Assembly (NCBI RefSeq): GCF_036417845.1
Contig: NC_089979.1
Span: 2,037,424-2,101,423, forward strand
DNA from: Apteryx mantelli
Taxonomy: Eukaryota > Chordata > Aves > Apterygiformes > Apterygidae
Reading direction: 5' to 3'
Length of the DNA: 64,000 nt
Of the stretch, positions 1 to 64,000 are shown piece after piece (position 1 is the stretch's first letter; the number at the start of each line of letters is the position of its first letter). The notes below the pieces were generated by a model. That model did no database searches and had not been told where the DNA came from. It saw nothing but the letters and a program-made list of their open reading frames with translations. The translations under genes were made by a program, and so were the position numbers.

Positions 1-59
1 AGCAGACCCCACCAGGTCTGACAGCACACTCGGGGCTGCTTCTTGTCTAGCCTTCTTGC

Positions 60-515
60 CCCATAGCATGACCTCCTTGCTTCATAAAATGATGCCCTTG
101 CCCTATGACCCTCTTGACTCATAGAATGGCCTCCTGCACCATAGCATGACTCCCTTGTCCCATAGCATGACCCTCCTGCCTCATAGCATGGCCCTTTTTC
201 CCCATAGCATGACCTCTTCCTCCATAGGATGACCCTCCTACCCCACAGTATGACTACCTTGATCTACAGCATGGCCCTCCTGCCCCATACCACGGCCCTC
301 TTTCCCCATAGCATGGACCTCTTCCTCATAGCATTGACCTCCTTGCCTCGTAACATGATCCCCTTGCCCCATGACCCTCCTGTGACATAGCATGGTCCCT
401 TTTCCACAGAGCATGGCCTCTTCCTCCATAGGATGCCCGTTCTGCCCAACAGCATGACCATCTTGCCCCATAGCATGCCCCCCTTACCCCATAGCATGAC
501 CCTCCTGCCCTTTCT
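60..515. repeat. Degenerate 21-bp minisatellite
   Basis: About 22 imperfect copies of a unit like CATAGCATGACCCTCCTGCCC, mostly 19-23 bp. Because 21 is a multiple of three, open frames run through the array on both strands, but they show no protein signal. Confidence 0.85.
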
Positions 516-3500
516 TGCCCTAATTGCCCTACTTGCTTGGTGTAGGCCCAGCCTGGCCATGTGGTGCATCCCACAGACCGCAAAAGCCCTGCATGCCTCA
601 GCGAATGGCCTCCTCTGCTGGAGGAGTTTGTGCCAATGCGAGAATTTGCCCATCTTTTGCTGCTGCCATTGCACAGTGACAGACGGAGGCAGCTCCTCAT
701 GTGAGGATGCACACATCGGGGTGACTTTGTATGCTACATCTGGGGTGAAAATTTTTGCAGATCAAACTAAGGAAGGAGGTTTGTGGGAAAGCTACTAGCT
801 TATAAAAGCAGAACCATAACAGGTCCCAGGACAAGGCCTGGGGATAAAGCTAGTGGAGAACCATCATCCTCCCCCATCCTCCTATTGGCTACAGGAGCAA
901 AGACCTATCAGAAACGCTCACAGCCCACAGAAAATAGAGAGGAAGGGGGTGAAGGAGGTCCCCTCTCCATCCCTGCCCTGTGGCCAGACTGGCTCCATCC
1001 TGCTCTGCTGGGCTGAGCTTTCCCTGCTCCCACACAGGATGTCCTTCATCCCGTGTGTGGGGATGTGGGAGATATAGCTTCTTAGGGACTGCATGGGGAC
1101 AGGGTTGTCTCCCAGCCACCGCTTCCAGTCCCAGTGGGAAACAGCTGGGGCCGACAGGCCCTGAGGATGCCCACGGGACTGGCAGGGCCCTGCTCCCAGC
1201 AACTCTCCTTCCCTCCTCTCCTGGTGGCATTTTGCTGACTGGGCAGTTACAAGGAGGGCTCATGGTTAGGCTTCAGCATCGAGGGCGTTGCTAGAGCAAG
1301 AGCTGACTTGGGAGCGAGTGCACGTATTAGTTCACACGCAGTTGGATGCATGGTGGTACGCGCATGGGGACACGAGCAGTTCTGGGGCCTGAGCACCAGC
1401 TCACCATGTCCTTTGCCTGGCAGAGGGCAGATAGCAGGGGTGGTCTTGAGTGACAAGACACTATCCCACCCAGAGCCAGCAGCAACCCTGGCTAAGCTTC
1501 GGGGACCAGGACTCAGCGTGTACCAACTCTGCCCTCTAGTGCGACGCTGCTGGCTCACATCTCCATCGGGAGCTCACCGGTGGCTCCCAAAAACCTGCTG
1601 GTTTCTTCCCTGCATCCCCAGATTCAGCATCTCAACCCGAAGCACAGCTGCTGTCGCACTGGGCCTTAATCCACCAGCAGGTTCATCCCTCGCCTCTCCC
1701 CGGACACCTCCCTCTCTGCCAGGTCAGGGTGCTCTACCCCAGCACATCGCACGGCAACGCTTGGCTCTGTTTCTTCCATCCTTCCCACCGCGGACCTTGC
1801 AGGATGGCTGCTTATGCCCTGCTTGGCAATGCACTGGCCTCCAAAGCACCCCAGGGACACACTTAGTCGCCCTTGGGTGACAGAGTGGGAACAGGGGTGC
1901 TGGAGGGGGTGCAGGAGGGGGTGCCAGCCTCCCTAGGCAAACGCTGGGTGCTGATGCTGCGATAACTGGGTGCTTCGGACAGGGTGCTGCTGCCCTCCAG
2001 TGGGCTTAGGCTAGAAGGAGGGTGGCACCGGGCGCCCTGCTCCGTGCCAGAGGCAGGAGAGCAGGATGCACAAGGCAGTCCCACACACGGGGGCTCAAGA
2101 AAGCCCGAGGGAATATGTGGGTCTGAGCCCAGCAAAGCACAGCCCACATCACAAGGCGGCAGAGGATAAAATGCAACAGAGCAGCAGGAGATGACGGGCA
2201 GTGCCGCATGTTTTTCCCCCCCTCTCGTGCAGAAAGAGGGCAAGGGGAGGCATTTCATGCCTGAGCGGGAAGGAGATGGCTGATGGTCCAGGGCAAGATG
2301 GGGACGCGCATGCAGAGAGGAGGAATAGTCACACGTTACCCCCAATGCTCTTCAGTTGCATGGACTAAAGTACAGAGACGACCACCAGCGTAGCCAAAGA
2401 AGGATGAAACCTTGCACAGGAGCAGAGGAGGAGGGACCAAGCGGGCACAGCTTCACTCAGGCGGGAGGAAGCCCACTCTGCCCCAATCTCTCCCTGAGCA
2501 GACCCCATCGACCTGTTCACAGCCTGGATCAGTTTGCACATAGCGTTGCAGCCAAGCTCCCAAAGCAGATCAGTGATGGACAGAGAAGAGGCACCTCTGT
2601 TCCCAGCTGTCAAACCTCTCCTCCTGCTACCCTGCTTCCCCTCCTACTTCAGCTCCAGTTTTAAGTAGGGGAAAAAGCCCCATTTCCAAGTCCCGAACTT
2701 TGAAAGCATTGCACTGAAACACTCACCACCAGCTTGCTCCCTAGCTCTGCCTCGGAGCATCCCAGGTCCTGCTTCCCAGGTCCTGGACACCCTCGCCCTC
2801 TTCACCTAGCGCTTTACACTGAGCAGGGCAGCCCTGCCCGCTCAACACAGCTGAAAGGACACCCTTCACAACACTGTCCTGCTTCGCTCGCCGTTGCCAC
2901 TCCTACCCCTGTTAGCTTTCTCCAGCCAGGGCAGATCAAGACTGGTCCTGCTGAAGTGCCTGTACATGTGGCAGCAGGCACATTAATTCGCTGGCGGAGG
3001 ACGGCTCCAGCAGAGCCGTTATGGCTTATGGAGTCAATGAGCCGTGAAGCGAGGGGACGGGAGCGCTGCCGTGGCACAGCGCAGCGGAGCAGCCCCCGTC
3101 ACCGCACGGAGATGCGCCCATGACACATGTCAGGTCCTTGCCCTCTTCTATTGAGCCAGCCCTTGTGTACTCAGCGGAGAGGGTGTATCTATTGGCAGGG
3201 AGGCTATTATCAAGCATGAGGCTCTTAAAGGAGGAAAATCCCATTTCAAAGCTAGGAAAATCTGAGAACTGAACCCCTGTGGGGTTTGATGGGTTCTCCC
3301 TGATGTGGTTTTCAAGACGGTGGCCACCATTTTCTGTCTCAAGGACACTGGAAATCGGGCAGTTACAAGGTAGAAGAAAAAACTCCTGTGCTCTTCCTTT
3401 GGCTTGACTCACTCTGAGGGATGTACCCTCTGGTACTACCAATGAAGAGCCCTCTTTGCACCTCTCTGGTCATAAGCTGTTCCCAGGAGCCACATTAGGC

Positions 3501-5489
3501 AGGGCTCACATCCTCATGTTGGAGATGGGATGCCCAGATGGAGAAGTGTTGCACTAGGACATGTCAAACTCGCTCCAGGCCAGCCTGTGCAGGACCTCGT
3601 AGGAGGCGGTAGCACCAGGGGATTCACCTGGCTCTTGCATCCACATGGCTCCCTCCTGGGTGCCGCAAGAGAAGAGCATATTGCCTTGCAGCCTCGGCTT
3701 TTAAGTCCACTCAGAGCCCCTCTTCCTGGGGACAGAGGTTGGAGAGACCTCAAGTTCACCATTACTGTAAAAGCATTTTGCAATGGCTCTTCCTCTCTCT
3801 CTGCCCATGCTGCCTTCCCCTGGCTCCTACAGGACACCCTCCAACTCCTTGTCCAGATGGAGATGATGAGCATGGAGTGACCCAGCTCCCTAGATGGAAA
3901 CTAGTTTGCTGCTCCTTTGAATGGTCTGCGCTGGGCTAGGAAAAGGAAGGCAAGGAGAAGCTCCCGGTATGCCAAGGTGCCCTGCAAACAGGGAATGCCA
4001 CAGCTTGGTTAGCTCCAAGTGAGTCAACGTACTCCAAGAGCTCCTACGGCCCCTTTGGAGAGAGAGAGGCTGGAGTATCTAAACCTCGTTTCTGTGGAAG
4101 GGGACAAGTCTCCCCCGAGGAGCCAGGGGGACAGTTTGCAGTTGCATGGACAGGACCAAAGCAAGCACACACTGGTGTGGACACCCATGCCTGCTCAAGA
4201 CCCATCAGGCTGGCTGGGCTAGCAAGTCTACCTTGGTAAAGGAGGGACTGCGGTATTTTGCCTTGAGCAGGCTCCTTGTGAGAGGGCATGAATTGGCATC
4301 TGGAGCCTCATCGGCCTTTTAGCCCTTCTCCTCACAGTGGGGAAGAGGAAGCACCAGGCCCTTGCTGATGGAGCACGTCTCATCCCTTCCTCTGTCATCA
4401 GAGGGGGAGGCAACCCTGGCTTTGGAGTCATGCGTTTCCCACATCCACTGAACGTAGGTGGGAAAGGGATCTACTGCAGCAGATTACTGTGGGTGGCTCT
4501 AAAAATCTGAGAGTATTTCAAGGTTTAAGAAGCCGGCAAGGTTTCGGGGTTGGTACTGGGCACAGAAGGTGCGGCTGTGGGAGAAGAAATTGCTAAAAAA
4601 GTTTGCTTGACCCTGAAGGAACTGCAAATTTGACCAAAGCCTGACTAGCTTTTGTGGTTAGATTCACAATACCGGAAGAGGCTGCCCACCACCCTTTTAC
4701 ACATTAATCCAATATTTAAAGCTCTGACCTTAGTTCACTCCCATCCACCTGTGACTCCCAAAAGAGCAGTTATTCTGTCCTTTTACCTCACGTAGGGTGC
4801 ACTGGGGGGCATGTTCACTAAGCGAGGGACTCGTCTGGCTGCCGGGACCCAGGGGTCCAGCCCTACAGCTCCCCTCCAGAGAGGTTGAGCTGCCCTCCTG
4901 GGATGGCAGGGAGGTGCGGTCCAGCAAAACACAGACACCTGAGGGAAACTGGGGTGCGTTGGGGATCCCAAACCAGGGGTTTGCTGTTTACCAGCTTACC
5001 AGAGAGGCAAATCGGCTCCTCCAGCGTGAGTGATGCCTTAGGTGCCACCAAAGAGCTCTTCTGACAACACAGTGGAAGCATGATCAAAACACTTTCCTGA
5101 ATGGTTTTCTTTTTCCAGGAGAAATGTCCCCAGCTCCAGCCCTCAGATATCCAGTCCGAGCCCTGCTCCCCACCTCCTGCATTAATTCCATAAAACATTT
5201 AGTGCGACCTAGCCACTAGCTCCCATTACAGAGATAGAGACGACAGCTCCCTGAGGGCTGTAGGACTAACAAAACTCATCTGCTGATCTGGATGTTTAGG
5301 AGCTCAGTTTGCCTTTGATCTTCGGCTTGTTCAGAGCAGACCATACTAGATTCAAATCATCTCTCTCAACCTTGACAGCTCTGGATCTATGTAAAACTGA
5401 CCCATTTGCAAGCCCAGCCTGGGGCTTGGTCCCACACCATGGCTGGTGCACCCTGTTCTCCTACAGTTAGCAACAGAGAGATACACTAC
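516..5489. other. Intergenic, nothing recognised
   Basis: Several open frames of 60-190 codons occur on both strands, but none has family motifs, plausible splice partners or codon bias. In human the gene beyond the RHPN1 3' end is MAFA. No MAFA coding sequence is visible here, so it would lie to the left of the window. Confidence 0.5.
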
Positions 5490-5512
5490 AAAGTGTTTTC
5501 AAATCAGTGCTT

Positions 5513-5518
5513 TTTAAT
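5513..5518 (-). terminator. RHPN1: Candidate poly(A) signal ATTAAA, distal
   Basis: The common variant hexamer on the minus strand. It is followed within about 40 nt by a GT/T-rich element, the layout of a vertebrate cleavage site. It would give a 3' UTR of about 3.1 kb. Confidence 0.35.
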
Positions 5519-7303
5519 CCATAAATGGTGAAATTCCACATACAAGTTAAAAAAAAACAAACAAACCACTGGTGTTAGGAAAATATCCAATTCGCATAAA
5601 GCACAACCCCTCTGACAACGCAAATGTAGGAATTTGGTGATACGGGTGGAAATGCAATGCACAGGCACATTGCTTGCTCTCGTGCACTTTTCTTTTAAAT
5701 AAACGAATCTCTGGCTCAAAGAGCTGTGTTTTGGCAGCACACACAACACACCTAGGACCTCCAGAGTTTCTACCAAGATACGTTAATGGCAAGCCTGCTT
5801 TATAGGTAAACCTACATCATTTCTTACCACTCCAGTGCCAAACAGCCGGCAAGATTACACAGAAAATCTGATGGTACCAGATGGCCTCATGCTCAAAGCC
5901 AGACCTGTAATCCTGTCTGACAACGTCTAGCTCTCAGTCACTGCAGAGGAAGCTGCAGAAAATGACAATTATGAAGGGCTCCTCCATGGGGGAAAATCCC
6001 TTCCTTCAGCCAGGGGAGGGTCAGCTCATGCCCAGGAGCCTGGGGGTTCATCACCAAAACACAGGGCACCCCAGATCTTACAACCATACACGAAGACAAG
6101 AGCAAAGAGTGCAAATCTCGGTCCATCTGCAGAGCTTGCTGAAACTATGAGAGGCAGGGCAGGATATGCTGCATGAACAGAGATCTGTCAGTAACTAATG
6201 TGCTTTGGATATAATACCTTCTAGAACTAGAAATCTTCCTTTCATTTTCCATAAATCAAAACAGGACCAAAAGGTTGGCACATCAGCACTGAGCTACCTA
6301 GAACAAATCAAGGTACAATCCAAAGGGAAGCTAACGTGAAGATATCCCACTGCCAGCCTCAAGGGACCTGTGTGTTCAGTTAATTTCTTTAAACTATGGT
6401 TACAAATTTGTCACAACTTAAAAAGTACAAAAATACAATTGAATCTCTGAAGGGTATTTTATACCTACCAAGATCATCCAAGCACTCAAGATTAGACAGC
6501 TCCTTAGCCTTCAGAAAAATAGTGCACAACGCAGAAACGGAATTGAGAAAATTTTGCCAATATATCTAGTGTATATTCTGAGTCTTCCAGCATTTCCAGT
6601 ACAATTACCAAGATGCATGCATCCATCAGCCCAGCTCTGTTATGAATGCTGACAGCACAATGTTAGGGTATTAGCAACGTGTGCAAGATCCAATACTAGC
6701 ACAAATTTAGTAGTTTAATAATCTGGAGGAGCTATCTTCCTGGAATTTTAATCTCATACCAAGAAAGAAACAAGGCTCTTAGCTATTAATCTACTCACAT
6801 ATTTAGGGCAATCCACCTCTACTGATTAAAAAAGCAAGACAACAAGTACATAGTAAGTCTTTCCCTTTTCCTCCAGAGAAGCAGGCTACGCAGTCAGGCT
6901 GTATTTGCTGGGCAAACCTGTGTGCCCATTAAAAAAAAATATGCACAAGCCCCAGTTCAGCACAGCGTGAGCATATGCTCAAGTTTATATCAGCTCTAGC
7001 TTACCAGCTTTGCTAAACTGTGACCCAACCGCATGCTTCTTGTGAACTCAGAGGAATACGCAGACCAAAATCTGCCTCCCTGCTGATGACTTGCAGTGAC
7101 AGAGGTCTGACATGCTGCCAGCTCTGCTGGTGGGGATGTGGCCAACCCCATCCGAGCTTTAACCCAGTCAGCTGGGACACTGCTAACCCGCCTTGCTGCC
7201 TAACTGCCTGGTTAAGCGCTCAGGCCCTCCAGGGCTTCGGGTGTCTGCACTGAACTCCACGATACCATCACCGCATGTCATCGGTACCTGAGCTATCCCC
7301 ACG

Positions 7304-7309
7304 TTTATT
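7304..7309 (-). terminator. RHPN1: Candidate poly(A) signal AATAAA, proximal
   Basis: Canonical hexamer on the minus strand, about 1.27 kb past the RHPN1 stop, with GT-rich sequence downstream. It would give a short 3' UTR. Confidence 0.35.
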
Positions 7310-8582
7310 CCTCTCCCAATAAATGGGAATCGAACATAATCTGAGTGCAGGCTGCAAGCTCTGGTCGGATAGCTTGGCCAGCAGGAGGTTTTGTTAATCC
7401 ATTGGTTCAGGGCTTGCAATACTGAAAACCCTAAAGCTTTCCGGTACTGGGGTGTTAGGTACATCTCCCTTCACTCTGCAATCACATGGAGATTGTCATG
7501 TCAATATAAACTAGAAAGAGTGAATACACACACAGCTGTTCTGCTCCTTAGAAAAATCACCTAGGACAGTAGGAACCGCCCTCCCTTCACATTCACATGG
7601 GGGCAAATTTGCCATCTCGATCCACCTACTCTGCTCTACGTAACAGCCAGCCCTGCAGGCTTAGCGGGACAGAAGTCTCTTAGTTACAGTGAGATGCATG
7701 CACATGAATTGAGACTGTGCTGGGAGACCGGCTCATAAGTCAGCTGGCTTAAATTTACTCAGTTCCGACTCCCATGAGCATTTCTTGACCCGAATGCTTT
7801 TCTCCACAACCTCAGTATTCACGGGTTGGACGCTTTTAAAACAGCAAGGTTCAATTTCTCCCCCAAAGAGCTGCAAAGCGTTCACGGAGAAGCCCTGCAA
7901 CCTGCAGACTCCCCAGGCCAGCCTGTCCAAGCCTGCTGGGCTGCACGGCTGCCCCGGGGGTTGAAAACCCTCACACCACCCAGTGGCTTGCTCACAGTAG
8001 ATCCAAACACCTCCCTCTCAGTCTGACAGAGATGCTGGGCTGGAGTTGCTGCATGACTTGCCTACACCAGCAGCTCCTGGTGAGCAGCATCAATGGTGTT
8101 GTCTTCTACATTGCAGATAAAGCCTAAGAGACACTAAAGAAGGTTACAGCTTTTGCTTTAATGGCTGGGCTTGGTTTGGCTGCTCCTTGCACTAAGCAGA
8201 AGACACAAACCAGTCCCTGCTTTATACCAAAGTACAGGTCCCTCGTCCCCTTAAGAGAAAAAAAAATAATAAATCAGAGTTTCCCAGTACTGTTTAGCTG
8301 AGGACCACTTATGCAGGAGCTGGGAGATGGAGGAGTCCAATGTTCAGTAGTGACAGGGGCTGTGTGTCACTCTTCTCTCTGAGGAGAATCCAACCAGCGG
8401 CATGTCCCCAGACGGGTCCAGCATTGGAAGCCAGGCCTCCTCCGAACGAGAGGAGCATCTTGCTGCAATGACACCAGTGCACCCCAAACAGACTGCCTGT
8501 GCTACTGAGGGTCTGCCATTGCTAGGATTCAGTGTCAGCCAGGCCCAGAGTTTGAAGAACATGACCTAGACAGGTGGCTGTC

Positions 8583-8777
8583 TCAGTACATGGCCTCGTT
8601 GTCTCCCACCGCGGTGAAGGGGACGCTGTAAGTGCTGTTCTTGCTCCGTTTGCTCTTCTTATTCCAGACCAGCAGTGTGCTGGCGCTCTTGCTGTTCATT
8701 AGACTTTTCCGGCTGTTCTCCTTGTTGTTCTTCAGCAGCCCACCTCCCGAAGACATGACCGCTGCCTTCTTGTCTGC
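8583..8777 (-). CDS. RHPN1: RHPN1 exon 15, C-terminal tail and stop
   Basis: Codes for 64 residues, then TGA at 8583-8585. The tail is basic and Ser/Asn-rich: [36 protein letters not shown], and a final EAMY. The acceptor is TGACAG. The KSASTL segment and terminal Tyr recall the rhophilin-2 tail more than the diverged human rhophilin-1 tail. Confidence 0.88.
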   Translation of the reverse strand, partial: ADKKAAVMSSGGGLLKNNKENSRKSLMNSKSASTLLVWNKKSKRSKNSTYSVPFTAVGDNEAMY

Positions 8778-11700
8778 CTGTCAGTAGAGGGAACAGAGAC
8801 CAGCGTGAGGTCTGACGGCAAAGACGGAACCCACATGAATGGTCTCAGCCGCTCAAGCGGTTCCTTTCTATAGCATTTCTGCTGGTTCCTTGCATTTGAA
8901 TATTTTCCTGTATAACAGGAATTCCTCACGTGGCCAGAGAGCAAAATGCTGGGGTCTGGGAGCCTAAAGACGCAGCCGAAATCAGAGTGGTACCAAGCCA
9001 GGGCGAGGACGAGAACTCAAAATGTTCGGCTTCAGCTATCAAGTGCAATCCACAGCCATCACCTCTGGTGTTGTGATGCTTTAGCTCCCTGACACACGCT
9101 AGTACAAGCCACGGGCACATAGCCTGAGGAGCCTCCATCTCAGGCAGAACAGGTCTCATTTAAAGCCTCTCTGCTGCACTGGTAGGAAAAGGAAAAGGAA
9201 GCTTATGCAGCAAAAGGAAGCTACTACTCCTCATTGCCCTGCCACCTCCACCCTTTACAGACCAGTAGGGAACCCCTGTCCTCCAAAAAGCAGCTGCTAG
9301 GTCAGCTTGCTTCGGTGACTATTCTGAGGCTAAGAGCGAAGATAGATGGTCCTCCTCCTCCGGAAGCAGCTACCGGTGCTTTATATTTGCCAGGCCAGCT
9401 GTAAACAAACCTGCCATGCAGGAGACAAAGCAGAGCCTCGTTTTAAGCAGACTGCAGCAAATTTCTCCCCAAAGCTGCAGTTTCCTACCTAAGGATTTCG
9501 CCAAGCTTTGCTTGCAGAACGCCCTCATGACTTACGGCTTTCTGCCCCTCTGAGCCCTGCAGCGTTATCACACCGATCTCCACTCCCTCTGCCCCAGTGC
9601 TCTTCAGCAGCTGCACCACTTCGGCGTGCTTGGACCACCTGCAATCCTTGCCGTTCACTGAGATGATGTAGTCCCCTTCCTTCAGCCCAGCTTCCTGCAA
9701 GGGAATGGAGAAGGTGCACACGTTTGAGCTGCAGCGTGAGACTGCTTGGTTTTTCATCCTAGAGATTTTACATTTGTTTTGCAGTATGCTTGTGAAGGGG
9801 GGATGCTCTATAGACCATGGATCTGTTTTGTAGCTGCCAGCAATGGCTGTGCTTGACATCCAACATGCAACGAAGGCACAGCACCACGACAAGAGCAGCC
9901 TTACAAAACGCACATCCAACTCCGACCCGCCTACTGCCAGAGGAAAAAACATGACATGTCTCCGGAAAAATCACTACCTGCAAGCCTTGACCCTCAGGAA
10001 AACAGAGCAGGCCTAGCAAGGTCCTACGCGCATGCTTTGCATGTTAGGCTTCAACAAGGCGCTTTACAAGCTTAAACCAAAGCACGCGCCAGCCTGGGGC
10101 TGTGGGGCCAGTCCAGCTCGGTGGAAAGACTCCAGGGTGGATTTCCACTGCAAATCTAGATGCACGCATTTCAGTTCCTCCACATGCACTGAGCTCCTGA
10201 TATAGGCCCTGGAGACGTAGCTGATACCATTAGTAGAGCTTGGAGAGACTCAGCATGGCAGTCAGGACACGCAGGGCCAGCTGTAAGGGAGGTTTAGAAA
10301 CTTGTACACACCTGGACACCCACATTTCAGTATCTTTATCTGGAGTCAAAGCCCACTCCAGAATTTTCAGAGATGATCTCTGTATCAGACTTGCCATCTT
10401 GTTCCATCCACTCTCATTTCCCAAAACGGGGGACAGGGGAGCTGGGTGCTTGCCAAAGAAAAGAGGCTCCCAGCAGTTAGAAACTGAGCTAACCTCCGTA
10501 TTTTTCCTTAGTTATCTCCTCAAAACCACAGCTCAACTCTTTTGGAAGAGCCCATCTGCAAGGCTCAGGCAGAGATCCGGCAGGGTTAAGTCTCCACCTA
10601 AACAGACCGGTGTCGTTGCCAAGTTATACAGCTTAATGTTAAGCGCTAAAACTGCCAGGCAGCCCTCAAGGCAACCCCAGGCAACCCCACCTCCAGCATC
10701 CCTGGCAGGGGGAAAGCCATGGGCAGCAAGCGCATGGGCTACTCACAGCAGCACAGCCCCCGGGGATGACACCAGCAATGAGGACGGGAGAGTCTCCTCG
10801 CAGCGTGAATCCAAAGCCGTTTTCACCTCTCACCAGGTGGACTCTTCGCACAGGGTACCACTTGTTTTTGGCTGAGAAAACTGAGAGGGGCCCCTAGGGC
10901 AAAGCAGAAACAGTGAAAACACCTTTCAGTGCAAGAGCAACTCTCTGGGGACCCTGTGCTGCAACTCTACAAAACACCGGCTGACGGTGAGGAGGGAGAG
11001 CAAAAAATCCTATCTTTTGTATTTTGTTGACTGCCCGGTGTTTCAGCCTGCCTGCATGTCAAAAAAGCAGCAGATTTATGCACTGTAAGGCTAGAGGAGT
11101 TAAAAGCACTTGTTAGACTGGCTGTGCATGAAGCAACACAGACTTATGTGGGTTGGAAAGGGTCTCCGGAGGTCTCTGGTCCAACCCTCTGCTCAGAGCA
11201 GGGCCAACGTAGATCAGGACATCCTCCCACACTACAAGGAAGGAGAAAGAGGTCTCACCATCAAGATCAGGGAAGTGGGCTCAGTTTAAATATTACAGTC
11301 CTGGACCAAACAACTCAAAGCTCCAGCATATAAAGCTGGCTCATTAATTCCCCCCCTTTAAGGAAATAAAACCCATCATCAAAGGAGGGACGGGGGTTGA
11401 GGTTTTCACTGCAGCCTGGCTCTGGGGGAGGCAGCCAGCCAGGGGTGGACTGCAGCAGGATAGATCACCTCTTCAGGATTAGACCCCTGCAAAACTCCTT
11501 CACAGGAGCAGGGTCTGGCTGCCTGCCCTCCACTCAGGTTGTTCAAAAATAGCGATGCTGGTTATGTCCTGCTAGACCAACCTCTTCCCAGGGTGCTACA
11601 CATCACTTGGGACATCTGCACACAGCGGTGGGGATACTGTGCTGAGGAAGGGGGACAGCAGAGGCAGACCCCCCAACAGTGTCCAGGGCAGCTGCTAAGC

Positions 11701-14700
11701 TAAGTCCTGCTCCCAGGCACCTGATAAGCCCAAAGAGGGCAGAGATAAAGGTCAGGTGGGATTTTCCTTTTGGTTCTCACATCTCCTGCCTTGCCGGTCC
11801 GAGAACGGCTGGCCCAGGTCATGCAGCTAAGATGGAGCGGTACTTTCCCAGAGGGTAACACCAGCTGCAACCTGCTCTGCCCCCTAAAAGCCTCCACTAA
11901 ACAGTCTCTTCAGTTTTTATCGGGTAAAGCCCACCCAAAATGCTTGTGCCAGCTCCACCTTACATCCAAGAAGCTTCACATCAAAGCCCATGCTGATTTT
12001 CAGGGACTGAATAGGTCTTGTTCCATTTAGATCATGCACAGATACGGACTCCCTTGCTCCTTCTCCTGCAAAAGCTCCTTCCTGTGAGGAGGTGGCTCAT
12101 CTCCTGCTGGAAGGAAGCCTTTGAGGGAAGTGCCTGCACCAGGAGGGAAGAATGACTCACGGTCCTGCTGCTTCTTACAGCAGGATGAAAGGACATGCTT
12201 TTGTGCGTGTGCCTGCTGCCTTCTCGGAGGAGCTGGATGAGAGCCCTGCTCCTCAGCTAACTAACCTGCTGCTGCTTCTATGACTAATGAAATAATAAGA
12301 GAAGAAGGCAGCATTTGCTCCCCAGACAGCATTTTGGAGAGGATACAGAACCTTGCAGGCTGTGTGGGCTTTCTCGCCCCTTCGGGTGCTCCTAAATGCT
12401 GCCTGGAAAGGTTCCCTGCGTGATGGGGGCACAAAGCACTTTTATCCCTAACCTTGCCCATGACCAGAGACTGACACCCCCCTCCATATCTGTACATACC
12501 AGTCTGTGGAAGAGATCGGTCACCTTCACCTGGGAGAAGTTGGGTGATTTTATCTCCGGTTTCTGATGGGTTTTGGCTAGTATTAGAAAGAGAAAGCACA
12601 CACGCCAGGGTCACGTAATTGCAGCATGAGATAAGCGGTAGCTATTTTGCTACCTCACCGTGAGCACGACACACTCCCAGGCAGGGACAACATAACCCAG
12701 AAGAGCTCAGACCTGCTCAGGGAGCTGTCAAACACGAAACCCGGAGCTCCAGCCCACTCTTATTAGCACCGCTCCGTTTCAATACAGGGAGCCCTGCTCC
12801 TTTTACACATGCACATGCACAGCTCTTTGCCCACAGCTACATATCACAAATTAACTGCAGATTCCATAAAACCCTGCACAATTTTCCCACTTTGTACGAC
12901 CTTTGCAAATTGCACCCCTTTCCTGAGGCACTCTCCCCCATGCAGAATACACCCCAAAACCACTTACGGTGAATATCTGGGGCATCTCCGGTTTCAAAGA
13001 AGTCCTCTTCGTGGTCAATTTCCGAGTATTTGCTCAGCGAGCGTTTGTGAGCAAAGGAAAGGACCTCCTGGAGAATATCCATCTTCCGCAGGATCTTGCA
13101 TAAGCTGTGGATTCTCATGGCTTCCTCGTGCTTCATGATGGCTTTCTTCAGATGAGCCTTGCCTGGAAAAAGCACAGAAATCACAGCCTGGCCGTGCCAG
13201 CGGGAGATCCACACAGCTCTACTGTCGCTCCCTCTTCAACGCCAGGCAGTCTTGCTCGCTTGGCTGCCCACGGATTAAAGGAGTTTCAATTGCTGTGTCA
13301 CTCGACGTGATTCAGGGACAGCCCAGTCACGTTAGCAGCCTGCCAGGCTTTCAACGTGCGTTAAATGGAGTAGGTCCCAGCCGTCAGCTTAATGCCTGAA
13401 TGTAGGGCTGGAAGGGACCTTGAGGGGTGACCTACTTCGCTCCCCGGCAGCAGAGACAGGGCTGAGAATACCTGGCAGATGTTCTCTAAAACCGCCGGCG
13501 AAGGAGCTGCCATCACCTAGCGAGGGAGGCGGAAACAGCGCTTCACTGCCCTTGCAGCAAGCAAAGTTTCTCCTAACGTTTAACCTATATCTCCTCCGCA
13601 AATTAACTTCTCTCCATCTCCCCGTGTCCCTGGCGAGCACAGAGGACAATCAGATGCTGTCCTCTCTGTGACTGCCTTTCAACTTCGGGATAGTTTGACA
13701 CTTCTTCTCCCTCTTCTCTAGGCTAAGCAAACCCAGTTCCTTCACCTTTCCCTGCAGGTCCTGCTTTTTACCCTCTTTGGTGCCCATCCTTGCTTTTCTC
13801 CTCTCAAAGTGCCTTCAATTTGTTTTCACCGTGGCGAAAGCACAGTAGCTAAAAATGGCAGGAGAGATGTAAGCAACACCAAACTGAGCCAGACGCATCT
13901 GGAGATCAGGAGTGAGGTATACTGATGACCTCTGAATAAGTGACCTATGAATACCAATGCAAACATCCCTGTTTCGCCAGAGGCTGCAACGAAGGTGCCC
14001 ATAGCCAATGCTAAACTATAAAAAAAGCTAAATATATAGATACATAATAAAAACACACATGCCTCTAGCAGTTCCAGTTTCAAGACACATGGTGGCAACA
14101 TAATCCAGGGAGATAGCCAGGATTTACTCCAGAGAGTAAGCGGAGACAAATCAGTTGCCTAAATACCTCTCCTTTACTTCCCTTAGAAATAGGGGTGAAT
14201 ATCTGTGTTACAAGTTCCAATCAAGGAAATAGTTTGAGGCTGGATATAAAACCGAGAGGAAAAGATTCTCCAAAATAATCACTCCTATTTTCTTGTCAAA
14301 TACATAGATCTTATTTTATCAAAGTACCCACAGCCAGCCCCACTTGCAGGGGGAGGAAAGCACAAACACTGGAACGCCTTGGTTTTACGTGGCTTGGTAA
14401 TGACTATCACTGATTCCTGCTATTTCTACTGATGAACAAATGGATAACGAGAGATCACAGGAGATACAGGTTGAGACAGGTCACCTGAGAGCTCTCAGAT
14501 CATTAGCTGTTTTCTAAATCATCATCCACCTGGGACACTGACTCTGCCTCTGTCTCCCTCTAAGACTGTAAATTCACATTTCAAATGACAGGTCCTGTTC
14601 AGCCAGGTGATCAAACAAGATTTGACCAGGACGTTATGCAGTCTTTTGGTTTCAGTTTAGTGAAGGTGGTGGAGTATGTCACACGCCTGATATAAATAAT

Positions 14701-17700
14701 GTTATCGCAGTATGTAACAAGAGAAGGGGAAAAAAAAAAATCCTTCCAGGGAGATCATTTTAGTGCTGCAACTTTCTTCCTTTCTTATAAACTGAAAACA
14801 GAGCTGAGACTGGTGTCTGCATGTTCAATTTTTACAAGAAAATGATGAATAGAGCCTGTTTTCTCCTAGGAGAGCAGGCAGAGCTGGAAGCTCAGCTCAT
14901 GCCAATCAAGAAACCAGATTACAGGAGCTGAAGGTGTCAGGATAGTTTATCATAACACTCTGTTTTTGGGGCTCATTTAAGGGTTGCTGAGGGCGTCTTC
15001 CTGTGCCTGGGTGAGGAAAAGAGCGCATGAATGTCCTCTGCCTCCCACCAGCTAGCAGCAAAGGGAGGCAAAGCAGCCGGGAGGACTCTGCCTGGGCTGG
15101 CTACGTGACAAACTCATTCCCGGTATGGCCTGTTTCATTTCACACTTCTACAATTAGGGAAAAGAGCACCAAGAGACAGTTTGTGTGGGAGGCAAACGAT
15201 GACATCCTAGAAGTAGAGAACTGAGCTTTCTATTATTCTAGCCTCTTTGGGGAGGGCTGTTAAAATTCAACTTTAGCTGAATAAGCAAACGCTCCCATCT
15301 TTTCCCTTAAGCTGAAAATCAGCATGGGAGGAAGCCCTCATCTCTCGATCCTTTGGACATAGCTAAAAAAAGCCACCCCCGGCCTTCATTGTATCTTCTT
15401 GTAGTCAAGTCAATCAGGTGAAAGCCAAAGCCAAACTCCTTCCAGGAGCTCCAGGTCCAAACATTTCTCTGCACTGCGTTGTAGGATGTTACCCGGCTCA
15501 GGGTAAGTCAGTACAAGCTTTGTGGGTTGGTTTTTATCGTGGACCATTGAACTGGTCATCCCCTAAATGTTCACGGCTGCAGGGCTGAGGGTCCTTGTCT
15601 CATCCCCCATCCGTGGAAACGCTCCTTCCCAGTAACAGTGAAGCTGGACTGTACCATTAAAGTGAGATCCCCTTTGGAAACACCCGGAAATTTTTCTCAG
15701 GGAGCAGGTAACAGAGTCACAGACTCTTGGAGATAGCTTGGAGCTTGCTTTTGTCTCCGACCATCACACGGGGGTCACAGCCGCCCAGCGAGATAGGTAA
15801 CTGTGTTCAGACTGCGGGATCTTTACTGTTGGCAAGGAGCGAGCCAGAAAGAGCTCAGCACAGCTCTGCAGTTCCAGGGGGAATCTGCAGAACTAGCAGT
15901 TACAAAAACACCCACCCAATGAACAGACTTACTAAGAGATCATCAAGAAATGGAAGTACGCAAAAAAAAAAAAATGCACCTGCCTTCACAGCAGTGATTT
16001 AAAGGAGCTTCAATATTTTGGGAGTTATGCTCAGGCGCTGTCTGCAGGCTAAGGAAGAAAGTGCTGCATTTGGTCATAATCAGAAGGAGCTCTGCAATGA
16101 CAAATGCTGATGGCTTTATTCCACTCCTTCCTCCTTGCTCGCAGCGCAGTTTTTACTGCTTACATATATATTATCCAAGGGGGGAAAAAAGTGAAGGCTC
16201 GCATTTTTCATGGCTAGTGTCATGTCTGAAGTATCAGTGTAAAACAAGAGGAGATGGAAATGAGGGAAGTAAGATCCAACACACTCAATTAGACAGAATA
16301 CTCCTGTGACTGACAGAGCATTTAAACACTCTTATAGGGAAAGAGGGAACCATGATGCTTTCTGATCACTGCCTTCCTAGGAGGGGATCTTTTCAAAGGC
16401 AGGCAGACAAAAAGTGTCCTTACGTAGAGAGACCCCTCAAAGGCTCTTCAGCACGCACCTTTGTGGATACAGTTCCTACAGCAGAGTGCCTGGGTTACAG
16501 CAGGTTTGCTCTGTTCCTGTATCAGGGTTTATCACACCTTTGAGCCGAGAACCCAGATCTGCCACCAAGCATACACTTACCCAGCTTCCTTCTCTCCTCA
16601 GGATCCTGCAGCAGGATGCGGAGTGATGGCCCGTCCGGCATGGTGACGTGAAACTGGATAAAAGCTTTCTCATGCTCTGGGAGCTCAGCATCAGATGCCA
16701 CTGTGCGAAACAGAGGTGGGAACACGCTTAGAGAAAGTCAGAGCACTGCTCAGCTTCAGATGGGCAGGGAGTCCCAGGTGGCAAGAGGAGAAGGTGGACA
16801 GCGAGCCACATCCACACTGCTGTGCACATGGCTCTGCTAGCTTCAGTGGTAGCTTTCTTTCATCCACCGGGGGCTTGGCTTTAGCAGCAACGGTCTGCAA
16901 AAACCACCAAGAAATAGCTGATGGAGAGGGAAGATTTATTATATTAAAGGCCACACCACGCTTTGAAGCTAAGTGCAGGATTTGTCTTGTCCACATCACT
17001 TCAATATCTGGCTCTTTTGCCTCCTTCCCTCCTTTGCTCTGTTTTAGAAGCAGGATTGAAAATAAAAAGCCCTGAATATTCCCATTGAAGGTTAGTGACA
17101 TGGAGCTAAGTCAGATGACAACTAGAGCACAAGAGCAGAGGAAAAATGACAGGCTAAAGTGTAAACAGTGAGCCAAACCCCCCAAATCTGCTCCCTCCTC
17201 CTTGCTGCATTCGGGACCCCACTTACAGCCACACATGCAAAAATGATAGAGATAACCCAGCTGGGGGAACATGACCAGAGGGGTTTGCCCAGTTGCAACC
17301 AGCGCAATACCAAGGCCTTCTCCTATTCCTTTCTTCCACTGTCGGGTTTTTGCCACTGCAATCTAGACACGAGGCACCCACCGAATGCCCTTCAACACAG
17401 GGAGGGAAGGATCTCCAGATGGAGAAGCCACATCAGCTGCACCGGTGAGGCCGTGATGGAAACACCTTGCACAGGCTCTCCAAGCACTAAGCTAGGCTTT
17501 GCTCTGTATGTGTGATTTTTACCTAATTATTTCCAGGCAAAGTTGTTCTTAATCCCCTTCGGTTCAGAGGCACCTCAAGACTCATTGCATCCTCCCCGCC
17601 TGGGGACAGGATGGGACAGCAAGCAATTAAGAGGGCTCTTGGGCTCCAGTACTGGAGCACTAGGAACTCGTTGAATTGAGGGAGATGCCAAAGCCCAGCC

Positions 17701-20700
17701 AACCCCCCTGGCATTGGCACCCTGCAGGCTGTGACCCAGCAGCTCCATCACGCTGACTCTGGATGCCAACTCTCTCCGTGCAAGTACCCACGGGGGATTA
17801 AACTTCAGCATAAAGAGTTTATTGATGGTCGATTACAGGAGCAAGGGATTTGTTATTCTGAACAACGGGGCCAGAGCACGCTCGGAGAAGCAGAAAAGTT
17901 GGCACATGAGATCTGACCAGGCAGCCCTTCCAAAAAAAAAAAACCCCAGGAAATGTGCAGATTCACACTTCCCCCAACACCTAATGTTTTTGGGGCAGGC
18001 AAACAGCCACACAGTCTCCGGGGAGAGGTTTGTCCTGCCCCTTCTTACCTGACCTCATCCCTGTCCTCTGCTGCCTCTCCCATTTCTGGCTTCAAGCCTC
18101 TCCAGCCTCACATCATGCCCCAACTCCCATCTCTGACCCAGCATCTTTTCTCACTCAGCCCTAAAAGCCTCTCTTGGTTCTGCAACGCCCACACAGCCCA
18201 AGCCTCGCAACAACAGTTTGGGCAGGCTACGGAGAGGGGGGAGCGCCAGATCCACCCTCCAAGCGAGCTGCTGACGGCTGTGCCCCCAGGAAGGGCTGCG
18301 AGCCTCCCTCCCCACGCTCCCATTTTAGGTGCAAGGCAGCCTGCAGTTGGAAGTCGTGACGCTGCTCTTCTCCAGGGATCAGCAACCCGGTCCAACACTC
18401 TGCAGAGCACCCAAAATAGGCCCTTTGCGTTTCTGGGACGCTGGGCTTTTCTGCAGCCTTCTGCAGAAGGCTGCATCGCGTCAAGATGCCCAGGAAAGTT
18501 GGGGATTCTGCAAAGACCTTAGCGAGGGACTGTATGATGAGGCAGGAAAAGAAAGCAGGCAGAGGGAAGGATGTACATGAGGCAGATCACTTTGGCAGCG
18601 AACAGAGGGGCCCCAGCTCTGGGCCTCTGACAGTCCCCTCGGTGCAAGCAAGCAAGCAGGAGAGCTAGCATCTGGGTTAGCTCAGTGGTCTTCAAGGCCT
18701 CTACTGCTTCCAGGCCCACAGCAAAAGCAGGTGGGCTGGCTGGTGAAAGTTAGGACAGGGGTCTCCAGGGCTGCACTGCTGTCTGCAGAAGTCCCCCAAG
18801 AAGCAACTCAACCCTGCTGCCTGTCCTCAGCCACCCCCGCCACGTGGAGAGCCAACACCGCAGGACACAGCATGCATCTGCTGCTCACCCCCAAGTCCTC
18901 AGCCTGAGGCAAACTCACTCGCGCAAATGTCAGTGACAGCACAGATGGAGATTATGGGTCACATCCCAAATACCAGCTCCAGCTGAACTCTGCAGACTCA
19001 TGTCACCCTGCCTCAGGTGCAGCTATGTGCATCCTGCTGTCACGACTTGGTCCTGCAGCTCTGAGAGAGCCAATGACAGCCAGCCAGAAGGCTGGCAATT
19101 AAATTTGGGTAGCCCAGACCAGTTTGTCCAGGGAAATCCCATTTTTTGCAACCACTGGCTGGCCTGCCAGGTGGACCAGCGCTGCAGGACTAGGGAGTCG
19201 AGCTGAGGTGCCCCTGGAGAATGCCCTGCTGAGCTCCCTGGCATGCGCTTGGTCAGCAGGCAGCGAGCTGTGCCTCTCCCTGGTGTTTACCCACCCAGCA
19301 CCCAAGTGGAGAGCACGTGACATTCCTACAGCACCTTTTTGCTGACCTCTTTGGAGAGATTTTGCAAGGACTGTACAAATCGGAGAAAGAAATGGGGGAA
19401 ATCTACCCTGTGGCATGCTCTTTTCAGTCTCTCACTGAACTGGCAAGCAAGACCAACATCTCAGAGCATCCCAGTGGCTCTAGGTTTGTATCCTGTTACT
19501 CTGTGTGGATGTCCTTTTAGCTCTTTCTCACAATCTCCCAAATACCAGGCTGCTACTTGAATGAGTTGAGACAGCATCCACAACAGAGGAGCACTTGGCT
19601 AAATGGGAAGTCATGTCCAAGATGTAAAGCCGATATGCTTAATACTCACCAGGGCAGTCACAGAGAGCAATGGCAGCGAAGTAGTGGGAGAGGGCCTTGA
19701 AATGCTCTGACTTGACATGGACCATGGTGGTCCAAGAGAAAGGAACGTAATCCTTCACGTGGGCCTGGGTCATCGTCTGGTGCACCAGCGAGTAGACGTC
19801 TTCAACCTGCAGGCATCAAAACTCAAGCTGCTGACGCACAGGCTATTTATCACATCCGTCTGGAGGCATTGACAACAGAGCCGCCTCCATCTGTGACAGT
19901 CCTGCTAGGACCCTCCTAGGAGTTTGTGGTGCGATTCCTCTGCCCAGTGCATGGGTGATCTGTGCCCCAAGATCTGCTGACCACAGAGGGAGCTCAGGGT
20001 GCCTCACTGGGGTGGCCTGCAGGGTCCTGGTGTCCCCATTGCATGGGCAGCAGGGAGGCAGTCACACGAGCTCTTCCCATCTTGCACGGTTTGAGCAAAG
20101 CCCTGGTACCAGAGACCCCAGGGAGGAGGAAGGGGGCCTGGTAACCTACACAGGGCTCTGGTATCTGAGCTTGAACATGCTGCAGCTCAAACCCAGCCCA
20201 TCACAACATTTTGTACCCCCAGGATATTTGAACAATAAAGATCTCTCTTTTCAGCAGATTCGAGGCACAGATTCTCTTAGTCCCTTGGCCAAAGTGACAC
20301 AGAAAAGCCCCGCTGAAATCCTGCTCCAAGAAAAACAAACCACGTGAGCTCAGCTGTTTGCCCTGCTCCAGCAGAGCCTTAACAGAGATGGTGATGCTCT
20401 GATTGCCGTAACAACTCCCGATATCACACTGAGCAGCTGGTACAGCCCAGAGGTCTCAGGAAGCCATCTCAGCGCAACTCCTCAGAGGTGGGGTCTGGCA
20501 GAAAGAGCATCTTCTGAAGCCTGGTTTTATTCTTGGCCTGGGCCTGGCACTGTCACAGCTACGTAGAGAAGGCAGCTTTCCCAGCAGGACAAGGTGGAAC
20601 GATTAAGGACTTATCTCTGATATGGACGTTGGGTTAATTCTATTCATAACTCAAGGTTAGGAAATGCAGTTATGTTAACAGCGTGCATGACTTAGCCCCT

Positions 20701-23700
20701 AAACCACTGAGGGGATTGCTTCTTTTCTTTACGGCTGGATTAACAACCGGCAATATTTACAAACAGCTCAGCAAATGCACAGAGGCAAGCAATGTCCAGG
20801 AGGTTGCTGCCTCCACCTGCTCACCCTGCTCTCCAGCTGCTTCATGGTGGCAGGCGGGGCTGTGACACAGCTCGCAGGGTCCCTCTTGCTTGCTCCACCA
20901 GTGACAACCCCACAAAATCCTCTACTCTCTCCATATGACACCCTCGCCCGGCTTTGCTGTGGGACCCAACAGCAGCACTTACCCTGGCTGCTTCCTGGGC
21001 AAGCTGCAGCTGCGTGAGGAAGTCACTCTGGGCTTGGAGCAAGGTCACCTTCTCAAAGACACACTCCTGCACCTGCGCGATCATCAGCCGCACCAGCATG
21101 TTCAGGGAAGAGGCACTCATATCCAGGCTGGGGGCATTGGAGAAGTTTTCCTTCAAGTAGTTAAACGCACCTACACAATGGAAAAGCTCCAGGTAGCTGT
21201 TTTGCTTGCAATTCTGCAGCTGAGTTGCAAACGGGAAGGATCAGCTTTCCTAGGACAAAGATTCTTCAGTCCAATCTCCATTAGCACCACAAGAGGAGGA
21301 ACAGCCCTAGATCCAGCTCCAGGATGCTGGTGCACATGTACTGTGCACCTCTCAAGTTTTTCACCATAACAGGCAACAATACTGACCCTCGTGCCTGCGG
21401 CTTGCTCTTAAAAGCCCTGGATGACAGCAATTCCAGGCTAGTCAGTTTTTCCTAGCACCTAACGTGAGTTTTTGCTGGAGTTTAGGGCTATCATCTTCTA
21501 CCAACTGCTGACGTGAAGGGAAAAAAAAAATCATTCCCTTCATCTCCGCACTAGTCATATTTGCTTGCAGGTTGATCAGCATTTCTCTAGAAAGATAACT
21601 GGAAGGCAGACCGTTCCCTTTCCTGCCCTCTCCTTTTTTCCAGCCCTCTGACTTTTTTTTTCCCTCTCCCCTTCAGGCTCTTTTAGTTGGCCCAGCTGAG
21701 ACATCGCTAGGGCTCTGCAACAAGAAAGAGGCCTTTGGGTGGCTTTCACACCATCACAGCTCCTCTTTACACCTGCAGCAGCACCACAGCTTGTGGCACA
21801 TTAAGAAATCTCCCACCCCTCTCTGCACAACTGCTCCTTGCCTGCTCGCTCGCTTGCATTTGTGCAGCCGATTATTCCTGTTCCAGCACAGGCGAGCTCA
21901 ACTCTGCCCCTGCTCGGTTTCAGCCTAGCTCAAAACACTCCCTCCTCTCCCCGCTGAAGCAGATGGCGAGGCAGAGGAAGGGGAGCCAACCTACCGGCTG
22001 CCTTCTGAAACGCATCGATAGCCCGGTTGACTCCCGGCAGCGAGGCACGGTCCTGCCGTGCCCCAATCTGGGTGTGCAGGGCTCCGATGTTGAACAGCAC
22101 GCTCCCTTTCTCGAAGGCCAGAGCCCGCTGGTGGGAAGGGACTCCCGTCAGAGAGTCGTACCTGGAGAAGGGAAAAGTTAGCTGCTTCACGTGCAGCCCC
22201 CCGATACGCTTCCCCCCGGCAGCAAAGTCCTTGCTAAGTGTGCCAAGAGAATGCTGTTCTCCGAGGAAGACCACCAGCTGCTCCCCTTGACCTCCCCTGC
22301 TCCCTCAAGGAAGAGCCTTGAGTGTTTTCACCATTTCGCATGGAGCGTCTGGGACTTGCAGCCACAGTTCCCAAAGCAATTTATTCCCAGGCCCCGCAGG
22401 GCACGTGCTTCCACATGCCTCCTTTAACTGATCTGCCCAGGGTCGTAAGCCGATATTAAGCCAAGAGCAAGGAGGAAACTCAGCTCTCCATGTCAGCTGG
22501 CCCCTGTATTGCTATCGAGGTCAAAAAAAGGACAGGTTGGATCTTCCAGATGTTACGAGGGAAGACGACCCCTGCACACAGCCAGGAGGTCTGGTCCTAT
22601 TTACCTCCCCCCCCCCCCCCCCCAAAGCGCTCCCACATCAGCCCCGTTTAGGAATGCATGTGGAAGTGCAAAGGTCAGAAAGGAAAAAGCTTCACGAACC
22701 AGTGAAAGAAGACACCCAGGTTTTTACTGGGAGGGAAGAAGCGGTTGTCAAGGAAGTACAGCTGGTTGTAATACTCCATGAGGAGTTCGAGCCCAGCCTC
22801 GTTCCGGCTTGGGGTCCGCATCGCCTGTGGAGAAGCAAAAGAGGGAGGATGGACACGTGGGTGGGAAGGGAGGGGGAACAGGAGGAACATGAGATTTACA
22901 TGCTGGCCAGCGGGACTTAACAGCTCTGTGGGCTACAGAATTGGCCTAAGTGGGAGAAACTCCACCCAAAAGGCTTTGTGCAGAATCCCTCTTTCCAGGC
23001 AAAGGATTTCAGTGGGCAGGAGAACAGCATTTGGCCAAGACCTTCAAGACTACCATAGCACATGCAGTGAAGGGGGCAGGATTCATTAATGCGGCTTCCC
23101 AGCTTTTCAGCATTGCACTTGGTGGTGGCACGGCAGAGGGAGACAGTCTCTTGTGTGACAGCTGAGATGGGTTTACCTATGAAAAAGGCCGGGGAGATAC
23201 AAAGTCCAAGCCAGGGCGCACAGACTAAACCCAGCAAACTAAAAGCAGGCGGCGTTCCAGTTCTGCCTTTGTTCTGATGGCAATGCTCACCTTAACCAAG
23301 CTGGGATATTTTTTAATTATTATTTTTTTAAAGAGAAAAATGCGTGCAAAATCGGATGAAACAAATGCTAGAGAGGAAATCCATCCAATTTTTGCTCATA
23401 ATAGAAAAGACTGAGGGAGGGATTTTGATTTTACAGTGGAAGGAGTGACAGAGCTCTCTTATTAATTCCGAGTTTCAGTCACGAGTCCTCTTCCAGGCTC
23501 TGACTTTCCACGGCTCCCCTCCCACAGCTTGAAGAGCAGGACTGGGACCTTTATAAGCCTGGGAAAGTATTTTCTTCCTGCTCATGAGGTCAAAGCTTCA
23601 TGGCAAGGCGAAACTGAAAATACTTATGAGAGCTATTTGGTAGGAGAGGATAAAGTTCACCTTTACCAGTTTGCTCTGCATTTCCTCCTCTCTGACTACT

Positions 23701-26700
23701 ACGTTGTGTGTTAGCTGGACAGAGAGCAGTCATTTTGCCTTGCCGCTGATGAATTATTATTCATAAAACAACAATAATGGATCACATTATACTTTTATTA
23801 ATGTTCAGTTCTAGGTTGGTAAGGCATTAAAGGGGAATTCTACTATAGGGAAAGAAAACAATTATTTAGTGGTCTGTAATATTTTGTAACCTATGAACTG
23901 AAGCCAAGGTGTTCTAACGCATGCTGCAGGAATCCAGTACCCAAAGACACGAGGACAAGCGTGCAGTTTGGAGGGAGCATGAAGGGACCCAGAGAAAAAT
24001 GCAGCACCTTCAGTGACATTTCTCAACAAGCCAGAGCAAGATTTTGCAACTCAAGGGACACAGACCTGCCGCAACTCCATAAACTCTTTGATTTCCTTTT
24101 CAAACAAGATACCGTCCTCTCCATAGTGCTCGCTGATGAGATCCTGCGTGGGGGAACAAAAGAAAATCCACAGTCACCCTTGAAAACAGACATTCAAGAT
24201 TTGAAAGGTGACTTCTGACAATTCTGTATAAGCAACATGCCAGCTTTCTCAACAAGGTCTTTGGAAACCTGCACCAAGAAAAGCCAGGAAAGCGATCTTC
24301 TCCCCTGCCAAACCTATACAGGACACCTCCAGCTCACACACAGGGACACCGCAACCCTACCAGGCATCTGCTCTCCAGCAGCCTGGGGAAATCGCGGTCA
24401 CTTCCCCACTGCTCCACTCTCCAGCCTCACATTTTCCCCCTGTGTTTCAAGTCCACCTCCTTGTCCTGAGTTTATTTTTGCCAGGCCCTAAAAGCAACCA
24501 TCCCAAAGAAGAAAACGTTTTGCAGTTGCTGCAGAGTCTCCTCTACAGCTGTGAGATGTGCCCATATACAGATATATATTCCCCAAAGTGCAGATTTGGT
24601 TCCCTAGTCAGTCTAAATTGCATCGAGTGTGCAAAACCCCAAGGTTTACCTTTAGTGGTGCCAACAAGTCCAGCTCCTTCGTCTCCTTCAGGCCCAAAGG
24701 AATCATGGGGACACTGATGGACTCGCTGGAAGAACAAACAGACAACCTATTCGGTGACCATTTCGTAAATGTTGGAAAGTCCTTGTGCTTTAGGGACAAA
24801 CACGAATCAGCTCCGGGCTCAGAAATAAACTCCAACCCCAGGCAAGCCTGGCAAGCTGTACAGTGTTGACATGATGGGAAGCTGCCACCCACGTCAGAGA
24901 CCAGAGGGGTCCCCAAAAATCAATCCTGTGCTGCACCTCCTTTTTCTTTTCTGCCTGTGCCAGCAGCAGCACACACACTACAGGGGAAAACACTCTTTGC
25001 CCTGGGTTTAATCTGTTCCTGCTGAAGGGCAAAACTAGAGGGGACCAGACTCCACTTAGGAGAAGGAAGCCAGATGTGATTCCTGCCGATAGACGTGATG
25101 CTGGGAACAGCAGTGCACTTTTGACGGGCAGAAGCAGCAATGCTGCACTGCCCGTCACTGGGAAAGGCGCACAGAGATGACAGCCTGAAATCATCAGTCT
25201 GTTATTACTCCAGCTTCTAGTTTTTATCTCCATCACAAATATAATAGCAACCGAATTGGCTGCAGTGACAAAGCTGTTTTAATTAACAGCTATTGCGAAA
25301 TGGGTGTGATGTGAGCACAGGTCATGGATTCACGAACTCCCACATGCTAATATGGGCTTCATCACTGATAAGGACTTGCTCAAAGGTGCAGTGCTATGTC
25401 TAATATGGAAATTTTCAGCATCTATTAAAACCAGTTGTCTAATAATAGCCCTTATCACAGAGCCAGTTCAATACTTGTAAAACACTGAAGATTACAAGGA
25501 CTTTGGCAATACCCAGCTGAGGAGTGGTTTGTATTTCAACATTAAGGAAAGAAAACAAAAGAGGTCATCTGTGGAGCAAAGAAGCATTGCACGGTTGTAG
25601 GACGACAGCCAGGAAGAACCATCCTTTGGGGGTTTTAGTTGCTATTTTCATTTTCTGTTGCCAAGAAGTGAAGTGGCCTGTACCAGCAGCAGGGCCTCGA
25701 GCACGCAGAAAATTACATCTCTTTTGCTCAGCAGCAAGAGCAAAGAACTTATTCCCAACTGTACGTAGAGACCTGCCGGATCCAGACTCTTTGCCCGGAA
25801 ACCCAAATACCCACAGCCTGGCTCCTGTACACTGAGATGAGAACCTACGGTACTACCTGCAGCTCACGCCAGCCTCTGGAGCAGAGACGCAAATGGTTTC
25901 CCCAACACCTGTTTATTACTCAGGGATGTTCCTCACCCTCCGCATTGAGCCGTGTTACCATGTCCCCGAACACTTGGCCTCCCAGGGGGAGAAGAAACAA
26001 GAAGGGCTTAGCAGAGCATGAGATGGGAAAGGGGTCAGGAGGGATCAGGCCCTCACCAGCCTGGCTTTACACAACAGCAGGTTACCTAAACCCCTCTCGT
26101 TAGCTCTAGAAACAACTGATGAGCCGTTAGCACATCGCAGTCCGGGGAGGAGAGGAGGCAAAAAAAGCTGCAAAAATCGGGCAGCGGGAAAATCCTTGGC
26201 CTGTTCATCCTCATTCGGTCACTGAATAAACAGCCTCCTGAGAGCTATAATTAGTATGAAAAAACGGTTATCACTTGCTCTCTAACGAGATTTCAGCTTG
26301 AATTGAATACCACAGAGCAAACAAAGGGGGTTTTGTTTGGCCTGCGCAGAGTTTTGGGGTTATTGCTCTTGCTTTCTTTTCAAACCACAGCAAACACGAG
26401 GTGGGTTACAAAGGCCAAGCATCCCTGCTAGGAAACAGCTTGGGGAAGAAGCCTGTGTCACGGGAGGATTCAGCCCGACAACTTAACTTCCCCAGCCTAT
26501 TGCTGGGAAGAAGGAAAACGTCCAGGATTATGCTGAGACTGCAGCAGAGCCTCTGGGCAGAGGGAACGCTCAAGTGACACCTCCCTTTCCCCTCAGCAGC
26601 ACAGCAATCCTTCCCTGAGGAGGACCACGTTTTGGGGCAAGATGTATCTCCTGCGTACATCTACCTGCCATACAGCCGTCTTAGGAAAGGAAGGAGCGTT

Positions 26701-29700
26701 TGCAGCTCCCACGTTGCTGTAGCGTCCCTGGTCTTTCCTGCCTCGGGGATCTCTTCCTTTCTCACCCAGATAAATAGCTCTGCTGAGCCGTCCCGGCATG
26801 TCAGCTTGCTGCTGGCTAGTGTGCTAGGATTACCGCTCCGGTGAGTCAAACTGACGAGGTTGCTGGGTAAGCATTTCAAAGAAACAACACACTTCAATTA
26901 ATAAAAGGTCTAACCTCGGAAAGAGAGGAAAATTAATACCCTCTATGGGAAAATAAAAACGAGTGAGTAATCCATTTCAGGAGCAGCCAGAACAGGAGGT
27001 CGGGCACCTAAGCAGCCATGCTTTTAATTGCTTCTGTTAAACACCCAGCTTCACCTGATGGAAAAAATCATGCTCTGGGGGGCTTATCGCTCACATGGTA
27101 CTCCTGTCCTGAAGATGGTTACTTTTGACCCATTGCTCCTGGCTTTGGGATATCAGAATCCAGAGAACACACCACCCATCCCAAAACATGTCCTAAATAT
27201 CCACTAGGAAAAACAATGAGGGTCGGTCTCCTCGCAGTTTTAGAGATTAAGCAGTGGAGGTTTCCAGGGGGAAAGAGCAAATCCTTTCAGCACGTGGCCT
27301 GTGCCCTATCCTTCTCCTATTCTCCAGCCACCAACTCTTGCTCCCTGCTAGAGGGTCGAACTCTGGTCAGATGAGGGAGGCAGAGCAACAGGCACAAGGA
27401 AAGCAGCGAGGGGTAGGAGCAAGACTGTGCTGTTCCCAGGCCCTGTCCTGTTCCCTGCTCTCCTAGGAGGGGCTGCCCACAGTTTAGCCCAGGTAGCAGG
27501 ACGCTTAGCAAGCACGCAGGGACCACATCTCCTTCCCCCAGCCAGAGCCCCAGCCTCCATCCCCATCAGACAGCTGCAAGGCAAACTTCTCTCCGAAGTG
27601 GAGAAAATCGCTACGATTTTTCCCAGAGGACGCAGATCCGCTGCAGCCCAAACAACCTAGCCTGACATGGGTGCTGATAGGTCACCAGCCCTGCGATGCC
27701 CAGAGGGGAGAAGAGAAATATCGTAGCGTGCTAGGTGGAAAGGAAAAGAAGAAAGAAATCCCAGCTGAACAAACCACTTTTCCCACGCCAAAGCAACCTC
27801 CCTGGCCTGCTTGGCAGCTCCGCGTACCTGTCATTCTGGTACACGTCCATGCAGCTGTTCAGCTCTTCCAGCTCCTCCTTCAGTAACTGTAGGTTGGAGT
27901 TCACATAGCTAAGCTCCAAGGCAACTGTTTCTTTTACTTTGTGGTTGCTGGTGGCTCTGGAAAACAATAACACGTAGATCAAAACTCCCCCATAAAGTCC
28001 AGGCTGCGCTGATAAATAGCAATTTACTTATCTGACGATAGGATGCCATTGCCTCTTCCCCACCGTGTGCAGCATCTGTTCAAACCTTCCCAGAGGGCCA
28101 TGGTTTCTCCATCAGTTGGGAAGCGCTTTCTGACACCCTGATAATCTCGCTCGCTCTGAGTGGCTGAGGGCTTGGCACGGCTCCAGGATAGAAGGAGAAG
28201 CCCCAGAGGATGGCTTTTGATTGCTCTTACAATCTGTTTCTTTCTCCAAGTGTCCCCAAACAAGAAAGCAAGACAACCTCCAACAGGCTCTGGGGAACTG
28301 TTCCTCTACAGGCAGCTCCCAAACTACCCTCAAGAGAGATGCACACGTGACCTTAAATTCAGTCAGACTTGTTTTGAAGACAAACACTGGAAAGGACAGG
28401 CACTTAATCCCTTCCAGGCTTCAGAGTGCCCTGGGATTTACGGCTCTGATGGGCAGCAGATGCACAGAGGATGCTAGAGTTTGCAGGAAACGCAACAGTT
28501 ACTTTTCCTTCCATCACAAAAGCAATGCCTTGTCACCGAGGCACAACGCCAGGTTTGAACGTGACAGTACAGAGGCTTGAGGACCAGGGAAGCCAGAGAA
28601 TCAGGGAGAACAGAGAAACATCTTTACAGCTAACTAAAATGCACGGCAAATGCTACAACCCCAGCTGAATCCAAGAGCCCTCAGACGCTTGCTAGCAAAG
28701 ACATGAGAAGATGCAACCCACATGCTAGACTCAACCAGGGATGGGGAGGAGGAGTGGGCACAAAAAGGTGACAGTTTCCGAATGCTTCCTCCCCATCTTC
28801 CCAACTATCACTAATGGTGGGGCCCCACAACCAGGAGGTTTAGTCTGCAAGAGCAGCCAAAAATTCAGTCAGGCTGTCAAACAGGCCGTCGCAGGATCTC
28901 TGCTCAGAAGCCCAGAGATGCAGGAAGAAGCATCCAGACCTCTGAAGGTCCCACGTGCTGACGGGTCAGCTATTTCTACCTAACTTTTCATGCAGCTGAG
29001 AAAAACTTAAGTTCTTTTCGGGGTGCCTATTCCAGTATTTCAGTTTGGCTATTAAAAGAGTTGGGGTAGAACTGAAACCAAGGAGAACAGGGGCTGGGGG
29101 CACATGAACGCTACAGAGCACTAGAGTGCAGATGTGGAGGGAAGGGAAATCAAACCCCAGTGGCTTTTTTGGACATATTTGCCGCCTTGTTCACCCTGTG
29201 CCATGGAGGCTGAGGCTTTGCACAGCTCATAACAGGATTAATTCCTACTTGGATTCATCTGACACTTCTTCCCCCAGACCAACTGATAGTGCCTGCACCG
29301 ATCCCCTCACTCCGTTCCTCCCAGCTGCAGCGTGGGTTCAGATTTGATTATCAACACTCATCTACACCAAATAAGAGTGGTGCCTTAGGGTTATGCCTCA
29401 ACTTAAGCAGGAAAAGGCTCTTTTTGGGTGCAAATAACCCTTCCGCAAGAGAGGCCTGCTGTGCTCACCCATGAGTAGTGCCAGGCTCTGCCCTGCCCTC
29501 CCTCCCCTCTATTGCACGTCAGGGGATATAAACACCGAGGATTGATTTCAGCTGCAGCGAGTTGCCTGCTCCAGCAAGACAAACTTCCAGGCTGATTATA
29601 CCCTTCTTATCTGCTCCGAAAGAAAGCAGGGAGAGATAACCCAGCGGCAGCAGAAAGCTGACAGCGTGCAATTGTCCGCTGAAACGTGCTCCAGCCGCTT

Positions 29701-32700
29701 GCACTAAATCACGCCGGGCCCCAGCCGAGCGCGGTAAAAACAACACACGCGAGCCTCGCTCGGCCAGGGTAACGCTCTCCTCTGGCCTTTGGGGACCCAG
29801 CAATGAACGCGTTACCATCGACTTGCTCTTTATCGATAGCATCCTTCAGTGGCCTTGCCCTGACCCGGCTCAGGACACTCTGTGGGGCTGTACCATTTTT
29901 CCTTTTAAAACTCTGGCCCATTAGTATCCCTCTCCCTGCACCTCCTTTACTGGGATTCCCAAAAGACCGATACATATTTTTTTCTTTTAAATAAACAAAA
30001 CTAAACCAGACCAGGTCCGAAGATCTCCGCGGCCGCTTTCATTTAAACATCCTTCAGCATTTCTGCAATTTTCCCGTAAGGTATCAGCATAGTAGCCACC
30101 GCCTTTCCACATACACCAGTATTTAGTTACCATTTTTGTCCTTCACGTATTGCAATTCCTCCAGGACGCAGAGGTGTATTTCTGCTTTCATTATAGCCCA
30201 GTTTCAATAGGGTTGAACAGAATTTCTCCTTCTCGCTCTCAGCTGGCAACTTTTTCTTTTTTTTTTTTTTTTAAATGTTATCAAAAGCTGCATTTTCTAT
30301 GTGCTGATTTGCAACCAACTGATATCAGGGTTACATCTGTGCACAAGCATTATGTATTTCTGACCAGTGCTTTCACCCCCTCCTCTGAGACAGAAGAGTC
30401 TTCAGCCCAAAAAGCCTGATTTTGCACTGCAGAATTTTGCATGCGCATGTGATTTTTTTTTCCCCCCCCTCCCAGGGCAGCTTTGCTTGTTATCCAGTTC
30501 AGACAGTGAATGTTTTTAAGCCTGGACTTTGACTTCAGCGTCTAGTTTTGCTTTCGGGCATTCTTCTTCGCCCTCTACAAGTGCCATTTGCAGGAATCAA
30601 GAACACAGTACCTTTCACAGAGGTAATTTAGGGAGCAGTCATTGCTTATCAGTGGTAAAGTTTGCTTGGAGCAAATCTGCCCTTATGTAGGCTCATGCTG
30701 TCTGCACAGGGCACGCACCGATCTCCTTAGGAGCATGTCTTAATCAGCCTCTTTGGTGAAGTTATCGAAGATTGGCTTAGCTAACTCCGAACATTTTCTA
30801 TTGAAGAAATTGGTATACTGGCGACACCTTTATCTCCCCGATTACTTAGCTGAGCCACAGTATTTGAACAAGGCTGGAAAGGGTTTCCGCTGCCTCTGCC
30901 CATTTATTTATCTAGCAAACAAAAGCCCTTACACTGTTGAGCAAATACCATGTGCATTTTTCCAATGCACCATTCACGGCAACCTCTTCAGGAAGGGGGA
31001 CTGATATGCTGAACAGAACCGTTCAGAAGTGGGGGGAAAAAGAAGTAAAAAGAAAAACCCACTTCCCTGACCATAAGTTGTAAATGGGGAGGCAAAGAAA
31101 CCAGCATGTTCATCTGCAAACTCTGCTCCAAGCTGGGCAAATCAGTTTTCTCCTATTTGCATTTAACATTCGCCCAGGTAGATCTAAAGGAAATCTCTCA
31201 GTGCGGCCCCCAAGCCTAGAATTCTTGCACAACCCTTTGAGTCTTACAACAATAATTCCCCACCACCACCTTTAATTTCCAGGACAAACTTGATTCCTCC
31301 CCAGATTTCCCAGTTTCACAAGCTCTGAAATTTGGAGTGCCCGGAAGCCCACGTATTACTCAGCCACAGAGTCAACTTGTGGGAGGAGGAGAAGTTGCTG
31401 CTACCAAAAGAGACATTCAAACTGCTGATCCAGCAGGAAAAAAAAAGCCCCATCAGTACATTTTGCCTCTTCCCTGCTAGGGGTGCTCCTTTTCCTCCTA
31501 GTCCAAGTAATTAAGATGCCCGTGTTTTGCATTATTCTTAGCTCTCCTTTGCACTGCGAGGGAGGAGGGAAAGCCGCTCGCTGCCCACATCCCAAATCCT
31601 CTGCGGAAAGCAGCTAGCACCGTGCAGCTCTGATTCACACTGTTTACACCAAAACCCTAACCAGGCTCATTCCTGCTGAGGCAGCACGTTTCCCCTTGGT
31701 TCTGTACAGGAGAGTCACGTGGAGTGGCACACGTCAGGATTTCAAGGCCTTTTTAATCAGATGAGGCATGACATTTTTACGGTCCAACCAAAGCAGCAGA
31801 TGCAGTGGAGCAGCTGTACGGCTCCAGAACCCGGCTTCTGCATGCGAACAAGGCTGGTGCCTCGACTTCCCCAGGATCAGAGCTCTTCAGGGCACCACCC
31901 CTGTCCTCATTTGCCTGTAAAATGAGGTCTCTCGCTCAAGTTCACCGGTACAGCTGTAACTTCTTTTTCCAGGTGCAACAGGTAACACATCAGTAACACT
32001 AAATCATTCAAACTCCAAAAACGGAAAGTCAATCTCATTTTATTAGGAGGAGGGAAGCGACAGCTGAGGTGGTATAAGATATGCACCTGGAGAGCCTGTT
32101 CATAAGCAAATTTAGAGCAGTTTTATGACACTTTATCTTACATTAACATAGACCTGCCCTCTGTGTACATGTGGGCAGGTTTGCCCAGATATCCTATAAG
32201 AACATGAGATACACAAGCGCTACAAAAAAAATTTTCTCAGGTAGAAAAGACAAAATAGCTGTAAAAACCCTGCACTTGCATCATGCTTCTATCCCGACCA
32301 CTCTGCAGGGGAAGGCAGTAACCAGCTGGATCTACCTGTGCTGGACCAGCTGCAGCCTGAAAGCCATTCAATCATTTCAGCTTTTGCACAACCCCACACA
32401 TGCATCCTCCTAACAGAGAGGGAGAGCAGCTGGCTCCCACTGGACTAAAGCTGTGGGATATCTGAGTTTTCGGACAGATTCTGCCCTGGTGGAAATACTG
32501 GGACAGTTTTTACCACAGCTGAATTTGACCGACTTGCTGGGGGTATCAAACAGCACCTATGCATTCAGAGCTCAGTCCCAATTCAACATTTGTTTCCACT
32601 ATTTCATCCACTCACACCCTGGTTTGTAACGGGCTTCCAGGAAATTAGAATAGCTACTATTTAATAGCATGGTAAATGTGCGTAACATCAGCGTTGCACT

Positions 32701-35700
32701 GAACAAAGTGCAAGCATGTCCAGGAAAGTTGCTGCAAAGTCAAGGAAAAAAAAAAAACTGAGCAAACCCAGAGCAAGGCACAGCCACAGGAGTGACAGCA
32801 TCCAGCACTTCCCAGACACCGAGATAAAGGAGGGTGTTTTAGGTAACTGGGATAAGTTCTTCCTAAAGCCTGTGGGACAGGAGACAGGAGCAAAAGAAGC
32901 TGAGCAAAATCGGAAGAAAGGCAATCAGGCATGCCAAAGAAAGCAGAGATAAGTCTGTCTGTAGTGACACTGGGGCAGAGGAGGGCCCTTGGAAGACATA
33001 TGAGAGTTTTCAGGGTAGAAAGTTTGTTTCTGTGCAGTTTGGGGTCTGACAGTCTGCCTTGTCCAAGCAGGAGATGAACTTGTCTCAGAAAAAAAAGAAA
33101 AAAGCAATAAACCAGAAATATCCTCTCCTTCAGAACGAGCAGTCTGCATTAAAATAGCAGATGCTGTCTGTACAAATGATGGCTCACAGCAGCGTGTGAC
33201 AAAAATAAATTGATAAAACAGTTTTGCGTCCCCCCTCCCCTGCAACCACGAGACCACGTTTCCCCACCAGGGCCAGACTGATGCTCTTGGGGGCCAGGAC
33301 TCACCTGAAGAGGTTCTCCGCCCCCGCTCGCATCCTCATCTCCTTGTTGATCTGCTGGTTAATCCGCGCACGGCGGTGCTGCAGCTTGCTGCGCTGGGTC
33401 TGCACGAAGGGATCACAGCCCTGCTGAGAAAGAGCATCACGGTCTCGTTACGGTACAACGGCAGCTTTCCCCGTCCCGTGGGGGCCTGCTCGGTTCTGCA
33501 TTGCCCAAGCAGCACAGTGAACACGCATGCACACGCGGAGGCTTTGGGCTTCTTCCCGTGGAGACAGATCATCTTTCTTGCCGTCTCCCACAACAGCCAA
33601 GACAACGCCATTAGGGGATAAAAAGTTCAGTGGTGTCGAGGGCTGCAGGCTTGCGACACAACCCTCCCACACTCATTTCCAAGCTGTGGCTGGGAGCAGC
33701 AGCAAGCTTGAATTGCAGCAGGGCAGAGTCAGGTTTGGCACAAGGAAGCAACATGCGTTGTTTAAGCCTGGGGACGGACTGCTGCACAGCGGCCAGACCG
33801 TCCCCGTAGGGGTTTAGATGCATGCTGCCCAGGAGCATGTGGGCAAGACCCTTGCTATAGCTAGGGACAGAGGAATGTCTTCTCCACCCTGATTTCCTCT
33901 GAAGATTTGCCACCCTGTAGCACTAAGACCAACCCCACTCAGACCACCATGCTCCAGAATGATGGTAGTGCCGTATTTCAGATGCCCTGTTGCTCTACGC
34001 ATTTGCATGGCCCTGGAGAGCTGCATACCGAAGGCATTTGGAGTCCAGCATCCCAGGAAGCAGCACAGCTTTTGAGGAAGTTTTAGCACCTAATATCACC
34101 TGTTGCTTCCAACAATCTCTTAGCTACTCAGAAACAGCTTCCCAAATACAACAGTGAAGCAATACAGAAACTAGACATCTCTTTTCCAGGGTCTTACCAT
34201 CTGGACCCAACACAAAAGAGTTAAGACGGTCGTCCTGAGGACATGCTGCAGGTGAGCTCAACAAAACCCTGGAGCTCAGAAATAGATGCGATCCTGCCAT
34301 TTACAAGCGCTTGCAACTCTTGCCGGCTACAGAGGAATCGAGTCCAGGCAGCAAGTCAAGAGTTCACGCGACGGAGAAGCGAGTTGCACAAAGCGGTAAA
34401 TTAATTCCATCCCTGCCTCATTTGCTACGGCTCAGCCTTCCTGCAGACAGGGAAGTACGTTTAATCTCTAACTTCAGGAAATAACAGATGGTAATATCCT
34501 TCTGTCTTGCAAGGGCAAAAGGTTACTACGGGATGCCCCAAGCAGAAACGCTGCTGAGAAAAGGGTCTCTGAAATCAGTGCCACAAAAGCTCTACCCAAG
34601 CAGAGACGATTTCTATTGTGCGAGAAACAGTTCAGACAGCTGCAACGGGCCCCTAAGAGCTCCCTGGATAAAAAGCCTGTTTGGAAGGGCAAAAGGCTGG
34701 AGAGTTCAGGAAGATGGAGACCTCAGAGCTTGCTTTTCTCACACCAGTGCAAAGTGCATGCCTTCGATGCTGGCAGTATCGCCAAGACCAAAACAAGGAT
34801 GCAAAGTGCCCCGTGTGAAGTGTATGAGGAACGCAGCAGCCTCACTCTGACCTGCTGCAGGAGCCACCTCTAACTGCGGGCAGATCCCTCCAAGGCAGCA
34901 TTAAGGACTTGCTGTAGCACTAAAACTGAAGAAGTTACTCAAAGCCACCACTCCAACCTCTTATTTCCCTTAGAGAACCTCAACCCTCAGTTTGCTACAC
35001 ACTGACAGTCTACTGCTTTACCTCCATCATCATTGCTGGGGAACCCTTCACCTTCACATCAAGAAGGGATTTTGCCACCCAAGACACTCTGCAGAGTTGC
35101 ACGATGCTGATAGACTGCTGTTTCCAACAGTCCATGCTATTGTCCAATCCAAAACTAATATCTCAGCTAACTTTGTCCACACAGAAACCCTTAGTGGGCT
35201 TCACCAGGTCCCTTTTCCCTACCATGCTCCAAGGAAGTGCTGCTTGGCAAAATCCAGCAGGATGGGTTGCAACAGTCTCAAATCCAACAGCTTGGACAAC
35301 ACTTGGTCACATCTCTAGGAATACTGAAGATCTCACATCTTCCCAGTGAGATTCTGGGAAGAACAAGTAATTTGTTAGAAAGGGTTCAAGTGATTTTTCT
35401 GGAATGCTAAAGAGGTAGGAAAGGAAAAACTTCTCCTCACTCAAAAAAAAGAAAAGAAAAAAAATAAGAGACCAGCTTTGATTTGTAGGGAATGGAAAAT
35501 TTTGTATTTTAGCATTTTAAACGCGCTTCAGGCTAAATGTCTAAGAAACAATTTCTCTTGAATATATTTACAGTCAAACAAGAGGTGTTCAGTTTGAAAG
35601 AGTTCCAGGGAAAACATGGACATTTTCATTTAATTGTACCAACTATGAGGTCAAATCTGACTTTAGAGACTGAGGAATCAAAGTCACCCCATCTGGTCTG

Positions 35701-38700
35701 TAAGTCTACAGGCTTAGTGTTTTGCAGTAATCCATGAATTTGTTGCAATTACTGGAGGCTGAAGGAGCAAGCTGGAAGCACGAGACCCTGAATATTCTAG
35801 AAGAGCAACTGAACGGGACATTAAGGATAACACCAACTGCTGCACAAATCAATTCCAAGATAGTCAGAGGAGCAACTACCTTCATCTGCAAGGTCCAATT
35901 TCTAGATGGGTGGGTTCCCCCACAGTGTATCTCCTGCACACATTCTTTCCCCAGGGAGAAACTCAAGAAATTGAGAGGAAAATGGAGAAGGATTAGGAAT
36001 CCCACACCAATGATGGATCATGCTAGGTTTTCTCAAAGGACAACAAGCTGGGTCATAGCTGACCAAGGCACTTGCAAGCAAAAGGCAGGCACTACTCAAA
36101 TCCAAACACCAAGCAGCAAAGACAACAGCACGAGCCTCTCTTGGCAACAGTGTTCAAGGGAATCTGCAAAGAATGAAGTTGGTTGAGAAGGAAACTCAAA
36201 ACTTGGGGATGCCCCAAAATAAGAGGGTGTCAGGGAATGGTTTTGTTCATTGAAGTACTCCTTTTAGCCACCAGGCCTGCAATCAAAGCAAACAGAGGTG
36301 CAGATCTCCAAAGCAGCAGAAGCAGTACAAGAACAGGGTGGGAAGACTGTTATATAGGGAGCAAAAGGGGCTGAGCTCAAAACTAACCTGGTCACGCACA
36401 CTGAGAAGGACAGAGCTGTGGCTGGAAAGGAGCTCTTCATACAGACATATTCCAAGGCATTTTAGGAGTGTTTTAGCATTTAAGGGCCAATTGCAAACAT
36501 TGCCTTCAACCCTGTTTCCCCATACAGCACATAACATTAACCTACATACAGGAAATTACAGCTTAAAAGGCTCCAGGAGCCATAAAAATCAGCCCAAAGC
36601 AGGACAAGCTCAACAGCAGTTTCTCAACCTGTTAGAGAAAACCAGGCACTGTCCATCTCGCAGCGCTGCTGGAAGGAGAGAAGAGCTAGCTGTGCTCCTG
36701 CAGCTCTAGAGTGCACCTGGAGAAGCAGAGACCTCGCGCTGAGCTTGGAGAGGACAAGGTAAAAACCTGTTACTGGGTCAAGCCAAACTCTAAAGTTGCA
36801 CTAACAGCTATCCTCAGCAAATCCTTGGCACAAAGGGAAAACGAAATACACGCTGCTCCGAGAAGCAAGCTAAAAGCCTGGTTCCCTGCAGCGTTCTCCC
36901 CCACACTGCAATAACTCCAGCTCCCTGCCTGCAATCCCGGTGGCGGCTCCCCCACACCAGTAGCATACAGAAATGCTGTGGTCAGCCCAAAGCCTGGGAT
37001 GAGGCACCGGAGCTGAGATCCTGCCCTCCCTCAGCCTGTGTGGGAGGGAGGCGGAAAGCATCTTTTCTTCTCAGCCTCCAGTTCTCACTCCTCTTACAGG
37101 AACTTTCATCATCTTTGAGACCTCTCTAACTCTTCTAAAGGTTTGGTTGAAATCAGTCAGATTTAAGATTTATTGGGGAAGAGAAGCAAGAAGTACATGA
37201 GTGCACAGGCAGGAGACCCAAAGTATTGCCAAGGACAAATGATGGAAGAGACAAAGGCACATGTAGAAGGACAACTCAAAACCGTGCAGGAGTGCCAAGC
37301 GTTAGGCTGTAGACAAGATATTCTTGTCTGGAGGCAAGACAAGAGTACAGGAGGACAGCTATGGCAGAAATGAGATGCTGAGTGGCATGGAAAGCCACTA
37401 GGATGACTCTAGAAGACATTCAAAGAAAGCATTAAAGTCTCCTCACTACAAACAATTAAGGGGTATAATTAATCAACCTGGCAGTTCCTCACTTTTCCTA
37501 GGCCCAGCTTGAGACAGCATCAAGGAGGGGGACAAAATTCAAGTCACCACAGCATCAAACTTCTGGAAGCCAAAGGTGATCAAAGAGACCATTGCTCAAG
37601 TATTTGGACACAAAAGCACTGATAATAATTAATCACTTTGGCCTTCCATGCACACACAAAGGAGTTGCCTTCCAGGAACACTTGCAAGTCCCAGTGCGGC
37701 TGGGGAGCTGGTGCTCTGACAACACGAGGATGTCGCAGCATTCGGATTTGCCCAGACTTCTCCCCGCGAGAGACAAACTAAGCCATTTGTACAGCTGCAA
37801 GGTTGCTTTTTCCAGCTGAACGCTGCATGTCTTTTCAATCACGTTTTATGAGACAGTTATCAATTCCCAACCAGGCTCTTAAGCCAAGAGCAAAAAGGTA
37901 CCAGAAAGTCAGGTATTAGGGCATCTGATATAACACCAAAGCCTTGAGAGGCTGTCAAGTCAGGATCTTGAGACTTGCTGCCCTTAGGGACTTCTCTTGA
38001 TCTCCCCGCACCTTGCTTTCTTCACTCATTGTGAAGCTGGGTAACTGCAATCACCCACGAAATTGCAGCACATCTCTCAATAAGAGGCTCTGTCATCTAT
38101 CCTGAAGCATCATTACCAGCCAGCATGTGCTGACATAAGCATCCCGCCAAGGCCACCACAGCAAACAACCACGTTTAGTCTCCAGCTGCTCCCGGAGACT
38201 TTCAGAAATGAAAATTTTCCACAAATATTGAAGCAACAAGGAGATTTGGCACCAGAACGAGAAGCTTAGCCCAGGCAAGCTTACATATAGGAGAGAAAGG
38301 AAACACCACCACAAGCAAAGACCACCTTTAGACTGAAAGGTGTATTGGGGGAGATCAGAGAGGAAAGCATGCACACTCCCTCACAGCTTGCATTCAAACA
38401 GACAAAACTGTCTATATGTATTCTCTTTGAGTTGCAACCATGAGCTAAATGCCACAGTAGAGTTTCTAAAGTAGTGAGATTTAAGCATGCTTTACGTAAG
38501 AGGGCATAAAAACAATAAAAAAAGTTGTTGCAAGTTTTAAAAGGGATTTTCTTTGCTTAATCCTTCTCTGCACAAACTCTTGAGATAAACCCTTTAAGAC
38601 CAGAAGAAAAAAAAGCATGCTGTTTGAAATAGTTTCTTGGACTTTCAGGCATAACTGGGGACAGTGGTACAGGAATAAAGCTGGGTGCCTGTGAAGCAGC

Positions 38701-41700
38701 CAAACGAAAAGCCAGGTTGAACATGACATTTTAGATCTCCATTCTAAAAAGCTTTAAACTAGGTAAAGCGAGCACTGAACTCCTCCATCAACAAGTGGCC
38801 ATAAATTGCGTAGCACCTATAAAGCAGTCAGAACGGCACAGGCTGTATGCACACGGAGTACAAGGTATGTTAAGAAAGCCATGAAAACAAATGAGGTGTG
38901 GGTCATTAAGTTACATGACTTGTGTCCAGCTCTGAAGTTTATTGCCTCTGACAAAGGAAGATAAGAGCCAGTATCATCGTAGCAAGGCTGTTCTGTGCTC
39001 AGAAGAAGTCTGCCAAATAACACTACATGCAACACTCAATGTGCAAGGACAACTACGTTACAGAAAGTGCTCAGGCTATGCCTTCAGGTAAGGGGCAAGA
39101 AGAAGGGGAAAGAGGGCAGAGAGCCTCTTCCAGAGGAGGCCAAGACAATTACATTCCCTCATGAGCAATCGCAAGCTTTCTGCCAGCTTAAACCCTGCCT
39201 TTGCAGGGAACATATACAATGATGTAATTGTGCTGGTAACTCCCAAAGCTGACACTTCTTCCAGTTTATGAACGTCCATGTGGCATGTTAAATAGGGCAA
39301 TTACGTGGTTAGGCTTCCTCTTATAAGCAAGTCCTTAGGGAATGTTTGTTCAGAGATGATCAAATATACTTTGCACTTCTGGTCTTCAGTAACTGTAAAG
39401 AGATGGAGACAAGACGCATCTCATGATGAGGCACACCTAGTGTCTAATTTGTGACCTTGGTGCAAGAGGACGGCCACTGCCTTCCAGCTTTGTTACTGGC
39501 ACTCATAACAAAACCGCAGTCACCTTTTGGAAGAGGTGGAGGCCAGCAAGTCCAAAGAGCAAAGCCATGCACAAAGGGACTCATTTCCACTGTAGCATTT
39601 CTGCTATGAAAACAGGCACTTGGCAGCTGGAGGCAACTTGGGAACAGCAAAACTCAAGTGTATTAAGCGATCAAAGGACGGCTGTGAGCTGTCAGCATGA
39701 CACATCTGTGAGAAAGGAAAATGTGATCCTCGGATGTGCTGCTACAGTTACAAGCAACAGAGAAATGGAAATGCAAGTTCTGTTGCTTAAGGGGCCACTG
39801 AATCCTTGTCTGGAGCAGCGGACACAGTTCAAGAGCATGCTAGTAGTATAAACCGGGCATGGATCTACTCAAAACAGAAATCAGAAGGGGATCTGTAGCT
39901 ATGAGATTAGTTACAGCCCAAACCGGTATCCAGCAAAAGCTACTTGTAAAGCTATAGTTTGGCTGCATCATGAAAGGTCTCCATAGCACAACTGCTGGAA
40001 CAGGGACTGAAATGGGAGAGCTAGAAGGACCACACAGTAATGTTTAAGACTCTTTCCAGCCACAAAACACTCATCACCAGGAATGTTACAAATTAGAAAG
40101 GCTCAAGAGTGTCCACAGAACAGCTAGTGAAACCAAAATATGTTTAATTCACACATATGAACAGGATATATCCAAAATACCACAATAACAAGATGAGACA
40201 TGCAGTGCCAATCTAGGTTGCAGACCTACCACCAAGTAACACACACATGCCCAAGGACAGAAGTTATAGGAGAATGCTGTAGGACAGTGGGGCACCAGCT
40301 GGTCCTGTATCACTACCACGTGGTATAAACATATATATATATATATATTGCACTGACCAGCAGTATGAGTGTCAGCAAGGGGTGAACCAGTGCTTCAGAG
40401 AAATCAGGCATTTTCCGTAACTCCCTCCTTTTTCCATTGGGTGGCACCCATTCTCATGATAACAGAATTATCTGCCCTAAGATTTATAGCTAAGGTCATA
40501 CACTGCACACGTGTGGCAGCATATCTCCGCTCAGTGCCAGACAACACAGGCTTGTAACTTCACTCGCTCTTGGTGCTGATCCAAAAATCAGCCTTATCAA
40601 ATCTTACAACGAAAAGCAACGCAGTTTATGATGCCAGAAACAAGCGGAGCTCAGGAGATCAGACAAATGGCTGGATTAGGCCATCTCAGTTTCCACCGCT
40701 CGGACTGACTCGGGAGATGCTGGATACCACGAGTACGCTAAGCTCTTCAGCACGGCCCAGTTGCATTTAGCAAAGTGACCCACGATGCTCAGCTTACATT
40801 GCTAGAGCCCCCTCCAGCATTTTCATTATCCCAGACTGCTGCACACAACCCTCAGTCTCAGGGAATTTTTCTTAAAAAGACAATTTTATAAATTATCCCT
40901 TCAAGGGAACAGACAGGTTATTACTTTTTTTTCCTTTTTTCTTTTAAGGGAAGAAGTCAAGAAGCATCAAAGTGTTGCTGTCCAACCTTTCCCCAGGGAA
41001 ATAACAGGATGTGGTTCAATTCTGCTGTCAAACAATCTGTGGTGATTTCATTCAGTCGACCTCTCGAGTATTGTCTTGTTCCCTCATCACATAAATCAGG
41101 CACTGAAGTTAGCTGCTCCAGGCAGAAATATACCCTTTGGACAAAATTCCAGGAGATCTACTCAAGTCTGGCTCTCTGACTCACCTCTGTCTCATCTCCT
41201 TCTACCCCGGCTATTTCCAGAAGCTACCCCAGGTGCTACTTCTGTATGCACAACAGGACCACTACAGAGAAAACCCTGGAGGGAGCTTGGCAGTCAGGCA
41301 GTCAGGATATAAAAGACTGAGCCCAAAGCAAAGCAAGCCTGTGCCTGACAAGTCAGTTCGACACCCGATAGCCATGAGGGGAACACTCCAGATATAGCAT
41401 ATTCTGGCAGCCACAGCAGATTTTGTAGACCGCATGGTTCATGATGTCTAAATTCCCCTGCCATCCAAGAGGAGACTCCTTCAGGCAGGACTAGGGTTCA
41501 GGGGCAATGGAAAAGCTGTCCCGGTGCTGTACTCATTTTGTTGCTAACTCTAAAGGTCTCCAACCTTCAGAGCTCTCAGTTTAGCGAGTCTCAGGCAACA
41601 AGCTCATACAGAATTCAACACCACGGAGCAACTAACCTTTCCAGCACTGCTGGTTTGCATACTCCACGCAATTAAAGTAACATGTGAAGGAGTGCAAGTG

Positions 41701-44700
41701 CTGAAGCATAAGGAAACCAAACAATTTTTGCTCAGGAACCATCCCCAGCAACACCAGCAGGAATGATGAAAAAACATTTGAAGGTCAAGAGTTGGAAGGG
41801 TCAGGAAACAGAAGTCAAAAGCAAATGTAATTCAGATAGCATTCAGAGGAAACCCAATGCAAGTTCTCCAAGCGAAAGGTAGCTCTTTATTCCATTTGCT
41901 CTTCATTCTTGAATCCTGTAATGTGTAATTTGCCCAGCCTGCACTGAAGATCAACACTAGCTCTGTAGTTAAAAAGTCAAATTCCTGTATGCAGGCAAGT
42001 AAGAGCTCAAAGATGACACACCAACCTCCACAGGCACGTGGAAGGCTGTACTAGGAAGTGCTGACACTCTTCACTGCTGTGGTATACAAACCACCGCTGT
42101 TATTAACCCAGATACCCTTGATCTGTGACCCCAATCCCACAAGCTGTGTATGTGGCCTCAGGCTGTAACCTCAGCCCACTCTTACCCTGCAAATTTTATC
42201 CAGCAACTGCTTACAAGAGCTCCAACTCAAGGCGGCAGGGACTCGCTTTCATGTGCTGTCAAGATACTAAGAAGCAGGAACATTTTCCAACATAAGCACG
42301 TGTAAAGTTTGGTCCCCAGGAGGGATATCCCCAAGCAGGGTCTGCACAGACAGTCCAACAGATGGAAAACCGACAGTGAAAGTAGGGCAACTAACTGTAG
42401 TATCAAACTATACATTCCTGTTCTATTTCCAGATCATTTTGAGCAGTGCTGGTGTGAAAGCACTACTATCGCAATAGAGTCAGAGCTGTCAGCTGGGATT
42501 ACTATTACTCTTTGCAGCCCATGAGTTTTTGAACAGGGCCCACACAGAACAAGCGGCCAAGTGACCCTGGTTTAGCCTGCGTTCAGGAGCCGGAAAGAGA
42601 GCAAAACAAAAGCCAGAAGACCGCTCCATACACAAAAAGCCAACCAAAACCCTTCTTTTAAAAAAGATTATGGATAATTTCCTCCCAACCAAGATGGGAG
42701 GAAAGGCTGTGACTCCGAGACAACAGGTAGGTCACAACAGACATGTTTTCCCCCCACCTCCCACCCTTAACGTCTGTTTGTATATAAAAGTCACTATCGC
42801 GAAACTCATCTCATGAAGCACTCCAGCTGAATGCTGTTTTTCTGTGGGAGACATTACCAGCTAAGACCTCTAAAACCTTTATTGAGAATTTGGTTACATC
42901 ACACGGCCTTTTAACAAATGAGTGGAGGATTAAGGTTTTAAACTTCCCAAAGAAATGTCCTGGCTGTTGGCTAATGCACTGAGCAAAAGCAAGGGGGGGG
43001 GGGGGGGAGAAGTATTTGGCTTCTCAAACAGCTCGACCTGTACGAATCTGGATCCCCACCTTCCGTTCTGGGAACTTGCAACGGCTCCGGGGAGGGAGAT
43101 CGGGGGAGGCACAGGGTTGCCTGCATGTCATGAAAGACAGGGCAGGGTGCCAGCTGCATGTGCCAGCAGGAAACAGATGTATTAAATCTTTGGCTACAGA
43201 ATGCTAACCCCCAGCAAAAGATAACCACCACAGTGATATTTGTAATCCTCTGCAAGAAGAATAAACACACAGTCACATCCACAGCCTCCAATGCATTTGG
43301 CATAGAAATGACCAGCAAGGACTACACTGATTTTTTTTCCTAAGCAGATACCGCTAATAGGAAATTTAATCAGGTGCTTTTTCAATAAAAAATAATCATG
43401 TTATGACAGATGCTGCATATCCTCCGCCAGTTTTGTTTTTCCAAATGGTTTGCAACATTTTCCAATGTTATTCTCTTCTGTGTTACTGCCCAAGAGATTC
43501 AAACAGGGTAAACCAACTGCTCACACAAGGGAAATGGTGTGTCCATATGTGGACTAGATTGGAAAAGATGTCCTGCTAATCTTCCCCTGCAAGTAGCACC
43601 TGCTATTTAGACAAGGCTCTGGGTAAGCTCCAACCTGGTTTAAGGTTGCAGTCTCTTTAACTGAAGTCAGAAAGGCCAGACATTAGCAGAGGTGACTCAA
43701 GATCAGATTGATCCTTGTCTAGCAGAGGTTGCAGTTTCAACCCTTGCTCGGGAAAAAACACCTCCAGAGCCCGAATGAGCTTTTTTTTTTTTTTCCTTGC
43801 CAAAGGGTTGCAGAAACAGAGCTCTGCACAGCAAGCCTCTGCTGGAGAACAAGTTTTTAAAATTATATCCTTGTAAAAGGGATCGGATTACAAGGAGAAT
43901 TCACTGCAGGTCTACAAAGCTCCCTCCCAGGGGACAGGGCTAACGGGAGACACTTAAAGCAGTCCCGAAAGCCAATGTTTACCTGCCTTATCACCACTGC
44001 ACAACCACCAGCGCTCTTTAAAGCCCTCTCAGTCACGGGAGCATGCAATACCCTGCTGACACCCAAGGGACACCGAGGAAAGTCACACTCGAGCACCAGG
44101 ATCGATGGCAACCTGTGGACCATCCCTGCTGGCTTCACCCTGCTGTTACTAATTAAACGAGTGACGCTACAGGAGTTATCAGCCTCATCTCACAGGGCAG
44201 CTCGCTCACGCACGCTAAACCACCAAAAAGAGCAAGCGTACGAAGTCAGGCTGTGGGGTGCGTGGACTTTCCTCGCATGCAGCTTCGGGCCCGTACGGGA
44301 AAGCATGCCATTAAGCAGCACCCCGCTGGTTACCTCCGACAGCAAGAGGGAGAATAGACGACGCTCTGCTGGGCAGAACTGGCTTCCTACAGGCAAAAGG
44401 GAGGAAAAGCCAAAATATAGGAGCATTAAACAAGTTAAAAATCAGTCACCGGGAGGCTTGTGAAGGAGCCAGTGGAGGAAGCGGTGGTGGAGGAATGGGG
44501 TTTAAGAGACAAGTTGTGCAGGGCTGCCTCTGTAGACAGGTTACTGGACCAGTTTCCATCCTGCATCAACACGAAGGCCCCCAAACAGCCCAGGGGCCGT
44601 GGAAAGGCCTTTCCCCCACACTCCAGCAAGGTCTGAGGACCAGGATGAACCGGCATCACCATCCATCCTTGCAGCACCCATGGGCACCTCCGTCCCCCCC

Positions 44701-44925
44701 AGGACGGTCCCTGCTCTGTTAGGGGAGGGCAGAAAGAGATCAGAAAGCAACGCCGAGCTCCGACGTGTCCCAAGGAGCATCAGCCAGCGCTTCTCCTCCC
44801 CGCCGGCCCCCCACCAGCCCTGCCCTCACCTTCCGGGCGCTGCCGCTCTTGAGGGCTTGCAGGAGGACCAAGTTGCCGTCCGCGTCTCCTCCGCCGGCCA
44901 GGCTCTCCTCGGCGGTGGCCAGCAT
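8583..44925 (-). CDS. RHPN1: Rhophilin-1, 15 coding exons, complete
   Basis: Scaffold protein that binds GTP-loaded RhoA. Fifteen exons joined by GT-AG introns give 2,028 nt, or 675 residues plus stop, close to the usual family length of about 670. HR1 is near residues 45-112, BRO1 near 118-485 and PDZ near 527-605, with a GFGF carboxylate-binding loop at 535-538. Segments such as [29 protein letters not shown] and [16 protein letters not shown] match rhophilin-1 better than rhophilin-2. The start at 44925 is the first ATG of the exon that splices in phase to the conserved GCDPF segment; the first 32 residues resemble nothing I know. The gene lies head to head with TOP1MT. No frameshift or internal stop is visible, so it looks functional. 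The PDZ partner and tissue cannot be read from the sequence. Confidence 0.93.
9536..9694 (-). CDS. RHPN1: RHPN1 exon 14, second half of PDZ
   Basis: Codes for [20 protein letters not shown], then [20 protein letters not shown] and [13 protein letters not shown]. It holds the GLKEGDYI turn and the binding-groove helix of the PDZ domain. Acceptor TTGCAG; donor AGCC/GTAAGT. Confidence 0.95.
10747..10893 (-). CDS. RHPN1: RHPN1 exon 13, first half of PDZ
   Basis: Codes for [20 protein letters not shown], then [20 protein letters not shown] and [13 protein letters not shown] is the peptide-binding loop of the PDZ fold. Acceptor CCCTAG; donor GCT/GTGAGT. Entry and exit are both phase 0. Confidence 0.95.
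11145..11230 (-). mobile_element. CR1 LINE 3'-end fragment
   Basis: On the plus strand it reads GGGTTGGAAAGGGTCTCCGG and then TCCAACCCTCTGCTC, AGAGCAGGG and TAGATCAGG. This is the reverse complement of the avian CR1 3' region, so the insertion lies in minus orientation, inside RHPN1 intron 12. Short, diverged and truncated. Confidence 0.75.
12500..12576 (-). CDS. RHPN1: RHPN1 exon 12, BRO1-PDZ linker
   Basis: Codes for [20 protein letters not shown] and then LFHRL. Matches human PKTHQKPEARMP and DIFHRLG. Acceptor TACTAG; donor ACTG/GTATGT, phase 0 exit. Confidence 0.92.
12968..13162 (-). CDS. RHPN1: RHPN1 exon 11, end of BRO1
   Basis: Codes for [20 protein letters not shown] through [18 protein letters not shown]. 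It closes the helical BRO1 domain (human KAHLKRAI and ELDREDDF). Acceptor TTCCAG; donor CACC/GTAAGT, phase 1 exit. Confidence 0.94.
13395..13828 (-). mobile_element. Old CR1/L3-type LINE fragment
   Basis: The order of landmarks follows the reverse complement of L3/CR1-like LINE 3' ends. They are AGGGCTGGAAGGGACCTTGA, a block like AGTTTCTCCTAACGTTTAACC, TCTCTAGGCTAAGCAAACCC and CCTTTCCCTGCAGGTC. It lies in RHPN1 intron 10 in minus orientation, is clearly diverged and keeps no open frame. Confidence 0.65.
16581..16700 (-). CDS. RHPN1: RHPN1 exon 10, BRO1
   Basis: Codes for [20 protein letters not shown] through [11 protein letters not shown]. Acceptor GCACAG; donor CTGG/GTAAGT. The phase 1 exit fits the following GKAHLKKA segment. 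Confidence 0.92.
19650..19806 (-). CDS. RHPN1: RHPN1 exon 9, BRO1
   Basis: Codes for [20 protein letters not shown], then [20 protein letters not shown] and [12 protein letters not shown]. Matches the human VHDYVPVSWTALVHVKAEYF region. Acceptor CTGCAG; donor CCTG/GTGAGT, phase 1 exit. Confidence 0.94.
20983..21170 (-). CDS. RHPN1: RHPN1 exon 8, BRO1
   Basis: Codes for [20 protein letters not shown] through [12 protein letters not shown]. Matches human ENFSHAPSPDMSAASL and LAQLRLAQEAA. Acceptor TGTAG; donor AGG/GTAAGT, phase 0 exit. Confidence 0.94.
21995..22161 (-). CDS. RHPN1: RHPN1 exon 7, BRO1
   Basis: Codes for [20 protein letters not shown] through AIDAFQKAA. It includes the [16 protein letters not shown] block, among the most conserved in the family. 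Acceptor CTCCAG, donor GCCG/GTAGGT, phase 1 exit. Confidence 0.95.
22607..22623. repeat. C17 (G17 on the RHPN1 strand) homopolymer
   Basis: Seventeen consecutive C on the plus strand in RHPN1 intron 6, ending 77 nt past the weak exon-6 donor. On the pre-mRNA it is a run of G. Confidence 0.95.
22700..22824 (-). CDS. RHPN1: RHPN1 exon 6, BRO1
   Basis: Codes for [20 protein letters not shown] through NLGVFFHW, with the last Trp codon split TG/G. The acceptor is CCACAG. The donor is the weak CACTG/GTTCGT, followed about 77 nt downstream by a run of 17 G on the transcribed strand. Confidence 0.93.
22825..24649 (-). other. RHPN1: RHPN1 introns 4 and 5
   Basis: The two introns flank exon 5 (24066-24143). 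The stretch 23740-23900 is AT-rich, with homeobox-like TAAT cores such as ATTATTATTCATAAAA. Nothing coding is visible outside exon 5. Confidence 0.4.
24066..24143 (-). CDS. RHPN1: RHPN1 exon 5, BRO1
   Basis: Twenty-six codons beginning [11 protein letters not shown] and ending in ELRQ. The acceptor is ACGCAG and the donor CAG/GTCTGT. Entry and exit are both phase 0. Matches the LISVHFGEDG region of the human protein. Confidence 0.92.
24650..24725 (-). CDS. RHPN1: RHPN1 exon 4, start of BRO1
   Basis: Codes for [20 protein letters not shown], the conserved entry into the BRO1 domain. Acceptor TTCCAG, donor AAAG/GTAAAC; the exon leaves in phase 0. Confidence 0.93.
24726..27827 (-). other. RHPN1: RHPN1 intron 3
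   Basis: A 3.1-kb intron with no coding signal. The intervals 25200-25500 and 26220-26350 are AT-rich within GC-rich surroundings and carry TAAT, GATA-like (CTGATAAGG) and palindromic motifs, so they could be regulatory. That is inference from composition only. Confidence 0.4.
25272..25291. promoter_or_regulatory. 20-bp palindrome around TTAATT
   Basis: AGCTGTT and AACAGCT form seven-base inverted arms around TTAATT. The core resembles a homeodomain site. It sits in an AT-rich part of RHPN1 intron 3. Any protein binding is inferred. Confidence 0.35.
27828..27956 (-). CDS. RHPN1: RHPN1 exon 3, HR1 second helix
   Basis: Codes for [20 protein letters not shown] and then [14 protein letters not shown], the second helix of the Rho-binding antiparallel coiled coil. 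The acceptor is TTTTCCAG; the donor is ACAG/GTACGC, phase 2. Confidence 0.93.
27957..33304 (-). other. RHPN1: RHPN1 intron 2
   Basis: A 5.3-kb intron of mixed composition with T-rich runs near 30250 and 30450. No exon, LINE copy or RNA gene was recognised. Confidence 0.45.
33305..33423 (-). CDS. RHPN1: RHPN1 exon 2, start of HR1
   Basis: Codes for [15 protein letters not shown] and then [20 protein letters not shown], the first HR1 helix and its turn. The acceptor is a tandem CAGCAG, so the exon starts at 33423 (with Gln) or 33420 (without). The donor is CAG/GTGAGT, phase 2, and the Arg codon is completed in exon 3. Confidence 0.92.
40331..40348. repeat. (AT)9 microsatellite
   Basis: Nine uninterrupted AT units in RHPN1 intron 1. 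Confidence 0.95.
42993..43007. repeat. G15 homopolymer
   Basis: Fifteen consecutive G on the plus strand in RHPN1 intron 1. Confidence 0.95.
44830..44925 (-). CDS. RHPN1: RHPN1 exon 1 (coding part)
   Basis: Codes for 32 residues beginning [12 protein letters not shown] and ending in SARK, followed by a strong AAG/GTGAGG donor, phase 0. It lies in the CpG-rich 5' end of the gene. The N-terminus is poorly conserved in the family, so the start codon rests on frame, position and the donor. Confidence 0.75.
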
Positions 44926-45048
44926 CTCTGGCGGCACGGCATCCGCGGGGCCGGGGCGGCACCCCAGGGCCTGGGGACTCCCCGGGCGGGGGCCACGTGC
45001 CCCCACGCAGCTCTGGGGTGGCTCTAGGGCTGGGCACCCCCTTGGGGA

Positions 45049-45440
45049 GTCACCTCCAGGCAGGGGCAGACCCAACCACCCCAAAACCCCCTTGGGGGGG
45101 GGTGTCACCCCCAGGCAGGGGCAAACCCAACCACCCCAAAACCCCCTTGGGGGGGGTGTCACCCCCAGGCAGGGGCAAACCCAACCACCCCAAAACTCCC
45201 TTGGGGGGCTTCCCCCAGGCAGGGGGAGACCCCAACTGCCCCAAAACTCCTTTGGGGGGGGAGTCACCCCCAAGCAGGGGCAAACCCAACTGCCCCCAAA
45301 CCCCCTTGGGGGGGAATCACCCCCAAACAGGGGCAAACCCAACTGCCCCCAAACCCCCTTGGGGGGAGGGGGGGAGTCACCCCCAGGCAGGGAGAGACCC
45401 CAATTGCCCCAAACTCCCTTGGGGGGGGGAAGTCACCCCC
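45049..45440. repeat. G-run minisatellite in the RHPN1 5' region
   Basis: Seven units of 50-60 bp plus a partial eighth start near 45049, 45104, 45158, 45208, 45263, 45316, 45376 and 45432. Each has GTCACCCCCAGGCAGGGGC, then CCCCAAAAC, then CCCTTGGGGGGG. Each unit carries long G and C runs, giving G-quadruplex potential on either strand. The array begins about 125 bp upstream of the RHPN1 start codon. Confidence 0.93.
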
Positions 45441-45449
45441 AGACCCCTC

Positions 45450-45960
45450 GCAGAGCCGCCCCCAGCGGTCGGGTGAGCGGCGCAGCGCAGCGCGGCCCCG
45501 GTCTCACCCCTCGCCGCCGCCGAGCGGCAGCGGTAGCGGTAGCGGCAGGGCCCGGCCCGGCCCCGGCGCTGGGCGCTGCCGGCCAGGAGCGAGCGCGGAG
45601 CCGGCCCCGCCGCGGCGCGGGGCATAAGCTGGGCAGCGGGGCGGGGCGAAGCGAGGCCGCGGCCAATGGAGGGAGAGCAGGGCGGCGATCGACGGCGGCG
45701 CTGCCCAATGGGAGCGCGGGGAAGGGGAGGCGGGGGGAGGTGCCGGAGCGGTTCGAGGCGGGAAGGGGCGGAGGGGGCCCTGTCGCCCGTGGCAACGGTG
45801 GGAATTAGAACGCCGAGGACGTCACGGGCGGGGCGGGGCCTGGCCGCGCGCGCCCCTCCCCAGCGGGGCGGCCCCTCCCCTCGGGCACATCTGGGCTCGC
45901 GCGCCCCGCGCCACATCTGGGCGCCCCCTCCCGCCCCCGCCACATCTGGGCGCCCTCCCC
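45450..45960 (-). promoter_or_regulatory. RHPN1: CpG-island promoter of RHPN1
   Basis: Dense CpG and GC, several GGGCGG (Sp1-type) boxes, two CCAAT boxes (45663-45667 and 45705-45709) and a CRE-like GACGTCAC at 45818-45825. No TATA box. The placement upstream of exon 1 fits a dispersed-start promoter. Plus-strand output is possible but not shown. Confidence 0.7.
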
Positions 45961-46054
45961 CCCCATTCAAGCCCCGGCATTATCCGCACGCTTGCAGCCC
46001 CCCCAACCCAGTGCAGCCCCTGGCCTTGCCCCCCCCCCGGTGCAACATCTGGGC
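45886..46054. repeat. Four CATCTGGGC-containing copies
   Basis: CACATCTGGGC occurs at 45886, 45912 and 45941, and a near copy at 46044; a weaker copy (ACATCTGGACC) lies near 46227. Each contains an E-box (CATCTG). The first three are spaced 26 and 29 bp, so this may be a small tandem repeat or a site cluster. Confidence 0.7.
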
Positions 46055-49000
46055 AGCTGTGGCGGGGACGAGGGGGTGCAATAAGGCAGCACAACGCACG
46101 CACCCTCCCCCCCCCCCCCGCAGCCAGGACTCGTCCCAGCTCCTGCTGCCTTCCACACCAATGCAGCGTCCAAGCTGCTCCCCTCCGTGCCACCCCTTGG
46201 CCACATCGTGCCCCCCCTCCCCAAAACATCTGGACCGTGGCGTAGCAGCTGGATGTTCAGAGGGCTGCCAGACCCTGCATCTGCCTTCCCCATCAGCCCT
46301 GAGCTGAACGTGGCTGCGCTTCTGCAGCACGAGGGCCTCGCGGTGTCCTTGCCTCTGCTACAACTGTCAGACGCTGCCCCTGTACAGCCGCAATCCCCCC
46401 CCCGCCCCCAAATCCTTCTCTCTGCTTTCTCTGGGCAGAGATACAGGCAAAACCTGTCCCACTTTTACTGCCTCTGAGACATCTTCTTAAGTCACGAGAC
46501 TATTTTACTTTCACACATACTCGTAAAATAAGAACCGACCTAGTCAACGGCGTTAAAGCTGGCAAAGTTTTGTGAAAAAGCGCCCGGAGACTGAAAAACA
46601 CCAGCACTCCGGCTGCGTGCTCAACACGGTGCCTCCGTGTGTACCCTAACACGTGCAGCGCCCGGCACAGGGATTCAGGCTGGATTCTCCCACTGCCACC
46701 AAGCGTTGGCTCAGCGTCCACTGGGGCTGTGGACACCATGCAACGGCTTGTGTCACCCTGAAAGGGTCCCGTAATCTTTACTGGGGCCTGCGTTTGCTTC
46801 CATAATAAAGTTAATGAGACTGCGCTCGTGTACGATTAGTCGTATTCATTGCCGACAGGACACGTCGAACAACATGCAGATTCGGTCATTTAACAAGGGG
46901 GGGAAAAAAAATAACGCAGCATGCATTAAACCGTTTACATTGCATGAATTTATTTCCTAACAGCCCAGTTTGACTAAGCCACTTCCCTTTTCCCCTTTCC
47001 CCAACAATTTTTCCTTGTCGGTTCTTCAAGGTTTGCTCGGCTCGGAGGGGCGCGATCCTGGAGGACCAAACGCGCCGCGCACCTTGCCCGGCTCAAAGCA
47101 GGTACCAAGGGCCCAAGTCTCAGCTTCTCCTATAGAAATGGTTGTTGAGCATAGTGAAACGAGGACGTCACATTTCTCTTCCTTAAAACACTCTCTAATG
47201 TAAGAATATCCCATTTGCCTGTGCAGTTGCCCGTTGTCGTGTTGCTCATCATTGCACCTTAATGTTTGCAGGAACCTGATGCCATTTTGCAAGGCAGCAG
47301 GTTACGGAGGAGACGGATTTTTCTCTGCCTCTCGGATTTCTCAATCTTAAAGGAGTCACCGGACGAGAAAGGCGAAAACCCTGTTTAAAGGGTAGCCGTG
47401 CCTCTCCTGCCTAATATTGCAGCAGCCTGCAGAGCAAAGCGCTTTAATCGTGCGGTCGCAACGTTCTGCAAAATCCGCAGACGCGGAGCCCGCGTAGGAA
47501 GAACCTTTTCCCTGCCCAAATGCGCAGCCGGCTCCGGCTCCTCCGCGCGTTTCTTCGGGGAGGATGCGTCGTTCTGGTTCGCTTTCTGCTGACGAGGAAG
47601 CCGCGTTCAGCCCAATTTGGGCTGACGCCTCGCAGGCTATTACCACCAACACAACCCTCGCGGTTGCCAGCAGCTCGCCGTGGCGGCGCCGCGCGGGGGA
47701 CCCGTTTGCAGCCCGGCTCGGCTTTCCCGGCGGCAGAGCCCTGGACAGAGCGATCCTGCTCCCCACCTCCCACATCGCCTCCTTTGCAAAGAGCTTTAGC
47801 ATCTGCAAAAGGAAAATATTATATAAAAAAAGATCTTGATTATCAAGGGGGTCGAGCCGGGTTATGTTTTGGTGGGATTTACAAGCTGGCTAGATCCACT
47901 TCTGGGTTGGGGCAGGTTTCTTCTGGCTCATGTGCCACGCACACCCCATCCTTTCCCCTTGCAGACATCCCGACTGGGGTGGGACAGCTTGGGAGAAACT
48001 CTCACCAGGAACCAGGTGGCAGGGCTGAATAAATCCCTGTGGGACCCAGGGCGAAAATTCAGCAGAAGGCGAGAGCGCGGAAGAGAACCCGCGATACGCC
48101 GGTCGCCGGCTTTGCGACTCTGTCGCCCGGCAGAAGGAGGCCGAGAGCGAACAAGCCCTGGCAAGAAGTCCTCGCCTGCTCCCTGCCCTGGGGCCGGCTC
48201 CCACCCCTTGACGACTTTTTACTCATCCAGCAAGAAAAGTGGCTTGGACGCATTTTCCACGAGTGGCGCAACTGGGATCAAAGAAGCCCTCCCTCCCGGA
48301 GCCAGCCCTGCCCAGGGGGACTTCTGCTCCCGGCCAGCAACCAGGCTCGACCTTGGACCAGGGGAACATGCAGCCCGCTACTCACCCAGGCTGGAGATCT
48401 GGATACACGGCAATACTTTTCCCTTTCCTTTCCTTAAAATCAGGTGTTGCTGGCCCAGGAAAGCTTGCAGCTTTGCATGCCAGTGGTTGCAAGTGCACGG
48501 TGCTGTGCAGAGCGGGCTGGTGCCCGGGAGAGATTCCCCTATGGAGAAGAGGCTTGGAGGGCTCCTTGCTTTGTGCTGCCATGCTTGCAGCCCCACGCGT
48601 TGTCTTAAGAGCGCTGATTGAGGACAGAAAGACCTGTTTCGAGCCTCCCGCTCAGCTGCAAGGAGGTACCTGATGGCAAACACAGGCAGGTGCAAGCAAT
48701 AGACTCCCCTACAAGAACAGGGCTGGAGGAGAGGAGAGCAGGATGGTGCAAATGCCTTGGTGAGAGAGCAATAGGCAGCAGCCTGCAGGATCTGGCCTCC
48801 GGGCCCAGAGACCACCCCGAAGTGCAAGATGGGGCTGGCGCTGGGTAAGAGGCAGCTGAGAAAGTCTAGTTTTTTGTGAGCGACTTAATCACCTAACCCC
48901 AGGGGTAATATCTTCCCCGAAAGGAGAATTCCCCAAGCTGTTTGCACCACGGCTGCTTGGTGCAATGCAACAGCTCCTCTTTGGAGGTCCCAAGCCTCTA

Positions 49001-49094
49001 TCTGAGCAGTGCAAAGCGTTTTCCACCCAGCAGCTCCCCTTGCAGAATAGATGCTGGCTGATGGGTCTCCTTAAAACTCAACTTTCAGGCTAAA
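45961..49094. other. Intergenic spacer between RHPN1 and TOP1MT
   Basis: Contains C-rich runs (C13 at 46107-46119). A second CpG-rich stretch at about 47400-48350 has no recognisable exon. Long open frames here, up to 261 codons, follow GC composition and lack protein motifs. The CpG-rich stretch could be a further promoter. Confidence 0.45.
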
Positions 49095-49139
49095 ACTTCA
49101 TTTCCCAGGATGCACCTTGGGCTGGGGGCCTCCAATCAG
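49095..49139 (+). promoter_or_regulatory. TOP1MT: ZNF143/STAF-like motif plus CCAAT box, upstream TOP1MT promoter
   Basis: ACTTCATTTCCCAGGATGC at 49095-49113 matches the ZNF143/STAF promoter motif (ACTACAATTCCCAGAATGC) at most positions. A CCAAT box follows at 49132-49136. A strong donor (CACCAG/GTGAGT) lies 130-150 bp downstream, so this fits the promoter of the upstream first exon. Confidence 0.55.
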
Positions 49140-49263
49140 GGCCAAGGGAGTCTTGAAATAAGCTCCCTGCAAGGGGGCATTGCCCTAAGGGAGGTTGTTG
49201 AGGAGGTCTGTGAGGTCTTACCCACCCTGAGCAGCATCCAGGGAGTGTGTCAGCCTGCACCAG
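49140..49263 (+). other. TOP1MT: Probable non-coding exon 1 of long TOP1MT isoform
   Basis: The 5' edge is approximate. The 3' edge is a consensus CACCAG/GTGAGT donor at 49263. Joined to the exon at 49924, the frame of the ATG at 49988 has an in-frame TGA upstream and no earlier ATG, which supports 49988 as the start. Confidence 0.45.
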
Positions 49264-49987
49264 GTGAGTGTGGGGGCCCACCAGCAGCTGCAAGCACTTA
49301 GGGCTCTGGAAGGGCTGTTAAGCATGAAGGTTTTCAGTCTGTTTCCCGTTCTCTGAAAAGTTTGCAGGGTCTCTCCTTTTGCTTCATGGCTTGTGCTTTC
49401 ATCCTTGAAAATTCCTGGTTTTCCTAGGAGGGTGAAGGTCTCCTTTGCCCTTCAGGGATGGGGACCACCTAGGTGTTGTTGTATTGCTTGCATCCCTTGC
49501 AGCCTCAAGTTTCCAGGCAGGAGCAGTGATTTGGGGGGTGGGGAGTGGGATGTCTGCCTTTGAAGGGAGTCAAATTCTCAGTTTTGCTCTTGTTTCTTCC
49601 TTGTGTTTTATTATTTTCTGCTGTGGTGGCTTTCTGGCTGTTGCTTTGAGGATGCGAATCAACCCCGGCGCAAGACCCCCATCAGCCTGTAAGGAGGTCC
49701 ATGCTACAGAGCTGGGCATTCGCATGATCTTTAAGGGGGCCCTTCCGTTTTGGGAGCGACTTTATTTTCACTGCTGTGGCAGCAGCTTGGAGCAGAGCAG
49801 GACCAGTAGCAGCAGGATCCCTACACATGGTTGGAGGCTTCAGGATCCAGCCTGGAGCAAACCCTAGTCAGAGCCGCCTCTGAGAGCGAAACCTCGGTGC
49901 TAACGGCTGCGTCTCGCTTGCAGTTGTCCTCAGGGATGCCGAATTAGCCCCGTGTCCGATCGCGAAGAGCAGGTGGCTGAAAGAGCC

Positions 49988-50049
49988 ATGGGGACCTCGA
50001 GGGCTGGCGGCACGAAGATGCCGGTGGAGAGGAAGAACAGCGTCAGCCG
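49988..50049 (+). CDS. TOP1MT: TOP1MT long isoform, start exon (coding part)
   Basis: ATG at 49988 in a strong GCCATGG context; the exon itself probably starts at 49924 after CTTGCAG. Codes for [20 protein letters not shown] plus two bases of Arg. Donor CCG/GTGGGC. Confidence 0.55.
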
Positions 50050-53000
50050 GTGGGCACCGCCAACTATCGCGAGCGGGATGCGGGCAGGGGGGCTTGGGGT
50101 CCCCAAACTTTATGTTACCGTGCTTGAAGCGAATGCATGATATATCTGTAGGGCCACTCATCCCTAAAATAGGCAGCTGTGAGATCCCTGGCATAGATGC
50201 TCCAAATTTCCTTTTAGGGGTGTTTTCTTGGTGCTGTCAGATACAAGGGTTTGGCCATGTGGGTTTCATACCCTGACTTATCTTGGCAGTATCTGCAGCT
50301 TTGCCACAAGACGGAGAGCTGGGACATGCTGGTTGGTCATGGTGATGGTGGAACGACTTTGCTCTTTCCCCAGGAAACGCAAGAACGAGTCGGAGAAGGG
50401 ACAGGATGTGCCAAAAATGCCCAGAGGAAAGACCATGAAGAAGGAGCAGGAGGAAACTCCATGCACGGATCAGGTAGGAGGTATCTTACTGGCCACCCTC
50501 CCCATGTGTGGATCCCATGGGCTTTGGAGGTGACCCTTGAGCTGATCCCACCAGGCGTGAGCACACCAAGTTTTGTGCCCTACACGCATCTGGCCCGTGG
50601 CACAAACTTTCTTCTTGTTAAAACCGTTTCCCTGGTCTGGCCCGAGCACAGCCCCCTGCCTCAAAAGGGAAGAAGAAAACACCCAAAGTCAAGGAGAAGC
50701 CACTGCAGGAAAACGTCATCAGCAGGTAACTTCTGCAATGGCCTGGCTAGAAGGGGGCAGCCAGGGAGGAGACGGGAGCCCTTGGGCAGAGCTGGCCCAG
50801 AGTGGGGAAATCTACCTCTCTGGGGGTCCCTTGAAGAAAGAGTGGTGTCCTGGGCAGCCGAGGATGACTCTGGATCTCTCTTCCAGGGCTCGTGTTGGAA
50901 AGTGGAAGATGTCCCACGCTTTTGTGTAGAATGGGGTGGGGTTGTCCTAGTCTGACTGATAGATGTATTTTCCCTCCCCCAGTCAATGCAACTTCTCAGT
51001 GGGAATGGGGTCCCAAGGGGATGTATGAGATGTCCATCTCAAGAAAAGCTGCTGGAGACTCAAGGTGCTGCCCGGAGAGAGGAGATGGCTCCGTTCTCCT
51101 TGGGTTGCTTTAATTATCAAAGGGTTTTTTTTATCAGAAAAACTTGCGTCCTCTCTCTGTCTCCTTTTTTGCCAAGAAGCTCTCTAAAGCAAGAGGCTGC
51201 AGAAGGCAAAGGTCCTAGCTCGACTCTGTGTGATGGGATCCAAGTGAAAGAGGAAGCAGTGTCTGGAACGGTATGTGGCGGTGTCTGTGCCGAAGGATTA
51301 AGGAGCATTAAGGAGTATGGTTTGCTTTCGAGGGGACTGTGAGGGTGGTACCCTATTCCTTGAGGCTGGGTATGAGCCCCTTAAAGGGTTCCTTTGAACA
51401 CCTTGAGTTAAATCTAAGTAGCCCAGAGTGGCAGGAACAGACCTTGCAAGGAGCTTAGGAGGCAAGTAAGGTGTTGAGTCTGGTCCAGACTTCTAGAAGG
51501 CTGGAAGATCTTCATAACGCTTCCCTAGTCCAGTATGAAAAATGTGCTTTGGGAAGACCTTGCAAATAATAGAAAGTGGCTTCCCGAAAACTTGTGCCAA
51601 ATCTCCCTTTGCCGTGTTGTTTACTGCAGTGTCCGGGTTGGACTGGACTGGTTTGCAGTAGCCATGGGGTGGAGTTGCAGCAGATAAAGTGGCCGCACAC
51701 AGAAAACTTCAGGGTCAGATGAAAGGATCTGTGCCTATTTCAGCACAGATATCTTTGGTCTTTGGTGCTGCTGGAGTGATGGTGGAGAGTGCAATAACGC
51801 GGGCAATGCAAAATGGATGGGGAATCGGCCACGATAACATACTGCACTTGGCCAACTGGCATGGAAAACCAGGAAGGCTGGTGGATAGGGTTAACCCGCG
51901 GCTGAGATGACCCCAGACAGACAAACCGCAGCGTTGCTGTGGCGGTGTGTCCTGACCAGGGCAGGCAGCCAAGGAAGGCTTTGCTCCGCAGAGCTGATAG
52001 CGACTGCGATTTGGGCAGTGGCTTCGTTGCAGGTGGAGCCCCGGGGAAGCCAGAGGGACTTTTTGTGTCAACAGGCAGGACCAGAGGTCCATCTGTGGGG
52101 TAACTTCCCCATAGCGGGGCCCCCGCTGAGCGCTTTGCTGCTTTGGAGATATTCGGCGTTTGCTTTTCCCTCCAGTCACTGTCCCTCTTGCAAACTGTCC
52201 GAAATATCTGAGGTCTCTCCTAGATCAGTGTTTGCAGCTCTGCAAGGGCCAAGAGCTGAGCTGCATCCTCCCAGCCGGTGTCCTGGTATTGTCACTCTTC
52301 CCGTTGCAAATACCTGGCATTTATGTGCAGGATTTCTTTGAAAGACTGTGGCTGGTTGCTGCTGGGCACCGTCCTGAATTTACCAGTCTGATTTTGACAG
52401 CGGCCGAAGGATTGTGAATTCAAGAGCAGGCATATTCCCAGGGACCGAAAGTGTATGTTGCCATAACCAACCTTTAATTAACCCAGGGTTGTTTTTTTTT
52501 CCCTCTTTAATGAGTTAACACAGCTGTTTCTCAGCAGAAAGAAATCCCTGTGTGGTTTTGGCCTCCCTTTAAAGCCTTGGAAAGGAAAACTCGGGGAGTC
52601 AGAATTGGTAACGAAAGACTCGGTGCTTGGCAAGCGTTGGCTAAAACTGGGACCGATTTCAGGGCACTGCATGGTGAGACGCGTTCTTGCGTTCTGCTTG
52701 GCAGCGTGTGCAGACCTCAGCACCAGCAGAATAAGAGACAGATTTCACCTTTTAAAACAAGCGTACCAACAACACGATAACGTTTCTGGTTGCCTTTGCA
52801 GGTCAGCTTTTAGGGCTTTGAACTGAGTCCCACCTGAGCTCGTTTTCTGTTGTTCCAGCTGTTGTCCTCAGCTTCTGTATCTGTTTGCTTTTTCCACTTC
52901 TGCACCTCTTCAGTTCTTCCTTCCCTGCTGTTTCCCCTTCTTGTATTTCTGCTTCTGCCAGCCCGGTGGTTTTACCCCCCACCTTTCTCGCCATCTGCTA

Positions 53001-56000
53001 CAATTGTCATTTAATCTGCTAAGGGTGAAGCTGTCACTAATGCACAAAAACTGTGACTCGAGCGATCGTCTTTCTGGAGCCCTCCTGTCCCTTCTTGCAT
53101 CCTGGACAGGTCTTTGCATTGAGTGTCCCCGATAGCAGCATCACATCTAACGAGTGATTAAGTGGAACGGGGATAGTTTCCCTGTTCTGGCTCCAAAAAG
53201 TACCTTTTTAGTGTTGGTAGAGGCAACCAATGGGTTTCCCAACCCTGGAAAAATATCCAAGCTGCCCTTGTGCTTTGAAAAACCTAGCTAATTTTGGGTG
53301 GTCGTTCTGGGCTTTGCTGTTCCTGGTTTCCATCCAGGCTGGTTGAGGAAGGGAAGGGTGATGCCACCGTCGGGGGCATCGCAGTGTTTCCGACGGCTCC
53401 AGGCAGGAGCGATCCGACGCTGCTGTGCATCTCTTGCAGGAGCAGCCCGAACCCACCCTCCACCGAGGGCCGGCTCCGGGGCAGGAGGGCACCTCGAGGT
53501 AGGTTCGTTGGGCCGCTTTGCCAGGTCTGCATGCTTTCGGTGATCCTGTACCTCAAAAAACACGGTGGTGGGGAAACGCCATGGGGGACGCCCAGCTCCC
53601 CAAAGCCTGGGAACCAGGCGTTTCTCTTGCTGCGTGTCAGATCTGTGCAGAGATACGAACCTAAATTCATAAGCAGTCTAATCCTCTCGGAGTCGGGGGC
53701 TTTCATGTCCGACGAGAAGCCTCTAATAAGACCTTCTGGGGAAGGAGACGGTCCCGAAACGTTGCAGGACTCGGCCGTCTGAGTCACGAATTCATTGGCA
53801 CCACGCTTGCTCCTGTGGGCCTGATGAGACCGGGGGAGCTGAGCGTGTTTTGCAGAGCGGCGCTGGGCTAGTTACTCTAATGAGTTTGGTGGAAACTGTG
53901 TAACGCTCGCTTTAGTTATGCAGAAAAAAAAGCGGTCCAACCCCCGGACCTGGTGGTTTCCCTGGCGTTGCTTCCCCCGCGCTGACGCCGCTCTTGCAGC
54001 CGGAGCGGCTGAGCTCCCCGGGGGAAGGAAACCGCAGACCCAAGGGCAGGGCTGTGGGAAAGTGAGTAGTGCCCCGTGATTTATTTGACCACAAAGCCAC
54101 GTTACGGTGGCCTGCGTTTTGCTAAAACGCTGAGCCTCGCCCACGGAGGAGCCTGGTGGGACACGGAAGGGTGATTTTTTTTTTTTTTTATATATATTTA
54201 AATAAAGCTTCCTTTTGGGGCTATCCTGAGCACTGCATTGCGCTGAAGTCCCACCACCTGGTAATACAGCTACAGCCTCGACCGTCTTTTAGAAACGAAC
54301 CCAAATTCCCCCTTCTCCTTGCGGAAATCCTATCTGTGGGATGCTTCGGCTGAAAGCAATCTGTGACCGACCCCGCTTTGGGTGAGAAACCCAGCCGGTC
54401 TTGGGCTCCTCTTCCAGGCTTGCGGTGGCGTCGAGCGAGCTGGCGATATTTCAAAACCGGCCCCCTTAAATCTTGCTTTGGCTCTGGCGGGGTGTTTGGC
54501 AGCCGGACCTCTGGTCCAGGTGGTGGGGCTTGTGACCCTGCCTGGTTTCTTCTGTGGTTTCTGGAAAGGTTGCTAATACCTGGCATGAAGGGTTGGGTTT
54601 TTTTTGGGGTGTGTGTGTGATTTTTTTGCAATTCTTCCTCCTCTGGATAGCAATTGCTCTGCTTTAATATTTCACACCCAGCCCCGTTTGCCCTGTATCT
54701 GCTGCAGAGCCGACCGTTCCCTTGGTTGCATTTGTTTGTCCATGCCATTATGGTGCTTTTTAGCCTGTGCTGCCCCCAGGCTCTGCCTTCTCCCTTCCTC
54801 CTCTCTCTTCTGCATCTCGCCAGCTTCCTCCCCATCTCGGTGCCGGGGGATCGTGCAGGCAGGGCCCTGCCTGGAGCACGGGGACGGCTGCACGTTTTGG
54901 CCAGAGCCAAATCCCTGCGAATCTGTCCCCTTCTCCAAGCGAGGGGAATTCCCAGGAGGCTTCTTTGGTGCATCCCCCACTTGGTCTGGAGACCTTCATG
55001 GTCCTGCTCATTTGAGCTTCGTTATCCCCTAATCCACAACCCGGGGCCACCCCGTTGCTGTGGCAGATGGGTCAGGTCTCTGCCACTTTGGGATATCTCC
55101 ATCGGCCGCAGCAGCCAAGATGCTGCCATGCTGGAAAGCAAACGTGGGCTCGCTTGGGAGGCATCCCAAAATACCTATATATCGATACTCTATTGATATT
55201 TTTGATGTTGATATTTTGCATTTTTGGCTCGTGCACAAGGTAGAGGCTGGTGCTCGCAAATGTGATTAAAAGCGGCTGTGACATTTGTTGCAGGTCGGAG
55301 CGCGAGCCCCGGAGAGCAGGAGCTGCGGCGGGTCGGAGGACCAGGGTAGGAAACTTCCTGGCGGTTCGCAAGAACTGTGGCGACGGCGCCTTTCCGTCAC
55401 CCACCTCCTCTGTGCATCCGAGCTCTTGGATTATCCTTCCCGACTTAAATCTTTCTTCCTTTTTTGCTGTTTCAGAAGGTGCCGAGGCAGCGGGAAATGG
55501 GACGGGACGGCGCTAACGGCGAGGTGGCATCCGTCCCCGGAGAGCTGGGGGATTTGGGGGAGGCCATCATGGGCGAAGGGGGTCCAGACGTGGAGGAGAG
55601 GAGGAGAGCGGAGAAGGAGCTGGGCTCCCCTCGCCTGGAGCCGGGCGCCCGAGACCCGAAGAGGAAACGGGGAGGAAACGGAGAAAAGAAGCAAGAGCGA
55701 AGGAAGCGGCGGGAGAGGGGACTGATGAGAAAAGATGCCGACGAAGAGGAGGATGAGTTGGAGGAAGGGGACCTGGGGACGCGGGGAGAGAAGCAGGGTG
55801 CTGGCGAGGGAAGGAATGGGGGAATGGAGCAGGGAAAAGCTGGGAGGACAACCAGGAGCACCAGCCCCGTCCCGGGAAGGGGCGATGGGGAAAGGACTGG
55901 TAGAAGGGATGGGGAGAGAGGGGACGAGGGTGGATGGGGGGAGCAAGACAGGGCCAGCGATGGGGGACAGGCAGGGCCGAGCCGGGGGAAGAAAAGGCTG

Positions 56001-59000
56001 GAGAAGGTGAAGGTGGAGAAGAGGAAAAAGGTGAAATCAGAGCGGGGGAAGAGCGGGGAGAAGGAGGAAAAGGGGGGAAGGAAAAAAATTAAAAAGGAAA
56101 AAACTTCAGAAGCGGAGCAAAAAGTAGAAAGGGCAGATGAGGAACAGGAGAAACAAGAGGGAGAAGGACCAGGAGGGAGTGAGGGGAGAGCTGGGAAAGG
56201 GAAGGAGAGCGAAGATGAAAAGGGAATCAAGCAGGAGGAGGAAGAGGAGGATGAGCAAGGGGGTGAAGGACGGGAAATGATCTGGAGCACAGAGCTTGGG
56301 CAAGAGGTGAAAGAGGAGGAGGATGTGGAGACAGGAGAAGTGCCGGAGAAGGACAAAAAGCGGAAAGCCAAGGCGAAAAAACCCAAGGAGGAAACGAAAG
56401 GGAAGGGGAAGAAAAGCAAAGAGAAGAGCAAGGAGGCAGAGACCCCAGAGAAAACCCGGAAAAGGAAATCCAAGGAAGAAGGAGAAGAGAAGGGCAGCAA
56501 AAAACCTAAAAAGGAGGAAAAAGAGAAAGAAAAGAAAGAAGAGACAGAAAACAAATGGAAATGGTAAGTGTTCTGCATGCTGCAACTTTTGGCCTCTGGG
56601 CAGGTTTAACTCCAATGCAACTGGAATTGTAGTTTTATTTCTTCTGGTAAAATTCCGAAAAATGTGTTTTGTGGGTTTTTTTTTTTTTAATTGACCTTTT
56701 TGTATTTTCTTGGATATGAGGGGGAGATGGATTTTTACAGCGGTTTTTGCAGGCTATAGGCAATGCTTTTTGGGACAAGAACTGCGGGAAAGGGCATCCC
56801 AGCGGGGCCGACAGATGCCACCTCCGTAGGCTGACAGCTCTCGTGTTGCCCAGGGCGGGTTCAGAAATGGGAAGATGCCGCCCTTCTCTTAGCAATCCCC
56901 TATTGCACTGCTTTTCCCCCCAAAAACGTGCCCGGGACTACGTTTCCCAGAAGGCTCTGCTGCCCTGGTGCGGTGGGAGTCCCACATCCTGGACCGCTTG
57001 GACAGCGCCTGGACAGCGCCTGGATGGCGCTGGAAGCGCCGGGTGGCCGGCGATGATGCTCGGCGGGGATGATGCTCGGCGGGGATGATGCTCGGTGGGA
57101 CCGCCGCAGCCCTCCGCCGTGATGCTTTGCGGGTGGCACCGGCCTCCGTGGGCCGTCCGTCCGGTGGCGTGCACAAGCGCGTGGTGGCCTCGCTGCTGGA
57201 GCGGGGAGCCCGCGGTGTCCGGCTCAGCCCCGCGCGCCTCCAGGTCCGCTCGGTGCCTGCGGCCACCACGGGGCCCCGGGACAGGTGAGCGCCGGCCCAG
57301 AGCCCCCCGGGGCGGGTGATTGCCCGCGGCCGGGAAAAGCGCCGGAGCCGTCACTGTTTCTTGCAACACCCCTCAAATCACCCTGACTTTATGACTATGC
57401 TTTTCCATGTTTTCCGGGGATGAGGTGCCTCTTGGGGTGGCTTATTTATTCTTCCTCCCCTTCCCATGGGGAGGAGACGGGCTTGAAATACTTCCGGGGC
57501 ATCGCTGGGGCAGAAACGCCGGGATTTTTTTTTTCCTTGGGGGGGATTTTTGCTGTGCTTCCTCAGAAATTCCCAGCTTCCCGGGTAGGCTGGGGTTAAT
57601 GGGACGGTGCCTGCTGTGATTTCTCCTTGCGCTTTCCCACGTGGGGCAAATCCCCTTTCTGTCCTGATGCAACGCTGTCATAAAAAGTTCCTATCACAGA
57701 CATCTGCTGCTGCCTCAGTTTCCCTAACCTTAATTATCTTTTTAATGTTACTTCTCTACTATGCAAGGGGGACTTTTTTTTTAATTTTTTTTTTGAAGTC
57801 CTAATTTTATAGCTAAGCCTCGCAGTGATTTTAAAAACCTAGTTGCTCTGCAGAGTGGGACAATGTGGGTCTGTCAGCATTAGGATTGCAGGCATAAGCT
57901 GTACAGGGCGCTGGTGGTCTCCTGGCCACCAGCGTGTCATGACGTGAGCCTTCCTCTCTGGCGTATGCACACGGCCTCTTTTGTGCCCATTAAAAAAGCG
58001 AGGCTGGGGAGGAAGAGGATGGATGTCAGCCCTTGCAGACCCCTTTCTGCTTGCCGAGCATCTTTCCAGGGGTGACCTGGAGGGGAAAAGAAAAATCCCT
58101 CCCTGTTGTCCAGAGGTGCAGCCCATGGTGGGTTGAGGATGCTCTCTCACGGCTTGCGTGTGCCTCTGTCCCAGGTGGGAAGAGGAGAAGACAGGTGACG
58201 GGATAAAGTGGAAACAGCTGGAGCACAAAGGCCCCTACTTCGCCCCCCTCTACGAGCCGCTGCCCGACGACATCCAGTTTTACTACGACGGTATGTCCGC
58301 GTTGGCTGGGGAGGGGGACGGCTGTCCGGAGGTGCATGGACTAAGAAGTGGTACCGCTCTCTTGGGAATGATCCCTCACCCAACTGGAGGACCAAAATAT
58401 GCCTTTTTATCCCTGAATGCTGAGTTGGGGCCAAAGGGTTTGGCCCACGTTATGGGTTCCTGAGAGTTATTTAATGCTAATGAGCCCACGATGCTTGCGG
58501 ACGCATGTGCCTTGTCCCCCTGTGTAGAGTGTCCCAGGGTAAGGTAAGGGCTCATGCGTGTGTTGCAGCAGCTTTGCCTGGAGTTGAAGGTGCTGTCGCA
58601 CAACCATGCAAAGATCTGAATTTCTCCAGGGGAAGCAATGCTCTTGATGCCGTTGCTCAAAGTCTTCACGTACCTTCTGCTGCCCCATTGTGAAGCTGAT
58701 GCCTTACAGCAACTCAATGCATCAGTGAGGGGCTGAAAGCCTGGCAGGATGGATCCAGGCCTCTGCTGTCACCCTGGGGTTTCCCACTGCGACTGCCAGG
58801 CTCTTATCTCCTCCTGGCTCCAGCCCTGAGCTGTTTTCTACTGGATCACAGGAAGGAGGCGAGGAAGGACCCTGGGCCAAAGGGTGGTGGAGATGGGATG
58901 AGACCATGGCACCATTTCCCATGGGGTCTGGGTCCTCCTCAGCCCCTCGTGGAGCTGTTGGAACTCGTGAAAACCCAGATGGTTCCCATTCTGTATGCTT

Positions 59001-62000
59001 CTTTTTTAACAGGAAAAAAAAAGTGACAATTTGGGGAAAAGAGATGTCAAGTAACGCTGGTGTCACCAGAGGGCACTGCTGGGACATCGATGGGGCTGTC
59101 AGAGTTGTTTTGGTTTTGCTTTGGGGTTTTTTGGCTTTCTGAGAAGGAGCCCTGCAGCTGTCTGTGGTTTTGTATGGGGCTGAGCATCCCTGTATCCCTC
59201 TGGGACTGTGTATCCCTGTATCCCGGCCCCCCAGCAGTCGGAGGCACACCTGGCCCTTGGCACAGGGACACAGTGGGTTGCATACATCTGAATTGGGAGA
59301 CTTTGGCCCAGGGTCTTGGGTGACGTTAGCTTCTTTGATGAAAAGTGTAATGGTTTCTGGATGAAAATACATGTTTGTGCCTAGGCAACAGCCTCGAGGA
59401 GCAGGGGACCAAGTCTGATCTGGGGCACGTAGGTTGCTGTGGGCACGGGCTTGTGCAGGTCTGCTGTGAAGCTGTGACTCACAGTGTCCAGCAACTCAGC
59501 TAGACGTCAGGAATCCCCCAAATCGGAGCTGCTGGTGCAGGCAGGATTGAACTGTCCCCCACAGCTCTGTGGGATGCTTTTCCTGCAACTTGTCTAGGAA
59601 AGCTATTTTTAAAAAGTATCAGTTTCCTAGGAGGAGCCAAGATGTTCCTGTGAAACGATGGGGAAAAACGCTGCCCACGTGGACTTCCTCGCTTCGGAGA
59701 GGTGGTGGCTTTGCCGCCTCTGAGACATGATCCAAGACCCAGTAAACAACCAGGGGAAGCTCTTACATCTGTTGCCATTACACAAGTTTATTCTTTGAGC
59801 TTCCTGCGATCGCTCTGTCACATGGAAAATGTTTTGAGATGAAATGTCTCCAAGTGGGATCCTGGCTGCTTCAGCGTGGTCCTGTCTCTGGAGGACTGGA
59901 AGTGACCAGGGTTGGAAAAACAAGCCTTTATATGTTGTCCTGTGTCACCAGTGAAGAACAGCGTGACCACAGATTTGGGGCTCGGCATCACATGGAAGCT
60001 GCCAAAAGCCCCATGGCTCAGTGACCTTAACGTAAATCAGGATTTCCACTTGCCTGGGAAAGAAAATGAAGTGTGTGATTGCAGATCGACTGTGGCAGCA
60101 GTCTGGCTGTGCTGCATGCTCAGGGTATTGATCTGCTAGCAAGGCTGTGTGTGGTGCCAGGTCCCCATTTCGGCACTGGGAACGCAGCGTGTTGAGCGTG
60201 GAGACTTGCCAAACGATTGCTTGGGACTGCAGGGCCGGACTGTCTGCGTAAGCAATGCTAACGCGTTTGTCTGTCTTCCTAGGTAAACCTCTGAAGCTGA
60301 GCTTGGCCACCGAGGAAATTGCCACCTTCTATGCAAAAATGTTAGATCACGAGTACACAACCAAGGAGATTTTCCAGAACAACTTCTTCAATGACTGGAG
60401 GAAGGTATCTTCCCTACGGGGACTTGCTTGATGCCAGTCTTCAGCGTTAAAAGTGGGATTCCCAGTGGGCAGTGGTGGATGGTCTGTGGTGCAGGAGGAA
60501 GGAGATGCTTTTTCTGTGGCTTAACTTTTTATTTCCTCAGCCCTTGTGGGTTTGGTTCAGGGGTTGCTGTCTGCAGCATCCTTGAGTGTTTCTCATTGGC
60601 ACTTAGTGTCAACCCTAGGTTCAGTGACACTACCCAAGAAAGCAGGCGCTGGTCTTGCAAGCAGCCCCACGAGTTCCTTGGGAAGTGCATACTCACGTGC
60701 GTCCCTCTGAAGAATTAACCTTGCTAGCTAGCACCTGAAATCTGTTTTGCCTCCTTGCTTTACCCAGCCATTCTGATCTCTCTTGCTCAGGAAATGACCC
60801 CAAAGGAGCAGAAGATAATCAAACGCCTGGACAAGTGTGACTTCAGGGAGATCCACAAGTACTTTGTGGACAAAAGCGAGGCGCGGAAAGCTCTCTCGAA
60901 AGAGGAGAAGCAGGTGAGGCTCCCATGGGTGTCTGGGGCTGGCTGATATGTTTTGGGCCCAGCTCAGGTGTTTCTGTTCTTCTAGGCCAGGAGTTTTGCT
61001 GCCACCCTTCCTGGTGGGTTATGCCCTAACCTGGGAGCTCTTTGGCCTTTGAACCAGCTCCCACCTCTCCATCACACAGCTCTCCATTAAGCTCATCTGC
61101 AGATGCTGCACGTTTCCTGGCTTTGCAGGTTACCAGTCATCCTTGGACCATGGTTTGGGGTCCTGTCCTGCTTGGAGGATGTTGCACCTTGCTAAGGTGC
61201 TGGTGGTACTGAGGCTCTGCTCCCTTGACATCTCGGACTGGCACAAGATCACTGTGCTGGCCTGAGCATTTGTAAAGTGGCTGGAGATGAGCCAGGTGTT
61301 GGGAGGGGGCTTAGACCTGGGATAAACTCTTTCCAGCCCTTCAAAGCTCTGCCTTTCCTGGCTTGCTTCCTCCTGGGAAAGAAGGGTGGTGATGAGCAGG
61401 CACAAGTCATGGGGTTTCGGCTCTGTCCTGAGAGGTGATGGTGGGATGGTGCTCATTTCAGAAGTTGAAAGAGGAGGCGGATAAGATCCAGGAGGAGTAT
61501 GGGTACTGCATCCTCGATGGACACCGAGAGAAAATAGGCAACTTCAAAACCGAGCCGCCGGGGCTGTTTCGTGGCCGTGGTGATCACCCCAAAATGGGCA
61601 TGCTGAAGAAAAGGATCATGCCCGAAGATGTGGTCATCAACTGCAGCAAGTGAGTTGCTGTGGGGAGAGCTGAGCTTGTGGGGCCTGGTTTGTGATGGGT
61701 AAATGGCACATCTCCTGTGTCCGGAGTTGCTGTGGGGTTTTGCTGTCCGTCTCCTGCAATCACTGCTTTGCAGTCCCTGAGATTTAAATCCATCTGAGCT
61801 CTTCTCTGTCACCTCCTGTTCTGGATACCTCCTTTGCAGTCAGGTCTGACTTGGATGTACAGTAGCTGGGGAAGCCAGTCAACAGCTCCCACCTCTCATC
61901 GGTGCCGGCACCCTTTGCCAGACATCAACTGCAAATACTGCAGTGCTCCTATGGCCCCTGAAGAAAGGATGACAGTGTGCTCTTCTCCCATGCTCTCCTT

Positions 62001-63897
62001 CAAAATGAGGCATTCCTCCTCACTTTACAGGCTGGAAGCATCAGGTTTCTCCCTGGAGGGAGCAAAAGTAGCAATAAATTGGGAGCGTTTTGCAACCTTT
62101 GAGTTATGTCAGTTGGGTTGATCTTAATCCCCCCCAAAGGAAGACCGTGTGGTTTTAACTCAAAACATGTCCTCACTTCCCCTCAGCCCAGCAAGTTCTC
62201 CAGTTGTTCTTAGCATCCAAAGTGTAAAGATCTGATTGTGTTGTGGAATAATTGGGGCAGGGGGAAAGGTGTCTGTTTTTACTGTAAGTAATGCTGGAAT
62301 TTCTTGACCTTTGCCCACAGTGAACAAACAGTCGAGCTGCTGACCTGTTTCTTCTCCCTCTGTGGCTTCTTCTGTGCTTAGCACTGCTGTGCCAGACTCT
62401 GGGGGAGTCCCAGGGCTGTAACCCTCTTCTTGCCTGCAGGGACTCCAAGATCCCTGAGCCACCGGCGGGCCACAAGTGGAAGGAGGTGCGCTTCGACAAC
62501 ACGGTCACCTGGCTGGCCTCGTGGACCGAAAACATCCAGAACTCCTTGAAGTACATCATGCTGAACCCCAGCTCTAAGCTGAAGGTCAGAGCGTTGCTGC
62601 CGTTCAGGCAGAGCTGTTACCGTTTTGAGACACTGACCTTTTGCCAGGTGGAAAAATCAGGGTAAAGCAGAGATGTGCCCAACTGACAAAAATATATATG
62701 AAAAAAAAGGTGGCGGTGGGGGGGACAGGGAGACTGCAGATTAATTGGGATGCCCTTAGTAGGGAAGGGTAGGGCAGAGGTGACCACTTTAAGCATCAAA
62801 CCTGTTCCTGGTGACAAATCCCTGCTGTCAAACCTGTGCCTGTGCCACGCTGCTCACCTGCATTTGGGGAAGGCAGCTAAAAGCTGGGCAGGGGCTGAGA
62901 GGGTCCTTGGGGGACTGGAGCCCATGGAGGTGGGTTTGTTCAGGCCAGCAGACAGGGCAGGAGGAGGTGGAAATGCCGACTGTAGTGCCACGTGAATTGG
63001 AAGTGGGTGGACACAGTGGGGAGGGAAAAGTCATTTAAAGACGTTTCGTCAAAGGGATGCAACACAGTGTCGGAGGAGGAAGACGAAAATCCTGATTGCT
63101 TGGACAGCAGATCCTGCTAGGTGTAGCAGGGGGTTGATGCACCAGGGGATGGGACTGGGGAAACCAGGTGCTCTGGCATGCCTAGCACAGCCTCTGCATC
63201 GGTACGGAGGGACAGTTCCCACCTCAGGTCCTGCTGAGGAATCACTAATGTCATCCCAAAAGTTGGGATCCGCTGACCAGTACGTGCCCCGTGGTCCAGC
63301 CCCTGCTCATGTTACATGCAGCTTCTTCCTTCTCACTCCCAAGGCCAGATGAATGTTGGAAACCATGTGGAAGTGGTTCCAGAAAGCACATTGCATTGGT
63401 CCGTGCCAGTGTTGTCTGAGCAGCAGCAATCGTGGCCGTACAGCACCGGAGCGCTTGGCTCCTTGCTTGCCGTGTGCTGGCCTGAGCAGTTGGAGGGCAT
63501 CTTCAGACCGAGAGCAGCTCGGATGCAGTGGTGATCCTGGGTCTGGAGCAGCCAGCAGAGGGCATAGAAGCCCCAACTGAGCTTTTTCTGCTCTAATATT
63601 TCCACTTCGTAGATTAAAAAAGCCAAAAACATAAACAGTGGTTATTGAGCAATATTTAGACTCTGGAGGTTGTGTCCCCAGGAAAGGGTCTAGCTTGAGG
63701 GGATGGACAGATGATGGGGTGCTAGGTGGAAATATCTCTGCCTTTCTTCTCAGGGGGAGAAGGACTGGCAAAAGTATGAGGTAGCCCGGCGCTTAAAAGA
63801 TGTTGTCCACAAAATCCGTGCTCAGTACCAAGCCGACTGGAAGTCCAAGGAGATGAAAAAGCGGCAACGAGCAGTGGCCCTCTACTTCATCGATAAG
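49988..63897 (+). CDS. TOP1MT: TOP1MT long, TOP1-like isoform (partial, runs off right edge)
   Basis: Predicted type IB topoisomerase with a long charged N-terminal domain ahead of the shared core. Upstream exons 49988-50049, 50374-50473, 50652-50725, 51177-51270, 53440-53498 (or 54000-54061), 55294-55345 and 55476-56563 sum to 509-510 codons plus two bases, in phase with the core exon at 58175. The domain is Lys/Glu/Arg-rich with NLS-like KRKN and KGKKK stretches and SUMO-type motifs (VKEE, IKKE, IKQE). It ends KWKW, completing the WKWWEEE junction of nuclear TOP1. Human TOP1 has about 200 residues here. The core belongs to the TOP1MT branch. No mitochondrial signal is seen at this N-terminus, so nuclear location is inferred. 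Exon edges rest on splice signals and phase. Confidence 0.6.
50374..50473 (+). CDS. TOP1MT: TOP1MT long isoform, basic exon with KRKN
   Basis: Codes for [20 protein letters not shown] and then [13 protein letters not shown]. Acceptor TTTCCCCAG, donor CAG/GTAGGA. It enters in phase 2 and leaves in phase 0. KRK and KK clusters look NLS-like. Confidence 0.6.
50652..50725 (+). CDS. TOP1MT: TOP1MT long isoform, Lys-rich exon
   Basis: Codes for [20 protein letters not shown] and then NVIS plus two bases. Acceptor GAGCACAG, donor AGCAG/GTAACT. The phase fits both neighbours. Confidence 0.55.
51177..51270 (+). CDS. TOP1MT: TOP1MT long isoform, exon with VKEE
   Basis: Codes for [15 protein letters not shown] and then [12 protein letters not shown]. 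Acceptor TTTTTTGCCAAG, with a second AG three bases on; donor ACG/GTATGT. Phase 0 exit. VKEE fits the SUMO consensus. Confidence 0.55.
53440..53498 (+). CDS. TOP1MT: TOP1MT long isoform, candidate alternative exon a
   Basis: Codes for [19 protein letters not shown] plus AG. Acceptor CTCTTGCAG, donor CGAG/GTAGGT. It enters in phase 0 and leaves in phase 2, like the candidate exon at 54000, so only one of the two can be used in a transcript. Confidence 0.4.
54000..54061 (+). CDS. TOP1MT: TOP1MT long isoform, candidate alternative exon b
   Basis: Codes for [20 protein letters not shown] plus AA. Acceptor CTCTTGCAG, donor GAAA/GTGAGT. It has the same entry and exit phases as the exon at 53440. 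Either fits; both together break the frame. Confidence 0.4.
55294..55345 (+). CDS. TOP1MT: TOP1MT long isoform, Arg-rich exon
   Basis: Codes for [17 protein letters not shown] after completing the preceding codon. Acceptor TTGTTGCAG, donor CAGG/GTAGGA. Phase 2 entry and phase 0 exit fit both the exons before it and the large exon after it. Confidence 0.5.
55476..56563 (+). CDS. TOP1MT: TOP1MT long isoform, 1,088-nt charged exon
   Basis: A single open exon of 362 codons plus two bases, dominated by Lys, Glu, Arg and Gly. It has repeated KK, EE and RK clusters and probably no fixed fold. Acceptor TGCTGTTTCAG; donor AAATG/GTAAGT. The end NKWKW, with the last Trp codon split TG/G, corresponds to human TOP1 QKWKW just before WEEER. 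IKKE at 56088-56099 lies in KIKKEK, a hexamer also present in human TOP1. The plus strand is strongly purine-rich throughout. A frame this long, in phase with strong splice sites at both ends, argues for real coding. Confidence 0.75.
56937..56955 (+). promoter_or_regulatory. TOP1MT: ZNF143/STAF-like motif, mitochondrial TOP1MT promoter
   Basis: ACTACGTTTCCCAGAAGGC matches ACTACAATTCCCAGAATGC at 16 of 19 positions. It opens the CpG-rich stretch 56940-57300 and lies about 150 bp before the start codon at 57085. Confidence 0.6.
57052..57099 (+). repeat. Three 16-bp units, each with ATGATG
   Basis: GATGATGCTCGGCGGG occurs at 57052, 57068 and 57084 (the last slightly changed). Since 16 is not a multiple of three, each ATG pair is in a different frame. 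Only the third (57085) opens the TOP1MT frame; the first two give uORFs of 11 and 17 codons. Confidence 0.9.
57085..57284 (+). CDS. TOP1MT: TOP1MT mitochondrial first exon (targeting leader)
   Basis: Codes for 66 residues plus [22 protein letters not shown], then Arg/Val/Ala-rich sequence with [11 protein letters not shown]. Basic, acid-poor and able to form amphipathic helices, as matrix leaders do. Donor GACAG/GTGAGC leaves phase 2, so Arg is completed by the G of the exon at 58175. Confidence 0.82.
57085..63897 (+). CDS. TOP1MT: Mitochondrial DNA topoisomerase I, canonical isoform (partial, runs off right edge)
   Basis: Relaxes supercoils in mitochondrial DNA by a transient 3'-phosphotyrosyl break. 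Seven exons give the first 346 residues; human TOP1MT has 601 in all. Residues 1-67 form an Arg/Ala-rich leader with one Glu and two Asp, typical of mitochondrial targeting. The core then begins [20 protein letters not shown], as human TOP1MT begins [25 protein letters not shown] and [12 protein letters not shown] follow TOP1MT rather than nuclear TOP1. The window ends after YFIDK, four residues before the equivalent of catalytic Arg488, so the active site is outside. The gene is head to head with RHPN1. Confidence 0.9.
58175..58290 (+). CDS. TOP1MT: TOP1MT first shared core exon
   Basis: Codes for [20 protein letters not shown] and then [18 protein letters not shown]. Acceptor CCCAG, donor ACG/GTATGT, phase 1 exit. 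Its phase 2 entry accepts either the mitochondrial leader exon or the large charged exon. Confidence 0.95.
60283..60404 (+). CDS. TOP1MT: TOP1MT core exon 2
   Basis: Codes for [20 protein letters not shown], then [30 protein letters not shown] is near-invariant in type IB enzymes of animals. Acceptor TTCCTAG; donor AAG/GTATCT, phase 0 exit. Confidence 0.96.
60791..60913 (+). CDS. TOP1MT: TOP1MT core exon 3
   Basis: Forty-one codons: [20 protein letters not shown], then [20 protein letters not shown] and Q. IHKYFVDK is the TOP1MT form of this segment. Acceptor GCTCAG, donor CAG/GTGAGG. Confidence 0.96.
61462..61649 (+). CDS. TOP1MT: TOP1MT core exon 4
   Basis: Codes for [20 protein letters not shown] through [20 protein letters not shown] and [23 protein letters not shown] belongs to the DNA-clamp cap region. 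Acceptor TTTCAG; donor CAA/GTGAGT with a split Lys codon. Confidence 0.97.
62440..62584 (+). CDS. TOP1MT: TOP1MT core exon 5
   Basis: Codes for [20 protein letters not shown], then [20 protein letters not shown] and LNPSSKLK. Acceptor CTGCAG, donor AAG/GTCAGA, phase 0 exit. Confidence 0.97.
63754..63897 (+). CDS. TOP1MT: TOP1MT core exon 6, last in window
   Basis: Forty-eight codons from [20 protein letters not shown] to [11 protein letters not shown]. Acceptor TTCTCAG, donor AAG/GTACCC. The next exon, with the equivalent of catalytic Arg488, starts beyond 64000. Confidence 0.96.
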
Positions 63898-64000
63898 GTA
63901 CCCGTGGCCTCACCCCGGCCCCCAGATCCCTCATACCTGGTGGGGTTGGGGCTTAGTTTATCAGATCCCTCCCATCTGTGTTTTCCTTAGTGTCTGCTGG

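Follow-up and report, generated by a model that had tools for sequence, protein, structure and literature searches.

A TOP1MT gene with a predicted mitochondrial leader and a nuclear TOP1-type head, both in phase with one core

Introduction

The closest described systems are the vertebrate type IB topoisomerases, nuclear TOP1 and mitochondrial TOP1MT. Human TOP1 has 21 exons and encodes 765 amino acids. The tryptophans that precede its WEEE motif bear on strand rotation and on the response to camptothecin. According to one study, the TOP1 head contains nuclear localisation signals and activity does not depend on it, and human TOP1MT has 14 exons and 601 amino acids, with an N-terminal domain of 49 residues (PMC10081982).

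One gene can also serve two compartments, as does TOP3A, for which nuclear and mitochondrial forms are described (PMC12585908, PMC6514783). In this respect TOP3A resembles what we propose below for TOP1MT. It differs in that its forms arise from alternative start codons, whereas for the TOP1MT studied here we propose a separate promoter and first exon for each form, and in that this gene has an additional dedicated nuclear paralogue. In Caenorhabditis elegans, top-1 gives two splice forms of a single TOP1 gene. It is alike in being one TOP1 gene with alternative head exons and unlike in being the single TOP1 gene of an invertebrate, not a mitochondrial paralogue.

A nuclear-type head on TOP1MT appears in none of the titles and abstract openings among the listed matches from the TOP1MT and topoisomerase I literature, and the words 'isoform', 'chicken' and 'bird' are absent from the main text of the Chordata study. 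Alternative starts for two compartments are already known; the new part is the nuclear head on TOP1MT, of which we know of no case. Automatic gene models may already contain it.

Results

The gene is of the TOP1MT type and is intact to its stop

We analysed a stretch of 64,000 nucleotides (G000:C2:2037424-2101423, hereafter the window) within a genome of 1.504 Gb and 408 contigs; positions are those of the window unless a contig is named. In profile searches the gene at 58-64 kb matches the DNA-binding and catalytic families of topoisomerase IB. Solved DNA topoisomerase I chains, from structure entries that we take to be human, match across all 287 residues tested. Six core exons lie in the window, all on the forward strand: C1 at 58175-58290 (WEEEK...YYD, PF02919), C2 at 60283-60404, C3 at 60791-60913, C4 at 61462-61649, C5 at 62440-62584 and C6 at 63754-63897. 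Exons C7 to C13 follow past the window on the same contig (G000:C2), and the core is a single open frame through C13 to the terminal stop.

The same genome holds a separate, intact nuclear TOP1 on contig C18. The TOP1MT core exons, C1 to C13, measure 116, 122, 123, 188, 145, 144, 186, 69, 115, 128, 95, 150 and 103 nt, and all 13 lengths, six within the window and seven beyond it, equal those of this TOP1. For its head, six exons were delimited by splice sites at both ends and two more (MSGDHLHNDSQ and IEADFR) came from alignment to a human peptide. As a first-pass annotation of the window had stated for vertebrates, TOP1 and TOP1MT are separate paralogues with common downstream exons. Since the gene in the window runs unbroken to its stop and the genome has its nuclear TOP1 elsewhere, it is not a nuclear TOP1 misread.

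The TOP1MT core carries the active-site motifs LALRAGNEK, LGKDS, AKVFRTYNAS, AILCNHQR and SKLNYLDPR, to which we assigned the catalytic residues. These residues are given for TOP1MT as Arg, Lys, Arg, His and Tyr in a published table (PMC10081982).

On the reverse strand, a rhophilin-type gene occupies 9488-33447 and runs away from TOP1MT. Its HR1, BRO1 and PDZ domains stand in the expected order; seven of the eight frames tested match one of them, three of the eight above Pfam's cut-off. Human TOP1MT has such a neighbour too. By sequence, the family matches, the core exon lengths, the separate TOP1 on contig C18 and the rhophilin-type neighbour together identify the gene as one of the TOP1MT type. 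The rhophilin-type gene may start in a very G+C-rich stretch at about 45.5 kb, near which a G/C-rich unit of about 60 bases is seen by eye to be repeated in tandem, in degenerate copies (45020-45450). Between the two genes, 46500-47999 has a CpG observed/expected ratio of 0.82-1.05 and a G+C content of 0.48-0.59, and this interval contains no evident coding first exon.

Two further loci lie elsewhere in the genome. A decayed third TOP1-type gene on the reverse strand of contig C10 (G000:C10:4600234-4618951; loci L016, L017 and L022) consists of five pieces like core exons 3, 4, 5, 6 and 7/8, which are in order and separated by introns, and two of the five contain stops. Core exons 1 and 2 were not found in the 60 kb searched there (E up to 0.5). 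This gene looks like an old intron-bearing duplicate rather than a retrocopy. On contig C5, a cytochrome b fragment with four TGA and one TAA in frame (G000:C5:76869236-76869688) is perhaps a nuclear copy of mitochondrial DNA.

A leader exon and a large upstream exon join the core in the same phase

The TOP1MT gene has two heads that join one core in phase. The first is a leader exon of 200 nt on the forward strand (57085-57284), which lies in a CpG-rich stretch (57000-57499: G+C 0.69, CpG observed/expected 0.87) and encodes 66 residues. The leader is arginine-rich, with 11 arginines and one lysine against three acidic residues (net charge +9). By general sequence measures, residues 32-49 form an amphipathic stretch, and the helical moment of the leader is 0.63. 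The exon ends two bases into a codon at a donor that ranks in the 99.7th percentile among 914 scored GT sites from 47 to 64 kb, and it joins C1 at 58175 in frame as ...PRD-R-WEEEK. At the start of the leader, the 16-base unit ATGATGCTCGGCGGGG can be seen by eye to stand three times in tandem, with some variation in the third copy (57053-57100). As the unit length is not divisible by three, the third copy alone continues into the leader frame, and each of the first two opens a short upstream frame.

The second head ends in a large forward-strand exon, U9 (55476-56563; 1088 nt), which is rich in lysine and glutamate; the leader lies in the intron between U9 and C1. U9 also ends two bases into a codon, at a donor in the 99.5th percentile of the same 914 sites, and joins C1 in frame as ...ENKWK-W-WEEEK, that is KWKWWEEEK. 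The last head exon of TOP1 on contig C18 ends after the KWK codons, two bases into the tryptophan codon that follows, and then come a phase-2 intron and WEEER, so that the place and phase of the junction are the same. The AARTGGAARTGGTRAG junction pattern, built from the observed junction after this had been seen by eye, has one match in the window, at the end of U9, where 0.04 are expected with one mismatch allowed; four of 100 shuffles also gave a match. We regard the agreement of the U9/C1 junction with that of TOP1 as the best evidence for homology between the upstream head and the TOP1 head. Both joins had been put forward in the first-pass annotation, as R-WEEEK and KWK-WWEEEK, and both stand: each is in frame behind a strong donor, and U9 is open throughout.

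The coding frame of U9 contains no stop, compared to 7 and 10 in the other two frames. Purine-rich DNA is poor in stops and tends to open frames, and one frame of the reverse complement of U9 is open as well. Among 2000 dinucleotide shuffles, only one was free of stops in the coding frame and two in any of the three. Moreover, the period-3 chi-square of U9 is 49.5, while the highest of 1000 shuffles reached 21.6. When the exon is taken in thirds, the periodicity is equalled or exceeded in 1, 33 and 0 of 500 shuffles, which shows that the middle third is weakly periodic. A search of NCBIfam returned nothing for either U9 or the leader.

The gene in the window thus resembles two described genes in different ways. 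With human TOP1MT it shares the 13-exon core, the short leader spliced onto it and the active-site motifs, and it differs in having a second, nuclear-type head upstream, where the human N-terminal domain has 49 residues (PMC10081982). A short N-terminal domain without a nuclear-type head is found in the leader form and not in the predicted long form. With nuclear TOP1 it shares a charged head, the KWK-W at the same intron and phase and the 13 equal core exons. It differs in the last head exon, which has 98 nt in TOP1 on contig C18 and 1088 nt here, and in the core, in which 430 of 560 aligned residues (76.8%) are identical.

A chain of small exons can be read upstream of U9

Upstream of U9, splice-site scoring and frame joining gave a series of candidate exons on the forward strand. 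U1 (49114-49263, with a provisional 5' end) is a candidate non-coding first exon with the donor CAG/gtgagt (score 12.2, 99.9th percentile of the 914 GT sites). U2 (49934-50049) contains the start codon at 49988, flanked by G at both -3 and +4; the best chains start there. U3 (50374-50473) ends in ...MKKEQEE and holds a basic cluster; its acceptor is in the 99.3rd and its donor in the 98.6th percentile. U4 (50652-50725) has a donor in the 99.1st percentile and a weak acceptor in the 63rd, and an alternative acceptor at 50668 goes with a U3 that ends at 50480. U5 (51177-51270) encodes two SUMO-type motifs (LKQE and VKEE). U6 (53440-53498) is entered in phase 0 and left in phase 2, as is U7 (54000-54061), and U8 (55294-55345) precedes U9. 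Either U6 or U7 alone fits between 51270 and 55294. We rejected U7 after U6, since the join makes a stop, and U7 is therefore a candidate mutually exclusive alternative to U6.

The frame is open from the ATG at 49988, which is the usable start of the long form. An ATG at 49110 was rejected as the coding start on frame: traced by hand, neither acceptor of U2 brings it into the chain in frame. Position 49095, where the first-pass annotation had the locus begin, proved to be the first base of a promoter-type motif and non-coding.

The support for the small exons depends on what is scored. When gene finding used splice sites only, they were not separated from shuffled sequence, with a score of 32.2 against a mean of 12.3 and a maximum of 37.6 in 60 shuffles, and at a second penalty with 12.6 against a mean of 1.2 and a maximum of 25.5 (60 shuffles). 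We also searched for chains between 49.8 and 55.5 kb using splice sites together with a residue-content term trained on U9. In this search the best chain scored 33.5, whereas 150 shuffles averaged -1.9 and did not exceed 6.5, and 29 mutually overlapping control tiles of the same length did not exceed 12.7. With the penalty raised, the best chain scored 12.8 against a maximum of 2.8 (150 shuffles). The best-scoring chain differs from the exons given above: it adds 52538-52673, has a longer U5, uses the alternative U3/U4 pair and holds both U6 and a lengthened U7. Thus, a spliced charged head is better supported than each of its small exons, and the exact small exons are uncertain. Taken together without U7 (441 nt), U2 to U8 have a periodicity of 18.7, a narrow excess over the maximum of 17.6 in 500 shuffles.

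The predicted products differ in their N-terminal regions

The predicted long product, U2 to U9 spliced to the core, has 1,070 residues and a mass of 122.1 kDa (1,071 residues if U7 replaces U6), and the predicted short product has 627 residues and 72.6 kDa. A table from a chicken resequencing study lists a TOP1MT variant, M383I, on chromosome 2 at 148.0 Mb (PMC4152579); methionines of the short product are at 332, 417 and 443, and we therefore draw no firm link to it.

The head of the long product consists of 19% glutamate, 16% lysine and 10% arginine. It contains nine basic clusters of the form K-K/R-x-K/R, a number not above what its composition would yield (190 of 2000 shuffles have at least nine). 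It also has eight psi-K-x-E motifs of the SUMO type, compared to 1.4 expected and reached in none of 2000 shuffles. The helical moment of its first 68 residues is 0.33, lower than that of the leader. The predicted long form has the tryptophans before WEEE, which the leader form lacks.

Past the junction, the likeness of the head to that of TOP1 is mostly not significant by sequence comparison. Without its last six residues the head scores 150 against a human TOP1 head, compared to a maximum of 148 in 500 composition shuffles, but 174 of 500 block shuffles reach this score. When the last 80 residues, less the final six, are compared to those of human TOP1, 49 of 500 shuffles attain the score of that comparison. 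Exon by exon, 37 of 42 pairs between U exons and TOP1 head exons are at p >= 0.05. The five pairs with p < 0.05 are U2-E5 (z 5.4), U4-E5 (z 3.5), U3-E6, U4-E3 and U7-E6, so that U2 and U4 compete for the same TOP1 exon. None of the six combined alignments was significant, and five of 35 junction-anchored comparisons gave p < 0.05. The intron phases of the U exons (2,0,2,0,2,0,2) fit those of the TOP1 head (2,0,2,2,0,2) with one extra intron; since this series fits in more than one placement, we give it little weight.

A promoter-type motif precedes each head

Allowing at most three mismatches to a consensus, we searched the window for ZNF143/STAF-like motifs, both sites having been seen by eye beforehand. 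The 64 kb contain exactly two such ZNF143/THAP11 (SBS)-type motifs, both on the forward strand, one before the nuclear-type head (49095-49113) and one before the mitochondrial leader (56937-56955), where 0.06 are expected; none of 100 shuffles had two. Each has two mismatches to the consensus. In two studies of these factors ACTACA or ACTAYR is the THAP11 part of the motif, and the CCCA...TGC side belongs to ZNF143 (PMC7154149, PMC5006282). The second motif fits ACTAYR, and the first departs from it at one position. The sole copy of a CCAATCAG box in the window, at 49132, starts 19 bases after the end of the first motif.

The surroundings of the far promoter are unlike those of a housekeeping promoter: 49000-49499 is depleted of CpG, with an observed/expected ratio of 0.06, which suggests germline methylation. 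The far promoter is possibly tissue-restricted or dead. Around the start of U9, the ratio is 0.93 (55250-55749).

Discussion

The upstream exons and the leader give this TOP1MT two in-phase heads on one core, as the first-pass annotation had claimed. That annotation had left it between a head that was kept and one that was regained; retention is the better supported, because TOP1 has the same junction, in the same phase and with the same KWKW words. We lean, with moderate confidence, towards the reading that the gene kept the charged nuclear-type head of a TOP1-like ancestor and that a far and a near promoter give a long and a mitochondrial form. Transcription from the far promoter, at about 49.1 kb, would yield a transcript that runs from U1 through U9 directly into C1, skipping the leader. 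It would encode a type IB topoisomerase some 1,070 residues long. This enzyme would have basic clusters and eight SUMO-type motifs as well as the KWKWW junction, and would probably enter the nucleus. The near promoter, at about 56.95 kb within the last head intron, would drive a transcript that begins in the mitochondrial leader and encodes a mitochondrial enzyme of 627 residues.

In the simplest history, a duplicated TOP1 would have acquired a promoter within an intron, together with a mitochondrial leader, and served both compartments. The intron that holds them would be the one that separates head and core in TOP1. Mammals would later have lost the nuclear head, given that human TOP1MT has 14 exons and an N-terminal domain of 49 residues (PMC10081982), and the gene in the window would be an intermediate kept to the present. 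From this layout we infer expression of both transcripts, a nuclear location of the long product and an origin of TOP1MT through a promoter and leader borne by an intron. The fuller claim, that the locus is the ancestral TOP1MT arrangement, still makes a nuclear enzyme of about 122 kDa beside TOP1 and lost its head in mammals, is tentative, and we judge it slightly less than evenly balanced.

It is unlikely, although it merits attention, that the head is a relic in which ancestral exons survive, the far promoter is dead and the mitochondrial transcript alone is made. Such a state would agree with the CpG depletion of the far promoter (0.06), the weak acceptor of U4 and the small residue-level similarity to the TOP1 head. 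However, a periodic frame open over 362 codons with strong splice sites at both ends is unexpected after long neglect, and the other frames of U9 hold 7 and 10 stops.

We consider it improbable that a promoter in the CpG-rich stretch around 55.3 kb gives a long product starting within or close to U9 and that U1 to U8 are partly or wholly spurious. Start codons are at hand there, at 55497 (G at -3 and at +4) and 55569 (A at -3, G at +4), the CpG ratio of 0.93 would suit a promoter, and splice sites alone do not distinguish the small-exon chain. Against this, the chain stands out once residue content is counted and is periodic, and U1 combines a near-consensus donor with two promoter elements before or within it.

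A long product that is made and is not nuclear, being cytosolic or also mitochondrial, seems very doubtful to us, in view of the lysine-rich head, its basic clusters (though no more of these than composition gives), SUMO-type motifs as in the head of TOP1 and a helical moment of 0.33 in its first 68 residues, below the 0.63 of the leader. We give practically no weight to a purine-rich tract that happens to be open: such DNA is stop-poor and a reverse-strand frame of U9 is open too, but a single shuffle in 2000 was as open in the coding frame, the periodicity lies above all shuffles and the TOP1 junction words stand exactly at the U9 donor.

If the retention of a nuclear-type head by TOP1MT is true, a TOP1MT with such a head would be an intermediate step that makes the origin of the mitochondrial enzyme testable: one gene would have served two compartments first, and specialisation would have come later. 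Some vertebrates would then have a second nuclear type IB enzyme, a third type IB product for vertebrates, and this would matter when camptothecin and knock-out data are read in those animals.
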